DNA of 64,000 bases, from positions 62,001-126,000 of the forward strand of contig JAJVHS010000045.1 of NCBI GenBank assembly GCA_022072615.1, written 5' to 3'. The translations under genes were made by a program, and so were the position numbers. Source of the stretch: Phycisphaerales bacterium. Its GTDB lineage: Bacteria; Planctomycetota; Phycisphaerae; Phycisphaerales; UBA1924. Of the stretch, positions 1 through 64,000 are shown piece after piece. A model generated the notes under the pieces. The model worked only from the letters and a program-made list of their open reading frames with translations, did no database searches and was not told the DNA's origin. Every line of letters begins with the position of its first letter. The stretch's first letter is position 1.

Positions 1-864
1 GCGGCGATGTGGGCGGTGCTGACGCGCCTGGAGGAGCCCAAGAAGGCCGGCCTCAGCCTGCTCCAGAAGCTCAAGCTGTACAACGGCAAGAGCATCCCGG
101 GGTACACCGAGGACTCGGTCAAGGAGCTCAAGGAGGAGGCGCAGCGCGAGGGCATGAACGGGATCAGCCCGCGCTACATCCAGGACAAGATCTCCAACGC
201 CCTGGTCAGCCGGCAGGCGATCGAGGAGAAGACCATCAACCCCTTCATGGTGCTCAACGAGCTCGAGGGCGGGCTCTCGCACCACTCGCTCATCAACGAC
301 GAGAACACGCGCAAGCGCTACCGCGAGCTGCTGGCCGTCGTGAAGGAGGAGTACGAGGACATCATCAAGGGCGAGGTGCAGCGGGCGATCTCGGCCGACG
401 AGGACGCCATCCGCAGGCTGTGCGCCAACTACATCGAGAACGTCCGGGCGTACACGCAGAAGGAGCGCGTCAAGAACCGCTACACCGGCCGCGACGACGA
501 GCCGGACGAGCGCCTCATGCGGTCGATCGAGGAGAAGATCGACATCCCCGAGAGCCGCAAGGACGACTTCCGCCAGGAGATCATGAACTACATCGGCGCC
601 CTGGCGCTCGACGGCAAGAAGTTCGAGTACAACACCAACGCCCGGCTCTACCGGGCGCTCGAGCTCAAGCTCTTCGAGGACCAGCGCGACACGATCAAGC
701 TCAAGAACCTCGTCTCGAGCGTGGTGGACGACGAGACGCAGGCCAAGATCGACGTCGTGAAGCAGCGGCTCATCAAGCAGTTCGGGTACAACGACGCCTC
801 GGCGACGGACGTCCTGAACTACGTGGCGAGCATCTTCGCCCGCGGCGACAGCAAGCAGCGGTGA
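1..864 (+). CDS. prkA: PrkA-family serine protein kinase, C-terminal part (5' end outside window)
   Basis: Open from window start; [37 protein letters not shown] and [14 protein letters not shown] are typical PrkA C-terminal sequence; stop at 862-864 followed by terminator. Confidence 0.88.
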
Positions 865-920
865 CGCCCGCTGGAGGGGCAGCGACTGCTGAGACAGACA
901 CGGCCACACGCACGCAGCAG

Positions 921-951
921 AGAGGCTCCCGCCGGGCGGGGGCCTCTTTTT
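921..951 (+). terminator. Rho-independent terminator after prkA
   Basis: agaggctcccg-ccggg-cgggggcctct, about 11 bp stem (one G-T) followed by TTTTT. Confidence 0.85.
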
Positions 952-1083
952 CTTGCCACCTTGCGGTGGAACGACTCGAACGGGCGTGGCGACATCCGCG
1001 TCGCCCGGCGGCGCCGCCGTGGCATGATGCGGCAACGACCGTTCTCCGGTACGCTACAGCTCCGGCTTCAATCGGAGAACGCC

Positions 1084-3156
1084 ATGCGCCATCTCGCCGT
1101 GTTCCTTGCGGTCGCCATCTGTGCTCTCGCCTCGGGGTCGCGGGCAGCAGAACCGGTGACCACCGCGTCGCTCGTCGCGTCGATGTCGGACCTCGAGGCC
1201 CTGACCCGGCTGCCCGCGCCTGGCACGCGCGTGGTGCAGTTCTCGTCCTACGACCGGCGGTCCAGCATGCCCGGCGGGCCGGGGTGGTTCGGCAATGCCG
1301 ACGGCTTCGGCGGCGAGCCGATCCCCGGGTTCGAATCGGTCGCGAAGGAGCCGGGCCCCGACGGCGTGGGCACGTACGTGATCTGCGACGTGCAGCAGCC
1401 CGGCGCCATCGTGCGCACGTGGACCGCGGCGATCGACGGCACCATCCGCGTTTACCTCGACGGATCGGCGACCCCCGTTTACGACGGACCGGCGTACGAC
1501 TTCCTGATGCACCACGCCACGGCGCTGGGAAAGGCCGCGGGGTTGAGCGAGGACGAGGATGCCCTCAAGAGCCTGGCCGCGTTCGAGCAGCGGTACTCGG
1601 ATTACTTCCCGATTCCCTTTGCCCGGTCCTGCCGGATCGAGTGGATCGGCGATCTGAAACGCGTGCACTTCTACCACGTGCAGCTCAAGCTGTTCCCCGC
1701 GGGCACGCCGGTGACACCGTACTCGCCGGCGGAGCTGATGAACGCCCGCGAGGCGATCACGGCGTCGGCGAAGGCACTGCGCGACCCAGCGCCGGCGCCG
1801 AATACCACGACCCGCGAGGCGAGCGTGACGGTGCCGCCGCACGAGGAACGCCAGTTGCTCGCGCTCGAGGGCCAGGGAGCCGTCCGCGGGCTTGACGTCG
1901 TGGTGAACGGCCACTCGGTGGAGACGGTTCTGCGCGGCGTGCTGCTCAAGGTGTCGTTTGACGGCCACGAGACGCCGCAGATCGTCGCGCCGATCGGCGA
2001 CTTTTTCGGCGCCGCGCCGGGCCGCGTGCCGTTCCAGACGCTCCCCATGGCGGTGGATCCGCGCGGGGTGATGAGTTGCCGCTTTGTCATGCCGCACGAG
2101 CGCTCGGCGGTCTTCACCGCCGTCAACACGACCGACACGGCGGCCGACGTGACGATCCGCGCTGCGACCGGTCCCTACGCCTGGGACGATCGCTCGATGC
2201 ACCTGCGGGCTCGCTGGCGGGTCGATCATGATCTGACGGCTCGGGGCGGCCCAAACGCGGTCGATCTGCCGTTCCTGGCGGCTCGCGGCACGGGGGTGTA
2301 CGTCGGGACCGCGGTATACATCATGAACCCGTGCCCGGTGCCGACCGCGGGGGGAAACTGGTGGGGCGAGGGTGACGAGAAGGTGTTCGTGGACGGCGAG
2401 GACCGGCCGTCGATCTTCGGGACGGGGTCGGAGGACTACTTCAATTACGCGTGGAGCGAGAGCGACATATTCCAGTACCCGTACTTCGCGCAGCCGATCT
2501 GCACCGGTCCGGACACGCGCGGGTACATCACCAACACGCGGTGGCACATCAGCGACGCGATCCCGTTCGAGTCGTCGATCGACTTTGCGATGGAACTGTT
2601 CGCGCACACGCCGACGCCGCACCTGTCGTACGCCCGGATCTCGTACTGGTACGGGCGGCCAGGATCGACCGAATCCGCGCCCGGCGTGAACACCGCGGAC
2701 CTGCGCGTCCCCGCGCTGCCGGCCTGGACGGTCCGGGCGGCGGGCGGGGCGACGAACGCGAGCATCTTCGAGGCGGAGGCCGCACGTGATCCCGAGGTGC
2801 CCAGCGCCGTCGTCGAGCACCCGCAGTACTCGGCGGGCGCGATGGCTCGCTTCACCGGGGGCGAGGGCGTGCTTCGCGTCACGGCGCCGGCGGCGGGCCG
2901 GTACCGCGTCGTGCTGACGTGCGTCTCCGGCGAGGGACCCGTCGGGTTTGACGCCAAGATCGGGGACCACGCGCTGAAGCTTCGCGGCGGCGAGCGATTC
3001 GAGATCAGGCCCGAGCCGTTCACGCGGATCCTCAACCTGTGGACCGAGCCCGTCGAGCTTGCCGCGGGAGAGCAGACGCTGCGGATCGGGAACATCGAGG
3101 ACCCGCAGAACGCCGGCGTGGGCGTCGATTTCGTGTGGTTGCGCCCTGAGAAGTGA
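1084..3156 (+). CDS. Secreted DUF2961-type (GH172-like) protein with C-terminal carbohydrate-binding-like region
   Basis: Signal peptide MRHLAVFLAVAICALASGSRA; FSSYDRRSSMPGGPGWFGNADGFGGE and GTGSEDYFNYAW match the DUF2961 pattern; CGGAGAA SD before ATG 1084. Confidence 0.75.
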   Translation: MRHLAVFLAVAICALASGSRAAEPVTTASLVASMSDLEALTRLPAPGTRVVQFSSYDRRSSMPGGPGWFGNADGFGGEPIPGFESVAKEPGPDGVGTYVICDVQQPGAIVRTWTAAIDGTIRVYLDGSATPVYDGPAYDFLMHHATALGKAAGLSEDEDALKSLAAFEQRYSDYFPIPFARSCRIEWIGDLKRVHFYHVQLKLFPAGTPVTPYSPAELMNAREAITASAKALRDPAPAPNTTTREASVTVPPHEERQLLALEGQGAVRGLDVVVNGHSVETVLRGVLLKVSFDGHETPQIVAPIGDFFGAAPGRVPFQTLPMAVDPRGVMSCRFVMPHERSAVFTAVNTTDTAADVTIRAATGPYAWDDRSMHLRARWRVDHDLTARGGPNAVDLPFLAARGTGVYVGTAVYIMNPCPVPTAGGNWWGEGDEKVFVDGEDRPSIFGTGSEDYFNYAWSESDIFQYPYFAQPICTGPDTRGYITNTRWHISDAIPFESSIDFAMELFAHTPTPHLSYARISYWYGRPGSTESAPGVNTADLRVPALPAWTVRAAGGATNASIFEAEAARDPEVPSAVVEHPQYSAGAMARFTGGEGVLRVTAPAAGRYRVVLTCVSGEGPVGFDAKIGDHALKLRGGERFEIRPEPFTRILNLWTEPVELAAGEQTLRIGNIEDPQNAGVGVDFVWLRPEK

Positions 3157-3252
3157 GCGATAGCTTACATTCGCGGCCGGAATTGGCGACCGGTTGACCG
3201 GACAAACCGGCAACGCGGGTGGCCGTCGGCGCGAAAAACCCGTTGCACGCGG

Positions 3253-3258
3253 TATGCT
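3253..3258 (+). promoter_or_regulatory. -10 element TATGCT, 5 nt before GTG 3264 (leaderless candidate)
   Basis: ggTATGCTttgacGTG; no SD; GTG 3264 is in frame with the kinase. Confidence 0.55.
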
Positions 3259-3263
3259 TTGAC

Positions 3264-5924
3264 GTGCCAGGAAACACCCACGACAAGCCGACGTCGTACG
3301 CCGAACCGCGCCACGACCCGCACGCGATGCCCACCATCGCCCCTTCCGCCGAGGCCGGCGGCATCCGGGAAACGCAGTTCGGTCCGTACCGGATCGTCGA
3401 GACGCTGGGCGAGGGCGGGTTCGGCGTGGTGTACCTTGCCGAGCAGAGTTCACCCGTCAAGCGGATGGTGGCCCTGAAGGTGCTCAAGCCGGGGATGGAC
3501 TCGGCGGCGGTCCTTGCCCGGTTTGAGGCCGAACGCCAGGCGCTGGCGCTGATGGACCACCCGGGCATCGCCAAGGTGCTCGACGCGGGGATGACGCCGC
3601 AGGGCCGGCCGTACTTCGCGATGGAGCTGGTTCGCGGGCAGGCGATCACCGAGTACTGCGACCTGCACCGCCTGGGGATCCCGCAGCGGCTCGCGCTGTT
3701 CAACTCGGTGTGCCACGCCGTGCACCACGCGCACCAGAAGGGCGTGATCCACCGCGACCTGAAGCCGTCGAACATCCTCGTCGCCGTGCTCGACGGCGAG
3801 CCGGTGGTGAAGGTCATCGACTTCGGAATCGCCAAGGCTACGGGAGCATCGCTGAACCCGCGCGTGCACACGATGATCGGCCAGTTCATCGGGACGCCGG
3901 AGTACATGAGCCCCGAGCAGGCCGAGTCGGCGGGCGTGGACATCGACACGCGCACCGACGTGTACTCGCTGGGCGTGCTGCTGTATGAACTGACCACCGG
4001 CGAGCTGCCCATCGACGCCGAGCGGCTGCGCAAGGCCTCGTCGCACGAGATCCCCAAGCTCCTCCGCGAGATCGATCCTCCGCGGCCGAGCACGCGCCTG
4101 AGCGGATCGGGGACGGCGATCACGGGAAGCCCCGCGACGGCCATCGACGACAAGGCGCGCAGGCGCGGGACCGACCGGGCGTCCCTGCTCCGCCGGCTGC
4201 GCGGGGACCTCGACTGGATCACGATGAAGGCGATGGAGAAGGACCGCACGAGGCGGTACGAATCCGCCGCGGCCCTGGCGGCCGACATCGAGCGCCACCT
4301 CCGCGACGAGCCGGTGCTCGCCGGCCCGCCCAGCGCGGCGTACCGGGTCTCCAAGTTCGTCCGCCGCCACCGCGGCGGCGTCGCGGCCTCGGTCGTGCTT
4401 GCACTCTCGATCATCACCGGCCTCATCGTCTCGGTCGCGCTGTACCGGCAGGCGAGCGCGGCTCGCGAGGACGCGAAGGCGGAAGCGACCCGCGCCGACG
4501 CGCAGCGCGAGCAGGCGCAGATCGAGGCCGGCAAGGCCCAGGCCGCCGTCGAGTTCATGGCGGGGATGTTCGAATCGATCGATCCCGAGCAGTCGCGCGG
4601 CCGGGAGGTCACGGTCAGACAGGTGCTCGACAAGGCCTCGACGCAGATCAGCACCTCGCAGGACGAGCCGCTGGTCCGGGCCGAGATCCTCGAGATCCTC
4701 GGGGGCGCGTACCACACGCTGGGCGACTACGAACAGGCGATCGACAAGTTGAACGGCGCGCTGCAGTCCCGCCGAGCCGCCGGCCTCACCGACGACGTCC
4801 GGTTCTTCCAGGTGCAGGCGAAGCTCTCGGCGTCGCTCATGTCGGCCGGAAAACTCGACGAGGCGGAGGTGGCGCTGGATTCGGCGATCGCCGGACGGAC
4901 CAAGCACCTGGGCATCGACCACTCCGACACGCTCTTCTCCCGGAGTCTCAAGGCGATGCTCCTGCAGCTCCAGGGCCGGAACGGTCCCGCGGAAGAGACG
5001 CTGCGGGAAGTGATCTCGGCCCAGCAGCGGGTCGTGGGCCCCGGCGCGTCGGCCACGCTCGAATCACGCTCGCAGCTCGCCGACCTGCTCCAGGAGGCGG
5101 GGAAGTTCGAGGAGGCTCGCAAGGAAGCGACCGACATCGTGGACCTCGCGACCAGGAACCTCGGCCCGGACAGCACGTTCACGCTCCAGGCGCAGAGCAT
5201 CCTCGGATCGATCCTGTACGACATGGGCGAGGACGCCGAAGCCGAGCGGGTGCTCCGCGGCGCGATGGCCGCCAAGCGGAAGGTGTTCGGCGAGGACCAC
5301 CCGCAGACGCTGACGACCGGCAACGCACTCCTGCTGCTGCTCACGCGCGAGAAGAAGCTGGACGAAGCGACGGAACTTGGCAAACAGCTCGTCGACACCG
5401 GCGTCAAGGCTCTGGGCCCGGACCACAACAGTACGCACACCTACATGAGCAACTACGCCGCGGCGCTGGTGCAGGCGCGGCGGTTCGACGAGGCCGAGGC
5501 GCTCTACCGGCGCGTGCTCGACAGCCGCATCCAGACGCTCGGGCCGACGTCGCGGGCGACGCTGGGGACCAAGAACAGCCTGGGCAACCTGCTGTGCGAC
5601 ACCGGCCGCGTGGAAGAGGGGTACAAGATCCTGGAAGAGGTTCGTCAGACGCTCGACGCGACGCTGCCCGCGGATCACTGGATCCTGGGCCTCTCCCGGT
5701 CGCACGTGGGCCAGGCGCTGCTGGATCTCAAGCGTTACGACGAAGCCAGGGCGATGCTCACCGACGGTTACGACCGCCTGAGCAAGGCGCTGGGCGCGGA
5801 CCATCCCAACACGCAGATCTGCGCCAAGTCGCTGGCGGACCTCGCGAAGGCGACCGGCGATGCCGAGGCCGAGGCCTCGTGGCGGGCCAAGGCCGCCCCC
5901 CCTGCGACCGACGCCGGGAAGTAG
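3264..5924 (+). CDS. Ser/Thr protein kinase with TM segment and C-terminal TPR repeats
   Basis: [40 protein letters not shown] kinase motifs; TM near [22 protein letters not shown]-like repeats to C-terminus. Start could instead be ATG 3327. Confidence 0.92.
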
Positions 5925-5931
5925 CGACGCC

Positions 5932-6429
5932 TCATGTAGAGGCGGGCCTGGGACCCAGCTTCCACGCGACAAGCTGGCACCCCGCCGCAACCGAGCACAG
6001 CGCGACCATCGCCCACTGCTCGGCTCCGCCGATTGTCACGGCCAGCGCGACCATCCTGTAGAGCCAGAAGGCGATCCAGCTGGTGAGTATGGCGTGCCCG
6101 ACGTGACGTACCCGCCCGTACCGTAACGACATGGCGATTCCGACCAGGATCGAGAGCAGCTCGAGGACGACGATGCCCGCCCCCACGAGGCCCCCGGCGG
6201 GCGCTCGCCACGCCGCGATGTCCACGACGGCGTCGTGGTGCTGGAGGATGGTCGGAACATGGCCCAAGGCGGCGAACTGCGCGGCGATCCCGAGCACCGC
6301 GGCCTGCGCAACAGCGACCGTGATCGCGGCGCGGGTGGTGAACCGTCGCAGGGTCTCGCGTTGATCAATCCGGGCCGCCTGGACCCCGATGGGCGCACTG
6401 TCCATGTCCCCTTGCTCGGGGACTTGCAT
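5932..6429 (-). CDS. Hypothetical multi-pass membrane protein
   Basis: Start MQVPEQGD preceded by AGAGG; four hydrophobic segments; convergent with kinase gene. Confidence 0.6.
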   Translation of the reverse strand: MQVPEQGDMDSAPIGVQAARIDQRETLRRFTTRAAITVAVAQAAVLGIAAQFAALGHVPTILQHHDAVVDIAAWRAPAGGLVGAGIVVLELLSILVGIAMSLRYGRVRHVGHAILTSWIAFWLYRMVALAVTIGGAEQWAMVALCSVAAGCQLVAWKLGPRPAST

Positions 6430-6518
6430 GGCCTCTTTCGATATCCACCGCAATCTGGCCTGTTTAACACCGGATTTCGAAGATTTCAACCCGGACTGAA
6501 AACTGGCCGGCGAATCCC

Positions 6519-6524
6519 TACGAT
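6519..6524 (+). promoter_or_regulatory. -10 element TACGAT, 6 nt before ATG 6531
   Basis: ccTACGATccgggcATG; no SD. Confidence 0.55.
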
Positions 6525-6530
6525 CCGGGC

Positions 6531-7958
6531 ATGACCACCGTGCTTCGGGAACCGACGCTCGCCGGGCGCGACCGGCGGCTGGATGCGATCGCCGAGAAGG
6601 TCGATCGCGGGGATCGGCTTTCGCTCGCCGACGGCGAGCTGCTGTACGCGACGCCGGACCTGTACACGGTGCTGGGGCTTGCGGACAAGGTCCGCCGGCG
6701 GCTGCACGGGTATGCCGCGTACTACAACATCAACCGGCACCTCAACTATTCGAACGTGTGCGCGCTGTCGTGCAAGTTCTGCGAGTTCTACCGCAAGCAG
6801 GACCAGGAGGGCGCGTACACGCGCGACATGGCCTACGTGCGTGAGGAGGCTCGAAAGGCGGTCGAGGCGGGCGCGACGGAGATGCACTCGGTCGGCGGTC
6901 TGAACCCGTACCTGCCGTTCTCCTACTACACCGAGCTGGTCGCGACGATCCGCGACGAGGCGCGCCGGCTCGGCAGCGACCTGCACGTCAAGGCCTTCAC
7001 CGCGGTCGAGATCGTGCACCTCGCGAAGATCGCAAAGGTGTACAAGGGCGCCAACGCTCCCGGCGAGGAAGGCCGAGCGGCCCGGCGTGAGGCGATCCGC
7101 TGGGTGCTGACCGAGCTCAAGAACGCGGGCCTGGGGTCGCTCCCCGGCGGCGGGGCCGAGGTGTTCGACGACCGCGTGCACGACGAGGCGTACAAGGGCA
7201 AGATCCGCAGCGACGTGTGGCTCGACGTGCACCGCGTGGCCCACGAACTGGGCCTGAACACCAACGCGACCATGCTGTACGGGCACATCGAGGACCGCCG
7301 CGACCGACTGGTTCACATGCTGATGCTCCGGCGAGCCCAGGACCAGGCGCTCGCGAGGCTGGGGTACACGGGCGTCGCTCCCACGTGGAACGTGTGCGTC
7401 CAGGAGTCGGAAAGCGGGCACCTGGGATACCGCGGCGAAACCTCGGACGCGCCGGTGATCACGCTGACGCGGCCCGGGACGCCGCTCCCCGAGCACCTTG
7501 CCTTCGGCTCGTCCGCCACCGGCCAGCCCGCAGCCGGCGGTGCGTCTGGGTACTACCAGACCATCATCCCGCTGCCGTTCTTCCCCGACGGCAGCGAACT
7601 CGAGCACCTGCCCGGGCCGAGCGGCCTCGAAAACCTGCGCACGCTCGCGGTAGCGAGGCTGATGCTCGACAACTTCCCGCATGTCAAGGCGTTCTGGATC
7701 ATGCAGACGCTGCCGATGGCCCAGCTCATGCTCCAGAACGGCGCGGACGACCTCGACGGCACGGTGGTGTGGTACGACATCACGAAGGTAAACCACGGCG
7801 CCGGGCAAGGGTCGGGGTCGGCCGCGACCAACCAGGAAGTCAACGTCTGGACGCTCCAGAAGGCGATCCGCGAGGCCGGATTCGAGCCCGTCGAGCGGGA
7901 CACCCTCTACCGCCGGGTGAGCCGCGACACTGCGGACGGCCGGCGCTGGAGCGTGTGA
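6531..7958 (+). CDS. mqnE: Radical SAM aminofutalosine synthase (futalosine menaquinone pathway)
   Basis: NINRHLNYSNVCALSCKFCEFYR (CxxxCxxC cluster), GATEMHSVGGLNP, AFTAVEIVHLAKI, FWIMQTLPMAQLMLQNGADDLDGT. Confidence 0.82.
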   Translation: MTTVLREPTLAGRDRRLDAIAEKVDRGDRLSLADGELLYATPDLYTVLGLADKVRRRLHGYAAYYNINRHLNYSNVCALSCKFCEFYRKQDQEGAYTRDMAYVREEARKAVEAGATEMHSVGGLNPYLPFSYYTELVATIRDEARRLGSDLHVKAFTAVEIVHLAKIAKVYKGANAPGEEGRAARREAIRWVLTELKNAGLGSLPGGGAEVFDDRVHDEAYKGKIRSDVWLDVHRVAHELGLNTNATMLYGHIEDRRDRLVHMLMLRRAQDQALARLGYTGVAPTWNVCVQESESGHLGYRGETSDAPVITLTRPGTPLPEHLAFGSSATGQPAAGGASGYYQTIIPLPFFPDGSELEHLPGPSGLENLRTLAVARLMLDNFPHVKAFWIMQTLPMAQLMLQNGADDLDGTVVWYDITKVNHGAGQGSGSAATNQEVNVWTLQKAIREAGFEPVERDTLYRRVSRDTADGRRWSV

Positions 7959-7965
7959 CGGCCTG

Positions 7966-7971
7966 TACACT
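7966..7971 (+). promoter_or_regulatory. -10 element TACACT, 6 nt before GTG 7978
   Basis: ctgTACACTtgccgcGTG; no SD. Confidence 0.55.
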
Positions 7972-7977
7972 TGCCGC

Positions 7978-8568
7978 GTGCCCGACACCATCGCGGCCGA
8001 ACCCTTCCGAACGTTGATGCGCCCGGGCCGCGGGCGGGTATACGCCGCACTGGCGTGCGTCTGCGTTGTCGGCGTCGTCACGGCGCTCGCGGAGATCTTC
8101 CGCGGCGCCGACTGGGTGCTGAACCTGCTGATCGAATCGATCGCGGTGGGCGCGGCGCTCATCCTGTGGACGGGCGGGAAACGCCGCGCCGGGCGCCCGC
8201 GGGCGCTGCTCGCGCTCCCCGTCGCGGCCTGGGCCACGGTGCCCGTCTGGCCCGAGCACATCTTCCGCTTCATCGGCGAACCGCTCGCGAACGCGATCCC
8301 GAGCTCATGGACGAGCACGCTCTCGTTCGGCGACTCGATCGGCTTCTTCGCGGCGATCATCGCAGTGGCGATGATCTCAAGCGTCATCATCCCGCTGTAC
8401 TTTCTCGCGACATGGTCCTGGCGCGTGGTGCTCGTCTCCCTCGCCAGCGCGGGGGTGGCCATCGCTGCCGTCCCCGTCCTGCTCTACTTGGACCCGCCGG
8501 ACGCGGTCGCGACCGCCATCGCAGTTCCGGTGATGTACGCCGCGAGCCTCGGGCCGATCGCGTGGTGA
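7978..8568 (+). CDS. Hypothetical multi-pass membrane protein; reading frame resumes after TGA as a zinc ribbon to 8688 (possible disrupted gene)
   Basis: Hydrophobic segments; after TGA 8566-8568 the same frame reads ALRTPRREPNACPQCGYDLTGLSARACPECGGGSPAGVA*. Confidence 0.65.
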   Translation: MPDTIAAEPFRTLMRPGRGRVYAALACVCVVGVVTALAEIFRGADWVLNLLIESIAVGAALILWTGGKRRAGRPRALLALPVAAWATVPVWPEHIFRFIGEPLANAIPSSWTSTLSFGDSIGFFAAIIAVAMISSVIIPLYFLATWSWRVVLVSLASAGVAIAAVPVLLYLDPPDAVATAIAVPVMYAASLGPIAW

Positions 8569-8691
8569 GCGCTGCGCACGCCGCGCCGCGAGCCCAACGC
8601 GTGCCCGCAATGCGGCTACGACCTGACGGGGCTTTCGGCCCGTGCGTGCCCGGAATGCGGGGGAGGCTCACCCGCGGGGGTGGCGTAGCCG

Positions 8692-8697
8692 TACGCT
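8692..8697 (+). promoter_or_regulatory. -10 element TACGCT, 6 nt before GTG 8704
   Basis: ccgTACGCTctgcccGTG; no SD. Confidence 0.5.
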
Positions 8698-8703
8698 CTG
8701 CCC

Positions 8704-10107
8704 GTGACCGGTGCAGCAGGTGATCGCGACGAGCACGCGAAAGGGTCGATGCACGACCCCTACGCCGCGCTGCGCAACCGCAACTACCAGCGGTACGCGA
8801 TCGGGTTCTTCAGCGGCGCGACCGGGCTGCAGGCCCTGGGCACCGCGATCGGCTGGGAGATTTACGACCGTACCGGGGACGCGCTGAGCCTCGGGCTCAC
8901 GGGGCTTGCCCGGGCGCTGCCGGTGGTGCTGCTCGCACTGCCCGCGGGCCACGCGGCGGACACGTACGACCGCCGGACGATCGTCGTGTGCTCGCAGGGG
9001 GCGTTTGCGCTGTGCGCCGTGGCGCTGGCGGTGGTGGCGTGGATGCACGCCCCGACGTGGATCATCTTCGCGATGCTGGTCTCGATGGGAGTCGCGAGAG
9101 CATTCAACGGGCCCGCCCGGAGTTCGTTCCTGCCGACCATCGTGCCGATGGACATCTTCCATAACGCGGTCGCGTGGACGAGCAGCGGGTTCCAGCTCGC
9201 GGCGGTGGTCGGCCCGATGGTCGCCGGCTGGATCATCCACGAGACGGGGTCGGCGACCGCGGTCTACCTGCTGGCGGCCGTCGGCAACGCGGTGTTCGCC
9301 GTCACCGTCACCACGATCACCCCGCTGACCCGGGCCGCGCCGTCGGGCAAGTACACCGTGGGCGCGATGCTCGCGGGCATGTCCCACCTGTGGCGCGAGA
9401 AAACCATCCTGGGCGCGATCACGCTGGACCTGTTCGCGGTGCTGCTCGGCGGCGCGACGGCCCTGATGCCCATCTTCGCCGAGGACATCCTCGACGCCGG
9501 GGCGGTGGGCCTGGGCGCGCTGCGGGCGGCTCCCTTCGTGGGCGCGTTCCTGATGGGCGTCTACATCGCGCACCGCCCGCCGTTCAAGCGCAGCGGCCGG
9601 GCGCTGCTGTGGTCGGTGATCGGGTTCGGCATCGCGACGATCGTGTTCGGGTTCTCGCGGAACCTGTGGCTGTCGCTGGCGATGCTCGTCATCCTCGGCG
9701 CTGTCGATAACATCTCGGTCGTTATCCGGCACGTGCTCGTGCAGGTGCGCACGCCCGACCATCTCCGCGGGCGTGTGGGCGCGGTCAACTCGCTGTTCAT
9801 CGAGTGCAGCAACGAGCTCGGGGCGTTCGAATCAGGCGCGGTGGCCAAGCTATTGGGCCCCGTGTTCGCGGTGGTTTCGGGCGGGATCGGAACGATCCTG
9901 GTCGCGCTGGGCGTGGGGGCATCGCTGCCCGAACTCCGGCGGCTGGGCGAGTTGAAGGAGGAGCCGGCGAAGGCCGGCGCCGCGGCACGACCGCCGCTCA
10001 CGACGACCACCTGCTCGACCTGCGGGGTGGAGCTGCCAAGCATGAACGAAGAGAAGTGCCCGGAGTGCGGGGCGACAATTCAGGAAGCGGAGACGAAGAC
10101 CTCCTGA
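8704..10107 (+). CDS. MFS transporter (EntS/MFS_3-like) with C-terminal zinc-ribbon tail
   Basis: About 12 hydrophobic segments; LPAGHAADTYDRRTIVV and NGPARSSFLPTIVP motifs; tail CSTCGVELPSMNEEKCPECGA. Confidence 0.85.
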   Translation: MTGAAGDRDEHAKGSMHDPYAALRNRNYQRYAIGFFSGATGLQALGTAIGWEIYDRTGDALSLGLTGLARALPVVLLALPAGHAADTYDRRTIVVCSQGAFALCAVALAVVAWMHAPTWIIFAMLVSMGVARAFNGPARSSFLPTIVPMDIFHNAVAWTSSGFQLAAVVGPMVAGWIIHETGSATAVYLLAAVGNAVFAVTVTTITPLTRAAPSGKYTVGAMLAGMSHLWREKTILGAITLDLFAVLLGGATALMPIFAEDILDAGAVGLGALRAAPFVGAFLMGVYIAHRPPFKRSGRALLWSVIGFGIATIVFGFSRNLWLSLAMLVILGAVDNISVVIRHVLVQVRTPDHLRGRVGAVNSLFIECSNELGAFESGAVAKLLGPVFAVVSGGIGTILVALGVGASLPELRRLGELKEEPAKAGAAARPPLTTTTCSTCGVELPSMNEEKCPECGATIQEAETKTS

Positions 10108-11162
10108 TCGGTCGTCGCGGAAACCGGAAGAACAACCGGATCAAACAGGTAAAGCATCGGTGCGAGCATGCCTAAATCGCAGCTTGATGTACTGCCGACG
10201 GGTCCGCTCCATTTCCACGGATGGAGAGTCAGGACACGCTGCTGACCCGAACCCGTCGACGGCAGTATGTACAGATGAACGCTCGCCAGCAAACCCGGTC
10301 GGAATGCGACCACTTCGCCCAGGTCGCATGCCGGCACTCGGTAGGTGTTTCGCCAGCGATGAAACGTGAGCCCATTGGTGTCGGCCGTGATCGCAGTCAC
10401 GGGCCCGCCGTTCAGCACATCGAGGACGGTTACGCTCGCCATCACTGCTGTGATCCCCGAGAGGATGACAATGATCACGGCGCGCGCGTCGGACAGAACA
10501 GCCTGCTGCACAATCCACGACTGGAACGCCTGCCATGTCAGCACCGTTGCAATCACGCAGCCAAGTGCTTTGACCCCGAGCATCGAGACAATCCACTCGT
10601 ACCGATTCACCCATCGAAATGACCCGCGTTCGCAAAGATGCCGGTCGCATGCCGCGAACGTTGCGCTCGACGGCATCAGCGATGGGGAGACTTTGCAGGC
10701 ACCGAGCACCGCCTTCAGACCCGAACGTACTTCGCGCACCGTGGCCGCTGACTTCCCAAGAAGAATGCGCCATGACCGGGCCCGGCCATTGAGCAGCACA
10801 TGAATCGGACCACCGTCCTTGGTGCGCCACGGCTGCAAGTCCGGTGCGATACCTGCGATGCGGGAGCCGGCGAGACAGCGCCGAATGGCGAGATGCGATT
10901 CGACCTCGACATTCCTGCGTGACGCTCGAACCCGAAAGTCAACGAACAACAGCGATCCCAGAATGCCGATGCCCATGATGATGCCAAGCAGGCCAGCGAT
11001 GATCTGGTCAATTCTTCGAGAACCGGAGACAACCGCACCCGCAAGAACAGCACTTCCCGCGCCGCAGAAGGCGGCGGCCGTCAACGTCACCACAATGATG
11101 AGTCCCCAAGGTCGGCGAGGCGGGCCCCACTCAAATCTTGCATGACCCTCCGGGTGCACCAT
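10080..11162 (-). CDS. Hypothetical membrane protein (361 codons including stop)
   Basis: Start ATG at 11162 (MVHPEGHARFEWGPPRRPWG); four hydrophobic segments; 4 nt downstream of uvrC stop; 3' end overlaps convergent MFS gene. Confidence 0.6.
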   Translation of the reverse strand: MVHPEGHARFEWGPPRRPWGLIIVVTLTAAAFCGAGSAVLAGAVVSGSRRIDQIIAGLLGIIMGIGILGSLLFVDFRVRASRRNVEVESHLAIRRCLAGSRIAGIAPDLQPWRTKDGGPIHVLLNGRARSWRILLGKSAATVREVRSGLKAVLGACKVSPSLMPSSATFAACDRHLCERGSFRWVNRYEWIVSMLGVKALGCVIATVLTWQAFQSWIVQQAVLSDARAVIIVILSGITAVMASVTVLDVLNGGPVTAITADTNGLTFHRWRNTYRVPACDLGEVVAFRPGLLASVHLYILPSTGSGQQRVLTLHPWKWSGPVGSTSSCDLGMLAPMLYLFDPVVLPVSATTDQEVFVSAS

Positions 11163-11166
11163 CCCC

Positions 11167-12816
11167 TCACTCCTCCTCGAGCGTCTTCTTCCGCCGCAGG
11201 ATGTGATGGTAATGCTGCGCAAACCGGTGCGCCTCGTCGCGGATCGCCTGGAGCAGCTTGAGGCCCAGGTTCTCGCGCCCGAGCCGGATCGGCTCGGATG
11301 CACGCTGGACGTACACCAGCTCTTCCTTTTTCGCCAGCGAGACCACCATCGGCGGCTTGACCTGGAGCTGCTCGAACGCCTCGAGCCCGGCGTGGAGCTG
11401 GCCCAGGCCGCCGTCGATGAGGATGACGTCGGGGTAGAGCTCGTGGCCCGACCCCGCCTCGCGGTAGCGGCGGCTGACCACCTCGCGGATGCTGTTGTAG
11501 TCGTCGTTGATGGGGATGCGCGGCTCGGCGGGGACGCCGCCGATCGTCGGCGCGTGGAACACGGGGCTGAAGGGGTCGAGGCTGCCGGGCTCGGCCGCGT
11601 CGTCGCTCGCCGGGCCCGAGCCCGCGGCCTTCTCACGCGCCGTCGCGCCGGTTTCCTCGATGATCTCCGCTCGCCGGGCGGCGCCCGCTCCGCCGGTGCG
11701 GATCCGGTAGCGCCGGTACTCGCTCTTGAAGGGACGTCCGTCGATGAAGCAGACCTTGCTGCCCACCGTCTCGCCGCCCTGCAGGTGCGCGATGTCGATC
11801 CCCTCGATGCAGCGGATGGGGTCGTCGAGCCCCAGGGTCTTCTGGAGCGACTTGAGCGCCCGGCCCGGATCGACGTACGCGATCTCGGTCTCGGGCTGCC
11901 AGCCGTCGGAGCGGCTTGCCCGTTCATCGAGCTTCTCGATGGCCCGGATCTGGTCGCGCAGCGCGGCGGCCCGCTCGAATCTGAGCTGAGCGGCCGCCTC
12001 TTCCATCTCGCGCTTCATCTCGCGGATGATGGTGGTGCGCTTGGTGCCCAAGAATCGGACGAAGTGATCGACGTCCGCGGCGTAAGCCTCCCTGGTCACC
12101 TTCGCCGCGCACGGCGCGGTGCACTGGTTGATGGCGTACAGCAAGCACGGGCGGAAGTAGCGGTTCTTCTCGTCACCGTCGATGATGTCGAGTTTGCAGG
12201 TGCGGAACTTGAAGACCCGCTGGAGGAGCTGCACCGCCTCGCGCAGCGCGCCCGCGTTGGCGAAGGGGCCGAACACCCGGGCCCCGCGCATCTCCGCAGC
12301 GACCCCGCCGCCCTCGTCGATGCCCGTGGGGTTGCGGGTCACGAACACCCGCGGGAAATCCTCCTTCTGCGTCACCACCAGGTACGGGAAGGTCTTGTCG
12401 TCCGTCAGGCGGACGTTGAACCTCGGGTGGATGTCCTTGATGAGCCGGTTCTCGGTGAGCAGCGCCTCCCACTCGCCCTCGCACTCGAGGATCTCGAAAT
12501 CGTGCACGACCCCGAGCATCGGCTGCTTCTTGAAACCCAGGTCCGCGGAGGGCACGAAGTAACTCGACACGCGGTCGCACAGCCGAGCCGCCTTGCCCAC
12601 GTACACAACCACGCCCTTGGCGTCCTTCATGAGGTACACGCCCGGGCGGTCGGCGAGGTTCCGGGCCTTCTTCAGCAGCCGCTGCAGGCGCACGGTGTCC
12701 GACTCGGTCCCCCACGCGGGCGGGGTCTCCGCTGACAAAAAACCCTCCGCGTCCGGAGCGGGCAGGTCGGGATCATCGCGTTGCGAGGGCACCGTGTGGA
12801 TTGTACGGACCGCCAT
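11167..12816 (-). CDS. uvrC: Excinuclease ABC subunit C, lacking the C-terminal HhH domain
   Basis: DRPGVYLMKDAKGVVVYVGKA (GIY-YIG), CTAPCAAKVTREAY, UVR motif, DVILIDGGLGQLHAG; ends RDEAHRFAQHYHHILRRKKTLEEE*. Confidence 0.93.
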   Translation of the reverse strand: MAVRTIHTVPSQRDDPDLPAPDAEGFLSAETPPAWGTESDTVRLQRLLKKARNLADRPGVYLMKDAKGVVVYVGKAARLCDRVSSYFVPSADLGFKKQPMLGVVHDFEILECEGEWEALLTENRLIKDIHPRFNVRLTDDKTFPYLVVTQKEDFPRVFVTRNPTGIDEGGGVAAEMRGARVFGPFANAGALREAVQLLQRVFKFRTCKLDIIDGDEKNRYFRPCLLYAINQCTAPCAAKVTREAYAADVDHFVRFLGTKRTTIIREMKREMEEAAAQLRFERAAALRDQIRAIEKLDERASRSDGWQPETEIAYVDPGRALKSLQKTLGLDDPIRCIEGIDIAHLQGGETVGSKVCFIDGRPFKSEYRRYRIRTGGAGAARRAEIIEETGATAREKAAGSGPASDDAAEPGSLDPFSPVFHAPTIGGVPAEPRIPINDDYNSIREVVSRRYREAGSGHELYPDVILIDGGLGQLHAGLEAFEQLQVKPPMVVSLAKKEELVYVQRASEPIRLGRENLGLKLLQAIRDEAHRFAQHYHHILRRKKTLEEE

Positions 12817-12875
12817 GAATCGGGCGTTGATACCATGATTGCACAACCGGGTTGAATGATGTGAAGGAGGATCGC

Positions 12876-14099
12876 ATGCTCGTAGGTCTGTGCATCCCCG
12901 TCCTCGCGGCACTGCTCGCCCTGGTTTCACCCGGTGCGGCGGCGACCGACCGCTTCTTCCCCGATATTCGGGCCACGTCGCCAGACGGCAAATACATCCT
13001 CGATGCCAAGTCACCCATGAACGCCGACCCGACCAAGCGGCACGCGTTCCAGAAGGATTTCACCTACACCCTCAGCGATGCGAAGGGCGCCACGCTCTGG
13101 CAGTTCAAGCAGGGCGAGGGGGACGCGTCGCCGGTCGAAGCCTGGGTTCACGATTCGGGGTGGGTGGTCGTCCGCACCGGGTGGGACGAGCTGCTCGCGT
13201 GCAACCCCGCGAACGGCAAGATCACCGGGAAGGTCTCCATCCTTGACCAGTTCTCCAAGGAGGACCGCGACAAGCACGTGAGCATGTCGACGGCCGGCCC
13301 GATCTGGGCCGAGTCGTCGCGGTGGTACTTCCGGCACATCGAGGGTTCGCTGTGCTTCGTGGTCCGTGCGCACTGGGGCGCCCGTGTCGTGCTCGAACTC
13401 GCGTCCGGGCGCGTGATTGCGGATGGTGGATCGACCAAGGCGAGCACGCAGGCTGCCGAGCACGCCTGGATCATCGACCAACTGAAGCAGCACCTGCCGC
13501 TCATGCTCAGGCCGGATGTCAACGAGTGCACACGGGCCGAGCAGGATTTGATCCGGGAGACCTGCACTGCCATCGACCTTGCCGGCCGCGAAGGGCTGAA
13601 GGAGGCCGTGCCGACGCTAATCGAGCTCGAAAAGAGCGTGTACGCCGGCGAGAGCGGTCTGATCCCGGTCTTTTTCGGCAGCAAAAAGTTGGATGAGGGG
13701 CTCATCGACCCGTTCAGCTATGGCAAGTACACGGCGCGTGCCAAGGCCCGCGCCGCCCTGCGCCGACTCGGAACTGTTCCTTCGGACCTGCCGGTGTTCG
13801 CCTTTTGCCGCCGCGTCAACGGGAAGTCCGAGTATTACGAACCCCAGGCCGCGACAGAGCCGCGCCGCGACGCGCTGCAGCGCATCGTGCCCGGGATGAC
13901 CCCAGAGCAGGTACTCTCGCTTGTCAACGGCCCCGATGACCTTGTTCGTCCGCAGCGCGATATCGGCTGGGACTACCACGTGGGGCTCGCGGATGGCTAC
14001 ACCCTGCGTGTGATCTGGAAGCAGGAGAACCCGCCCGTCGTGGACCGCGTGGACAAAGTCGTCCCTCCGGCGTGGACGGTCTCGGAAGAACCTGAATGA
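12876..14099 (+). CDS. Hypothetical secreted protein with SmpA/BamE-like C-terminal stretch
   Basis: Signal peptide; AAGGAGG SD before ATG 12876; LQRIVPGMTPEQVLSLVNGPD near C-terminus. Confidence 0.6.
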   Translation: MLVGLCIPVLAALLALVSPGAAATDRFFPDIRATSPDGKYILDAKSPMNADPTKRHAFQKDFTYTLSDAKGATLWQFKQGEGDASPVEAWVHDSGWVVVRTGWDELLACNPANGKITGKVSILDQFSKEDRDKHVSMSTAGPIWAESSRWYFRHIEGSLCFVVRAHWGARVVLELASGRVIADGGSTKASTQAAEHAWIIDQLKQHLPLMLRPDVNECTRAEQDLIRETCTAIDLAGREGLKEAVPTLIELEKSVYAGESGLIPVFFGSKKLDEGLIDPFSYGKYTARAKARAALRRLGTVPSDLPVFAFCRRVNGKSEYYEPQAATEPRRDALQRIVPGMTPEQVLSLVNGPDDLVRPQRDIGWDYHVGLADGYTLRVIWKQENPPVVDRVDKVVPPAWTVSEEPE

Positions 14100-14521
14100 C
14101 CACCATCAGGTCGTTCTCCGAACTGGTCCTCATCGTCGCCGACGTCCCCAAAGCGGCTACGTTTTACCGCGATGTCGTGGGTCTTGTCCCCGCGACCGAC
14201 CCGAACGACGCGTGGGCGTGGTTCTGGGCGGGCCCGCCCGAGAGCCGCCAGCGACTGGCGGTCCACAAGGGTTCGCTCCTGTTTGAGGAGCACTCGCCGC
14301 ATCCGCCCGGGCGGCGCTTCGGCAACATCCACTTCGCGTTCGAGGTCGCGCGGCGCGATCTTGACGCCATGGTGGACCGCGTGCGGTCGCACGGCGTCAC
14401 GACATACGGGCCGACGCGCCTCGAATGGATGAAGGCGCTCTCGTGGTACTTCTATGACCCCGATGGCAACCTCGTCGAGTTCTGGTCGCCCGATGAAGAG
14501 AGCGGCCAGGCGTCGAGGTGA
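14096..14521 (+). CDS. VOC/glyoxalase-fold family protein
   Basis: ELVLIVADVPKAATFYRDVVGLV ... YFYDPDGNLVEFW; 4-nt overlap (ATGA) with upstream gene. Confidence 0.85.
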   Translation: MTTIRSFSELVLIVADVPKAATFYRDVVGLVPATDPNDAWAWFWAGPPESRQRLAVHKGSLLFEEHSPHPPGRRFGNIHFAFEVARRDLDAMVDRVRSHGVTTYGPTRLEWMKALSWYFYDPDGNLVEFWSPDEESGQASR

Positions 14522-14572
14522 CAACGCGTCGAGACAGCAATCGGCACAGGTCGACCGAGGCGAATCGCGACC

Positions 14573-15544
14573 TCAATATCCCATGTCTTCCGATGCCTTG
14601 ATCGCCGCGGGGATTGCCACCGCGAGCACGATGCCCGGCAACACCGCGGAAGTGGCGCCTCGAAGCACGCCCCGCCACAGCCCGCCGACTCGGCGCAGCA
14701 CCAACGCATCGACGAGCGCCGTGACCACCGGGGCCGCACCCAGGAGCACCGCCATCCACAGCTTGAGCCCGGAGTAATACGCGCCGGAGAATACGACCAC
14801 GATGCCCAGCAGCGCCGCGATTCCGGCGGGCCCGCCCGCGAAGCGCAGCCGGGGCCGGAAGAACGCGACCGCCGTCGCGACGCCGAAGCACGCGGCCAGC
14901 ATCGCCGCGACCTTGCCCAGCAGCAGGCTGTCGGTCGCGGAAAGCGCCTGCGAGAGCATCATCGACCACACCGCGACCACCAGCGGCCCGGACCACGCGG
15001 GCGCCGGTCGCGCCGCGGATGTGTCGATCGATGCGGGGTCGCAGGCCGGGGCCGCAACCTCTCCGCGCCCGAGCCGGTCGAACGCGACCCACGTCAGCGC
15101 ACCGCCGAGCGTCAGGCCTCCGAGCCACGCGACCGATTCCGGCACGGCCCAGGTGCTGCGTGCCAGCTTCCAGCACACGCCCGTGGCGATCGCCGCGCAC
15201 CCGAGCACGCGCACGGCAAGCTGCGGCTTGGCGCCCGGCACGAGCGCGATCAGTACCGTCGCGACCAGGCCCGCCTCGATAGCGACCGCAAACCAATCCG
15301 TCGACTGCCGGGGCGGGATCGACCATCCGCCCGCCTTGGACGCCCACAGGCCGACGAGCATCGCCGCGGCAATCGCGATCCCGGTGCCCGGATGGAGACG
15401 GCAATCCGGTCGCGGCGATGCCGGCCGGTCCGCCGAAATGGCGCTGCGGCGACGGATCATGTCGAGCGCGGGCACCAGCACCGCCGCGGCCAGCGCCGGC
15501 GCGGGCAGCGCCTTGAGCTGATCGATGATCACCGATGCTTCCAT
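14573..15544 (-). CDS. Hypothetical multi-pass membrane protein
   Basis: 323 aa, many hydrophobic segments, no recognised family. Confidence 0.6.
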   Translation of the reverse strand: MEASVIIDQLKALPAPALAAAVLVPALDMIRRRSAISADRPASPRPDCRLHPGTGIAIAAAMLVGLWASKAGGWSIPPRQSTDWFAVAIEAGLVATVLIALVPGAKPQLAVRVLGCAAIATGVCWKLARSTWAVPESVAWLGGLTLGGALTWVAFDRLGRGEVAAPACDPASIDTSAARPAPAWSGPLVVAVWSMMLSQALSATDSLLLGKVAAMLAACFGVATAVAFFRPRLRFAGGPAGIAALLGIVVVFSGAYYSGLKLWMAVLLGAAPVVTALVDALVLRRVGGLWRGVLRGATSAVLPGIVLAVAIPAAIKASEDMGY

Positions 15545-15668
15545 GCGGTCCCCCGAGTTCTGCCCGCGGCCGGGCTCGGTCGCCCCGCCGCGTTCCGGGT
15601 CGTTGCAGGCAAAGGGGCGTTCGGAGCGGCAGCCCTGAACGCCCGGTGTTCCATGAACGGTGAGTGAC

Positions 15669-16286
15669 TTACTTCGATCCGCCCTCGAGCGAGACGATCA
15701 CGGTCACTTGCTCGCTGAGTCCCTGGGGCATGAAGTTCATGCCGTACTCGCTGCGGTTGATGGTGAACTTCGCCTCGAAGCCCTGGATCTTGCCCTGGCC
15801 GCGCATGCCCGGGCCCTCGCCGGTCTTCTCGATGGGAACCGTCAGCTCCTTCGAGACGCCCTTGAGCGTGAAGGTGCCCGTGGCCTCGAACGTGTTGTCG
15901 CCGGTCTTCGTGATCGACGACGACTTGAAGCTCATCTCCGGGAATTCCTTGGCGGAGAAGAAGTCGGGGCTCTTGAGGTGGCCGTCGCGCTTCTCGTTGC
16001 CGCTGTCGACGCTGTCGGTCTTGACGGTCACGTCGATCGTGCCGCCCTCGGCGATGTTGAACGTGCCCGAGACGTCATTGAAGCGCCCGTACGACCAGGC
16101 CGTGTTGAGGTGCTTGATGCGGTAGAGCACCGAGGAGTGCACCGCATCAACCTGGAACGTGTCGGCCATCGGCGTGCTGCCGGGGGCAGTGCCCGCGGCG
16201 CCGCCGAGGAATCCCGCGGTGCCCGCGGCAAGAAGACCGACCGCCACCGTAACCCCAATCGCTCCAAACCCGCGTCGCGACGTCAT
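15669..16286 (-). CDS. YceI-family periplasmic lipid-binding-like protein
   Basis: DTFQVDAVHSSVLYRIKHLNTAWSYGRFNDVSGTFNI ... GTFTLKGVSKELTVPI ... INRSEYGMNFMPQGLSEQVTVIVSLEG; AGGAG SD. Confidence 0.88.
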   Translation of the reverse strand: MTSRRGFGAIGVTVAVGLLAAGTAGFLGGAAGTAPGSTPMADTFQVDAVHSSVLYRIKHLNTAWSYGRFNDVSGTFNIAEGGTIDVTVKTDSVDSGNEKRDGHLKSPDFFSAKEFPEMSFKSSSITKTGDNTFEATGTFTLKGVSKELTVPIEKTGEGPGMRGQGKIQGFEAKFTINRSEYGMNFMPQGLSEQVTVIVSLEGGSK

Positions 16287-16354
16287 GTGATGCTCCTGGT
16301 TCTATGTGCCATGGTTCTCGTGCGCCCGGCGCATCGCCGGGCAGGGCCGCACGA

Positions 16355-16374
16355 ATACTTGTTGCAACAACTAT
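16355..16374. promoter_or_regulatory. 20-bp MarR-like palindromic operator abutting the yceI -10
   Basis: atacTTGTTGCAACAActat: 9 of 10 symmetric pairs; minus-strand TACGAT at 16373-16378 overlaps its edge. Confidence 0.6.
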
Positions 16375-16470
16375 CGTAGCCGGAACCTCCCGGCCCCGCA
16401 AGAGCGGGCCGCGCCATCCCGGCCGAAAGCCAACCGATCCCCCATCCCGCGCCCCCGCGGCGCGTCCGAT

Positions 16471-17769
16471 TCACACCGCCGCGGGCTCGGCGGAAACAGC
16501 CGGACGTCCCGGTACGGGCGAACTCGACGAACCCTCTGTCACGTAATCGGGCTGGGTGCGATCGATCGCCGCCAGGATGCCCATCGAGAACGCGGTAAGG
16601 ATCCAGCCCGTGCCGCCCGAACTCACCAGCGGCAGCGCGATGCCCTTTGTCGGGCCCAGCCCCGTCACGACCGCGAGGTTGATCAGCGCCTGCAGCGCGA
16701 TCGTCGAGACAAGCCCGAGCGCCACCAGCTTCAGGAACACGTCCCGCTCGCGACGGGCGATCGAAACGCCCGCCCACGTCATCGCGATGAACAGGAAGAT
16801 GACGATCGCGGCCCCCGCGATCCCCAGCTCTTCACAGATCACCGCGAAGAGGAAGTCGGTTCGATCCTCGGGGAGGTACCCGAACTTCTGGAGGCCGTGG
16901 CCCAGGCCCCGCCCGGTGCCTTCACCGCCGGACACCGCGAGCATCGACTGGATCATGTGGTACCCCTTGCCCTCGGGGTCGCTGTAGGGATCCACGAAGC
17001 TGCGGATGCGGTCGATGCGGTACGGGTTGGTCACGATCGCGCCGACCAGGCCGGCCGCCGCGACGGGGATGAACATCAGGAACTGCCACAGCCTGGCGCC
17101 CGCCGCGAGCAGCACCAGCGCCGCCGATCCCGCGATCAGCACGCCCGTTCCCAGGTCCTCGAGCACCACGACGCCCGACACCACCCCCACCGCCACCAGG
17201 GCCGGAACCAGCCCGCGCCAGAACTGGTGAATGAACAGGGCGCGGGTCGCGCCGTACCACGCGATCACGATCACCAGGCACCACTTGACGATCTCGCTGG
17301 GCTGGACGCTGAGCGCATCGCCCAGGCCCGGAATCGGCAGGCGGAGCCACCGGTGCGCACCGTTGATTTCCTTGCCGATGACCGGGGCGTATGCCAGCGC
17401 GGTCACGACCACCAGCAGCCCGCACATCGCCCCGAGCTTCAGCAGGGCACCGCGATCGTTCATGCCCTTGGCCGGGTCGAGCGGGCGGTTCAGCCGCCAT
17501 GCCAGCGTCCGAACGGGGAACAGATACCCAACGCCCATCGCCCCGACCGCCAGGGCCAGGTACACCGAACTGCGCGAGAAGATGATGGATTCGAATGAGA
17601 CCGCGTCGGTCCGCGTGAGCACCGCGGCAGGGTCGGCAGGGCCCGCCCCGGCCTCCAGCGGCGTCGCGGGCACGGCCGCCACCGACATATCCGCCGAATT
17701 GACCATGACCACGCCGATGCACAGCAGCGCGAGCACGCACAGAGCGATGGCCTGTCCCGGGCGGATCAT
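16471..17769 (-). CDS. ftsW: FtsW/RodA/SpoVE family peptidoglycan glycosyltransferase
   Basis: GAHRWLRLPIPGLGDALSVQPSEIVKWCLV, GKGYHMIQSMLAVSGGEGTGRGLG, PEDRTDFLFAVICEELG, PLVSSGGTGWI. Confidence 0.88.
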   Translation of the reverse strand: MIRPGQAIALCVLALLCIGVVMVNSADMSVAAVPATPLEAGAGPADPAAVLTRTDAVSFESIIFSRSSVYLALAVGAMGVGYLFPVRTLAWRLNRPLDPAKGMNDRGALLKLGAMCGLLVVVTALAYAPVIGKEINGAHRWLRLPIPGLGDALSVQPSEIVKWCLVIVIAWYGATRALFIHQFWRGLVPALVAVGVVSGVVVLEDLGTGVLIAGSAALVLLAAGARLWQFLMFIPVAAAGLVGAIVTNPYRIDRIRSFVDPYSDPEGKGYHMIQSMLAVSGGEGTGRGLGHGLQKFGYLPEDRTDFLFAVICEELGIAGAAIVIFLFIAMTWAGVSIARRERDVFLKLVALGLVSTIALQALINLAVVTGLGPTKGIALPLVSSGGTGWILTAFSMGILAAIDRTQPDYVTEGSSSSPVPGRPAVSAEPAAV

Positions 17770-17776
17770 GGAATGG

Positions 17777-17782
17777 ACAGTA
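17777..17782 (-). promoter_or_regulatory. -10 element TACTGT, 7 nt before ftsW ATG 17769
   Basis: minus strand gaTACTGTccattccATG; no SD. Confidence 0.45.
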
Positions 17783-18047
17783 TCGGTCGGAAGCCGCCCG
17801 CGCCTTGCACGGACGTTCCGGCTCGCTCCTGTGAGTCCGCCGCAAAACCCCGCGACACCGGCGTATGACAGCTCGCGATGAACACCGCCCACATCGCCAG
17901 CCGCCGCGATCGTCACGGCGGCAAACGCCCCGCCCCCAGCATGCCGCGCTCTTCCGTCGCTCTCCAACGCTCGCGACACGCCATCCGTGCACAGTGAACC
18001 TCCCTTGTGCCCGATGCCCAACCGCCTGCCGCGTGCTTCCCACTTCC

Positions 18048-18053
18048 TACCCT
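18048..18053 (+). promoter_or_regulatory. -10 element TACCCT, 6 nt before aroC ATG 18060
   Basis: tccTACCCTctgccgATG; no SD. Confidence 0.45.
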
Positions 18054-18059
18054 CTGCCG

Positions 18060-19265
18060 ATGCCCACGCTCAACTACCAGACCGCCGGCGAATCGCACGG
18101 GCCGTCGCTCGTCATCACCGTCACCGGCCTGCCCGCCGGGCTCGACCTCGACGAGGCCTTCATCAACGCCGAGCTCGCTCGCCGCCAGGGCGGCTACGGA
18201 CGGGGCGGCCGCCAGCGCATCGAGCAGGACACCGTGGAATTCCTCGCCGGCGTGCGCCGCGGCAAGGCCATCGGCGCCCCGCTGGTGATGCGCATCGTCA
18301 ACAACGACTCGCGCCTCGACGACCTCGCCAAGACCCCGCCCGTCTACCGCCCGCGGCCCGGACACGCCGACCTCGCCGGCAGCGTCAAGTGGCTGACGAC
18401 CGACTGCCGCGAGACCCTCGAACGAGCAAGCGCCCGCGAGACCGCCAGCCGCGTCGCGGCGGGCGCGGTGGCACGGTGCCTGCTCCGGCCCTTCGGCATC
18501 GAGGCGTTCGGCTTTGTCCGGTCGATCCTCGACGCCGCCACGACCTTCGACGTCACCGAAGACAACTGGCGCTCGCTGGTCGCGAAGCGCGACGCCTCCG
18601 ACACGTACTGCCCAGACGAAGCCGTGACGCAGCGCCAGCGCGAGATCATCCGCCAGGCCAAGATCGACCAGGACACCGTGGGAGGGATCGTCGAGGCGCA
18701 CATCTTCGGCTGCCCGCCCGGCATCGGGTCGAGCATGGACTGGACGACCAAGCTCGATGCCCGGCTCGCGTACGCGATCATGGGCATCCAGGCGTTCAAG
18801 GCGGTCGAGATCGGCCTGGGCCGCGAGTGCGCCTCGCGAACGGGCAGCCGCGTGCACGACCCGATCCGCTACGACCCGAGCCGCAAGAACACGCCCTCGC
18901 TGGGCTTCGTCCGCGACAGCAACAACGCCGGCGGCACCGAGGGCGGCATGACCAACGGCCAGCCCGTGGTCGTCCGCGGAACGATGAAGCCCATCTCGAC
19001 GCTCCTGCGCGGCATGCCGAGCATCGATCTCAACACCAAAGAGGCCCAGATGAGCCAGTACGAGCGCAGCGACGTCTGCGCCGTCTCCGCCGCGAGCGTC
19101 GTCATGGAGAACGTCGCCGCCTTCGAGGTCGCGCGGTGCTTCTGCGACAAGTTCGCCGGCGACTCCATGTTCGAGATCACCCGCAACTACGAGAGCTACC
19201 TCAAGTTCGCGAGGATGCTGCCCCTCGAGCCCCCCGCGATGACGATCGCCGGCAAGGGCGAGTAA
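18060..19265 (+). CDS. aroC: Chorismate synthase
   Basis: LNYQTAGESHGPSLVITVTGLPAG, GRGGRQRIEQDTVEFLAGVRRGKAIGAP, ERASARETASRVAAGAVAR, NNAGGTEGGMTNGQPVVVR. Confidence 0.97.
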   Translation: MPTLNYQTAGESHGPSLVITVTGLPAGLDLDEAFINAELARRQGGYGRGGRQRIEQDTVEFLAGVRRGKAIGAPLVMRIVNNDSRLDDLAKTPPVYRPRPGHADLAGSVKWLTTDCRETLERASARETASRVAAGAVARCLLRPFGIEAFGFVRSILDAATTFDVTEDNWRSLVAKRDASDTYCPDEAVTQRQREIIRQAKIDQDTVGGIVEAHIFGCPPGIGSSMDWTTKLDARLAYAIMGIQAFKAVEIGLGRECASRTGSRVHDPIRYDPSRKNTPSLGFVRDSNNAGGTEGGMTNGQPVVVRGTMKPISTLLRGMPSIDLNTKEAQMSQYERSDVCAVSAASVVMENVAAFEVARCFCDKFAGDSMFEITRNYESYLKFARMLPLEPPAMTIAGKGE

Positions 19266-19441
19266 CCAACGAAAGATCGCGACACGCCGCGTCCGCCAAA
19301 AAGCAGCAAAGGCAGGCGAGCATGCTCGGTATCGCGCGTCTCGATCACTCGGTCTGATCCCGCGGCCCGGGCCTGACAGGTCGACCACTTCCTCCCTCAC
19401 TCGCTTACTCACTGTCCCCTTCCTCGCTCACTCGCTCCGCC

Positions 19442-20698
19442 ATGACGATCCGCCGTCTCCCTGAAGATTTCCTCGTCTTTGAACGCCCGACCGAGGCGTT
19501 CCTCGCATCGCTGCGCCCCGAACCTTCCGCCGCCGCCACGCACGCGGTCTACGAGCTCACCAAGACCTCCCGCACGACGCCCGAGGCCGCGACCGAGCTC
19601 GCCAAGGCTCTGAAGATCCGGCCCGGCGCCGTCTCGTACGCCGGGCTCAAGGACAAGCACGCCCGCACGACGCAGTTCTTCTCCGCGGAGCTTTCATCGA
19701 TGCGCGGCGGTGGATCCGGGAAGGACTCACCGCCGCCGGTCGTCCCGCCCGAGCTCACCGGCCGGCAATGGTCCGGTCGGCTCGTGGGCTGGAGCGACCA
19801 CGTGCTCCAGGCCTCCGACATCGAGGGCAACCGCTTCGAGATCGTCGTGCGCGATCTCGCGCGGGAAACGTGCTCGGAGATGGACCGCCGGGCCGCGCTG
19901 CTCCGCGACAGCGATTCAACGACTGAGTCGGCATCGCTCCTCTTTGTGAACTACTTCGGCGCCCAGCGCTTCGGGTCGGCCCGTCACAAGCAGGGATTCA
20001 TCGCGCCGCACCTCATCCGCGGCGACTTCGAGCAGGCCCTGAGGCTGGCGATCGCGACCCCTGCTCGCAAGGACGCCGGGCGGGCGCGCTTCTTCACGCG
20101 GACCGCCGCCGCCAAATGGGGCGATTGGAAGACGCTGGCCGCCGAGCTTCCCCGCTGCCCCGAGCGAGCGCCGATCGAAGCGCTCGCCGCCGGACACGAC
20201 TTCCGCGACGCGTTCGCCACGCTGCCCAATTTCCTCCAGGCGATGTACGTCGAGGCCTACCAGTCGCACCTCTGGAACCGGATCGCCCGGGAGCTTGCCG
20301 CGAAACTCGCCCAGGGCCCCGAGCAGTGCCTCCGCTCGGACGATCAGTTCGGCGAGATGCTGTTCCCGCCGGCCGACCACATCGGTGAATCCTGGCGCCA
20401 GCTCAACCTGCCGGTGCTCGGGCCTAACACGCAGATCGTCGAACCGTGGTCGCACGCCGCGACATCGGTGCTCAAGGATGAGGGAATCGCCGCGTCGGAC
20501 CTGCGGATCCCGGGCCTTCGGCGGCCCTTCTTCGGCGAAGCGCCGCGGGATTTCATCGCCCGGGCCCACCGCTTCACGCTCTCGCCGCCCCGGCCCGATG
20601 ATCTGTCTCCGGGCCGCAGGCGCCTGTGCCGGACGGTGGCGTTCGAACTCGGTCGCGGCTCGTACGCGACGGTCGTGCTGCGAGCGCTCGGACAGTAA
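19442..20698 (+). CDS. truD: tRNA pseudouridine(13) synthase TruD
   Basis: IRRLPEDFLVFE, VSYAGLKDKHARTTQFFS, NYFGAQRFG, MYVEAYQSHLWNRIA, FFGEAPRDF. Confidence 0.93.
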   Translation: MTIRRLPEDFLVFERPTEAFLASLRPEPSAAATHAVYELTKTSRTTPEAATELAKALKIRPGAVSYAGLKDKHARTTQFFSAELSSMRGGGSGKDSPPPVVPPELTGRQWSGRLVGWSDHVLQASDIEGNRFEIVVRDLARETCSEMDRRAALLRDSDSTTESASLLFVNYFGAQRFGSARHKQGFIAPHLIRGDFEQALRLAIATPARKDAGRARFFTRTAAAKWGDWKTLAAELPRCPERAPIEALAAGHDFRDAFATLPNFLQAMYVEAYQSHLWNRIARELAAKLAQGPEQCLRSDDQFGEMLFPPADHIGESWRQLNLPVLGPNTQIVEPWSHAATSVLKDEGIAASDLRIPGLRRPFFGEAPRDFIARAHRFTLSPPRPDDLSPGRRRLCRTVAFELGRGSYATVVLRALGQ

Positions 20699-20807
20699 CC
20701 CAGGTTCGTTCGCCAGACCCTTCCCGACGGTCATCGTCCGCCGCGTCCTCCAGGCGCGGCCGCGATCCTCCGAAGCGCCCTGGCAGGACGTCCGCCGAGC
20801 GGCGGAA

Positions 20808-20838
20808 TAAAAAGGGCCCCCGCACGCGCGGGAGCCCT
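20808..20838 (-). terminator. Rho-independent terminator for minus-strand metalloprotease gene
   Basis: minus strand agggctcccgcg-cgtg-cgggggccct then TTTTTATT. Confidence 0.75.
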
Positions 20839-20867
20839 GGTCGATTCGCAAAGATTCTTCTCAGCGA

Positions 20868-23609
20868 TCAGCAGCCGGCTTCGAACGCCAGGACGAAGGC
20901 GTCGAAGTCTTCGGTGTCGACGAACCCGCTGCCATCGAAGTCGGCCTCATCAACACCGGCCTCGAAGGCGACCACGAACGCGTCGTAGTCCTCGGTGTCG
21001 ACGAACCCGCTGCCGTCAAAGTCGGCCGGGCAGCCGCAATCGATGCTGAACACGCGGAAGTCGTCGATGCCGGCGTCGACGATGTCGGCGGGCGACTTAT
21101 CCGCCGCGCGGAACCGGACCTTCATCGTCGCGGTCGGCGCCACGAACGTCGTGGGGTCGACCTCGCGGTACACCCAGCCGCCCGCGCTGACGCCGCTGAC
21201 CTTCTCGACTTCGGTCCACGACGTCCCGTTGTCGTTGGAGATCTCGACGATCAGGTAGTTGTTGGCGTCCGAGCCGTCGTCGTTGTAGAACCAGCGCTGG
21301 TACGCCAGTGCCGGATTCTCCACGCCGACCAGGCTGAAGGCCGGAGAGGTCAGGATCGTGTCGCCACCGTCGATGTCGGACTGGTCGGCCGTCCCGCCCG
21401 GGTTTCCGATGCCCGTGACCCAGCACTTCACGCCCGATCCGCCCGTGGCATCGTCCTCGGGAGCAACCGGGGCGCCGTTGCCGTCGGTCGTGCCGTTGGG
21501 ATCACCCTGCTGCCAGCGTCCCTGGAGGCCCAGGCCGATCGAGCCCGACACCGCGAAGGCGGACGTGCCCTCGAAGTCATCCGCGAAGGCGACCGGGCCG
21601 GAGCTGACGACCACGTAGGAGTAGGCGCCCGTCGGCGGGTCGAAGTAGCCCGACGGATTCTCGGTGGTGTCCACCGAGAAGCGATACTCGAAGACGTCGC
21701 CGCAGCCGCCGGCCGGAATCGTCACGGAGTAGTTGTCCCCGCTCGTGTTGGTGAGCGAGATCGTGGTGAAAGGATCGCCGGGGCTGGTGCGGTACTCGAC
21801 CACCGCCGACGCCGGGATGACGTGCTCGTACCCGTTGGTGATCTGCAGCGTGATGTCCGTCGGCTCGTTGTTCACGCCGGTGGTCGGACGCCCGTCGGGG
21901 TACAGGAAGACCAGCGGGTGGACCTCGGGCAGGTCGATGTTGTGCTTGCCGAAGGCGTAGGTCAGGGACGCGTAGTTCGGCGTGCCGTTGAGCAGCGTGC
22001 CGTCGTCGTCATCGACGGTCGCGACCTCGATCGCGGTCTGCGGCCACGCGCCGTTGCTGCTGTTCTGCTCGCCCACCGTGACCAGCGACCAGTCGACGTG
22101 CAGGTCGCCCGCGATCTGCAGGGCCGGCGCCGACCCGTAATCGTCCGAGAGCTTCAGCCGCAGGTCGCGCCAGACGCCCGCGAGCACCTGTCCGCAGTCG
22201 TGGATCGCCCCCGAGCAGGGGTACTGCTTGTTGGCGGCGTCGATGTTGCGGATGTGGCAGCCCGATCCGCAGAAGTTCGTCCCGATGATGCCGGTGTCGT
22301 GGATGAGCACGCCGCAGGAGTCACCGTAGCCCTCGCCGAAGGCGTTCTGCGCGAGCCCCAGGCGGTTGACGACGAAGTGGCCGTACTCGTGCGACACGAT
22401 GTCCGCGTACGCCGTGTTCACGCAGCCGCCGGCGGCGCGGAAGAAGTTGATCGAGCTGCCGTCGAAGTACGCGTTGCACGACGAGTTGATGTTGACGTTC
22501 GCCGGGATCTGGATGTCAAGGGCCGTGAACGAGGGCACGCGGTCCTTGAAGTGCTGGTGCGTCTTGATGGTGTGCACGAAGGCGTTGGCCTGCGCGGTGG
22601 TGAACTGCGAGGGCGAGTTGTTGAGCAGGAAGTTCGCCGGCCCGGGGGGCGTGACGTTGAGGGTCTGGTTGAGGATCGTGGTGCCCGTCTGGTCCACCAC
22701 CCGCACCCACGTCCCGTTGTTCAGGGACACCGAGAGGTTGACCGCCGTCGAACCCGCGTAGGGCATCAGGAAGTTGCCCAGGAAGTCGGTCTCGACCGTG
22801 GCCGGCCCCGTCACCCGCACCAGGTCCACCGGCGTCAGGACCGCCGGGTTCGAACCGGTGTCGGGCAGGACGCCGGGCGTCGCCTTGACCTGGACGTTGC
22901 CGGTGATGTCCACGTACGAGATCATGTCGCGGGCCTCGACCATCACGCCGGTCGAGGTGTCCACGAAGAACTGGTAGGACTTGGGGTTCTCGAGGTTGTT
23001 GTTGCGGCCCGTGAACGTCCACGCGATGCGGGGGTTGGGATCAAGCCCGGTCAGCGCCAGCGCCGAGTCATGAACGACCAGCGTCGGCTCGGACCACTCC
23101 ATCATGTCGGCGTACGCGGGCATGTCGCGGATCGCGGAGATGGCGTCCGACGCCGACACCGTCATCGGCGCAAAGCCCGACGCGGGCTCGGAGGTGAACC
23201 GGCCGGACGCGAGCGTCACGCGGTTGCCGGCGGGGTGGACGACGATGCGGGCAAAGCCGCGGTCGACTGGCAGGCCCGCGACGTACTGCTCGTACGCGAT
23301 CACGGTGGAGCCGTTCTGGATGACGTTGGCGCGCGTCGCACGCAGATCGAGCTGGCCGGCGCCGAAGTCGCCGCCGTGCTGGGCCCAGAACCGCTCGGCC
23401 GCCTGCTCGGGGGTCGCGCCGCCGGTCATGGGAACGCCGTAGAGCGAGACGAGCTTGCCGTCCTGGGTCAGTGCCCGGGCGCCGGCGTACTGCTTCAGTG
23501 CGGTCGAATCCGGCCGTGACGCCGCGATCACGATGTCGTTGGCCGCCGTCGCGGCCGTCGCCGTCAGAGCAAGCCCCGCCAGCAGCGCGTACTTTCCTGC
23601 CATTCTCAT
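20868..23609 (-). CDS. Secreted zinc metalloprotease (HEYGH, M4/M36-like) with GC-terminal dockerin-like repeats
   Basis: Signal peptide; VSHEYGHFVVNRL; C-terminus CPADFDGSGFVDTEDYDAFVVAFEAGVDEADFDGSGFVDTEDFDAFVLAFEAGC*. Confidence 0.85.
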   Translation of the reverse strand: MRMAGKYALLAGLALTATAATAANDIVIAASRPDSTALKQYAGARALTQDGKLVSLYGVPMTGGATPEQAAERFWAQHGGDFGAGQLDLRATRANVIQNGSTVIAYEQYVAGLPVDRGFARIVVHPAGNRVTLASGRFTSEPASGFAPMTVSASDAISAIRDMPAYADMMEWSEPTLVVHDSALALTGLDPNPRIAWTFTGRNNNLENPKSYQFFVDTSTGVMVEARDMISYVDITGNVQVKATPGVLPDTGSNPAVLTPVDLVRVTGPATVETDFLGNFLMPYAGSTAVNLSVSLNNGTWVRVVDQTGTTILNQTLNVTPPGPANFLLNNSPSQFTTAQANAFVHTIKTHQHFKDRVPSFTALDIQIPANVNINSSCNAYFDGSSINFFRAAGGCVNTAYADIVSHEYGHFVVNRLGLAQNAFGEGYGDSCGVLIHDTGIIGTNFCGSGCHIRNIDAANKQYPCSGAIHDCGQVLAGVWRDLRLKLSDDYGSAPALQIAGDLHVDWSLVTVGEQNSSNGAWPQTAIEVATVDDDDGTLLNGTPNYASLTYAFGKHNIDLPEVHPLVFLYPDGRPTTGVNNEPTDITLQITNGYEHVIPASAVVEYRTSPGDPFTTISLTNTSGDNYSVTIPAGGCGDVFEYRFSVDTTENPSGYFDPPTGAYSYVVVSSGPVAFADDFEGTSAFAVSGSIGLGLQGRWQQGDPNGTTDGNGAPVAPEDDATGGSGVKCWVTGIGNPGGTADQSDIDGGDTILTSPAFSLVGVENPALAYQRWFYNDDGSDANNYLIVEISNDNGTSWTEVEKVSGVSAGGWVYREVDPTTFVAPTATMKVRFRAADKSPADIVDAGIDDFRVFSIDCGCPADFDGSGFVDTEDYDAFVVAFEAGVDEADFDGSGFVDTEDFDAFVLAFEAGC

Positions 23610-23802
23610 TGAGACTCCCTTCCGCGCCCACCGCGGTGGGACGCTTGCAACCCCGCACGCCTCAGGTATCGACGATCACATCCACGCCGGCCAGCCGCCC
23701 GGCGACCCTCCGAATCGAAACATCTTCCAGGAATCGGCCCGGGCGCGTCGCCGCGTCCGGGTCGTGAGGTTCCAGTGTCGCGTTTTTTCCGGACGCGTCA
23801 AG

Positions 23803-26238
23803 TCAGCAGCCGGCCTCGAACAGCGGGACGAAGGTGTTGAAATCGTCGACATCGACGAAGCCCGTCCCGTCGATGTCCGCCGAATCGTCGCCCGCCTCGA
23901 ACGCGAGAATGAACGCGGTGTAGTCCTCGACGTCGACGAAGCCCGACCCGTCAAAGTCGGCCAGGCAGATCACGTCCAGTGTGGCCGGGTCGCTGGTCAC
24001 CGTCCCGCAGCCGTTGGACACGCGGACCGAGTACTGGCCCTCGTCCCCCAGCGTGGCGCTGGCGATCGAGTACGACGGCCCGGTCGCACCGAGGATGTCC
24101 GATCCATCCTTCATCCACTGGTAGTCCAGGGAGGCGCCCGAGGCGGTCACGGAGAACGACGCGGGGCTGAAGACGTCCACGGTCTGGTTCGTCGGGTCCG
24201 CCGTGATGGTCGGCGCCACGCACGTGCTCACGTCGCCGGTGATCACCAGCGCGTAGCCCTGCTTGTTCGCCGCGTTCACCGTCGGCGCGTCGACCGTGAC
24301 CGTCCACTGGCCGACCACCGGGCTGGTCCGCAGGACCATCTCGACGTTGTTGCGGATGTCGGAGGTCCCGCCCGTCGTCGACTGGTTGCTCGCAAAGACG
24401 TTGCCGCGGTACACGGTGCCGAGCGGGTCCGTGACCGTGAGGTTCAGGTTGTTGATGTACGCGGGGTTGGCGTTGACGGCCGCGGGCGGCTCGGTCCAGA
24501 CCAGCGTGATCTTCAGCGGGGCGTTGGCCGAGTTGGTCGAGAACTGGTACTGCGTCGACTGGCCGGTCGTAAAGCCGTTGGCGTTGCGCACGTCGTACGC
24601 AATCAGCTTGCTGAGGTTGCCGGCGAAGTACAGCGCGTTGTCCAGCAGCACCCGTCCCCAGCCTTCCTGGTTGCTCGGGTACCCGCTGATCCCCGTCATG
24701 TCGACGCAGGAATTGAGCAGCGTGGCCTTGACCAGGGCGCTGCTGGGCGTCATCGAGTTGGCGAGGACCGCCGTGCCCGTGGGGTAGTAGCCGTCGGCGT
24801 AGTACTGCCGCACCAGCGTCGCGGCCCCGGCGACGGCGGGGCTGGCCATCGACGTGCCCGTCATGCCCGTCACGCTGCAGGTCGTGCCCGAATTGGCGCT
24901 CTGGGTGCTGCACCCCGGGAGGTAGGCCTCGGGCTTGCGCCGACCGTCGTTGGTGGTTCCGGTCCCGCCGGAGCAGAAGTTGCCCTGGCTGGGCGTGTCG
25001 GCGCTGGCGCCGACGGCGACGCAGTTCTTGGCGTTCTCCGGCGTCTTCAGCGTGCTCATGTTCGTCGCGGCGAACAGCACCAGGCTGTCTTCCTTGCTGA
25101 AGCTGTGGCTGTCGATCTGGCGGCAGTGGCTGGTGTAGGCCGTGGTCCCGTCGTCACCCCAGCTGTTGGTGTGCACCCGGGCGCCGTCGGTGTAGGCCGC
25201 GTTGAGGTTGGTCTCGAGGTTCGAGCTGGTGATGATGAACAGGCTCGTGTAGGAGATCTTGGCCCGGTACGCCAGCCCGTCGTGCGTGGTGTACGTGTCG
25301 TACGGAGCGTTGTCGCCGGCCGCCGTGCCCGCCACGTGGGTCCCGTGCGAGTCGCTGCCGGTGCCGCCGCGGTGAGCGACGATCTTGCGGTGGGTCAGCC
25401 CGATCGCGACGGCGTCGTCGAACATGCAGTGCGATTCACGCAGCGGCCCGTCGATGATCCCGATGATCTGGCCCAATCCCTGGATGCCGGCGTTCCACAC
25501 CGGAGTCTGGGAGCTGACGTTGCTCTGGGCGATCCAGCGGTTCGAGTCGTTCCGCACCGCGATCTCGGACGCTTCCTCGATGAACATCACCGAGTCCACC
25601 CCCGCGATCCGCGTCGCCGCCGCCGTCGGGATGATCGCGTCGATGTACGTGTCCGCCTCGACGACCTCCACGTTGTTGACCTGCCCGCCCGACGCCTGGA
25701 TCTCGTCGACCGCGTCGATCGCCGACGCGTTCTCGTGCAGCACCACCGTCACCCACGAGAGCCCGTTGGCGCGGTCGGCCAGGCGCTGGTCGCTGGTCAC
25801 CGGACGCGTCCCGAGCTCGGGGTCGATCTTCCACGCCGGCTGCATCGTCCCCACCCAGGACACAAAGCCCAGGTCACGCAGCGCCGCCGCCGACGTGTTC
25901 TCCAGCTTGGCGACGTACGCGTAATGCGGCAGATACTGGCCGATCACCGCGCCCGCGCCGCGAAGGGCGTCCAGCCGGGCCGCGTCGAGCTGCCCGTCAA
26001 GCTGGAGGACGTAGTACCGGTCCACCGCAAACGGCTCGTCCCCGTCCAGCAGGTTCACCAGCTGCCGAGTATCGATACGGCCGGTGCGCAGGTCCAGGGT
26101 GTCACGCTGGCTCGCGGTGATGTCCATGGTCGCCAGCGAACGGCCGATCCCGGCCGACGCCGGCATCGCCAGACCCGCCACCAGCGCCAGACACGCCGCG
26201 CCCAGACGAACACGCACCGATCGGTCATCGATACCCAT
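23803..26238 (-). CDS. Secreted S8 subtilisin-like protease with GC-terminal dockerin-like repeats
   Basis: GIIDGPL, DSHGTHVAGTAAGD, GTSMASPAVAGAATLV; C-terminus CLADFDGSGFVDVEDYTAFILAFEAGDDSADIDGTGFVDVDDFNTFVPLFEAGC*. Confidence 0.92.
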   Translation of the reverse strand: MGIDDRSVRVRLGAACLALVAGLAMPASAGIGRSLATMDITASQRDTLDLRTGRIDTRQLVNLLDGDEPFAVDRYYVLQLDGQLDAARLDALRGAGAVIGQYLPHYAYVAKLENTSAAALRDLGFVSWVGTMQPAWKIDPELGTRPVTSDQRLADRANGLSWVTVVLHENASAIDAVDEIQASGGQVNNVEVVEADTYIDAIIPTAAATRIAGVDSVMFIEEASEIAVRNDSNRWIAQSNVSSQTPVWNAGIQGLGQIIGIIDGPLRESHCMFDDAVAIGLTHRKIVAHRGGTGSDSHGTHVAGTAAGDNAPYDTYTTHDGLAYRAKISYTSLFIITSSNLETNLNAAYTDGARVHTNSWGDDGTTAYTSHCRQIDSHSFSKEDSLVLFAATNMSTLKTPENAKNCVAVGASADTPSQGNFCSGGTGTTNDGRRKPEAYLPGCSTQSANSGTTCSVTGMTGTSMASPAVAGAATLVRQYYADGYYPTGTAVLANSMTPSSALVKATLLNSCVDMTGISGYPSNQEGWGRVLLDNALYFAGNLSKLIAYDVRNANGFTTGQSTQYQFSTNSANAPLKITLVWTEPPAAVNANPAYINNLNLTVTDPLGTVYRGNVFASNQSTTGGTSDIRNNVEMVLRTSPVVGQWTVTVDAPTVNAANKQGYALVITGDVSTCVAPTITADPTNQTVDVFSPASFSVTASGASLDYQWMKDGSDILGATGPSYSIASATLGDEGQYSVRVSNGCGTVTSDPATLDVICLADFDGSGFVDVEDYTAFILAFEAGDDSADIDGTGFVDVDDFNTFVPLFEAGC

Positions 26239-26465
26239 GCCAGCATCTCCCTTCATGACGGGCATCCCCGGGCGAACGCCCGGGAATCAGAACGAGACTA
26301 CCTCACCTGCCGCCGCAAACACAAGGGGAAGGTGACACGCAAGACCCTGTCCAGGCAAGTTTCCCACGAGGAGGCATGGTTCTGTTCGCTTGCCGTGCGG
26401 ACTGGTTCCCTATTCCCAACGTATCGGCCATCCCCCGAACGCCCCCCGCCTCGCGGGCACACGAG

Positions 26466-26471
26466 TACACT
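26466..26471 (+). promoter_or_regulatory. -10 element TACACT, 9 nt before GTG 26481
   Basis: gagTACACTggccccgttGTG; no SD. Confidence 0.5.
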
Positions 26472-26480
26472 GGCCCCGTT

Positions 26481-28190
26481 GTGGGCACCACCTCTTACCA
26501 GCCCTCCGCTGGCGTTCTCCACCTGCAGGCCATCTCCGGGCCGCCGTTGCCGCCGCTGGCGATCCCCTCGGGAAAGCCCGTGATCCTCGGCCGGCAGGCC
26601 GCCTCCGCGGACATCGTCCTCAGCGGTGATCTGAGCGTTTCCAGGAATCACGCCAAGATCCTCCACCGGGGCGGCACCTGGCTCATCTGCGATATCGGAT
26701 CCAAGCACGGCACCTACCTCAACGGCGTCCGCATTCCCCCCCACGAGCTGGCGCCCATCCGCGACGGCGACTTCATCCGCCTCGGACCGTGGACTTTCCA
26801 TGTCGGCGGACCGGCCGCCTCGGGTCCACGCATGCTCTCGACCAACGACGACATCGCCTCCAGCGCCAACCGTGTGCGCCGCGTGGCCGAGCACGAGATG
26901 TCGCTCAAGGTCCGAGAACGGCTCGACCTGCTCATCGACGCCGCCGGCGCCATCGCCACCGCCACCACCATCCAGGCCCTCGCCGCCGCCGCCCTCGAAG
27001 CCCTCATCGGGGGCACCGGGTACCCCCGGGCAGCCTTCATCCGCCGCCTGCACTCGGGCGAGTTCGACGCCGCCTCCCGCGTGGAAGTCGTCGCTTCGCG
27101 CATCGCCAGCATGCCCAGCGGACCTCCCGGCGAGTTCGACTCCTTCAGCCTCACCGTCCTCCGAGCCGCCGACGATGGGAAGGTCGTCGTCCTCGATGGC
27201 AACCCCAGTTCCATCCCGCAAGGCCAGTCGCTCATCGACCTGCGGATCCAGCAGGCCCTGTGCGCCCCGGTCATCGTCGATGGCATTCCCGCGGCATACC
27301 TCTATTTGGACTCGCGCCAGCACGAGGGGCAGCCTCACGGCCCGCTCCAGTCCAGCAACGCTCGGCAGGCGGATGCGCCGGCGTTCGCGGTCGCGATCGC
27401 CCGCGTGTGCGGGCTGGCGATGGCGAACCTCAACCGCCTTGCCCTCGACCGCCGCCGCCGCGAACTCGAGGACGACCTCAACGCCGCCCGGGCCGCGCAG
27501 GCCCTGCTCATGCCCGCCCCGCAGGGACGATTCGGTCCCTACGCCTACGCGGTACGGTCGTGCCCGGGCCGCTTGGTCGCCGGCGACCTCTTCCACGCCC
27601 TGGCGCTCCCCGATGGGCGCACGGCGATCATGATCGGGGACGTCGCCGGCAAGGGGATCGGCGCCGGGATCCTCATGTCCGGGGCCCAGGCGCACCTCAC
27701 CGCCTCGCTCCTGCACCACGCCGACCCCGCCGTCGCGATGCGAGAGGTCAACCGGTTCGTGACCAGCCACGCCGAACCCGGGCGGTTCATCTCGCTCTTC
27801 TGCGCGATCCTCGACCCTGCCGGATCGATGACCTTCGTCGATGCCGGGCACGGCTACTGCATCATGCGCCGACCGGGCGGCGTGCCGAAGCGCATCTGCT
27901 CAGAGGGCGGCCCGCCGCTGGGCGCACAGGCGGAGTACCCCTACGTCAACGACCAGGTCGATTTCCCCGCGGGATCCTCGCTGGTGGTGTTCAGCGACGG
28001 CCTGGCCGAGCAGCCCGCGCCCGACGGCGGACGCTTCGGGGTCCCGCGGGTCGAGAGCCTGTGCGAAACCTGCTCGACCCCCGACGCCGTCGTCGACACG
28101 CTGCTGGCCGAGCTGCGGAAATTCGCGGCGGTCGACTCCCTCGACGACGACGTCACGATCGCGGCGGTGGAGTTCACGGTCGCCCGCTGA
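26481..28190 (+). CDS. FHA - GAF-like - SpoIIE/PP2C phosphatase
   Basis: FHA: LGRQAASADIVLSGDLSVSRNHAKIL...GSKHGTYLNG; PP2C-SpoIIE: GDLFHALALPDGRTAIMIGDVAGKGIGAGILMSG ... LVVFSDGLAEQ ... DDDVTIAAVEF. Upstream ATG 26376 is an alternative start. Confidence 0.9.
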   Translation: MGTTSYQPSAGVLHLQAISGPPLPPLAIPSGKPVILGRQAASADIVLSGDLSVSRNHAKILHRGGTWLICDIGSKHGTYLNGVRIPPHELAPIRDGDFIRLGPWTFHVGGPAASGPRMLSTNDDIASSANRVRRVAEHEMSLKVRERLDLLIDAAGAIATATTIQALAAAALEALIGGTGYPRAAFIRRLHSGEFDAASRVEVVASRIASMPSGPPGEFDSFSLTVLRAADDGKVVVLDGNPSSIPQGQSLIDLRIQQALCAPVIVDGIPAAYLYLDSRQHEGQPHGPLQSSNARQADAPAFAVAIARVCGLAMANLNRLALDRRRRELEDDLNAARAAQALLMPAPQGRFGPYAYAVRSCPGRLVAGDLFHALALPDGRTAIMIGDVAGKGIGAGILMSGAQAHLTASLLHHADPAVAMREVNRFVTSHAEPGRFISLFCAILDPAGSMTFVDAGHGYCIMRRPGGVPKRICSEGGPPLGAQAEYPYVNDQVDFPAGSSLVVFSDGLAEQPAPDGGRFGVPRVESLCETCSTPDAVVDTLLAELRKFAAVDSLDDDVTIAAVEFTVAR

Positions 28191-28196
28191 GCGTGC

Positions 28197-28712
28197 CTAA
28201 TACGACGTCGACCGGACGTTCTCGTCGTTCAACTCACGGAACATCTCGGCGTACGAGCGGTCCGCGAACTCGTAAGAGACGTTCTTGCCCTTGGCCGTCA
28301 CGTCTACCTTGGGCGGGCGGAGCATCTCCCACACCAGAAACGGCACCAGCCCCAGGAGCATGAAACCCGCCGCCGCCCAGCGCCTGAGCGCCCGCGGCTG
28401 CGAGGGGAGCCACCCGAGCGTGTCCACCAGCCACAGCACCGCGCCGCCCACCGCCAGCCCGACGATCCACGTGGTCACCCCGCGGAGCCTGCGATCGAGC
28501 CGCAGGGCACGCGTGCAGACGCCGCACGCGGGCACCTGAACCTTCGGACGCGCTCCGACCGACCACGAGAGCGTCAGGAGTTGATCAAATCCCACGCGCG
28601 ACGCGCGGAACTCGAAGCGGCCGTCGGGGTGCTCGATGCCGCACAGCACGCAGACATCGGGCCATCTCGGCTCGGCCTCGCCATTGAGGGTGACGTCCGA
28701 TGAAACCGGCAT
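28197..28712 (-). CDS. Hypothetical membrane protein with N-terminal paired Cys motifs
   Basis: CVLCG ... CGVC followed by two hydrophobic helices. Confidence 0.55.
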   Translation of the reverse strand: MPVSSDVTLNGEAEPRWPDVCVLCGIEHPDGRFEFRASRVGFDQLLTLSWSVGARPKVQVPACGVCTRALRLDRRLRGVTTWIVGLAVGGAVLWLVDTLGWLPSQPRALRRWAAAGFMLLGLVPFLVWEMLRPPKVDVTAKGKNVSYEFADRSYAEMFRELNDENVRSTSY

Positions 28713-28719
28713 GCGGGCG

Positions 28720-28725
28720 AGTGTA
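28720..28725 (-). promoter_or_regulatory. -10 element TACACT, 7 nt before ATG 28712
   Basis: minus strand aggTACACTcgcccgcATG; no SD. Confidence 0.55.
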
Positions 28726-28785
28726 CCTGTTGGCGCGGCGCATGACCGACCTCGGCGCAGAGCCTTTCGAGTCGGTCGCTCCGCC

Positions 28786-30198
28786 CTAGCCCTGATCGAG
28801 AAGCCCCGCGAGCCCCGCCCGTTGCAGGCTCAGGAAGGGCAGCGCGATGCTCGCGACATAAAGGGGGTTGGCCTGCGCCCCCGTCTGCGGGTTGCGCCAC
28901 TCCCAGGCATGCGTCAGACCGTCCGGGCGGCGATCCGCCCGGAGTGTCCCGACAAACTCCCGAGCCAGTTCTCCCGCGGCCTGCGCATCGGCGATGTGCA
29001 TCGCCGCGATGTACCACCCGACGGGCGTGAACCAGTACCCGCCGTTCTGGTACTCGCCGGCCGCGCAAACGGCTCGCTCCCACGACCCGTTGTTGACCTT
29101 GTCTGTCGTGAGGACGTGGCGCACCATGCCGTCGCGCACGGCGGTGCGCTCGCGATAGGCTCGGACCAGCGATCTCGCCGCGCTCATTGCGTCCGTACCG
29201 CCGATCGCACCCGACGTCACCGCCAGCGCGGTGCCCCACACATCCGCCTGGTTGCCTATGCCCGTCGCGGAGTGAAGCCACGCTTCGTCGCCCGCCGTCC
29301 CGCCGCGGAGAAAGGTGCTCGAGATCGCTCGAGCCAGGGATTCGCCATCGGCTGCGTACGACGCGGCTCGCTCGTGATCATCATCCGCACTCATCAGCTC
29401 GCTCATCTGCCGGGCAGCGATGAACTTCAGGACGGAGGGGAACAGGAGGGCGCCGCTCTTGAAAATCGCGTCGCAGAAACCCCAGTCCTTCGCGTTCTCC
29501 GTCTCGGGATCGCCGGACATGACCAGGCCGGTCGAAGGGTCGCACGTCCCCGAGGCGTACACGCGCTCGCACAAGTCGCGGAGCGCGATCTCCCGCCCGT
29601 TCCAGCCGACGGGCCCGCGCCAGAGCGAAAGCTCGCGCGTCAGGCGCCAGTGCTCGTACACCATCGAAAGGAAATAAAAGTTGTCGTCCAGTGGCGGCGT
29701 GTGCCCCCACGGCGGGCCGCCCTGCTTGTCGCCGGTTTCGTAACTCCCCGGGAAGAAGCACGCCCGGGCATCAAAGGTCACGTGATCGGGCACCGTTAGC
29801 GGCGGCACCGTGACGCCGGGCCGGACGACCCAGGTTTCCGGCCCGCTCGTCACGCTCGCGACCAGTCGGATCCAGCCCTCGATCTCGCCCGCGGGGATCA
29901 GGTCGCCGCCGAGCATCATCGCCGCGTCGCGCACCCAGAACGCCGGGTATCCCATGTTGCCGCCCGGCAGGTGGAGGTCGTACGGCGTTGTATTGCGGTG
30001 ACCGTCAGACGCCGACCCGGCGGCAAGAAACGCCGAGCGCACGATGCGCCGAGCCTGCTCGCGAACAAACGCCCCGCCCGGCATCGAGTCCAGGTCGAGG
30101 ATGTCCGTGATCTCGACGGGTTGCCGGACGCGAGCGAAGCCGCGGACCGCGGCCGCCCCGAGCACGCCGACCGCAAAGGCCCGTCGCGACAGGCTCAT
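28786..30198 (-). CDS. Twin-arginine-like exported six-hairpin glycosidase-like protein
   Basis: MSLSRRAFAVGVLG leader; PAFWVRDAAMMLG, PPLDDNFYFLSMVYEHWRLT, alternating helical pattern. Confidence 0.6.
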   Translation of the reverse strand: MSLSRRAFAVGVLGAAAVRGFARVRQPVEITDILDLDSMPGGAFVREQARRIVRSAFLAAGSASDGHRNTTPYDLHLPGGNMGYPAFWVRDAAMMLGGDLIPAGEIEGWIRLVASVTSGPETWVVRPGVTVPPLTVPDHVTFDARACFFPGSYETGDKQGGPPWGHTPPLDDNFYFLSMVYEHWRLTRELSLWRGPVGWNGREIALRDLCERVYASGTCDPSTGLVMSGDPETENAKDWGFCDAIFKSGALLFPSVLKFIAARQMSELMSADDDHERAASYAADGESLARAISSTFLRGGTAGDEAWLHSATGIGNQADVWGTALAVTSGAIGGTDAMSAARSLVRAYRERTAVRDGMVRHVLTTDKVNNGSWERAVCAAGEYQNGGYWFTPVGWYIAAMHIADAQAAGELAREFVGTLRADRRPDGLTHAWEWRNPQTGAQANPLYVASIALPFLSLQRAGLAGLLDQG

Positions 30199-30355
30199 CG
30201 CGCCCACGCCATGTTCAGGCATCGATGCCGCCACGCGCACGCTCCGCGAAGACGGGCGCACACCCGGCCTGCCGGGCGCTGTCCCGCAGTCGCATGATAC
30301 CGAACGAGCAGCGCCGCGGTCTGCTGGTTTTCAACTTGAGCGACAGGCGGTCAGT

Positions 30356-31900
30356 TCACCCCCCCACCGCGGTCCCCTGCTTGGCCGCGCGGCGGGCCAG
30401 GTGGCTGTCCACGGCTCGGAAGACATCCTCCGCCAGGTCAAAGACGTTGCCGTGGACGTCGCCGGGGATGTCGTTGGCGATGAAGCTCACGGCGATGCGT
30501 TCGCCGGTGTCGCGGTTGGTCACGTAGCCCGAGAGGCTCCGCACCTGGTTGATGTACCCGCTCTTGGCCCGGATGTCGCACTTGAGCTTCGCGCCCAGGA
30601 ACCGCCGCTTGAGCGTGCCCTCGCCCGGCTTGGCCAGGGACGACACGAACGCGTCGGCGATCGTCCGGTCGCGCGAAATGGTCGTCAGCCAGCGCGTCAG
30701 CGTCTCCGGAGAGACCGCGTTGTCGCGGCTCATGCCCGAACCGTCCGCCACCCGCGTCGACGCCGCGTACCCCGGGCCCAGCTTCTCCGACAGCAGCATC
30801 AGCATCACCTTGCCGCCGTTCTCCCACGACCCGGGCATGTTCGTCGCCGAGTGACCGATCGTCTTGATCAGGCACTCCGCGTACAGGTTGTACGAATCCG
30901 TGTTGCACCGCTTGAGCACGTCCGACAGCGGGGTCGTCACCACCGCGATCGTCCGCCCGCCCACGAACTCCTCCTCAGGCCGCACCAGCCGCACCGTCGA
31001 GGCAGAATCAGGCACCGAGACCCCCGCCTTGCGGAGCCTGTCCACGATCAGGCGCCCGAAGAGCTCGGTCGGCTCGGTGATCGCGACCTCGATCGGCACC
31101 GCCGACGGGACGGCGACCTCGCCGGTAAACCGGAACCGGAACGGGTCCTGCGTGCGCAGGACCGAAACCGTGTTCCGTTCGCCGTTGACGCTCTTGGCCC
31201 GGTTCTCGATGTCGATCCACGGCACTTCGGGCTGGACCCGGATCATCGGGGCGGCCTTCGCCGACCCCTTCGAGGGCCGCGGGTAGAACGCCAGCAGGTT
31301 GGTGTGGAAGTTGATCCCCGACACCTCGGCGCAGTACCACTTGTCGAGCTGGTTGGTCGGCCACGTCGGGTGGACGTAGTTGCGGTCGAACACCCGGTCG
31401 TCGAGCACCAGTTCCGAGACCTCGCCCACGCCCGCCTTGCTCACCGACTCGGCCAGCAGGTTGAGCACGTCCTCGACCGTCAGTTTCGGCTCGGTCTGGT
31501 TGAGGAGCTCGGGGTCCGCCAAGGCCGGGTCCCCGCTGCCCACGAGCACCAGCCTGCCGCCGATGTCGCGCAGCTCGGTCCGGAAGACGTACTCCGGCCC
31601 CAGCGTCCACAGCGCGGCGGCGGAGGTCAGGATCTTCATGTTGGAGGCGGGGATCATCGGGACGTCCGCCCGGGACGCGAAGAGGATCTCGCCCGTCGAG
31701 GTATCAACCACGCTGACGCCGATCTTGGACTGGCCGACCTTGGTGCTCTGCATCAGGCGGCGCAGCTCGGAGGCCAGTTCCTGGCCGGAGGCCGCGGTCG
31801 CCGCGAGCATCGTGACCACGGCGCCCAGCGCGGCGCGTCCTGCGCTGCGGCCCCCTGCCGCCCGGCCGATCAGTCGGAATCCTTCCCTGACAACCTGCAT
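30356..31900 (-). CDS. dacB: D-alanyl-D-alanine carboxypeptidase/endopeptidase (PBP4, DacB family)
   Basis: SxxK ASNMKILTSAAAL; SxN DGSGMSRDN; KSG RAKSGYINQVRSLSGYV; GAGGAG SD. Confidence 0.85.
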   Translation of the reverse strand: MQVVREGFRLIGRAAGGRSAGRAALGAVVTMLAATAASGQELASELRRLMQSTKVGQSKIGVSVVDTSTGEILFASRADVPMIPASNMKILTSAAALWTLGPEYVFRTELRDIGGRLVLVGSGDPALADPELLNQTEPKLTVEDVLNLLAESVSKAGVGEVSELVLDDRVFDRNYVHPTWPTNQLDKWYCAEVSGINFHTNLLAFYPRPSKGSAKAAPMIRVQPEVPWIDIENRAKSVNGERNTVSVLRTQDPFRFRFTGEVAVPSAVPIEVAITEPTELFGRLIVDRLRKAGVSVPDSASTVRLVRPEEEFVGGRTIAVVTTPLSDVLKRCNTDSYNLYAECLIKTIGHSATNMPGSWENGGKVMLMLLSEKLGPGYAASTRVADGSGMSRDNAVSPETLTRWLTTISRDRTIADAFVSSLAKPGEGTLKRRFLGAKLKCDIRAKSGYINQVRSLSGYVTNRDTGERIAVSFIANDIPGDVHGNVFDLAEDVFRAVDSHLARRAAKQGTAVGG

Positions 31901-32052
31901 TCGGTCGCTCCTCTGTCTCCGCTGGCGCGGCGGCGTCCCCGTGCCGCGTGCTGAGAGTCCAATCGGACAACGCTCGGGGTCGTCTCCAGCATTCCGCCCC
32001 GACGTTTGACTCCCTGACATTCTCGCCCCGTGCGTGACCGCGCCAACCCCGC

Positions 32053-32838
32053 TCAACCGGCCGGAATCCCGAAAAACCGCTCGGTGTTCCGGTTGATCTG
32101 GTCGTGAAAAGTCTCCCACGCCACGCCCCGCAGCTCGGCGAGGCGCCGGGCGGTCACGCTCGACATCCACGGTTCGCACGGCCGCTTGCCGCGGTGCGGG
32201 TCCGGCGAGAGAAACGGCGCATCCGTCTCAACCATCAGGCGGTCGGCCGGCACCAGCACCGCCGCCGCCTGCACGTCCCGGGCGTTGCGGTACGTCACCA
32301 CCCCGGTGAAGGAGATCCACGAACCGATGTCGAGCACCTTCCGAGCATCCGCCGGCGTCCCCGTGAAACAGTGAAAGACCATCCGGGAGGTGTCCAGCCC
32401 GGACGACTTCAGGCGGGGGATCAGGTCGTCGAAGGCCTCCCGGCAGTGGATCACCACCGGTTTATCGATCCCCCGGCCACGCACGGACTGGATGTACGCA
32501 AGCTGCTCGGCCAGCACCTGGTCCTGGAGCGCGCGCGGCGGGTCGGTGTAGTGATTATCCAGACCCAGCTCACCCCAGGCGACGCAGCGGTCGTCCGCGA
32601 TCGCCTGGCCCATCAGCGGCCACTCGTGCGGACCCTGATCCGCATACAAAGGATGCACGCCCGCGGTCGACCAGACGGTCGGGAATCGCTTGGCCAGCGC
32701 CAGCGTCTCCAGGGAGTTCCGCGTCGTGGTCGCGATCGTGATCGCGCCGGTCACCCCGTGCCGCGCAGCCTCGGCCAGGACGTCTCCAACCCGCCCGTCA
32801 AAGTCGGGAAAGGTGAGGTGGCAGTGCGTGTCGATCAC
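32053..32838 (-). CDS. TatD-family metal-dependent hydrolase
   Basis: VIDTHCHLTFPDFDG, GELGLDNHY, VIHCREAFDDL, VFHCFTG, VETDAPFLSP. Confidence 0.92.
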   Translation of the reverse strand: MIDTHCHLTFPDFDGRVGDVLAEAARHGVTGAITIATTTRNSLETLALAKRFPTVWSTAGVHPLYADQGPHEWPLMGQAIADDRCVAWGELGLDNHYTDPPRALQDQVLAEQLAYIQSVRGRGIDKPVVIHCREAFDDLIPRLKSSGLDTSRMVFHCFTGTPADARKVLDIGSWISFTGVVTYRNARDVQAAAVLVPADRLMVETDAPFLSPDPHRGKRPCEPWMSSVTARRLAELRGVAWETFHDQINRNTERFFGIPAG

Positions 32839-32843
32839 GCGGG

Positions 32844-32849
32844 AGGATA
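32844..32849 (-). promoter_or_regulatory. -10 element TATCCT, 5 nt before GTG 32838
   Basis: minus strand tcaTATCCTcccgcGTG; no SD. Confidence 0.45.
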
Positions 32850-32881
32850 TGACGGATCGGCGCTGGACCGGCCGTTCCCCG

Positions 32882-32887
32882 TACACT
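32882..32887 (+). promoter_or_regulatory. -10 element TACACT, 7 nt before ATG 32895
   Basis: ccgTACACTtgtttccATG; no SD. Confidence 0.55.
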
Positions 32888-32894
32888 TGTTTCC

Positions 32895-34388
32895 ATGATC
32901 CATGCTCGGTTCCGAGCGGCGGTTGGCATCCTGGCGTGCCTGGTCGCGGTGTCCCGCGCGGCGGCCGGAGAGGACTACGACCGGTATTACAAGGTCCTGA
33001 TGGACAACCAGCCCGCGGGCTGGATGCGGCTCCAGCGGGTTTCCGACGGCGACACGGTCACCACGACCCGGGAGATGCGCTTCGAACTGGCCCGCGGAGA
33101 GGTCAAATCGACCGCGAACATGAAAACCCGGTTCGTCGAGACCCCCGCGGGAAAGCCCGTTTCCATGCGCTCAGAAGTGGCGATGGGCGCGAACCCGGTG
33201 GTTGTGGAATACACGTTCGGACCTGCGGACGTGCTGGTCATCAACAACCCCGAGGGCTCGAAGAAGGAGACTCGCGCGCCGCTGCCCGCCGGCGAGTGGC
33301 TCACGCCCAGCGCCGCGGCGCAGTTTGTGCGCAAGCGGCTCGCCGGCGGCGCCAAGGAAATCTCGTACAGAACGATCGACCCCCTCTCGGGCCTGGGGGT
33401 CGAGACCATCACGCTCTCGGCCATCACGCGGGACCGGCTGCAGGTGGGCGACCGGGCGCTCGAGGGGTACCGGATGAAATCAGCCTCGTCGGGCTCCCCC
33501 GGCGTGGTCGGCGAGGACTTCGTTGATCTTGAAGGTTCGCTGGTCTCGCAGACGGCGGGCATGGGCGGACTGGTGGTGACCACCATCCTGGCGGGCCCGG
33601 AGGTCGTCGATCAGAAGGTCGAGGCGCCAGAGCTGATGGTGTCCACCTTTGTGCGCCCCGATCGGCCCATCATGGACGCCCGGCGCGTCTCAAAGGCGAC
33701 GTTCGTGCTCGATTACTCGACCAAGGACGCTCCGACGGTCCCCGAGACGGGGTCGCAGACCACCACCGCGGCCGACGGGCAACGGCTCACGGTCCTCGTG
33801 GATGCATCGATGCCGTTCGAGGCGCCCGCGAAGGACTGGGACAACCAGGCCTACCGCTTGCCGTCGGCGCTGCTGACGTCGGAGGACCCGAAGGTAATCG
33901 AGCTCGCCCGCCGAGCGGTCCGCGAGATCCCCGAGGATCAGGTCCACGCCCGGGCCGAGGCGATCCGCGGGGCTGTGCACCGGCACATCCGAAAGAAGGA
34001 CCTGAGCATCGGCTTCGCGTCCGCGGCCGACACCGTGGCTTCGGGACAGGGCGACTGCACCGAGCACGCGGTGCTGCTCGCGGCGGCGCTGAGGGCCGCG
34101 GGGATCCCCTCGCGCGTCGCGGGCGGGCTGATCTACGCCGACCAGTTCGCAGGCAGCCGCGACATTTTCGGGTACCACATGTGGGCGCAGGCGCTCATCC
34201 AGACCGACGCCGGGCTGCGATGGGTGGACCTGGACGCCACGCTCGACCCGCCGGGGTACGACGCGACTCACCTTGCGCTTGTGACCTCTGCCATGAGCGA
34301 CGATCTGGCGGCGAGGGAACTGCTGGGGATCGCCGCGGCGATGGGCCGGCTGAGCATCTCGGTGGTGGAAGTCGAGCACCGCCGGTGA
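32895..34388 (+). CDS. Secreted transglutaminase-like cysteine protease-fold protein
   Basis: Signal peptide; VASGQGDCTEHAVLLAAALRAAGIPSRVAGGLIY ... FGYHMWAQALI (Cys-His-Asp core). Confidence 0.85.
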   Translation: MIHARFRAAVGILACLVAVSRAAAGEDYDRYYKVLMDNQPAGWMRLQRVSDGDTVTTTREMRFELARGEVKSTANMKTRFVETPAGKPVSMRSEVAMGANPVVVEYTFGPADVLVINNPEGSKKETRAPLPAGEWLTPSAAAQFVRKRLAGGAKEISYRTIDPLSGLGVETITLSAITRDRLQVGDRALEGYRMKSASSGSPGVVGEDFVDLEGSLVSQTAGMGGLVVTTILAGPEVVDQKVEAPELMVSTFVRPDRPIMDARRVSKATFVLDYSTKDAPTVPETGSQTTTAADGQRLTVLVDASMPFEAPAKDWDNQAYRLPSALLTSEDPKVIELARRAVREIPEDQVHARAEAIRGAVHRHIRKKDLSIGFASAADTVASGQGDCTEHAVLLAAALRAAGIPSRVAGGLIYADQFAGSRDIFGYHMWAQALIQTDAGLRWVDLDATLDPPGYDATHLALVTSAMSDDLAARELLGIAAAMGRLSISVVEVEHRR

Positions 34389-34759
34389 ACCCGGCCCCGG
34401 TCGGCCCAAGTACCTTCCATAGGGCGAACCCGAGGCCGCGCGCGGCGGGACGGGCGTGCGCTTGACGAGCGGACCGACTTCCGCGACACTTGACGCCCCG
34501 GTCAGCACGGAAGGTGGATCGAGCCGGCGGGGGAGCGGCCTCCGCGGAGTGCGACTTGGTTTCCTGACGGAGCCAGGACGCGGGCTTGCGACTTTCCGGG
34601 CGGCCTGCTCGGCCCCGGGAACCGGCTTATCGTTGGAACCCTCTCACGGTGGCGGTCAGGGCCACGGCGGGGCTCGTGGGCGGCGGCATTCGGGCACGGG
34701 CCCGGTCTTGAACAGGATCGAAGCAGGGGCCGGGCGGGCCCCGCGAGGAGCAACGTTCG

Positions 34760-36151
34760 ATGGCACGCACGAGCACAGGCCTTGGCATGGGAATAACGGT
34801 CGCGATCCTGGGCGTGCTGAGCCTCGCGCTGTTCATCTTCTTCGCCATCTTCTACGGCAAGTGGAACACGCTGAACACCGAGAAGCGCAACGCCCAGGCC
34901 GAGCAGGAACGGTTCATCAAGAACTCGGAGCGCAACCGCGACGATGTCATGCGGCTGATCGAGATGGCCCGCAAGGACGGCAACAAGTCGCTGGTCGGCT
35001 ACCTGGTCGACACGAACCAGACGCTGACGCGGCGGATCACGGGATCGCCCAACGACTCTCTCGAGGTGCTCGAGCAGAAGGCGGCCTCCGTGGGCGCGGC
35101 CAACACGGCGCTGCTGTCGGCGATCCGCGACAACCTGAGCAAGATCGACCAGCTCACCAGCGACCTCCAGAAGTCCGACGCCGATCGCGTCAAGGCCCTG
35201 GAGGACAAGAAGGCCGAGGTCGACCGCATGGCGGTGCTCGAGAAGAGCCACGCCGACACCATCGCGGCCCTCAACGAGGACATCAACAAGTACAAGAACG
35301 AGATCACCAGCTACCGCGAGGGGACGGACTCGGCCCGCAAGGAGATGGACGCCCGGGTGCAGAACCTGCAGGAGCAGATCGCCCGGATGCAGGAGGAGTT
35401 CGACACCGAGCGGGCCCGGATGACCGAGGAGGGCCTGGTGCTGGCCTCGCAGATCAAGGCGCTGCGCGGCGACCGTGCGAAGGAGATCTTCACCGGCCGC
35501 CCCGAAGAGTCGCTGGCGGACGCGGAAGTGGTCGGCGTGACGGCGGCGGACGGGACCGTGATCATCTCGATCGGCCAGCGTGAGAAGGTGACGATCGGCA
35601 TGAGCTTCTCGGTCTTCGCCGACGCGGCGGCCATCAAGCCCGACGACGCCACGGGCGCGTACCCGCGGGGCAAGGCCGGCCTGGAGGTGATCTCCGTCGA
35701 TCCCGAGACGGCGACCTGCAGGATCGTGTGGAACGCCCGCGGCAACCCGGTGGTCAAGGGCGACGTGGTCGCCAACCCGATCTACGACCCGCGCAAGGTT
35801 TACAAGATGGTGGTCTACGGGAACTTCGACGTGAACAACGACGGGATCGCAACGCCCGAGGAGACCGACACCATCCGCGTGATGATCCAGAACTGGGGCG
35901 GCCAGGTGCTGGACGCGGAGAAAGGCCTCGCCGGCGACACGGACTTCCTGGTGCTGGGCGAGCGTCCGGTGCTCCCGCCGCAGCCCAACTCGGGATCGCC
36001 CTTCGAGGTGGTGCAGAACTACATCCGCCTCGACCAGATCGTGAAGCGGTACGACGACCTGTACGAGAAGGCCCGTTCGACCTCGCTCCCGGTGCTCAAC
36101 GAGAACCGCCTGTACACGCTGCTGGGCCGCCAGCGGCCCGTGCGTCGGTAA
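34760..36151 (+). CDS. Membrane-anchored coiled-coil protein with C-terminal BRCT-like region containing an EF-hand loop
   Basis: N-terminal TM; long heptad-rich region; C-terminal YGNFDVNNDGIATPEETDTIRVMIQNWGGQVLDAEKGLAGDTDFLVLGERP. Confidence 0.65.
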   Translation: MARTSTGLGMGITVAILGVLSLALFIFFAIFYGKWNTLNTEKRNAQAEQERFIKNSERNRDDVMRLIEMARKDGNKSLVGYLVDTNQTLTRRITGSPNDSLEVLEQKAASVGAANTALLSAIRDNLSKIDQLTSDLQKSDADRVKALEDKKAEVDRMAVLEKSHADTIAALNEDINKYKNEITSYREGTDSARKEMDARVQNLQEQIARMQEEFDTERARMTEEGLVLASQIKALRGDRAKEIFTGRPEESLADAEVVGVTAADGTVIISIGQREKVTIGMSFSVFADAAAIKPDDATGAYPRGKAGLEVISVDPETATCRIVWNARGNPVVKGDVVANPIYDPRKVYKMVVYGNFDVNNDGIATPEETDTIRVMIQNWGGQVLDAEKGLAGDTDFLVLGERPVLPPQPNSGSPFEVVQNYIRLDQIVKRYDDLYEKARSTSLPVLNENRLYTLLGRQRPVRR

Positions 36152-36195
36152 GCCGCCGGAGTTCACCGGGACCGGCCCGCAAGGCCGGGTGGCCG

Positions 36196-37266
36196 ATGGC
36201 CGGGAAGAAGAAGCGATTCAAGATCCCGACGTGGCTGCACGGCCCGGTGGCGACCGCCGTGCGCGGCGCGATGGCCGTCCCCGTGATCGCCGGGTTCGAG
36301 TCCTCCGCCCAGGTGGCGCTCATCGCCGCCAGGACCTACTGCGGCGCGCGGATGAACCGCAAGCGCGTCCATCGAGCCATGAGCCACCTGCGGCAGGCGT
36401 TCCCCGACTGGGACGATGATCGCCGCCACGAGGTCACCGTCGCCTCGTACGAGCATCTCTTCCGCCTGGGGGTGGAAATGGCATTCACGCCCCGCTGCCT
36501 GACCACGGACTCCTGGGCCGGCCACGTCGAGGTCGGAAAGGTCGATGAAGCCCTGGGCGCCCTGCTCACCAACGGCCCGAGCATCCTGATCTGCGGCCAC
36601 TGCGGCAACTGGGAGGTGCTCGGGTACACGCTGTCGCTGCTGGGATTCCGGCTCCACGCGCTGTACCGGCCGCTGGACGTCAAGCCGCTCGACGCGTGGG
36701 TCCGGCGGACCCGTGAGGCGTGCGGGCTGACGCTGGTCGACAAGTTCGGCGCGGTCGACCAGCTCCCCTCAATCCTGTCGCGCGGGTACCCGGTGGGGTT
36801 CGTGGCGGACCAGAACGCGGGCGACCGCGGGCTGTTCGTGCCTTTTTTCGGTCGGCTGGCGTCGACGTACAAGTCGATCGGGCTGCTCGCCATGCAGTTC
36901 GACGCGCCTGTGATCTGCGGGATGGCCCGGCGGCTCGACGAGGCGAATTTCCGGTACATCCTGGAGATCCAGGACGTCATCTGGCCGCGGGAATGGAAGG
37001 ACGCGCCCGATCCTTTGTTTTACCTGACGGCCCGGTACCGCCGGGCGATCGAGCAGGCCGTGATCTCGGCGCCCGAGCAGTACCTGTGGATGCACCGCAT
37101 CTGGAAGAGCCGGCCGCGGCACGAACGGCTGAACCGGCCGTTCCCGCCGTCGCTGCGCGAGAAGATGCGGTCGCTGCCGTGGATGTCCGAGGAGGACATC
37201 GACCGCCTCGTCGATCGGAGCAACCAGGACGCCGCGGCGCTTGCCGCGGGAACACTCGCGACCTGA
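36196..37266 (+). CDS. LpxL/HtrB-type lysophospholipid/lipid A acyltransferase
   Basis: ILICGHCGNWEVLGYTLSLLGFRLHALYRPLD; GFVADQNAGDRGLFVPFFGRLAS; QYLWMHRIWKSRP. Confidence 0.85.
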   Translation: MAGKKKRFKIPTWLHGPVATAVRGAMAVPVIAGFESSAQVALIAARTYCGARMNRKRVHRAMSHLRQAFPDWDDDRRHEVTVASYEHLFRLGVEMAFTPRCLTTDSWAGHVEVGKVDEALGALLTNGPSILICGHCGNWEVLGYTLSLLGFRLHALYRPLDVKPLDAWVRRTREACGLTLVDKFGAVDQLPSILSRGYPVGFVADQNAGDRGLFVPFFGRLASTYKSIGLLAMQFDAPVICGMARRLDEANFRYILEIQDVIWPREWKDAPDPLFYLTARYRRAIEQAVISAPEQYLWMHRIWKSRPRHERLNRPFPPSLREKMRSLPWMSEEDIDRLVDRSNQDAAALAAGTLAT

Positions 37267-37404
37267 CGTGAGCGCGGGAACTGTTGCGTCCAGCGGGGAG
37301 TAGAGTTGATGGCGGCCGAGCCTGCCCACGCGTCCGCGGCGGCACGTACAGTGGCGTGGCTCAACCGTGGGGTACCCGCAACGCGGCACGCAAAGGGAAC
37401 AACC

Positions 37405-37842
37405 ATGCCAGGCGACGAGACGGATTCGGACTACCAGGGCGGCGGGCGGCTCGAAGACGTCCGGGTGCTGATCGTGGACGACGACCGCGACATCCTCGAG
37501 TCGATCGAGACGGCGTTCCAGACCGAGGGCGCGCTGACGCAGACGTGCATGGACGGGAACGAGGCGGTGCGGATCTGCCAGGAGGACCCGCCCGACATCG
37601 TGATCCTCGACATGATGCTGCCGCGGCGCTCGGGGTTCCTCGTGCTCGAAAAGATCAAGGGCAGGGAGGACAGCCCGATCGTGCTGATGGTGACGGCCAA
37701 CGAGGGCAAGCGCCACCAGGCGTACGCCGAGAGCCTGGGCGTTGACAAGTACATGCTCAAGCCGGTGCCCCTCGAGCGGCTGCTCGACGAAGCCGTGCGG
37801 CTGTGGGAGGCCGAAACGGAAGAGGACGACGGCGAGGAGTGA
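37405..37842 (+). CDS. Single-domain response regulator (REC)
   Basis: VLIVDDDRDILESIE, IVILDMMLPRRSGF, LMVTA, KYMLKPVP; AAGGGA SD. Confidence 0.92.
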   Translation: MPGDETDSDYQGGGRLEDVRVLIVDDDRDILESIETAFQTEGALTQTCMDGNEAVRICQEDPPDIVILDMMLPRRSGFLVLEKIKGREDSPIVLMVTANEGKRHQAYAESLGVDKYMLKPVPLERLLDEAVRLWEAETEEDDGEE

Positions 37843-37968
37843 GCGGCGTGGCGATCGGGGGTCGCGTGATCAACGGCGTGGCGCGGATCAGGGCCGGCAT
37901 GAACGCCAAGTCCGAGAAGTTGTTCCTCAATTGCGGCCACATCCGCGGGCACTTCTCGCGGCGATGAG

Positions 37969-37974
37969 TACGAT
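37969..37974 (+). promoter_or_regulatory. -10 element TACGAT, 6 nt before GTG 37981
   Basis: gagTACGATccccgcGTG; no SD. Confidence 0.55.
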
Positions 37975-37980
37975 CCCCGC

Positions 37981-38304
37981 GTGTCGAAGAAACGCCAGTT
38001 CGTCCTGATGGCTTCTCAGACCGCCCCCGGCGGCGGGATGGCGACGCTGGGCTCCGCCAAGGAGGTCAAAGCGATCCTCGAGTGTTTCAACACGGCGCCC
38101 GACGGCGGCCCGCGGAAATCACTCGGCACAGAGATGCTCTACGGCCCCGGCATGGTCATGGATATCCCAACATCCTCCGAATCCATCACCCAGATCATGG
38201 TGTCGGTGACGGATGAAGAGATTGCATGGCCTGTGCTGTCGCGGCTGTGCCGGGCACAGGGTTGGAAGATGGTTGATCTTGAATCGGGGCGGACGTTCGG
38301 GTAA
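37981..38304 (+). CDS. Conserved hypothetical protein
   Basis: 107 aa, compact protein-like composition, leaderless-type promoter. Confidence 0.6.
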
Positions 38305-38359
38305 ACCATCCCTGCCATTGAGGTTGAGAGCGAGACCCACCTTCCCCGGGGATCCGGCC

Positions 38360-39262
38360 ATGTCGCGACGGGCGTTCACGCTGATCGAGTTGCTGGTGGT
38401 CATCGCGATCATGGCGCTCCTCATCGGGATCCTGCTGCCGGCGCTGGGCAAGTCGCGCGAGAACGGCCGTTCGACCCTGTGCCTGTCCAACCTGCGGACG
38501 CTGTCCCAGGGATGGGACATGTACGCGGACGCAAACCAGGACGTCATGCCGGGCGGGCGCATGGTGAACCTCCCCGGCGGCAAGAGCAACCCGCAGAACT
38601 GGTACGACGTGGGAACGGGGCTGAAATTCCGGCCGACGTGGATCGCCACGATCGGCACCTACGTCGGGGTGTACCCGTTCAATGAACCCGCTCCGGCCAG
38701 CGACCCGCTGTACAACCGCCAGGACTACGACAGCAAGGTCTTCCAGTGCCCGGTGACGCCGGATTGGAAGGACGAGCGCAACCACTGCTACGGGTACAAC
38801 TACCTGTTCCTGGGCAACGCCCGTCAGACCGCGGGCAAATTCCACAACTACCCGAAGCGGCGGGCGAAGATCCAGCAGTTCTCGATGACCGTGATGGCGG
38901 GGGACGGCCTGGGGACCGCGGCCTCGTTCCCCCGGTCGGAGCGCTTGCCGTACATCAACAACGGCCCGGACGACGAGCGGGCGGTGGGCAACGAAGGGTT
39001 CAACCTCGACGCCCCGCGGCTCACCCCGATGTCGGACCGCTGCTCCGCGCCGGATCGATCCGGGCCCGATGCCCGGCACCTGGGCCGTGCGAACTGGGTG
39101 TTCCTCGACCAGCACGCCGAGACCAAGGACGTGGTGGCGATGGGCTACGGGATGATCCACGACGGGAAGTTCATCGACCTGGACGCGTCGACGACGACGC
39201 TGACGAACAAGTATTTCAGCGGGACCGGCGGCGACGACGATCCGCCCGCGCTCCCCAATTGA
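38360..39262 (+). CDS. Prepilin-type N-terminal methylation domain protein
   Basis: [35 protein letters not shown]-terminal [14 protein letters not shown] resembles the planctomycete H-x9-DG region. Confidence 0.9.
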
Positions 39263-39403
39263 TTGTCGAGCTCGTGGACCGCGCGGGCCGTCTGTCCGCG
39301 CGGAGGTCCGATCATCGGATGGAGTTGCTCACGCCCGACGGGCCAGGCCCGGGGCAATCGTGAACCAGCACGCGGCGATGCGCGGCCGCGGGAGGATGAG
39401 GGA

Positions 39404-41431
39404 ATGCAAAGGATGTTCGCTCGATCGTTCGCCCTCGTGGCGATGGCCGGACTTGCCGCCTCCGCGAGCGCGCAGGTCTCCAGCGGCCCGGGGACTGGCC
39501 CGGGGTTCACGGACGACCCGATCACGCTCCCCACGCCGCCGAGCGAAGAGGTCCGGATTTCGGTTGATTCGGGGCTGGTGACCGCCGACCCGGCGGGCGG
39601 CGACGGCCAGGTGGTGTTCGTGACGATGGTGCACGTGACCGATGCACCCTGGCTGCGTCTGGCCTTCGACGAGGCGCTGCTCGCCGGCGACCCCGCCAAC
39701 GACAACGCGTCGCGCCTGCGCATCACGTCCCTTCGAGACGGGGCCGTCCAGCACCTCAATGCCGAGAACGTCCGGCAATGGTCCAATACGTCGGCGTACT
39801 TCAACGGCGACTCGGTCATCGTCGAACTGATCGCCTCGCCGGGAACCGGGCCCAGCCGCCTGGTGATGTCCAAGGTCACGGCCGGACTCGACTCGTTCTC
39901 CGACCGGTCGATCTGCCAGACAGTCGACGATCGCGTGCTCAGCTACGACGACCGCCACGCCCGTCACACGGTGGGCTGCTCGTCGTGGGTCATCAACGAC
40001 CTGAACTCGATGTTCCTGACGGCGGGCCACTGCGGCACGTCCGGCAGCCACGTCATGCAGTTCAAGGTGCCGCTGTCGACCTCGTCGGGGTCGTGGGTGA
40101 ACCCCGCGCCCGAGCACCAGTACGTGGTCGACGGCACGAGCACGCAGGGCCAGAACAACGGCGTCGGCCAGGACTGGGGGTACTTCGGGGTCAGCGTCAA
40201 CTCGAACACCGGGTTGACGCCGTACCAGGCCTACGGCGTCCGCAACACGCTGGCGACGTCGATCCCCGCGGTCGCCGGGTCGAACATCCGGATCACGGGC
40301 TACGGGACCACGTCGTCGCCGGTGCCCAACCAGTGGAACCAGGTGCAGAAGACACACGTCGGCCCGATGAAGTCAAAGTCGGGCACGTCGCTGGGGTACC
40401 ACACCGACACCACCGGCGGCAACAGCGGGTCGTGCGTGCTGTACGACAACCAGGACACCGCGATCGGCATCCACACCCACGGCGGCTGCACCACGTCACC
40501 GTCCTCGTACAACAACGGGACGCAGATCACCTACGGGCCGCTCCAGACCGCGCTGGCCAACCCGGCGGGGGTCTGCAGGACCGGCAAGGGAACCCCCGGC
40601 GGCGACCTGTTCGCGAGCGGCGACGCGGCCAACAACTTCGGCACGGTCAGCAAGAGCACCGGGGCGTTCGCCAAGGTCGGCGAGATCACCGGCGTGACGC
40701 AGGGGCTCGCGTGGGACTGGAACCGCAACCTGTTCTACGTGATCGACTCGACCCGGAAGCTGTACACCATGACGACCGGCGGCAGCCGGCAGCTGCTGGG
40801 GACCGTCACCGGGACGTCCTCCACCATCAACTGCCTGGCGTTTGATCCCGTGTCGCGCACGCTCTACGGGGTGATCGCCAGCGGCGGCCAGCTCGTGAAG
40901 ATCAACCGCGACACGCTCGCGGTGACGACCATCGGGGTTCCGGGCGGCGGCAACGTCGGGGCGCTGGACTTCGACACGTCCACGGGGACGTTGTACGGCA
41001 TCTCCGATCCGACCGTCGGCGGCTCTCGCCTGGTCAGAATCAACACCGCGAACGGCTCGCAGTCGACGGTGGGCGTGCTCGGGTCGGGGATCAGCGACTG
41101 CAACGGCCTGGGCTACGCCGCGAGCACCGACGAGCTCTACACGATCAACGCGTCCAACGAGCAGGTTCTGCGGGTGTCCAAGGGCACCGGCGCGGCCACC
41201 GTCGTCGGATCGACCAACGGGCTGTTCGGGGCCAGCTACGGGCTTGCCGGGGCGTCCCCCAAGCCGTGCCCGGCGGACTTCGACGGGTCGGGCTTCGCCG
41301 ATTTCGAGGACTACCACGTCTTTGTCCAGATGTTCGAGGCCGGGTCGATCGACGCGGATATCGACGGGACGGGGTTCGTCGACCTCGAGGACTTCGACGC
41401 GTTCGTGCAGGTGTTCGAGCTCGGGTGCTGA
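39404..41431 (+). CDS. Secreted trypsin-like serine protease with beta-propeller-like region and GC-terminal dockerin-like repeats
   Basis: GCSSWVINDLNSMFLTAGHCG, TTGGNSGSCVL; C-terminus CPADFDGSGFADFEDYHVFVQMFEAGSIDADIDGTGFVDLEDFDAFVQVFELGC*. Confidence 0.88.
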   Translation: MQRMFARSFALVAMAGLAASASAQVSSGPGTGPGFTDDPITLPTPPSEEVRISVDSGLVTADPAGGDGQVVFVTMVHVTDAPWLRLAFDEALLAGDPANDNASRLRITSLRDGAVQHLNAENVRQWSNTSAYFNGDSVIVELIASPGTGPSRLVMSKVTAGLDSFSDRSICQTVDDRVLSYDDRHARHTVGCSSWVINDLNSMFLTAGHCGTSGSHVMQFKVPLSTSSGSWVNPAPEHQYVVDGTSTQGQNNGVGQDWGYFGVSVNSNTGLTPYQAYGVRNTLATSIPAVAGSNIRITGYGTTSSPVPNQWNQVQKTHVGPMKSKSGTSLGYHTDTTGGNSGSCVLYDNQDTAIGIHTHGGCTTSPSSYNNGTQITYGPLQTALANPAGVCRTGKGTPGGDLFASGDAANNFGTVSKSTGAFAKVGEITGVTQGLAWDWNRNLFYVIDSTRKLYTMTTGGSRQLLGTVTGTSSTINCLAFDPVSRTLYGVIASGGQLVKINRDTLAVTTIGVPGGGNVGALDFDTSTGTLYGISDPTVGGSRLVRINTANGSQSTVGVLGSGISDCNGLGYAASTDELYTINASNEQVLRVSKGTGAATVVGSTNGLFGASYGLAGASPKPCPADFDGSGFADFEDYHVFVQMFEAGSIDADIDGTGFVDLEDFDAFVQVFELGC

Positions 41432-41589
41432 CCCGGGCCGCCAGGCGGACTACCTTTCGGAACCCGAACGTTCAATGCCGGCCGCCGAGTCGGTGGATGA
41501 CGGGCGGGCAACGTCCTATTGTCAAGGCCCCTCACGGGTGGTGAGCGGGTTTCCCTGTGATCGTCTGTCCGGTCGTCCGGAGGTTCCAC

Positions 41590-41940
41590 GTGCTTCGCAT
41601 TCGCCTGCAGAGGTTTGGCCGCAAGAACCGTCCCTTCTACCGCATCAGCGCGGTGGATAAGCGCACCCGCCGCGACGGGGCTCCGGTGGAGGAACTGGGC
41701 TGGTACAACCCGGTCGAGAAGGACCCGGCCAAGCAGATCTCGCTCAACGAGGAGCGCGTGAAGCACTGGCTGAGCAAGGGTGCCCAGCCCACGGACACCG
41801 TCCGCGACATGCTCGCCAAGCGCAACCTGATCAACGTCGATCAGTGGAACGCGGACCGGGCCGACGACCGCAAGAAGGTCGAAGCCAAGAAGGCCGCCGA
41901 GGCCGCCGCCGGCGAGGCCAAGGACGAGAAGAAGGCCTGA
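41590..41940 (+). CDS. rpsP: 30S ribosomal protein S16
   Basis: LRIRLQRFGRKNRPFYRISAVDKRTRRDGAPVEELGWYNP; GGAGG SD before GTG 41590. Confidence 0.97.
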   Translation: MLRIRLQRFGRKNRPFYRISAVDKRTRRDGAPVEELGWYNPVEKDPAKQISLNEERVKHWLSKGAQPTDTVRDMLAKRNLINVDQWNADRADDRKKVEAKKAAEAAAGEAKDEKKA

Positions 41941-41964
41941 GTCGGTTCAGCCTGACGCAACCAG

Positions 41965-41990
41965 CGGGCCGCCCACGAGCGGCCCGTTTT
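41965..41990 (+). terminator. Rho-independent terminator after rpsP
   Basis: cgggccgc-ccacga-gcggcccg then TTTT; 8 bp perfect stem. Confidence 0.9.
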
Positions 41991-42052
41991 CATTGGCACC
42001 CAGAGCCGCGGCGGCCGTTACGATGCATCCGCGGCGCCGCCGCGATGCGACC

Positions 42053-43540
42053 ATGGACCGCCTGCTCGAACATCTCGCCTCGTGGAAACCATTCCGAGCC
42101 CTGGTCGTCGGCGATTTCATGCTCGACCAGCTCCTGTACGGCGACGCCGACCGCCTCAGCGCCGACGCGCCGGTCCCCATCCTGCTCGTGCGCGAGCAGC
42201 AGCACCGGCCCGGCGGCGCGGCGAACCTGTGCCTTGATCTTGCCGAGCTCGGCGGCCAGGTGCGTGCGTTCGGGGTCCGGGGAAACGACGATCACGGGCG
42301 CGTGCTCGTGCGAGAGCTGCAAGCTCGGAACATCGAGACCACCGGCCTTGTGGTGGACACAGACCCCGCGCGGCCGACGACGGTCAAGCAGAACCTGATC
42401 GGCCGGGCCCAGGCCCGCCACCCGCAGAAGATGTTCCGCGTGGACTTTGAATCCCGCGAGCCCGTCGGCGCGGCGACCGCGGCGCGGCTGCTGGGGGCGT
42501 TCGAACTGGCACTCGCGGACGCCGACGTCGTGTGCATCGAGGATTACGGCAAGGGCGTGTGCACGGCCGAGCTGTGTCAGGGCGTGATCGACCGCGCCCG
42601 CCGAGCCGGCAAGCCCGTGATGGTCGATCCGGCCAGGCTCGACGACTACTCGCGGTACCGCGGCGCGACGGTGATCACGCCCAACCGCACCGAAGCGGAG
42701 TTCGCGACCGGCCTGCCGACCTGCGGCGACGCGACGGTCGAGAAGAACGGTGCGGTGGCGCAGCGGCTGCTCGACCAGCTCGAGCTCGAGGCCGCGGTGC
42801 TGACGCTCGACCGCCACGGGGCGCTGCTCCTGGAGCGCGGGAAGGGCCCGGTTACGGTGCCGACGATCGCTCGGCGGGTGTACGACGTCACGGGCGCGGG
42901 CGACATGTTCCTGGCGGGCCTGGCGGCGGCCCGGGCCAACGGGTGCTCGTGGGCGGACGCGACGCGGTTCGCCAACGCGGCGGCGGGGCTCGAGGTTGAG
43001 ATCTTCGGGGTCGAGCCGATCCCGCTCGAGAAGATCCATCACTCGCTGCTGCAGATGTCGGCGGCCGAGCACGGCAAGCTGCGGACCCTCGACCAGGTGA
43101 TGGTGGAAGTTGCCGCGGCACGGCGAGCGGGAAAGAAAGTCGTCTTCACCAACGGCTGCTTCGACGTGCTGCACGCGGGTCACGTGACGCTGCTGGACCA
43201 CGCGGCGAGCGAGGGCGATGTGCTCGTCGTCGGCCTCAACGACGATGCGTCGGTCCGCCGGCTGAAAGGCCCCGACCGGCCGGTGAACCATCAGGAGGAC
43301 CGGGCGCGGGTGCTCGGGGCGCTGGGCTGCGTGAGTGCCGTGGTGCTGTTCGGCGAGGACACGCCGATGAAGCTGATCGAGGCGATCCGCCCGGATGTGC
43401 TGGTGAAGGGCGGCGACTACACCAAGGACCGCGTGGTCGGAGCGAAGTTCGTCGAGCGCCACGGCGGCCGGGTGGTGGTGACGGGACTGGTGGAGGGGCG
43501 GAGCACGACGGGGACGATCCGGAAGATGCGCGGGGGATGA
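42053..43540 (+). CDS. hldE: Bifunctional D-glycero-beta-D-manno-heptose-7-P kinase / heptose-1-P adenylyltransferase
   Basis: PfkB-type kinase (RPGGAANLCLDLAELG, VTGAGDMFLAG) plus nucleotidyltransferase FTNGCFDVLHAGHVTLLDHAA, VKGGDYTKDRVVG. Confidence 0.95.
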   Translation: MDRLLEHLASWKPFRALVVGDFMLDQLLYGDADRLSADAPVPILLVREQQHRPGGAANLCLDLAELGGQVRAFGVRGNDDHGRVLVRELQARNIETTGLVVDTDPARPTTVKQNLIGRAQARHPQKMFRVDFESREPVGAATAARLLGAFELALADADVVCIEDYGKGVCTAELCQGVIDRARRAGKPVMVDPARLDDYSRYRGATVITPNRTEAEFATGLPTCGDATVEKNGAVAQRLLDQLELEAAVLTLDRHGALLLERGKGPVTVPTIARRVYDVTGAGDMFLAGLAAARANGCSWADATRFANAAAGLEVEIFGVEPIPLEKIHHSLLQMSAAEHGKLRTLDQVMVEVAAARRAGKKVVFTNGCFDVLHAGHVTLLDHAASEGDVLVVGLNDDASVRRLKGPDRPVNHQEDRARVLGALGCVSAVVLFGEDTPMKLIEAIRPDVLVKGGDYTKDRVVGAKFVERHGGRVVVTGLVEGRSTTGTIRKMRGG

Positions 43541-43560
43541 GTTTCAGTACGTTAGGGCAC

Positions 43561-43584
43561 GAAGGCATGAAGGCATGAAGGCAT
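43561..43584. repeat. Three perfect copies of 8-mer GAAGGCAT
   Basis: gaaggcatgaaggcatgaaggcat in the hldE/MDR intergenic spacer. Confidence 0.9.
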
Positions 43585-43695
43585 TCGGGTATCAGAGCAG
43601 CGTGACATCAAGGCACCGAGGCAAAGGCACGCCAATCTGATGTTGTCTGCACCTTCGACACCCCGTCACCTCAACACCTCGACACCTCTCTTCGG

Positions 43696-44745
43696 TCACC
43701 ACCGGATCACGATCTTGCCGAACTGCTCGCCCGCTTCCAGACGGGCGTACGCCTTCTGGCACTCGTCGGGCGAAAAGATCTGATCCACCACCGGCCGCAG
43801 CGCGCCCGCTCGGTACAGCGCGGCGATCTCCTGGAACTCCTCGTTCGTCCCCATGGTCGAGCCCAGCAGCCGCAGCTGGTTCCAGAACACCCGGGCCAGG
43901 TCCGTCGTGGCGTCCGGCCCGGACGTGCAGCCCGGCGTCGCGTAGCACCCGCCCCGAGCCAGCGACTTGATGCAGTTGAGGTGCGTCGCCTTGCCCGATG
44001 AATCCACCGCGAGGTCCACGCCGCGCTTGCGCGTCCACATGCGGATCTCCTTCGACCAGTCCTGGCCCCGGTCGAGCACCGTGCACTCCGCCCCCAGCTC
44101 GCGCGCACGGTCGAGCTTCCACTGGTGGCGGCTCGTCACCGCGACCGGGCACCCAAGGTGCCGCGCGATCGCCAGCGCCGACGTTGCGACGCCGCCGCCG
44201 ATGCCGGTGACGAGCACGCTCTGGCCGGGCAGCAGGTTTGCCTTCGTGCGCACCATCGAGTACGCCGTGAGCGCGCACAGCCCGAACGCCGCCGCCTCCG
44301 CCGGGTCCGCGTCCCCGCCGATCGCGGCGAGATTCGCCGCGGGAATCGCGAACTTCTCGGCGAACATTCCGTTGTGGTGCTCGCCGATCAGCTCGTAGTT
44401 CGGCGACAGCGTGGAGCCCGGCGGGTCATCCGGGTGCGTTCGATCGGGCACACGAACCGCGGCGTTGACGATCACGCGGCGACCGACCCACGCGGCGTCG
44501 ACGCCCGCTCCCACCGCTTCCACGACACCGCACGCGTCGCAGCCGGAGATGCGCGGGTACGTCAGCGCGAGACCCGGCACGCCGCGCCCCACCCACAGGT
44601 CCATGTGGTTGAACGCGCTGGCGAGCGTGCGCACGAGCGCCCAGCCGGGCTTGAGGTCCGAGGGCAATAGGTCCGGCCAGTCCGTCCGGTAGCGGATGTT
44701 GGGGGTGACCGGGTTGCCCTGTTTCTCGACGACGATGGCTCGCAT
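43696..44745 (-). CDS. Zinc-type medium-chain dehydrogenase/reductase
   Basis: NHMDLWVGRGVPGL, ISGCDACGVVEAVGAGV, LPGQSVLVTGIGGGVATSALAIARHLG, DECQKAYARLEAGEQFGKIVIRW. Confidence 0.9.
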   Translation of the reverse strand: MRAIVVEKQGNPVTPNIRYRTDWPDLLPSDLKPGWALVRTLASAFNHMDLWVGRGVPGLALTYPRISGCDACGVVEAVGAGVDAAWVGRRVIVNAAVRVPDRTHPDDPPGSTLSPNYELIGEHHNGMFAEKFAIPAANLAAIGGDADPAEAAAFGLCALTAYSMVRTKANLLPGQSVLVTGIGGGVATSALAIARHLGCPVAVTSRHQWKLDRARELGAECTVLDRGQDWSKEIRMWTRKRGVDLAVDSSGKATHLNCIKSLARGGCYATPGCTSGPDATTDLARVFWNQLRLLGSTMGTNEEFQEIAALYRAGALRPVVDQIFSPDECQKAYARLEAGEQFGKIVIRW

Positions 44746-44751
44746 GGGCGG

Positions 44752-44757
44752 ACTGTA
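44752..44757 (-). promoter_or_regulatory. -10 element TACAGT, 6 nt before ATG 44745
   Basis: minus strand catTACAGTccgcccATG; no SD. Confidence 0.5.
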
Positions 44758-45060
44758 ATGCCGGCTGCGGCAGTCCGCCGAGCCGAGCCGCCCACGGTGC
44801 GTCCGCGGGATCGCCCCCCGAGCACGGGGCGCGGGTGCATCCCGGTGCTCGGGTTTGACCTGGTCGCTGGGAACTGCAGCCCGCCAACGCCATCTCCACC
44901 GAAGGCCTCGCCATCACGGGCTTGGAATCAGCCCCTCCGGGCAACCCGAAGGCTGGATCGCGGTGATTCCCGGGGTGCCGACGATCGGTCTCGTGCCAGA
45001 CCTCCTCGCCCCGGCTCGACGCCGCCGTTCGTGACGTTTGCTCGTCGATGAGCGGTTCAA

Positions 45061-45097
45061 GCCGGTCCTCCGGGCCCGGCTTTTTCACGCGCCGGGC
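45061..45097 (+). other. Orphan terminator-like hairpin with an overlapping alternative hairpin
   Basis: gccggtcc-tcc-gggcccggc-TTTTT (45061-45085) overlaps a perfect 7-bp gcccggc...gccgggc stem (45074-45097). Confidence 0.5.
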
Positions 45098-45156
45098 GCG
45101 GGTGCGGAGCTTGGAAGACCGCCCACCCGGCTTTTGACCCCCACCCCTCGACCGTA

Positions 45157-45162
45157 TACGTT
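45157..45162 (+). promoter_or_regulatory. -10 element TACGTT (in TATACGTT), 8 nt before ATG 45171
   Basis: TTGACC about 15-17 nt upstream; tatacgttgtacccgcATG; no SD. Confidence 0.5.
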
Positions 45163-45170
45163 GTACCCGC

Positions 45171-47120
45171 ATGCGACACCCACACGCCTCTCGCGGGGGG
45201 GCTCGCGGCACCGCCCGGGCCAGGGCATCGGCCTGCATCGCCCTTGTGCTGGTCGCGGGGGGGTGCTCGAGCTCGCCGCTGGTCCAGGACAGCGAGAACC
45301 AGCTCCGGCGCACGGTCATGGAATCCGTCCGCCGCGAAGCCTCGGACGCGTTTCAGTATCCGGCCGAACGTCTCACCCAACGTGAGGCCGGGGGTATCGA
45401 CCGCCTCGGCCTTTCCCCCACGGTGCTCGACGAGCTTTCCCGCGCCTCCGGCCCGGGGTCCTACCAGGCGGCGACGCTGCCCATGTCGGCGGACCTCCTG
45501 GGCAACCAGCAGCGGGTGGTGGCGATCTCCCTCGAGCGGGCCATCAAGAGCTGCGTCGAGAACAACCTGGAAGTCCAGTTCGCGCGGGTGACGCCGGCCA
45601 TCAACGAGGCCAAGGTCGTCCAGGCCGAGTCGGTCTTCGACTGGACCTTCTTCCAGAACCTGACGTACAACGACGTCGATCAGCCGCGTGCCCGGTCGTC
45701 GCTGGCGCCCTCGACCACCGGCCTCACCGCCGACACCCAGCAGAACGTGATCTCGACCACCGGCCTGCGCCAGCGGCTGACGACCGGCGGACAGCTCACG
45801 GTCCAGCAGGAGCTGACGTACACCGACAGCAACACCCCCGGGCAGATCGTCAACCCCGATCCCAACACCCAGCTGGGCGTCACGGTGCAGTACGACCAGC
45901 CGCTGCTACGCAACTTCGGGTCCGACGTGGCGCTGGCGGAGGTGCGGCTCGCGCGCAACGCCGAGCGCAGCTCGATCGCGCAGCTCAAGCGCGACCTGAT
46001 CAGCACGGTGAACGACGTCGAGAAGACGTACTGGCAGCTCCTGCGTTCGCACCGCGACCTCTTGATCCTCCAGCGGCTGCTGGAGCGCGGGATCGCGGTG
46101 CGCGACCAGCTCCGCGAGCGGGCGATCATCGACGCGACGCCCGCGCAGATCGCCGCGGCCAACGCCCGCGTCGCGTCGCGGCAGGCCGACATCCGCCGGG
46201 CGCAGAACGCGCTGCGGCAGGTGAGCGACCGGCTCAAGCTGCTCATCAACGACCCGGACCTTCCGGTGGGCGGCGAGATCCTGGTGGTGCCGCTCGACGA
46301 CGCGCTGGATGCGCCGATCCAGTTCAGCCTGCTCGACTCGATCGAATCGGCGTTCTCGAACCGTCCCGAGGTGCAGCAGTCGATCCTCTCGATCGACGAC
46401 ACGTCGATCCGCCAGGTGGTCGCGGCCAGCGGCCTGCTGCCGCAGCTTGATTTCCGGCTGTTGACGCGGTGGTGGGCGCTCGAGGAGAACGCCCAGGACG
46501 CCTACGACGACGTGTTCAACGGCAAGTTCATCGACTACATCGTCGGGTTCGCGTTCGAGCAGCCCATCGGCAACCGCAACGCCGAGGCGCTGGACCGGGT
46601 CCGGCGGCTGGAGCGGATGCAGGCGGTGATCAGCTACCGCAACACGCTCCAGCAGGTGATGCAGGAGGTCAAGGCCTCGCTGTACAACGTCACCACCAAC
46701 TACGAACTCATCGACCTGTCCCGGGCCGCCCGCGTCGCCGCCGCCGCCGAGCTGCGCACGCTGCTGGTCGAGAAGGAGACGATCGCGAGCTACACGATCG
46801 AACGGCTCGACCTCGAGTTCAACCGCCAGGAGGCGCTCGCGCAGCGCGAGCGCGACGAGGTCGCGGCGCTGACCGATTACCACGCCGCCATCGCCGACCT
46901 GTTCGCCTCCATGGGCACCTCGCTGGAGCGCAACCGCATCGACTTCGTCGTGCCCAACGCCGAGGAGGTCCTGCTCACGCGGACGCCGCCGCCCCGGCGG
47001 ATCGACGACCGCCCCGAGCGCGACCAGCCGCCCACGCCGCCACCGCCGGTCGAGCCCGCGGTGCCCAGCGCCGACGAACCCGTCCCCCCCGTGCCCCCCA
47101 CCGCCGGAACGGGCGGTTGA
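45171..47120 (+). CDS. TolC-family outer-membrane efflux protein (putative lipoprotein)
   Basis: Signal with VAGGCSSSPL lipobox-like Cys; outer-membrane efflux repeats (AEVRLARNAERSSIAQLKRDLISTVNDVEKTYWQLL); Pro-rich C-terminus. Confidence 0.85.
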   Translation: MRHPHASRGGARGTARARASACIALVLVAGGCSSSPLVQDSENQLRRTVMESVRREASDAFQYPAERLTQREAGGIDRLGLSPTVLDELSRASGPGSYQAATLPMSADLLGNQQRVVAISLERAIKSCVENNLEVQFARVTPAINEAKVVQAESVFDWTFFQNLTYNDVDQPRARSSLAPSTTGLTADTQQNVISTTGLRQRLTTGGQLTVQQELTYTDSNTPGQIVNPDPNTQLGVTVQYDQPLLRNFGSDVALAEVRLARNAERSSIAQLKRDLISTVNDVEKTYWQLLRSHRDLLILQRLLERGIAVRDQLRERAIIDATPAQIAAANARVASRQADIRRAQNALRQVSDRLKLLINDPDLPVGGEILVVPLDDALDAPIQFSLLDSIESAFSNRPEVQQSILSIDDTSIRQVVAASGLLPQLDFRLLTRWWALEENAQDAYDDVFNGKFIDYIVGFAFEQPIGNRNAEALDRVRRLERMQAVISYRNTLQQVMQEVKASLYNVTTNYELIDLSRAARVAAAAELRTLLVEKETIASYTIERLDLEFNRQEALAQRERDEVAALTDYHAAIADLFASMGTSLERNRIDFVVPNAEEVLLTRTPPPRRIDDRPERDQPPTPPPPVEPAVPSADEPVPPVPPTAGTGG

Positions 47121-47129
47121 AAGGCCGGC

Positions 47130-47864
47130 ATGCTGCTGGCGGTCGTCATTCCCGTCTATAACGAGGCCCGTCTGCTGCGGCCGTGTCTTGACCGGCTCGA
47201 ATCCACCGACCCGCCCGCGGGCTGCCGGAGACTCACCGTGCTCGTGGATGACGGGTCGACCGACGGGTCGCGCGAGCAGGTCGATTCGTACGGATCAAGG
47301 CCCGGCTACGCCGTGGTGCTCCAGCCGCGCAACCGCGGGAAGGGCGCGGCGATCCGCGCCGGCTTCGAGGTGGCGCGCAGGCGCGGCGCGGACCTGGCGC
47401 TCATCCACGACGCCGACCTCGAGTACGACCCGCGGGACCATCACGCCGCGTGCGCGCCGATCGTGAACGGGGACGCGGACGTGGTTATCGGAAATAGGTT
47501 CGCGGCCGGGATGACCCGCGGGTCGGGGTGGTTCCACCGCTGCGTCAACCGGTCGCTGACCATCGCCAGCAACGCCCTCACCGGGCTCTCGATCGGCGAC
47601 ATGGAGTGCTGCACGAAGGTGCTGTCCCGACCGGTGCTCGACCGGCTCCGGCTGAAGGAGGATCGCTTCGGGCTGGAGCCCGAGATCGTGGCCAGGATCT
47701 CGCGCATGCGGCTGGAAAGCCCGGCGGGCCCCCGGCGGCCGCGGGTGGTCGAGGTCCCGGTGCGGTACGACGGCCGGACCAAGTCCGAGGGCAAGAAGAT
47801 CGGCTGGAGCGACGGCCTTTCCGCGCTGCGGTGCATCGTCAAGTACGGCGTGTTCGAAGGCTGA
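47130..47864 (+). CDS. Family 2 glycosyltransferase (dolichyl-P-mannose synthase-like)
   Basis: LLAVVIPVYNEARLLRPCLDRL, VDDGSTDGSREQV, NRGKGAAIRAGFEVA, IHDADLEYDP. Confidence 0.93.
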   Translation: MLLAVVIPVYNEARLLRPCLDRLESTDPPAGCRRLTVLVDDGSTDGSREQVDSYGSRPGYAVVLQPRNRGKGAAIRAGFEVARRRGADLALIHDADLEYDPRDHHAACAPIVNGDADVVIGNRFAAGMTRGSGWFHRCVNRSLTIASNALTGLSIGDMECCTKVLSRPVLDRLRLKEDRFGLEPEIVARISRMRLESPAGPRRPRVVEVPVRYDGRTKSEGKKIGWSDGLSALRCIVKYGVFEG

Positions 47865-48062
47865 CGCGGGCCCGGGACGGGGCGTCTTTCTCTCACCCAT
47901 GAGAATCCCGGCTCGGCCTTTTCGCGCCCGAGTCAGTCGATACACTGACGTAGTTTCGGGCGGTGCCGCGTCGGCGTGGTGAGCATCGAGCCGCCGACCA
48001 GCACGGGTGATGCACGCACTTGCGCGCCGCGATTTCGGGGCGCCAACGGAGGTACCTTCGCC

Positions 48063-50150
48063 ATGGGCTCTACAGCTTCCCGGTCTCCCGCCGACATCCG
48101 CAACATCCTGCTGTGCGGGAGCACCGGCAGCGGCAAGACGACCCTCACCGAGCGGCTGCTGTTCGCCAGCGGCGTCACCAAGCGGTTCGGTACGGTGGAG
48201 GAGGGCAACACGCACTCCGACTACACCGACGAAGAACGCCATCACAAGCACTCGCTCCAGCCCTCGTTCTTCCACTTTGACTGGGAGGGCCACGAGGTCC
48301 ACCTCATCGACTCGCCGGGCCTGGGCGACTTCCTCGGCCACACCATCGCGTGCTTCCCCGCCGTCGAGACCATCGCCGTGGTGATTGACGCGGGCAAGGG
48401 CATCCAGAGCGTCACTCGCCGTCTCATGGCCGCCGGCAAGGAACGCCGGATCCCACGCATGGTCATCGTCAACAAGATCGACGACCAGCAGGCGGACCTG
48501 GAGATGCTCGTCGAGCAGATCCGCGAGTCCTTCGGGCACGAGTGCCTCCCGATCAACCTCCCCGTGCCCGGCCGCGGCGACGTCATCAACGTCTTCGAGC
48601 ACGACGGCAACGACGCCCGGGGCGACTCGACCGAGTTCCTCTCCGTCCACGAGGCCCACAAGCGGATCGTCGAGCAGGTGATCGAGGTGGACGACGAACT
48701 GACGATGGAGTACCTCGAGAAGGGCGACGGCGCCTTCGACGCCGCCAAGCTCCACGCCGCCTTCGAGAAGGCCCTGGGCGACGGCCACCTGGTGCCCATC
48801 TGCTTCGTGTCGGCCCGGACCGGCACCGGCGCCTCCGACCTGCTGCACGTCTTCGCCTCGTTGTGCCCCAGCCCGATCGAGGTCAACCCGCCGGAGTTCC
48901 TCAAGCGCGACACGCCCGACGGCGCGGAGCACGAGTGGCACGCCCAGCCCGATCCCTCGGCCAAGGCGCTGGCGCACATCTTCAAGGTCACGACCGACCC
49001 CTTCGTCGGCAAGCTGGCGATCTTCCGCGTCCACCAGGGCACCATCCGCCACAAGGCCGACATGTTCATCGACGACCAGAAGAAGAGCTTCAAGGTCGGC
49101 CACCTCTTCAAGCTCCAGGGCAAGGAGCACGTCGAGGTGCACGAGGTCGGCCCCGGCGAGATCGCCGGCGTCGCCAAGGTCGACGAGGTCAAGTTCAACG
49201 GCGTCATGCACGACAGCCACGAGCTCGACTCCGTCCGGCTCAACCCGCTCCCCCTGCCCAAGCCCATGTTCGGCCTAGCGATCGAGCTCAAGAACCACGC
49301 CGATGAGGCGAAGTTCGCCGCCGCCTCCCACAAGATGATGGCCGAGGACCCCAGCCTGCTCTTCGAGCGCATCGCCGCGACCCGCCAGACCGTCATGCGC
49401 GGCCTGGGCGAGCTGCACCTGCGCGTCGTCCTCGAGAAGTTCAAGAACGTCTACAACCTCGACCTGATCACCAGCCAGCCCAAGGTCGCCTACAAGGAGA
49501 CGATCACCAGCAACGCCGACGGCCACCACCGCCACAAGAAGCAGACCGGCGGCGCGGGCCAGTTCGGCGAGGTGTACCTGCGCGTGCTCCCCCTGCCCAA
49601 CGACCACGCCGAGGGCTTCGAGTTCGAGAACGCCACCGTCGGCGGGTCGATCCCCCGCCAGTTCATCCCCGCCATCGAGAAGGGCGTGCGCCAGGTGCTC
49701 GGCGAGGGCGCCGTCGCCGGCTACCCGATGACTGGCATCCGCGTCGAGGTCTACGACGGCAAGTACCACGACGTCGACAGCAAGGAAATCGCCTTCATCA
49801 CCGCCGGCAAGAAGGCGTTCATCGACGCCGTCCAGAAGGCCCGGCCGGTGCTGCTCGAGCCCTACGTCATGCTCGAGATCACCGCCCCGAGCAAGTACAT
49901 GGGCGACCTCGCCGGCCACCTGTCCACCAAGCGCGGGCGGGTGCAGAGCTCCGACGTCATCGGCGCCGACGTGTGCGTGGTCCGCGCCATCGCGCCCCTG
50001 GGCGAGCTGCAGAACTACGCCAACGAGCTCAAGAGCATGACCGGCGGCGCCGGCAGCTACAGCATGGAGTACAGCCACGACGAGCACACGCCCGGCAACA
50101 TCCAGGCCGCCGTGGTCGCCGCCTTCAAGCCCAAGGCCGACGAGGAGTAA
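48063..50150 (+). CDS. Elongation factor G-like translational GTPase (EF-G paralogue)
   Basis: GSTGSGKTTLTERLL, LIDSPGLGDFLG, VIVNKIDDQ; domain IV/V QTGGAGQFGEVYLRV ... LLEPYVMLEITAPSKYMGDLAGHLSTKRGRVQ; GGAGGTA SD. Confidence 0.9.
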   Translation: MGSTASRSPADIRNILLCGSTGSGKTTLTERLLFASGVTKRFGTVEEGNTHSDYTDEERHHKHSLQPSFFHFDWEGHEVHLIDSPGLGDFLGHTIACFPAVETIAVVIDAGKGIQSVTRRLMAAGKERRIPRMVIVNKIDDQQADLEMLVEQIRESFGHECLPINLPVPGRGDVINVFEHDGNDARGDSTEFLSVHEAHKRIVEQVIEVDDELTMEYLEKGDGAFDAAKLHAAFEKALGDGHLVPICFVSARTGTGASDLLHVFASLCPSPIEVNPPEFLKRDTPDGAEHEWHAQPDPSAKALAHIFKVTTDPFVGKLAIFRVHQGTIRHKADMFIDDQKKSFKVGHLFKLQGKEHVEVHEVGPGEIAGVAKVDEVKFNGVMHDSHELDSVRLNPLPLPKPMFGLAIELKNHADEAKFAAASHKMMAEDPSLLFERIAATRQTVMRGLGELHLRVVLEKFKNVYNLDLITSQPKVAYKETITSNADGHHRHKKQTGGAGQFGEVYLRVLPLPNDHAEGFEFENATVGGSIPRQFIPAIEKGVRQVLGEGAVAGYPMTGIRVEVYDGKYHDVDSKEIAFITAGKKAFIDAVQKARPVLLEPYVMLEITAPSKYMGDLAGHLSTKRGRVQSSDVIGADVCVVRAIAPLGELQNYANELKSMTGGAGSYSMEYSHDEHTPGNIQAAVVAAFKPKADEE

Positions 50151-50309
50151 TCACTCGGCCGAAGCGTCCCGGCAGCGATGATGGTGATCCCCAAGAAGTT
50201 GGTACGCCTGCGAACTCACGAAATGCTCCCGCCGCGCGATGAGCGTGCGGACACACACCGCTCACGCGGCGACTCGTGCGCGCTCACGCAATTGGCTCGG
50301 CCGTGCCAC

Positions 50310-51347
50310 TCACGCTGGCGAACCGCTCAACTGCCGCTGCTTCAGCACCAGCGTCGCGCTCGCCGTCCGCAGCGTCTGCATGTCGTACTTCTTGAACCGC
50401 TCCAGTTCGAGCATCGATTCCACGACCGACTGGTCGGCCAGGTGCGCGTCCTTGATCTCAAACCCGATCCCCACCTTGGTCGCGACCTCGCCGTAGTCCG
50501 TCACGCGCAGCAGGTTGCAGCCGTACTGCTCGCCGTCGCGGTAAAAGCCAAAGGGCTGGCAATCGGCTCGGAAGAACCGGTGGTCGGTGAAATCGATGCG
50601 GTTGAGCGACACGCCGCCCGGGCGGAGGCTCGACGCGTGGTGGCGGATCTCCTTCTCCACGTCCCACACGTGCTCGAAGACCGAGGTCGAGAGGATCGCG
50701 TCGAACGCCGAGGGGTAGTGCTCGAACGAGAGCTGCTTGGTGAGCGTGATCGGCCCCATCTCCAGCCTGTCGCCCTCGCCGAGCTTCTCGAAGGGGATCT
50801 CCGCCAGCCGCCGCTTGAGCTGCCGCGGATCGCCGCCCGGGAGCGTGAACGTCTCCGGCGAGAGGTGCATCTCGGCGATCAGCTCGCGCACCGACACCTT
50901 GGCGTAATCGAGCGCCCAGCCCGCGGGCTCGTACGCGATCACCGACTCGGCCCCGTTGGCGACCAGCACCACCGCCACCGCGAGGGGGTTGATGTCGCTG
51001 GCGCCGAAATCGAGCACGCGCTTGCCCGCGATCCCCGCCGCCGTGAACAGCTCCGGCCGCGCCGCGCGGTAGGCCTCGAGCGCCAGCAGCGCGTGCCGCG
51101 GACGCAGCGCGATGAAATCGTGCCCGCGGAGGAACTCGTCCATCTCCACCTTCACGGGCCCCAGCGAGAGGAACAGCATCCGGTACGAGTACTCGCCCTG
51201 CGAGAGGATCTCCCGCACCCGGGCGATGTTCTGCTCGTCCAGGACGCCAAGCTCCTTCAGGCGGAACAACGCTTCATCCCGCGTGAACGGGTAGAGCAGC
51301 CGGCTGAAGGCGTGGAGCACGTTGGCGGGGTTGTAGTTGGTGAACAT
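50310..51347 (-). CDS. SAM-dependent methyltransferase
   Basis: GKRVLDFGASDINPLAVAVVLVANGAESVIAYEP; AILSTSVFEHVWDVEKEIRHHASSLRPGG. Confidence 0.8.
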   Translation of the reverse strand: MFTNYNPANVLHAFSRLLYPFTRDEALFRLKELGVLDEQNIARVREILSQGEYSYRMLFLSLGPVKVEMDEFLRGHDFIALRPRHALLALEAYRAARPELFTAAGIAGKRVLDFGASDINPLAVAVVLVANGAESVIAYEPAGWALDYAKVSVRELIAEMHLSPETFTLPGGDPRQLKRRLAEIPFEKLGEGDRLEMGPITLTKQLSFEHYPSAFDAILSTSVFEHVWDVEKEIRHHASSLRPGGVSLNRIDFTDHRFFRADCQPFGFYRDGEQYGCNLLRVTDYGEVATKVGIGFEIKDAHLADQSVVESMLELERFKKYDMQTLRTASATLVLKQRQLSGSPA

Positions 51348-51494
51348 CGACGGTCCCCTCTGCTGGAATGCGGCCCCTCGCACCGGCCGGGCTTGGCGGC
51401 GGCCACGCTCGGCGGCGCCCTTTGAAGGCCTGCGCCCCGAGCGACCGCCCATCGTAAGGGGAAACATCCGCGTCACCAACACCCCGAGCCGACC

Positions 51495-51551
51495 AAAAAA
51501 GCAGCGGCCGAGGGTCCAGAAGCGGTTTCCCGCGAGCTGAACCCTCGGCCG
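51495..51551 (-). terminator. Rho-independent terminator for DUF892-RGG gene
   Basis: minus strand cggccgagggt-t-cag ... ctg-g-accctcggccg gctgc then TTTTTT; 11+3 bp stem. Confidence 0.75.
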
Positions 51552-51572
51552 AGGAGCCTCATTGCTCAGTGA

Positions 51573-53207
51573 TTACCGGCCGCCACGCGAGCGACCGCCG
51601 CCGTGCGAGTGCTGGCCGCCGAGAGACCGGCCTTCCTGCGCCCGCTCCCACGATTCACGGGTGTAGTGCCGGCCCGCCGAGTCGGTGAAGCCGCGACCGC
51701 CTCCGCCGCCACCACCACCACCGCCGCCCGAGCGGCCGCCGCCGCGGGAGCTGCTGCCGCGCCCGCCGGACTGGCGACCGCCGCGACCACTGTCGTCGTC
51801 ATCGCGGGATGAACCGCGCGACCCGCCGCGGGAGGACCCACCGCCACGCGACCCGGAGCCGTAGTCGTCGTCCTCATCGGACGAGTACCTGCCGCTGCGG
51901 GACGATCCGCCGCCACGCGACCCGGAGCCGTAATCGTCGTCCTCGTCCGACGAGTAGCGCCCGCCGCCACGGCTGCTTCCGCCGCTGCCGCCGCCGTAGC
52001 CGGAGAACTGGCCGTACTCGTTGCGCTCCTGCATGCGGGAGGACTCGTACCCACCGCGCGACCTGCCTTCGGAGCTGCCCCGACCGCGGTCATCATCCTC
52101 GTCGTAGGAGTAGCGGCCGCCGCGCGACGAACCGCCGCCGCGAGAGCCGGAGCCGTAGTCATCGCCCTCATCGTCGTAGCCGCCTCGACCACGGCCGCCG
52201 TTCCCGCCGCCGTACCCGTAGCCCGAGGGGGTGAACTGGCCGTACTCGTCGCGCTCCTGCATCCGCGAAGAGTCGTACCCGCCGCGCGAGCGGCCTTCGT
52301 AACGATCGTCTTCGTTCTCGTCGTCGTTGCTGTAGCGGCCGCCCTGGCTTCCGCGGCTCCCGCCGTTGTCGTCCTCGTCGTACCGGGACGATCCGCCGCC
52401 GCGGCGGGAGCTCGTGAACTGGCCGTACTCGTCGCGCTCGCGCGAGTTACCGCTGCCGCCACCACCGCCACTGCGACGCCCGCCGTAGCGGCCGCCGTCA
52501 TCGTCATATCGATCGTCGTAGCGTGCCATTCCGCTATTCCTTTCGCTGGTGAAGCCTTGTGAACCCTGCAGCGTTGCCGACACGGCAACGCCCGACCCTG
52601 CACGGCCGCCCTGCATGCCCGAGAGCATGCCTTGGCCGGTGCTCGATTGGGTCCCGCTCATCGCCGACCCCGCACCCACGAGCTCGCCCTCGCTCTCGCC
52701 GCCCGATTCCCCACTCTGCTCGAGCGCCTCGGGGTTGACCAGCGAGCGAGCGATCTGCGTCAGCTTCTCGTCGGCGGCCTTCTCCTCCGCCAGGATCTGC
52801 TCGAGCACGTCGGCGTCCTGCGCGCGTCCCATGCGCCTGGCGAACTCCACGAGCGTGCCGTACATGGCCATCTCGTAGTGCTCGGTCTTCTGCGCGCCGC
52901 CGATGATCGCGGCGTCCTTCACGGAGGGATCGCCCTCGGCCTTGAGGATCTCCTCGGCCTCCTCGATGATGCCGTCGATTCCCTTGCACTTGACAGATTT
53001 CTTGGAGCCCTCGAGGCCCGCGATCAGCCCTTCGACGCGCTCGGCCTGCGACCTGGTCTCCTCACGGTGTGACTCGAACGCTTCCTTGAGCTGCTGCTCC
53101 TGCGCGCCCTTCGCCATCTTCTCGAGCGCCTTGACGAGCTGCTTCTCCGCGCTCAAAGCGTCCTTGAGCATGTGGAGGTACAGCATTTCGGTACTTTCGA
53201 TTTTCAT
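51573..53207 (-). CDS. DUF892/YciE-type ferritin-like domain continuous with long RGG/DE-rich disordered tail
   Basis: N-terminus MLYLHMLKDALSAEKQLVKALEKMAKGAQEQQLKEAFESHREET ... KTEHYEMAMYGTLVEFARRMGRAQDADVLEQILAEEKAADEKL; tail of SRGGGSSR, YSSDEDDDYGSG, ERDEYGQF repeats; GGAGGT SD. Confidence 0.8.
   Translation of the reverse strand: MKIESTEMLYLHMLKDALSAEKQLVKALEKMAKGAQEQQLKEAFESHREETRSQAERVEGLIAGLEGSKKSVKCKGIDGIIEEAEEILKAEGDPSVKDAAIIGGAQKTEHYEMAMYGTLVEFARRMGRAQDADVLEQILAEEKAADEKLTQIARSLVNPEALEQSGESGGESEGELVGAGSAMSGTQSSTGQGMLSGMQGGRAGSGVAVSATLQGSQGFTSERNSGMARYDDRYDDDGGRYGGRRSGGGGGSGNSRERDEYGQFTSSRRGGGSSRYDEDDNGGSRGSQGGRYSNDDENEDDRYEGRSRGGYDSSRMQERDEYGQFTPSGYGYGGGNGGRGRGGYDDEGDDYGSGSRGGGSSRGGRYSYDEDDDRGRGSSEGRSRGGYESSRMQERNEYGQFSGYGGGSGGSSRGGGRYSSDEDDDYGSGSRGGGSSRSGRYSSDEDDDYGSGSRGGGSSRGGSRGSSRDDDDSGRGGRQSGGRGSSSRGGGRSGGGGGGGGGGGRGFTDSAGRHYTRESWERAQEGRSLGGQHSHGGGRSRGGR
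51841..51978. repeat. Tandem 69-bp (23-aa) duplication inside disordered tail
   Basis: ccgccacgcgacccggagccgtaRtcgtcgtcctc... at 51841 and 51910; encodes RYSSDEDDDYGSGSRGGGSSR(S/G)G twice. Confidence 0.85.
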
Positions 53208-53564
53208 GCAAACCTCCGTCCGGGTCGGACCGCCCGGCTTCAGAGACACTCGGTGAGCGACCGCCGTGCCATGGCGGCACGCCCGGGCGGATGTCGTTCA
53301 CTCCGACCGTGAAAGTGCCCGCCCCATGCCATGTATCGCGTGTGGTTGTGCCTGCTGGCGGCCCATCCGTGAAGGGAGCGTGAAGCTCTCCCGACCGCGC
53401 CCGCGGATTCGCCGTATCCGCAAAGCTGCAAGCGACCCTGTCAACAGCCGGCCGTCCAGCCCGTCGCCTCGTGGCGACAGCCGCCGTTCACGCCGTACAC
53501 TTCCGCACCGGCGGGCTGTCCAGCGGCCGTCAGTGCATGCCGGCCGCGCGAAGGGGAGTAAGCC

Positions 53565-54491
53565 ATGAATGACCGCAAACCCGGTTCTTTTATCCTGGTG
53601 ATCGTGTGCCTCGTCGCCGCCGGCGTCGTGCTCATCACGCAGGTCAACACGCTGAATTCGGAGGTTCAGGCGTCATCCTCGTCCGGTGCCCGAGCCGCGA
53701 TCATCGCCGCCGCCCGCATGGGTGATGCGCAGGAGATCAGCCGGCAGATCGCGGCCAAGGCCGACGTCAACGCTTCCGTCGCCGACGCCGAATCGCAGCC
53801 GGGCGAATCCGGAATGACCCCGCTCATGTTCGCGGCTCAGAGCGGAAAGTTCGAAGCCGTCCAGTCGCTGCTCCAGGCGCAGGCGAAGGTCGAAGCCCGA
53901 GCCAAGGACGGCCGCACGGCGCTCATGTACGCCGCCGGCTGGGCCGACGCCGCCACCGTCCAGGCCCTGCTCGACGCGGGCGCTCGCATCGACGCCCGGT
54001 CTGAGGATCAGTGGACGGCGCTCATGCTCGCGGCCAGCCGCGGTAGCCAGGAGAGCCTCGACGCGCTCATCGCCGCCGGCGCCAACATGGAATTCAAGAA
54101 CCGCTGGGGCCAGACGGCGCTGGCCTGCGCGGCCCTGGTCGCCGATGTCGAGAAGGTCAGGAAGCTCATCCCCGGGTCGCCCATCAACGCCGTGGACGCC
54201 AGCGGCATGACCGCTCTCAACATCGCCTGCGGCGGAGCCGAGGACTCAAACCCGGTCGTCGCCGCCCTGCTCGAGGCCGGGGCCGATCCCAGGATCGCCG
54301 ACACCGACGGCGTGACGCCGCTCATGCGGGCCGCCGACCGCGGCGACTCGGCACGGGCCGCGATGCTGCTCAAGGCCGGCGCCCCGGTCGACGTCAAGGA
54401 CGGGTCGGGCCGCACCGCCTATGACTGGGCGATCGCCCGTGACGACGACGCGGGCCGAGCCGTCGCCGAACTGCTCAAGGCAGGGTCGTGA
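53565..54491 (+). CDS. N-terminally membrane-anchored ankyrin-repeat protein
   Basis: TM SFILVIVCLVAAGVVLI; repeats GMTPLMFAAQSGKFEAVQSLL, GRTALMYAAGWADAATVQALLDAGARI, GVTPLMRAADRGDSARAAMLLKAGA. Confidence 0.92.
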   Translation: MNDRKPGSFILVIVCLVAAGVVLITQVNTLNSEVQASSSSGARAAIIAAARMGDAQEISRQIAAKADVNASVADAESQPGESGMTPLMFAAQSGKFEAVQSLLQAQAKVEARAKDGRTALMYAAGWADAATVQALLDAGARIDARSEDQWTALMLAASRGSQESLDALIAAGANMEFKNRWGQTALACAALVADVEKVRKLIPGSPINAVDASGMTALNIACGGAEDSNPVVAALLEAGADPRIADTDGVTPLMRAADRGDSARAAMLLKAGAPVDVKDGSGRTAYDWAIARDDDAGRAVAELLKAGS

Positions 54492-55129
54492 CACGCCCGG
54501 GAAACGACCAGGACAATCCTGCGTCCCCCGACGAAGTGACCGAACGCAAGCGCCGGCTCCGCCGCGACATGATCGAGCGACTTGCCGCGCTTGCGCCCGC
54601 CGAGGCGGCCTCGCAGTCGCTCCTGATGGCGGACCTGATCGCTCGCCAGCCTTGGTTCCGGCGCCGCGGACCGTTGATGACCTTCCTGGCGACGCCGCAG
54701 GAGCCCGACCTCACGACCGTCCTGGAGCGCGAGATCGCCAGCGGACGGACCGTGACCGCGCCGCGCATGGACTGGAACGCGTGCACCATCGAGCCGCACC
54801 GCGTGGCGGACCTGGACCGCGACCTGGTCCCCGCTCGGCACGGCCTTCGCGAGCCCGGGCCTGACTGCCCGCGTGTACCGGTCTCGGAGCTCGAGGTCGT
54901 CCTGGTGCCGGCGGTGGCGTTCGACCATGCCGGGACGCGCCTAGGCAGGGGCGGCGGGTTCTATGATCGCTTCCTGTCGCGCCCGGACCTCCGAGCATTG
55001 CGCGTCGGCGTGGTGTTTGACCTGCAGATCCTTGATCAGGTGCCGCGGCAGGCGCATGATGCGCGAATGGACCTGGTGTTGACTCCGACGCGCGTGATCG
55101 ACGTTCGCCCGAGCGCCTCGGAACTTTGA
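54488..55129 (+). CDS. 5-formyltetrahydrofolate cyclo-ligase family protein
   Basis: RKRRLRRDMIERLAAL ... LVPAVAFDHAGTRLGRGGGFYDRFLSR; 4-nt overlap (GTGA) with ankyrin gene. Confidence 0.88.
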   Translation: MTRPGNDQDNPASPDEVTERKRRLRRDMIERLAALAPAEAASQSLLMADLIARQPWFRRRGPLMTFLATPQEPDLTTVLEREIASGRTVTAPRMDWNACTIEPHRVADLDRDLVPARHGLREPGPDCPRVPVSELEVVLVPAVAFDHAGTRLGRGGGFYDRFLSRPDLRALRVGVVFDLQILDQVPRQAHDARMDLVLTPTRVIDVRPSASEL

Positions 55130-55192
55130 TCATCGCGGCGGCTTTCGTCCGATCCCCGCCGAACGCACGCTCCTTCGAGCAGGACAAACCAC

Positions 55193-56521
55193 ATGGCCCT
55201 CCCCTCCCAGACAGAACGTACCGGCTCCGGCGGCCGCGTCTCGGCGTCCCGCGGCCGCGGCGTCTCCAGCAAGATCGTGACCGGCGTCGTCGTCGTCCTC
55301 ATCGCCGCCGGCGCGGTGGTCGGAATCCTCTATTACAAGTCGCAGCCCGCGGCCGGGCCGTCTCCCTCGGTGGCGCAAGGCCCGTCCACCGAAAAGTCCC
55401 CGGCGCCCGGTGGAAACTCCGCGAAGATGCCCCCGGTGGGCTCCAAGCCGCCGGTGAAGGAGGCTGCTCCGCCATCGGGTGCGCAGCCCCCGAGCGCGAC
55501 CGGCTCGACCAACCCGACCGCGACGCCGCCGACGACGGCCGGTCGCACAGACGGGCCCGCCGCGACCCCGGCGCCGTCAACGCCGCCTTCGCCGGCGCCG
55601 ACCGGCACCGAATCGACCACCGGAAAGCCCCCGCCGGTGAGCGTCGTGAATACCGACGCCGCGGCCCCGGCGAGCACCGGGACGAGCACCGACAGCCGTC
55701 CGCCCGCACCGGGGACTCAGCTCCCTCCGTCGGCATCGACCCAGGACGTGCGCGCGCTGATGGCCCAGGGTGACGACGCCGCCCGCAAGGGCGACGCCGT
55801 GCTCGCTCGCCAGCTCTACAGCCGAGCACTGGTCGATCCCAGCGCGGCCAAGGCGGATCAGGAGACGATCCGTCAGAAAGCCGCGGCCCTGAACGAAGAC
55901 CTGATCTTCTCTCCCAAAGTGACGGCGGGCGATCCGCTCACGGAGACCTACACCATCCAGCCGGGGGATGCGGTGGCTCGGCTCCCGCGCAAGCGCGACC
56001 TGGCGGTCGACTGGCGGCTGATCAAGCGAGTGAACCAGCTCGACGACGAGGACCTGACGCGGCTGAAGGTCGGCCAGAAGCTCAAGCTGGTCCGCGGCCC
56101 GTTCCACGCGATCGTCACCAAGTCGGATTACCGGCTCGACCTGTTCGCGGGGTCTCCCGACGAACCGGAGAACTGGGTATACATCCGGTCGTTCAAGGTC
56201 GGCCTGGGGGAAGGAAATGGGACGCCCGTCGGCGATTTCATGGTGAAGAACCGCCAGTCCAACCCCCCGTGGACAAATCCGCGAACGGGTGAGAAATTTG
56301 CGGCGGATGATCCCCAAAACCCCATCGGTGAGTACTGGGTTGGATGGGAGGGGATTGGTCCGGCCGCGGGTTACAAGGGCTTCGGGATCCACGGCACGAT
56401 CGATCCTTCATCCATCGGCCAGCAGAAGTCGATGGGATGTGTCCGGCTGGGGAATGAAGACGTTGGGATCGTGTTCGAGATGCTGACCGAGCAGATCAGC
56501 ATGGTGCGCGTGAGGCCCTGA
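55193..56521 (+). CDS. L,D-transpeptidase (YkuD) with LysM-like domain and Pro/Thr-rich linker
   Basis: YTIQPGDAVARLPRKRDLAVDWRLIKRVN...GQKLKLV; HGTIDPSSIGQQKSMGCVRLGNEDV catalytic motif. Confidence 0.9.
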   Translation: MALPSQTERTGSGGRVSASRGRGVSSKIVTGVVVVLIAAGAVVGILYYKSQPAAGPSPSVAQGPSTEKSPAPGGNSAKMPPVGSKPPVKEAAPPSGAQPPSATGSTNPTATPPTTAGRTDGPAATPAPSTPPSPAPTGTESTTGKPPPVSVVNTDAAAPASTGTSTDSRPPAPGTQLPPSASTQDVRALMAQGDDAARKGDAVLARQLYSRALVDPSAAKADQETIRQKAAALNEDLIFSPKVTAGDPLTETYTIQPGDAVARLPRKRDLAVDWRLIKRVNQLDDEDLTRLKVGQKLKLVRGPFHAIVTKSDYRLDLFAGSPDEPENWVYIRSFKVGLGEGNGTPVGDFMVKNRQSNPPWTNPRTGEKFAADDPQNPIGEYWVGWEGIGPAAGYKGFGIHGTIDPSSIGQQKSMGCVRLGNEDVGIVFEMLTEQISMVRVRP

Positions 56522-56662
56522 ATCGGGATCCTCGCTCCTGTGCGGTCATCGGCGGCGGAGAATCCGGATTCCTGATTTGTTTGAATCAAGGGGAATAACC
56601 CGCCGGACCGAGTGATTCCCATCTGGTGGCATCGTGCGCTATCAGGGCTGCGACGATTCTGC

Positions 56663-56690
56663 TTGGAAAGATGGGCTGTTCTGGTATAGT
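56663..56690 (+). promoter_or_regulatory. sigma70-like promoter
   Basis: TTGGAA (56663-56668), 16 nt, TATAGT (56685-56690). Confidence 0.7.
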
Positions 56691-56860
56691 GCGAACGGTG
56701 GCGACCGAGGATGGTGAGGTTCTCGGTCTCATGCGGGTAGGAACGATCGAAGCCTGAGAAAGAGGGGTTTGAGTCCGCTGTCCGCGAGGGCCGCGGGGTT
56801 CTTTTCGTTTGAGAACCTTCAGTGGGAAGGTCGTGTTTCCCTTTTTCGGAGATGAGTGCC

Positions 56861-57733
56861 ATGTTGAATCGAATCCTCGCGATGACAGTGCTCGCAGGCG
56901 CCGCCGCGGTGGCGTCGGCCGGCGGTCCCAACGAAGACACCGCGCTGCCCGCCGTCAAGGGCGAGCACCGGATGCTCAACATCAACGGCGGACCGGTGAC
57001 CCGTTCGCTGAGCCTGCAGACCGTGTACGACACCACCGACCTGAACGCCACGGGCGCCCCGGCCTACGCCGGTCTCAGCTCGGTCCCGCCCTACTACGCC
57101 GACTGGGGCACGCTGGACCTTCCGCGCGTCGGCCAGGGCACGCTCGGCACCTTCGGCCAGCTGGTCGAGGAAGTGACGTTCGGCATCTCCAACTCGGCCG
57201 GCGTCAACACCAACGACGTTGAGATCATCTTCTGGGACAACCCCCGCATCTGGGAAGTCGGCGGCGTCGCCGGCACCGGCGGCTTCCAGGCCAGCTCGAG
57301 CGCCACGCTCGGCGGCTTCATCGTCCAGCTCCCCCAGCCGACGTCGCTGTTCCCCACGTTCGACGTGTGGACGGTGACGGGCCTCTCGGCCTTGTCGACG
57401 CCGATCGTGCTCTCGGACAACTACTTCGGGTTCACGATCCGCACGTTCGTGTCCGGCACGAGCACGCTCGACAGCACGGCGGTCAACATCTTCAACACCG
57501 ATGAGGGCGGCCCGGTCGTGGGCTGGTCCGAGGACCGCTTCGCCCGCGACGTCGACGCCAACGGCGTGATCCCCGAGACCGAGTGCAACCGCGTGTTCAC
57601 GGGCGCCTCGAACCCCGCCAACATGTTCCTCGGCGTGGCCGTGAACTTCTGCGACAGCGACTTTGACGGGTCGGGCTTCTCCGACACCGACGACTTCGAC
57701 GCCATGGTCCAGGCGTACGAGGCCGGCTGCTGA
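56861..57733 (+). CDS. Secreted hypothetical protein with GC-terminal dockerin-like repeat
   Basis: Signal peptide; C-terminus FCDSDFDGSGFSDTDDFDAMVQAYEAGC*. Confidence 0.8.
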   Translation: MLNRILAMTVLAGAAAVASAGGPNEDTALPAVKGEHRMLNINGGPVTRSLSLQTVYDTTDLNATGAPAYAGLSSVPPYYADWGTLDLPRVGQGTLGTFGQLVEEVTFGISNSAGVNTNDVEIIFWDNPRIWEVGGVAGTGGFQASSSATLGGFIVQLPQPTSLFPTFDVWTVTGLSALSTPIVLSDNYFGFTIRTFVSGTSTLDSTAVNIFNTDEGGPVVGWSEDRFARDVDANGVIPETECNRVFTGASNPANMFLGVAVNFCDSDFDGSGFSDTDDFDAMVQAYEAGC

Positions 57734-57783
57734 TACGCGGCTCGCGGCTCTCCTCGCCGCGACCGTCTGAATGGACTCACTCG

Positions 57784-57816
57784 CGCCCCGGCGTTCACAA
57801 GCGCCGGGGCGTTTTC
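57784..57816 (+). terminator. Rho-independent terminator between convergent genes
   Basis: cgccccggcg-ttcacaag-cgccggggcg then TTTTCTTT; 10 bp perfect stem. Confidence 0.9.
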
Positions 57817-57828
57817 TTTGGCGGCGGG

Positions 57829-58932
57829 TCAGCCCCGGCGCCGCGACTCCTCGCTCGCCCGGTGGAGGAACTCGCGTTCCTTGTCGGTGAGTGACTGGAT
57901 GCCGTGGTCGCGGATCTTGTCGAGCAGCGCGTCCACCTTCTCCTGCATGGCGTCCTGCTCGCGCTGCTGCCTGCGGGCCCGTTCCTGTGCTTCCTGCTGG
58001 GCCTTCTGGGCTCGCCTGTACGCGCGCCGCTGCGCCACGGACTCGCTCCCGCGATCGGCCTCGAGCGCCCGGTACCCGCGCGAGGTGTCGAAGCCCCACT
58101 CGGGCTCGTCTTCCATGCTCGCCAGCCGAATCTTCTCGTTGTAGCAGGTGATGCCGCCGAAGAGCGCAAGGCCGATGAGCCGGCCCTCGCCGCTGGCGAT
58201 CCCCAGGCACCCCAGCACGATGGCGCCGAGGAAGCCGATGTTGACCGCGATATGCATCGACCGTTTGTAGCCCAGGTGCTTCCACAGGATCTCCTGCAAG
58301 ATCCGGCCGCCGTCCATCGGGAACATCGGCAGCAGCACGTTGAAGCCCAGCAGCACCAGGTTCGTGTAATACGCCGACCACAGCACCGTCTTGGGGAACG
58401 AATCCAGGAAGTACATGATCCACGGGCCGTACGGGCGGAACGGGTTGAACACCAGGTCCGACGGGTTCAGGCCCATCACCACCAGCGCGCCGCCCAGCAC
58501 CGGGATCAGCGCCACGTTGACCCCCGGGCCGCCGATCGTCGTGATCAGCGCCGCCTTCCACTCGTGGGGCGGACGGCAATACGCAAGCCCGCCCAGCGGC
58601 CACATCAGGATCTCGTCCGCGTCACCACCCACCCACCGGCACGCGAGGCAGTGGCCGAACTCGTGCAGCAGCACGAGCACGAACAGCGTCGCCATCGCCG
58701 CCGCGATGTACGCCATGCCCGCCGAATCGGCCCGCAGCCCGCCGAGCAGCTCGGAGACCACGATGATCAGGTAGATGATGTGGATGCGGACCCTGATCCC
58801 GCCGACGCCGCGCACGCGAGCGGGCACGGTGAAGAGCGGGAACGACCATGAGAAGAAGCCGCCGCCCGAAAAGATGTTCCGGAACCCGCCGCCGCTTTCT
58901 TCAGACCCGTACCGGCGATCCTGGAAGCCCAT
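57829..58932 (-). CDS. Site-2 protease-like (M50) membrane metalloprotease with C-terminal coiled coil
   Basis: LLHEFGHCLACRWVGG, MWPLGGLAYC, LLPMFPMDGGRIL. Confidence 0.85.
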   Translation of the reverse strand: MGFQDRRYGSEESGGGFRNIFSGGGFFSWSFPLFTVPARVRGVGGIRVRIHIIYLIIVVSELLGGLRADSAGMAYIAAAMATLFVLVLLHEFGHCLACRWVGGDADEILMWPLGGLAYCRPPHEWKAALITTIGGPGVNVALIPVLGGALVVMGLNPSDLVFNPFRPYGPWIMYFLDSFPKTVLWSAYYTNLVLLGFNVLLPMFPMDGGRILQEILWKHLGYKRSMHIAVNIGFLGAIVLGCLGIASGEGRLIGLALFGGITCYNEKIRLASMEDEPEWGFDTSRGYRALEADRGSESVAQRRAYRRAQKAQQEAQERARRQQREQDAMQEKVDALLDKIRDHGIQSLTDKEREFLHRASEESRRRG

Positions 58933-59046
58933 GCAACGATTGTTGGTCGTCCGGCGTGGTGGAACACCCGAGCGGAGAAAACTCCGGGCCGGTGATCGCC
59001 GCTCACCCGTGCAGATGGTCGTCTTTCACGGACCCGCCATGCCATC

Positions 59047-60111
59047 TCACGGCCCGGTCGACTTGACCTGGCGGCCCTCGACGGTCACGGGCATGGGCGA
59101 GGCGCCGTACTGGTCGATCGTGACGACGGGCATCGTGATCCTCGCGGGCGCGGGGGTCATGCCGCGCTCGACCATCACCTTGCGCAGCGCGCCCGGCAGA
59201 TGGAACTCGACGTCCTCCTCCACCAGTTCCCGCTGCTCGATGGTCGCGCCGTAGCGCTGCACCAGCGCCCGGCAGATCTCGGCGACCAGGTCCTCCGGGG
59301 CGCTGGCGCCCGCGGTGATCATCACCGTTTCGCGGCCGGTCGGGAACCACGCGGGGTCGAGCTCCGAAACGTCGTCGAGCAGGTACGCCGGCGTCCCCGC
59401 GGTCTGGGAGATCTCGGTGAGCCGGACGGAATTGCTCGAGTTCTTGGAGCCCACGACGAGCACGGCGTCACAGTCGGGCGCCACCTTGCGGACCGCGTGC
59501 TGGCGGTTGGTGGTCGCGTAGCAGATGTCCGACGAGGGCGGTTCCTTGATGTGCGGGAAGGCGAGCTTGAGCGCGTCGATGATCACGCCGGCGTCGTCGG
59601 TCGAAAGGGTTGTCTGGGTGAGGTACACCAGCCGGTGCGGATCGACGATCGCCAGGCGCGGGATGTCTTCGGGGCTCTCGACGACCTGGATCGCCGCCGG
59701 CGCCTCGCCGGTCGTCCCGATCACCTCCTGGTGATTGCGGTGCCCCACCAGCAGGATCTGGTACCCCTGCCGGGCGTACCGCACGGCCTCGGAGTGAACC
59801 TTGGTCACCAGCGGACACGTCGCGTCGATCGCGAACAGGTCGAGCTGCGCCGCCCGCTGGCGGATCGCGGGGCTGATGCCGTGCGCGGAGAAGACGACGA
59901 TCTTGCCGCGCGGGTCGGGGATGTCCTCGAGCCGCTCGACGAACACCACTCCCCGCCGCGTGAACCGGCCGACGACGTGCTTGTTGTGGACGATCTCGTG
60001 GAAGACGTAGATCGTCTCGCCGGGAAACAGGCCCAGGACCTGGTCCACGACGTCGATCGCCATGCGCACACCGGCGCAGAACCCGCGGGGATGGACCAGG
60101 ATGATCTTCAA
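59047..60111 (-). CDS. ispH: 4-hydroxy-3-methylbut-2-enyl diphosphate reductase
   Basis: MKIILVHPRGFCAGVRMAIDVVDQ, EIVHNKHVV, VFSAHGISP, IDATCPLVTKVH, DICYATTNRQ, SSNSVRLTEI, TAGASAPEDLV. Start codon is TTG. Confidence 0.96.
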   Translation of the reverse strand: MKIILVHPRGFCAGVRMAIDVVDQVLGLFPGETIYVFHEIVHNKHVVGRFTRRGVVFVERLEDIPDPRGKIVVFSAHGISPAIRQRAAQLDLFAIDATCPLVTKVHSEAVRYARQGYQILLVGHRNHQEVIGTTGEAPAAIQVVESPEDIPRLAIVDPHRLVYLTQTTLSTDDAGVIIDALKLAFPHIKEPPSSDICYATTNRQHAVRKVAPDCDAVLVVGSKNSSNSVRLTEISQTAGTPAYLLDDVSELDPAWFPTGRETVMITAGASAPEDLVAEICRALVQRYGATIEQRELVEEDVEFHLPGALRKVMVERGMTPAPARITMPVVTIDQYGASPMPVTVEGRQVKSTGP

Positions 60112-60119
60112 CTGGCCGG

Positions 60120-60125
60120 ATCGTA
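60120..60125 (-). promoter_or_regulatory. -10 element TACGAT, 8 nt before ispH TTG 60111
   Basis: minus strand cacTACGATccggccagTTG; no SD. Confidence 0.5.
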
Positions 60126-60314
60126 GTGGCCGCCGTCGCCACCAAGTCGCCTGGCGCAGCGCTGCCCACCGTAAGTACTGTCAATTGACAAGTTCCGGCT
60201 GGGGCGGGCACGCGGATTTGCGTTCCGGTCGCCGTCGGAATACGCTTTCTTGAACTTTTTTGGCGGGATCCTGAAAAAGACCACGGTGGCGGGAAGCGAA
60301 AGGGCGGGACCTCC

Positions 60315-61511
60315 ATGGGTCGTATGCCTCCAGGGCATGTAGCACTACCAGTTGCGGCGGTATTGGTGCTCGCGGGCGCTTCTGCCGGTTTCTGGCTCCC
60401 CTTGCTCCACGCCGAGCCGGTCGCTCAGCCGGCCAAGAGCCCGTCGGCGACCACCGTTCAGCCCCAGATCGAACCCGAGGATCTCGTCCGATTCGGCTCC
60501 AAGCAGGCCAAGGCCCGTCCCGTCGGCGCGGTGCGTATCGCCTCGTACAACGTCGAGAATCTGTTCGACGACAAGGACGACCCGGCGCTCAGTGGCCAGT
60601 ACGAGGACAACGGCCAGACCAAGGCCGACAACGAATTGCGCGGCGCCGCGGCGGCCATCCGCCAGATCGACGCCGACGTGCTCGCGCTCCAGGAAGTCGA
60701 ATCGCTGGACGCCGTGAAGTGGTTCCGGGATGGCTGGCTCAAGGACCTGGGCTACCAGTACGTCGCCTCGATCGACGCGGGCGACGAACGCGGGATCGAG
60801 CAGGCGGTTCTCAGCCGCTTCCCGATCTCGGGCACCAGGAACTGGCTCAAGGCCCCGCTCGAAGGCACGCATCCGGACAAGGCGCCCGACGCCGAGCCGG
60901 GAACGCCGATGACGCTGCACCGCTCGCCGGTGCGGGTCGAGATCGCCCTCCCGGTCGAAGGCGGCGGTTCGCAGCCGCTGACGCTGTACGTCGTGCACCA
61001 CAAGTCCGGCGCCAAGAGCGCCTACTGGCGCGAGGCCGAGGCGAAGAAGGTCGTCGAGCTGCTCAAGCAGGACCAGGCCGAGAACCCGGGTGTACCGGTG
61101 GCCATCCTGGGTGATTTCAATGCAACGCCCGACCAGCCGACGTTCCAGACGTATCTCACCGGCGGGCTCATCGACGTGTTCGCCGACCGCGTCGAGGGCG
61201 ATCCGGCCTGGGTCACGCACGAGTCGGGGCGGGCCATCGATCACATCCTGGCCAACGAGGCATTTGTCAAGCACATCGCCGCCGGGTCGCACTTCGTGAT
61301 GGGCGTGCCCGCTCGTCCGGCCGGGGCGGACTGGCGTACGACGCCGCCGCCCGAAGGCTACGGCAGCGATCACTACCCGGTCGTGGTGGATCTCTCGTTC
61401 CCCGGCGTCAAGGGCTCCCCCAGCATTCTCGGGGACGGCCCGGCGCGGGCGACGAGCAAGTCTGAACGAAGCCTTGACAATCGCGGGGTGTCGGAAGGTG
61501 GTGGCGGCTGA
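60315..61511 (+). CDS. Endonuclease/exonuclease/phosphatase-fold protein, secreted
   Basis: RIASYNVENLFD, DVLALQEVES, ILGDFNATPDQP, AIDHILAN, GSDHYPVVVDLSF. Confidence 0.9.
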   Translation: MGRMPPGHVALPVAAVLVLAGASAGFWLPLLHAEPVAQPAKSPSATTVQPQIEPEDLVRFGSKQAKARPVGAVRIASYNVENLFDDKDDPALSGQYEDNGQTKADNELRGAAAAIRQIDADVLALQEVESLDAVKWFRDGWLKDLGYQYVASIDAGDERGIEQAVLSRFPISGTRNWLKAPLEGTHPDKAPDAEPGTPMTLHRSPVRVEIALPVEGGGSQPLTLYVVHHKSGAKSAYWREAEAKKVVELLKQDQAENPGVPVAILGDFNATPDQPTFQTYLTGGLIDVFADRVEGDPAWVTHESGRAIDHILANEAFVKHIAAGSHFVMGVPARPAGADWRTTPPPEGYGSDHYPVVVDLSFPGVKGSPSILGDGPARATSKSERSLDNRGVSEGGGG

Positions 61512-61676
61512 CCGCCGCGGGTACGCTGTGCACTCTTCTTGGGTCGGCTCGGACCGGTTCCGGCCGTCTGGCATGTGAACGACACGCCTCGGGATCTTCC
61601 GGGGCCTCAAGCTTGAGCAGGAAGTTCGCGGTGATCGCCTGCGGGGTGGCGAGGGTCGCGAGCGGAGGACCTGAAG

Positions 61677-62777
61677 ATGGCATCGAGATCATCCTGTCGC
61701 CGTTTGCTTGCCCGTCGCCGACAGGGGTTCACGCTCATCGAGCTGCTGGTGGTGATCGCGATCATCGCGCTGCTCATCAGCATCCTGCTGCCGTCGCTGG
61801 GTGAGGCCCGTCGCCTGGCCAAGATCATGGTGTGCCGGAGCAACATGCGGCAGATCGCGACGGCGTTCGTGACCTACGCCAACGAGAACAAGGAGGCGAT
61901 GGCGGGGTCGCCGTCGACCAGCGGCAAGGAGGCCGTGTCCAACCAGATCTACAACGGCAGCGCGATGCAGTCGTGGGATTATCTCGGGCCGCTGCTGCCG
62001 AACCTCGGACAGGATGCGCAGGTCGAGCCGCGGGGCACGTACCTCGACAAGGCCGACGATGCTCGGTCCAACCGGCTGGAGTTCTACCGCGAATCGCTCA
62101 AGACGGCGATCTGCACGGAGAACAACATTCTTTCCAAGCCCTACCAGGCATCGGCGCCGTGGAAGAACGGCCGGATGATGTCGTACCTGACGAGCACGCA
62201 GTTCTCGTCCATCGAAGCCAGCGCTCCGGAAGGGACCGGCACCCGGGAGTATCGCCGCAACACCGACGGGATCGATCGCAAGGACTACCGGCCGTTCCTG
62301 CACCGCGTCGGGACGCTCCACATGAAGGCCGTGATCTTCGAAGGCGGCCGCTACTCGGAACTGAAGAACGAGCCGCCGGACTTCGACCCGAAGATCAACG
62401 CGCAGTACGGCGGTATTTTCTCCGACGTCGGCCCGTGGTACAACGAGAGCGCCGCCCTGCTGCGGATGATGGCGCCCGGCGAGGACGCCGGGTCGTACAA
62501 CCTGGGGATCTTCGACCCGCGGCGATACGCGTTCCGCCACGGCGCCAAGACCCCGTCCGCGAACGCCGGCACCAGCGGCCTGCTCTGCCAGGGCCACGTG
62601 GCGTTCTTCGACACGCACGTTTCCCTGCTGAACGACTCGCAGGCGACCAATCCCGACTTCTGGTTCCCGACCGGCACGACGCTTAACCTCAACAACCGCA
62701 AGCTCAAGACCTGGCAGTCGACCAAGAAGGACTTCCCGAAGCAGACCGGCATTGATGGGGAATACGTCGTTCCATGA
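61677..62777 (+). CDS. Prepilin-type N-terminal methylation domain protein
   Basis: [37 protein letters not shown]-terminal GHVAFFDTHVSLLND; GGAGGA SD. Confidence 0.92.
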   Translation: MASRSSCRRLLARRRQGFTLIELLVVIAIIALLISILLPSLGEARRLAKIMVCRSNMRQIATAFVTYANENKEAMAGSPSTSGKEAVSNQIYNGSAMQSWDYLGPLLPNLGQDAQVEPRGTYLDKADDARSNRLEFYRESLKTAICTENNILSKPYQASAPWKNGRMMSYLTSTQFSSIEASAPEGTGTREYRRNTDGIDRKDYRPFLHRVGTLHMKAVIFEGGRYSELKNEPPDFDPKINAQYGGIFSDVGPWYNESAALLRMMAPGEDAGSYNLGIFDPRRYAFRHGAKTPSANAGTSGLLCQGHVAFFDTHVSLLNDSQATNPDFWFPTGTTLNLNNRKLKTWQSTKKDFPKQTGIDGEYVVP

Positions 62778-62801
62778 TCCCGGCGTGGCAAGGAGTTCAA
62801 C

Positions 62802-63269
62802 GTGACAGTCATGCAAGGGAACCTCTCAGCAAGCCAGGCCGGCGCCGCTCCTGACAAGAAGAAGCTTGTCCTCTCGATCGCGGCGGTGGTTGTCTCGATC
62901 GGCCTGCTCGGCTTCGTCGTGCTGCGGTACACGCTGCTCGCGCCGCTCACGACCGAGGAGGCGTCCCGGCGTGCGTCCGTCGTCGATGCCAAGACGGGCA
63001 AGGTGTACGAACGCTACCGGATGGAAGAGGGCGAGGCGTACCCGTGGGAAAACCCCGATACGGGCGAGCGTACCCTGTACCCGGCGGAGCTCTGCTACTG
63101 GACGAAGGACGGCAAGGCCAAGGCCGAGCCGACGTACGTTCTTCTCAATGAACTGGTCGGCAAGCCGGGCAAGACCATCTGTCCTGACTGTGGCCGGGTG
63201 GTCGTCGGTCACAACCCGCTCCCGCCGCTCAAGCTCATGCACGAGGCCTTCCAGGCCGCGAAGCAGTAA
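62802..63269 (+). CDS. Hypothetical single-pass membrane protein with CPxC motif
   Basis: TM KKLVLSIAAVVVSIGLLGFVVL; TICPDCGRVVVGHNPLPPLKLM; AAGGAG SD. Confidence 0.65.
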   Translation: MTVMQGNLSASQAGAAPDKKKLVLSIAAVVVSIGLLGFVVLRYTLLAPLTTEEASRRASVVDAKTGKVYERYRMEEGEAYPWENPDTGERTLYPAELCYWTKDGKAKAEPTYVLLNELVGKPGKTICPDCGRVVVGHNPLPPLKLMHEAFQAAKQ

Positions 63270-63317
63270 CCAGCCGACGGGCCGACGTTGCCGGCGTCGA
63301 GCGCCGGGTTACTCTGT

Positions 63318-64000
63318 TTACGCCGTTCGCTTCGCCACCACGTGAAACACGTGCCAGTGCTTGGCGTTGCCCTCGGCGTCGTGACCGTCCTTCTCATCTT
63401 CCTGGAAATGCTCGAGCGTCAGGCCGTCGAGCATGCCGAGCACCTCTTCGCGCGCGTGATGCGACCGGCCCGGCAGCCCCGCCCATGAATCACGCGGGCC
63501 GAAGAACTGTCCGGTGAAACGCCCGCCCGGCGCCATGATGGACCGGATCCATGTCCAGACCCGGGCAAAGTGCTCGGGCGGGACAAAGGGCAGCACGAAA
63601 CTTGCATTGACCAGGTGGGCATTGACCAGGCTGGCATTGACCCGGTGGGCGTCGACTCGATCCGCTGACGGGCCAATGCCCGCGTCGCCGCGGACGGCGG
63701 GCTCGCGACGGGCGTTGCTCCTGAACCACGCCGGGTCGTCGGCCGCGAGCTGCGCAACCTCGCCGGGCAGCTCCTGGAGCGAAGCAACGACCGTGCGGAC
63801 GCGGGATCGATCCGCGTCGGCGATCGAGGAGAGCGTGCGGCGGATGCCCTCGGGTGTGGGGTCCGCGGCGAGCACCCGCCAGCGGGTCGCGGCGTCGCGG
63901 CGGATCAGCTCGCGCGTGTCGCGCCCTTCGCCGCAGCCAAGGTCGAAGGCAATCCGCACGACAGGGCGAGCGGCGGAACCGGCATCTTCCGCTTCGAATC
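63318..64000 (-). CDS. SAM-dependent methyltransferase (5' end open at window edge)
   Basis: VRIAFDLGCGEGRDTRELIRR motif I, VNASFVLPFVPPEHFARVWTWI; frame stays open to the window edge. Confidence 0.8.
   Translation of the reverse strand, partial: FEAEDAGSAARPVVRIAFDLGCGEGRDTRELIRRDAATRWRVLAADPTPEGIRRTLSSIADADRSRVRTVVASLQELPGEVAQLAADDPAWFRSNARREPAVRGDAGIGPSADRVDAHRVNASLVNAHLVNASFVLPFVPPEHFARVWTWIRSIMAPGGRFTGQFFGPRDSWAGLPGRSHHAREEVLGMLDGLTLEHFQEDEKDGHDAEGNAKHWHVFHVVAKRTA
63604..63648. repeat. Three near-perfect 15-bp tandem repeats within methyltransferase ORF
   Basis: gcattgaccaggtgg / gcattgaccaggctg / gcattgacccggtgg. Confidence 0.85.

Follow-up and report, generated by a model that had tools for sequence, protein, structure and literature searches.

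A predicted membrane-protein gene in the window (the whole 64,000-nucleotide stretch of DNA analysed here) carries an in-frame TGA immediately before an intact four-cysteine zinc-ribbon tail, at a position where both same-genus orthologues encode the second residue of a Trp-Trp pair. We consider it probable that this is an ordinary nonsense allele, in which a conserved TGG has become TGA, so that the gene would now give a ribbon-less membrane protein and the tail would be an untranslated remnant.

An in-frame stop between membrane domain and ribbon

The frame before the stop reads ...SLGPIAW, its last Trp being encoded by TGG at 8563-8565, and a hydropathy scan placed the end of the final hydrophobic segment at this residue. 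Beyond the TGA the frame continues as ALRTPRREPNACPQCGYDLTGLSARACPECGGGSPAGVA and stays open until the TAG at 8686-8688; the stretches ALRTPRREPNACPQCGYDL... and ALRTPRREPNACPQCGYDLTGLSAR both belong to this downstream tail. The tail motif, CPxCGYDLxGL..CPECG, is in the same frame as the membrane part, and the four-Cys ribbon is complete (CPQCGYDLTGLSARACPECG), with all four cysteines and every ribbon residue retained. A first-pass annotation of this DNA had described the frame as running past the TGA into an intact zinc ribbon, and the sequence and its translation agree with that description in every detail. The coordinates are collected in Table 1.

Table 1 Features of the locus and of its same-genus orthologues (positions in the window unless a locus is named)
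Feature	Position	Strand	Remarks
MqnE/CofH-like radical-SAM gene, synteny anchor	6531..7958	+	same neighbour in both same-genus genomes
Membrane-domain part	7978..8565	+	196 codons from the GTG start codon, with several hydrophobic segments (hydropathy scan, orthologues)
In-frame TGA	8566..8568	+	second Trp of W-W pair in both same-genus orthologues
Four-Cys zinc-ribbon remnant	8569..8685	+	39 codons; Cys codons at 8602, 8611, 8647, 8656
TAG, probable ancestral stop	8686..8688	+	15 bases ahead of next gene
MFS_3-type transporter gene	8704..10107	+	own intact C-terminal CxxC...CPEC ribbon
Orthologue in G001:C119	L024:7696-8490		second of two tandem ribbon genes
Orthologue in G002:C2	L002:1381-2112	minus	

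The tail resembles coding sequence in its codon usage: its in-frame codon adaptation is 0.643, against 0.513-0.852 in 39-codon windows of the gene body. Genes are tightly packed here, with only 19 bases ahead of the GTG. The transporter gene begins 135 bases after the TGA and 15 after the TAG, so the TAG fits as the original gene end. In Pfam searches the membrane part matched no family and the tail was ribbon-like, with a DZR score of 22.6 bits against a curated cut-off of 27.3. By its four cysteines the tail would work like a ribbon; our guess is that it forms, or formed, a structural or metal-responsive cytoplasmic tail. C-terminal ribbons are common among membrane proteins here: that of the transporter lies at 10005-10104, and the G001 counterpart of the transporter is likewise ribbon-ended.

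Orthologues and the rarity of the stop

The source genome is a draft of 104 contigs with 92% completeness, and its genus comprises two other genomes, G001 and G002. In both of these an orthologue lies directly behind the same radical-SAM gene. Both orthologue frames run unbroken from the membrane domain across a Trp-Trp pair into the ribbon (GPVLWWAIWGEPRRTPGRCAGCGYDLLGL and APISWWLLAAPATPAARRCRACGYDLAGL), and the pair and the intact C-terminal ribbon occupy the place corresponding to our junction (GPVLWWAIWGEPRRTPGRCAGCGYDL; APISWWLLAAPATPAARRCRACGYDL). A three-way alignment set the TGA against the second Trp. Since both syntenic orthologues encode Trp-Trp there, we conclude that the TGA replaces a conserved TGG, the only Trp codon, which is one base away from TGA. 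The parsimonious explanation offered in the first-pass annotation, either a base-call error or a TGG-to-TGA change that turns W-W into W-stop, is thus supported by both orthologues. Alignment to homologues, which it had proposed as a check, gave Trp-Trp followed by a ribbon in each, and we found no homologue of the contrary kind that it had named, one that stops at this Trp and lacks a ribbon.

The in-frame motif, the unbroken syntenic orthologues and a tail codon adaptation within the range of the gene body together indicate that the stop-then-ribbon arrangement is more than chance. The gene itself is best explained as encoding a membrane protein that is restricted to this lineage and ends in a zinc ribbon. 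A scan of public genomes for the radical-SAM gene returned 80 loci, and in six further Phycisphaerales loci (L041, L051, L052, L087, L095 and L111) an unbroken ribbon-ended frame lies just 3' of it. At one more locus, L073:1644-2581 (JACMLW010000131.1, Phycisphaerales bacterium ES-bin-47), the ribbon and membrane segments behind the radical-SAM gene fall in different frames, with matches spread over two or three. This looks like an apparent orthologue that is either an independently decayed copy or poorly assembled. Because that apparent orthologue is independently broken, the membrane-plus-ribbon gene looks dispensable. In G001, two tandem membrane-plus-ribbon genes (L024:7039-7692 and 7696-8490) are followed by a transposase-like frame and then by a transporter, which suggests that the locus is variable.

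We also asked how often a stop precedes such a ribbon. The strict motif CxxCGY[DN]L occurs at 14 sites in the genome; this is the one site at which a stop stands between a long coding frame and its ribbon, and none of the other 13 ribbons is severed in this way. A family-wide search with a 53-residue junction query gave matches in 120 of 120 genomes, and among the roughly 150 stronger matches listed there was no junction stop other than the one in this gene. A TGA in G012:C13 was considered as a second case and set aside, as it is a natural end positioned after the ribbon. A literature search on this zinc-ribbon class in Phycisphaerae found no paper.

Two other stops near ribbons were noted. 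In L166 (minus strand, G092:C13:392323-392940), a frame with a hydrophobic end is followed by an in-frame TAA and then by a 45-residue ribbon tail; for its upstream part no orthologue was found in its genus, so we treated it as uninformative as a parallel. In L036 (G001:C32:40027-40221), a TAG lies within a hydrophobic stretch 5' of a ribbon (...FLASM*LIYRHG...CPHCGYDRAGSG) and is perhaps another Trp-to-stop change.

Reality of the base and decoding of the TGA

The tail keeps all four cysteines and body-like codon usage, so the change is either recent or not real. The latter case would mean an artefact of base calling, of assembly or of a mixed-strain consensus, with the organism itself having TGG and making the full membrane-plus-ribbon protein. 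That a single transition suffices, that the tail is without decay, that the genome is an incomplete draft and that its named relatives are nearly all metagenome-assembled would all suit such an artefact. Consensus errors of single bases are rare at ordinary short-read coverage, which counts against it, and comparison with the neighbours' ORFs over about 7.7 kb of the window brought up no further conserved gene that is clearly broken: the remaining stop-bearing alignments in those 7.7 kb lie beyond gene ends or belong to antisense or shadow frames. We therefore hold an artefact to be unlikely, while still giving it appreciable weight; on general grounds a real change is about four times as probable.

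The decoding apparatus of the genome is of the standard kind. Release factor RF2 is present and normal. Among the 46 tRNA genes typed in this 92%-complete genome there is a single tRNA-Trp, with anticodon CCA, and no tRNA with a UCA anticodon. Two tRNA-Cys genes (G000:C78:19773-19853 and G000:C82:3-83) have equal scores and both lie near contig ends; the assembly may have split or duplicated a single locus. No SelB scored over the cut-off in the same 92%-complete genome, the best match being sub-threshold and of EF-Tu size, and the sole tRNA-Sec model match over the cut-off sits on tRNA-Leu(UAA) and is not a true tRNA-Sec.

Decoding of the TGA by rule, as selenocysteine or under a code in which TGA means Trp, would agree with the Trp found at this position in the relatives. 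For selenocysteine, however, both SelB over the cut-off and a true tRNA-Sec are lacking, and we rejected a selenoprotein; a TGA = Trp code was rejected as well, as RF2 has not been lost, the only tRNA-Trp is the CCA form with a 5-bp anticodon stem, and neighbouring frames are not riddled with TGA. We regard decoding by rule as exceedingly improbable.

In functional leaky termination the near-cognate tRNA-Trp(CCA) would sometimes read the TGA, giving two protein forms, with and without the ribbon. The tail is intact, reading the stop in this way would restore the ancestral Trp, and basal leakage is plausible: UGA can be read by Trp and Cys tRNAs in bacteria, and such leakage is known in E. coli (PMC5373646). 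On inspection, however, this tRNA-Trp proved to keep G24 and an anticodon stem of the full 5 bp, whereas the variants tied to UGA reading have a 4-bp anticodon stem or G24A (PMC13092985). The presence of RF2 also speaks against leakage, as does the RNA context: in the 80 bases from the TGA the folding z score was 0.77, with 151 of 200 shuffles folding at least as well, and no Rfam element matched after the stop. Nor is the TGA present in either same-genus orthologue, and the arrangement does not recur among the genome's strict-motif ribbons or the family matches listed. Functional leaky termination is accordingly improbable in our estimate, and we give a slightly smaller chance to a leaky-stop switch of recent origin, in which the TGA would be read as Trp often enough to be useful and the one gene would yield the membrane protein both with and without a cytoplasmic ribbon. 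Were readthrough true, a zinc-binding tail would here be under the control of stop-codon leakage in a bacterium. Programmed stop-codon readthrough is not supported, given the Trp in both orthologues, the lack of a stimulating structure and the lack of any other junction stop among the matches listed. The first-pass annotation had likewise ranked readthrough as less likely, and the Trp carried by the relatives at the stop upholds that ranking.

A stand-alone ribbon peptide is also conceivable, as a ribosome terminating at the TGA could reinitiate nearby and translate the ribbon as a separate small gene. There is, however, no in-frame ATG, GTG or TTG from the TGA to the first Cys, and the orthologues carry the ribbon within one protein; we consider such a restart very improbable.

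A probable nonsense allele and its parallels

The ordinary nonsense allele thus remains our preferred explanation. The second Trp codon of the conserved pair, where the last membrane helix ends, would have become TGA through a single-base change. Ribosomes would then terminate there, presumably with efficiency, producing the membrane part without the ribbon and leaving the tail as an untranslated remnant that is still undecayed. By inference, we take the base to be real and the organism to tolerate losing the ribbon. Selection may be acting on the tail, the ribbon being fully intact, and this counts against the explanation. We see the gene mainly as a case for calibration: a TGA standing in frame ahead of an intact domain resembles recoding, but here two syntenic orthologues and a family junction survey show an isolated change.

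The closest counterparts, the G001 and G002 orthologues, share with this gene the position behind an MqnE/CofH-like gene, the membrane domain, the helix-end Trp-Trp and a C-terminal CGYDLxGL..CPECG ribbon; they differ in that their membrane domain and ribbon are joined without a stop, and overall identity is only about 28%. The tail has the two CxxC-type knuckles of the zinc ribbons DZR and Zn_ribbon (PF12773, PF13240 and PF13248), and as every match is under the Pfam curated cut-offs we describe a likeness and claim no membership. From ordinary nonsense alleles, or pseudogenes in the making, the case has no specific difference, and it shares with them a stop created by one base in a frame that is intact elsewhere, and a short, undecayed downstream remnant.
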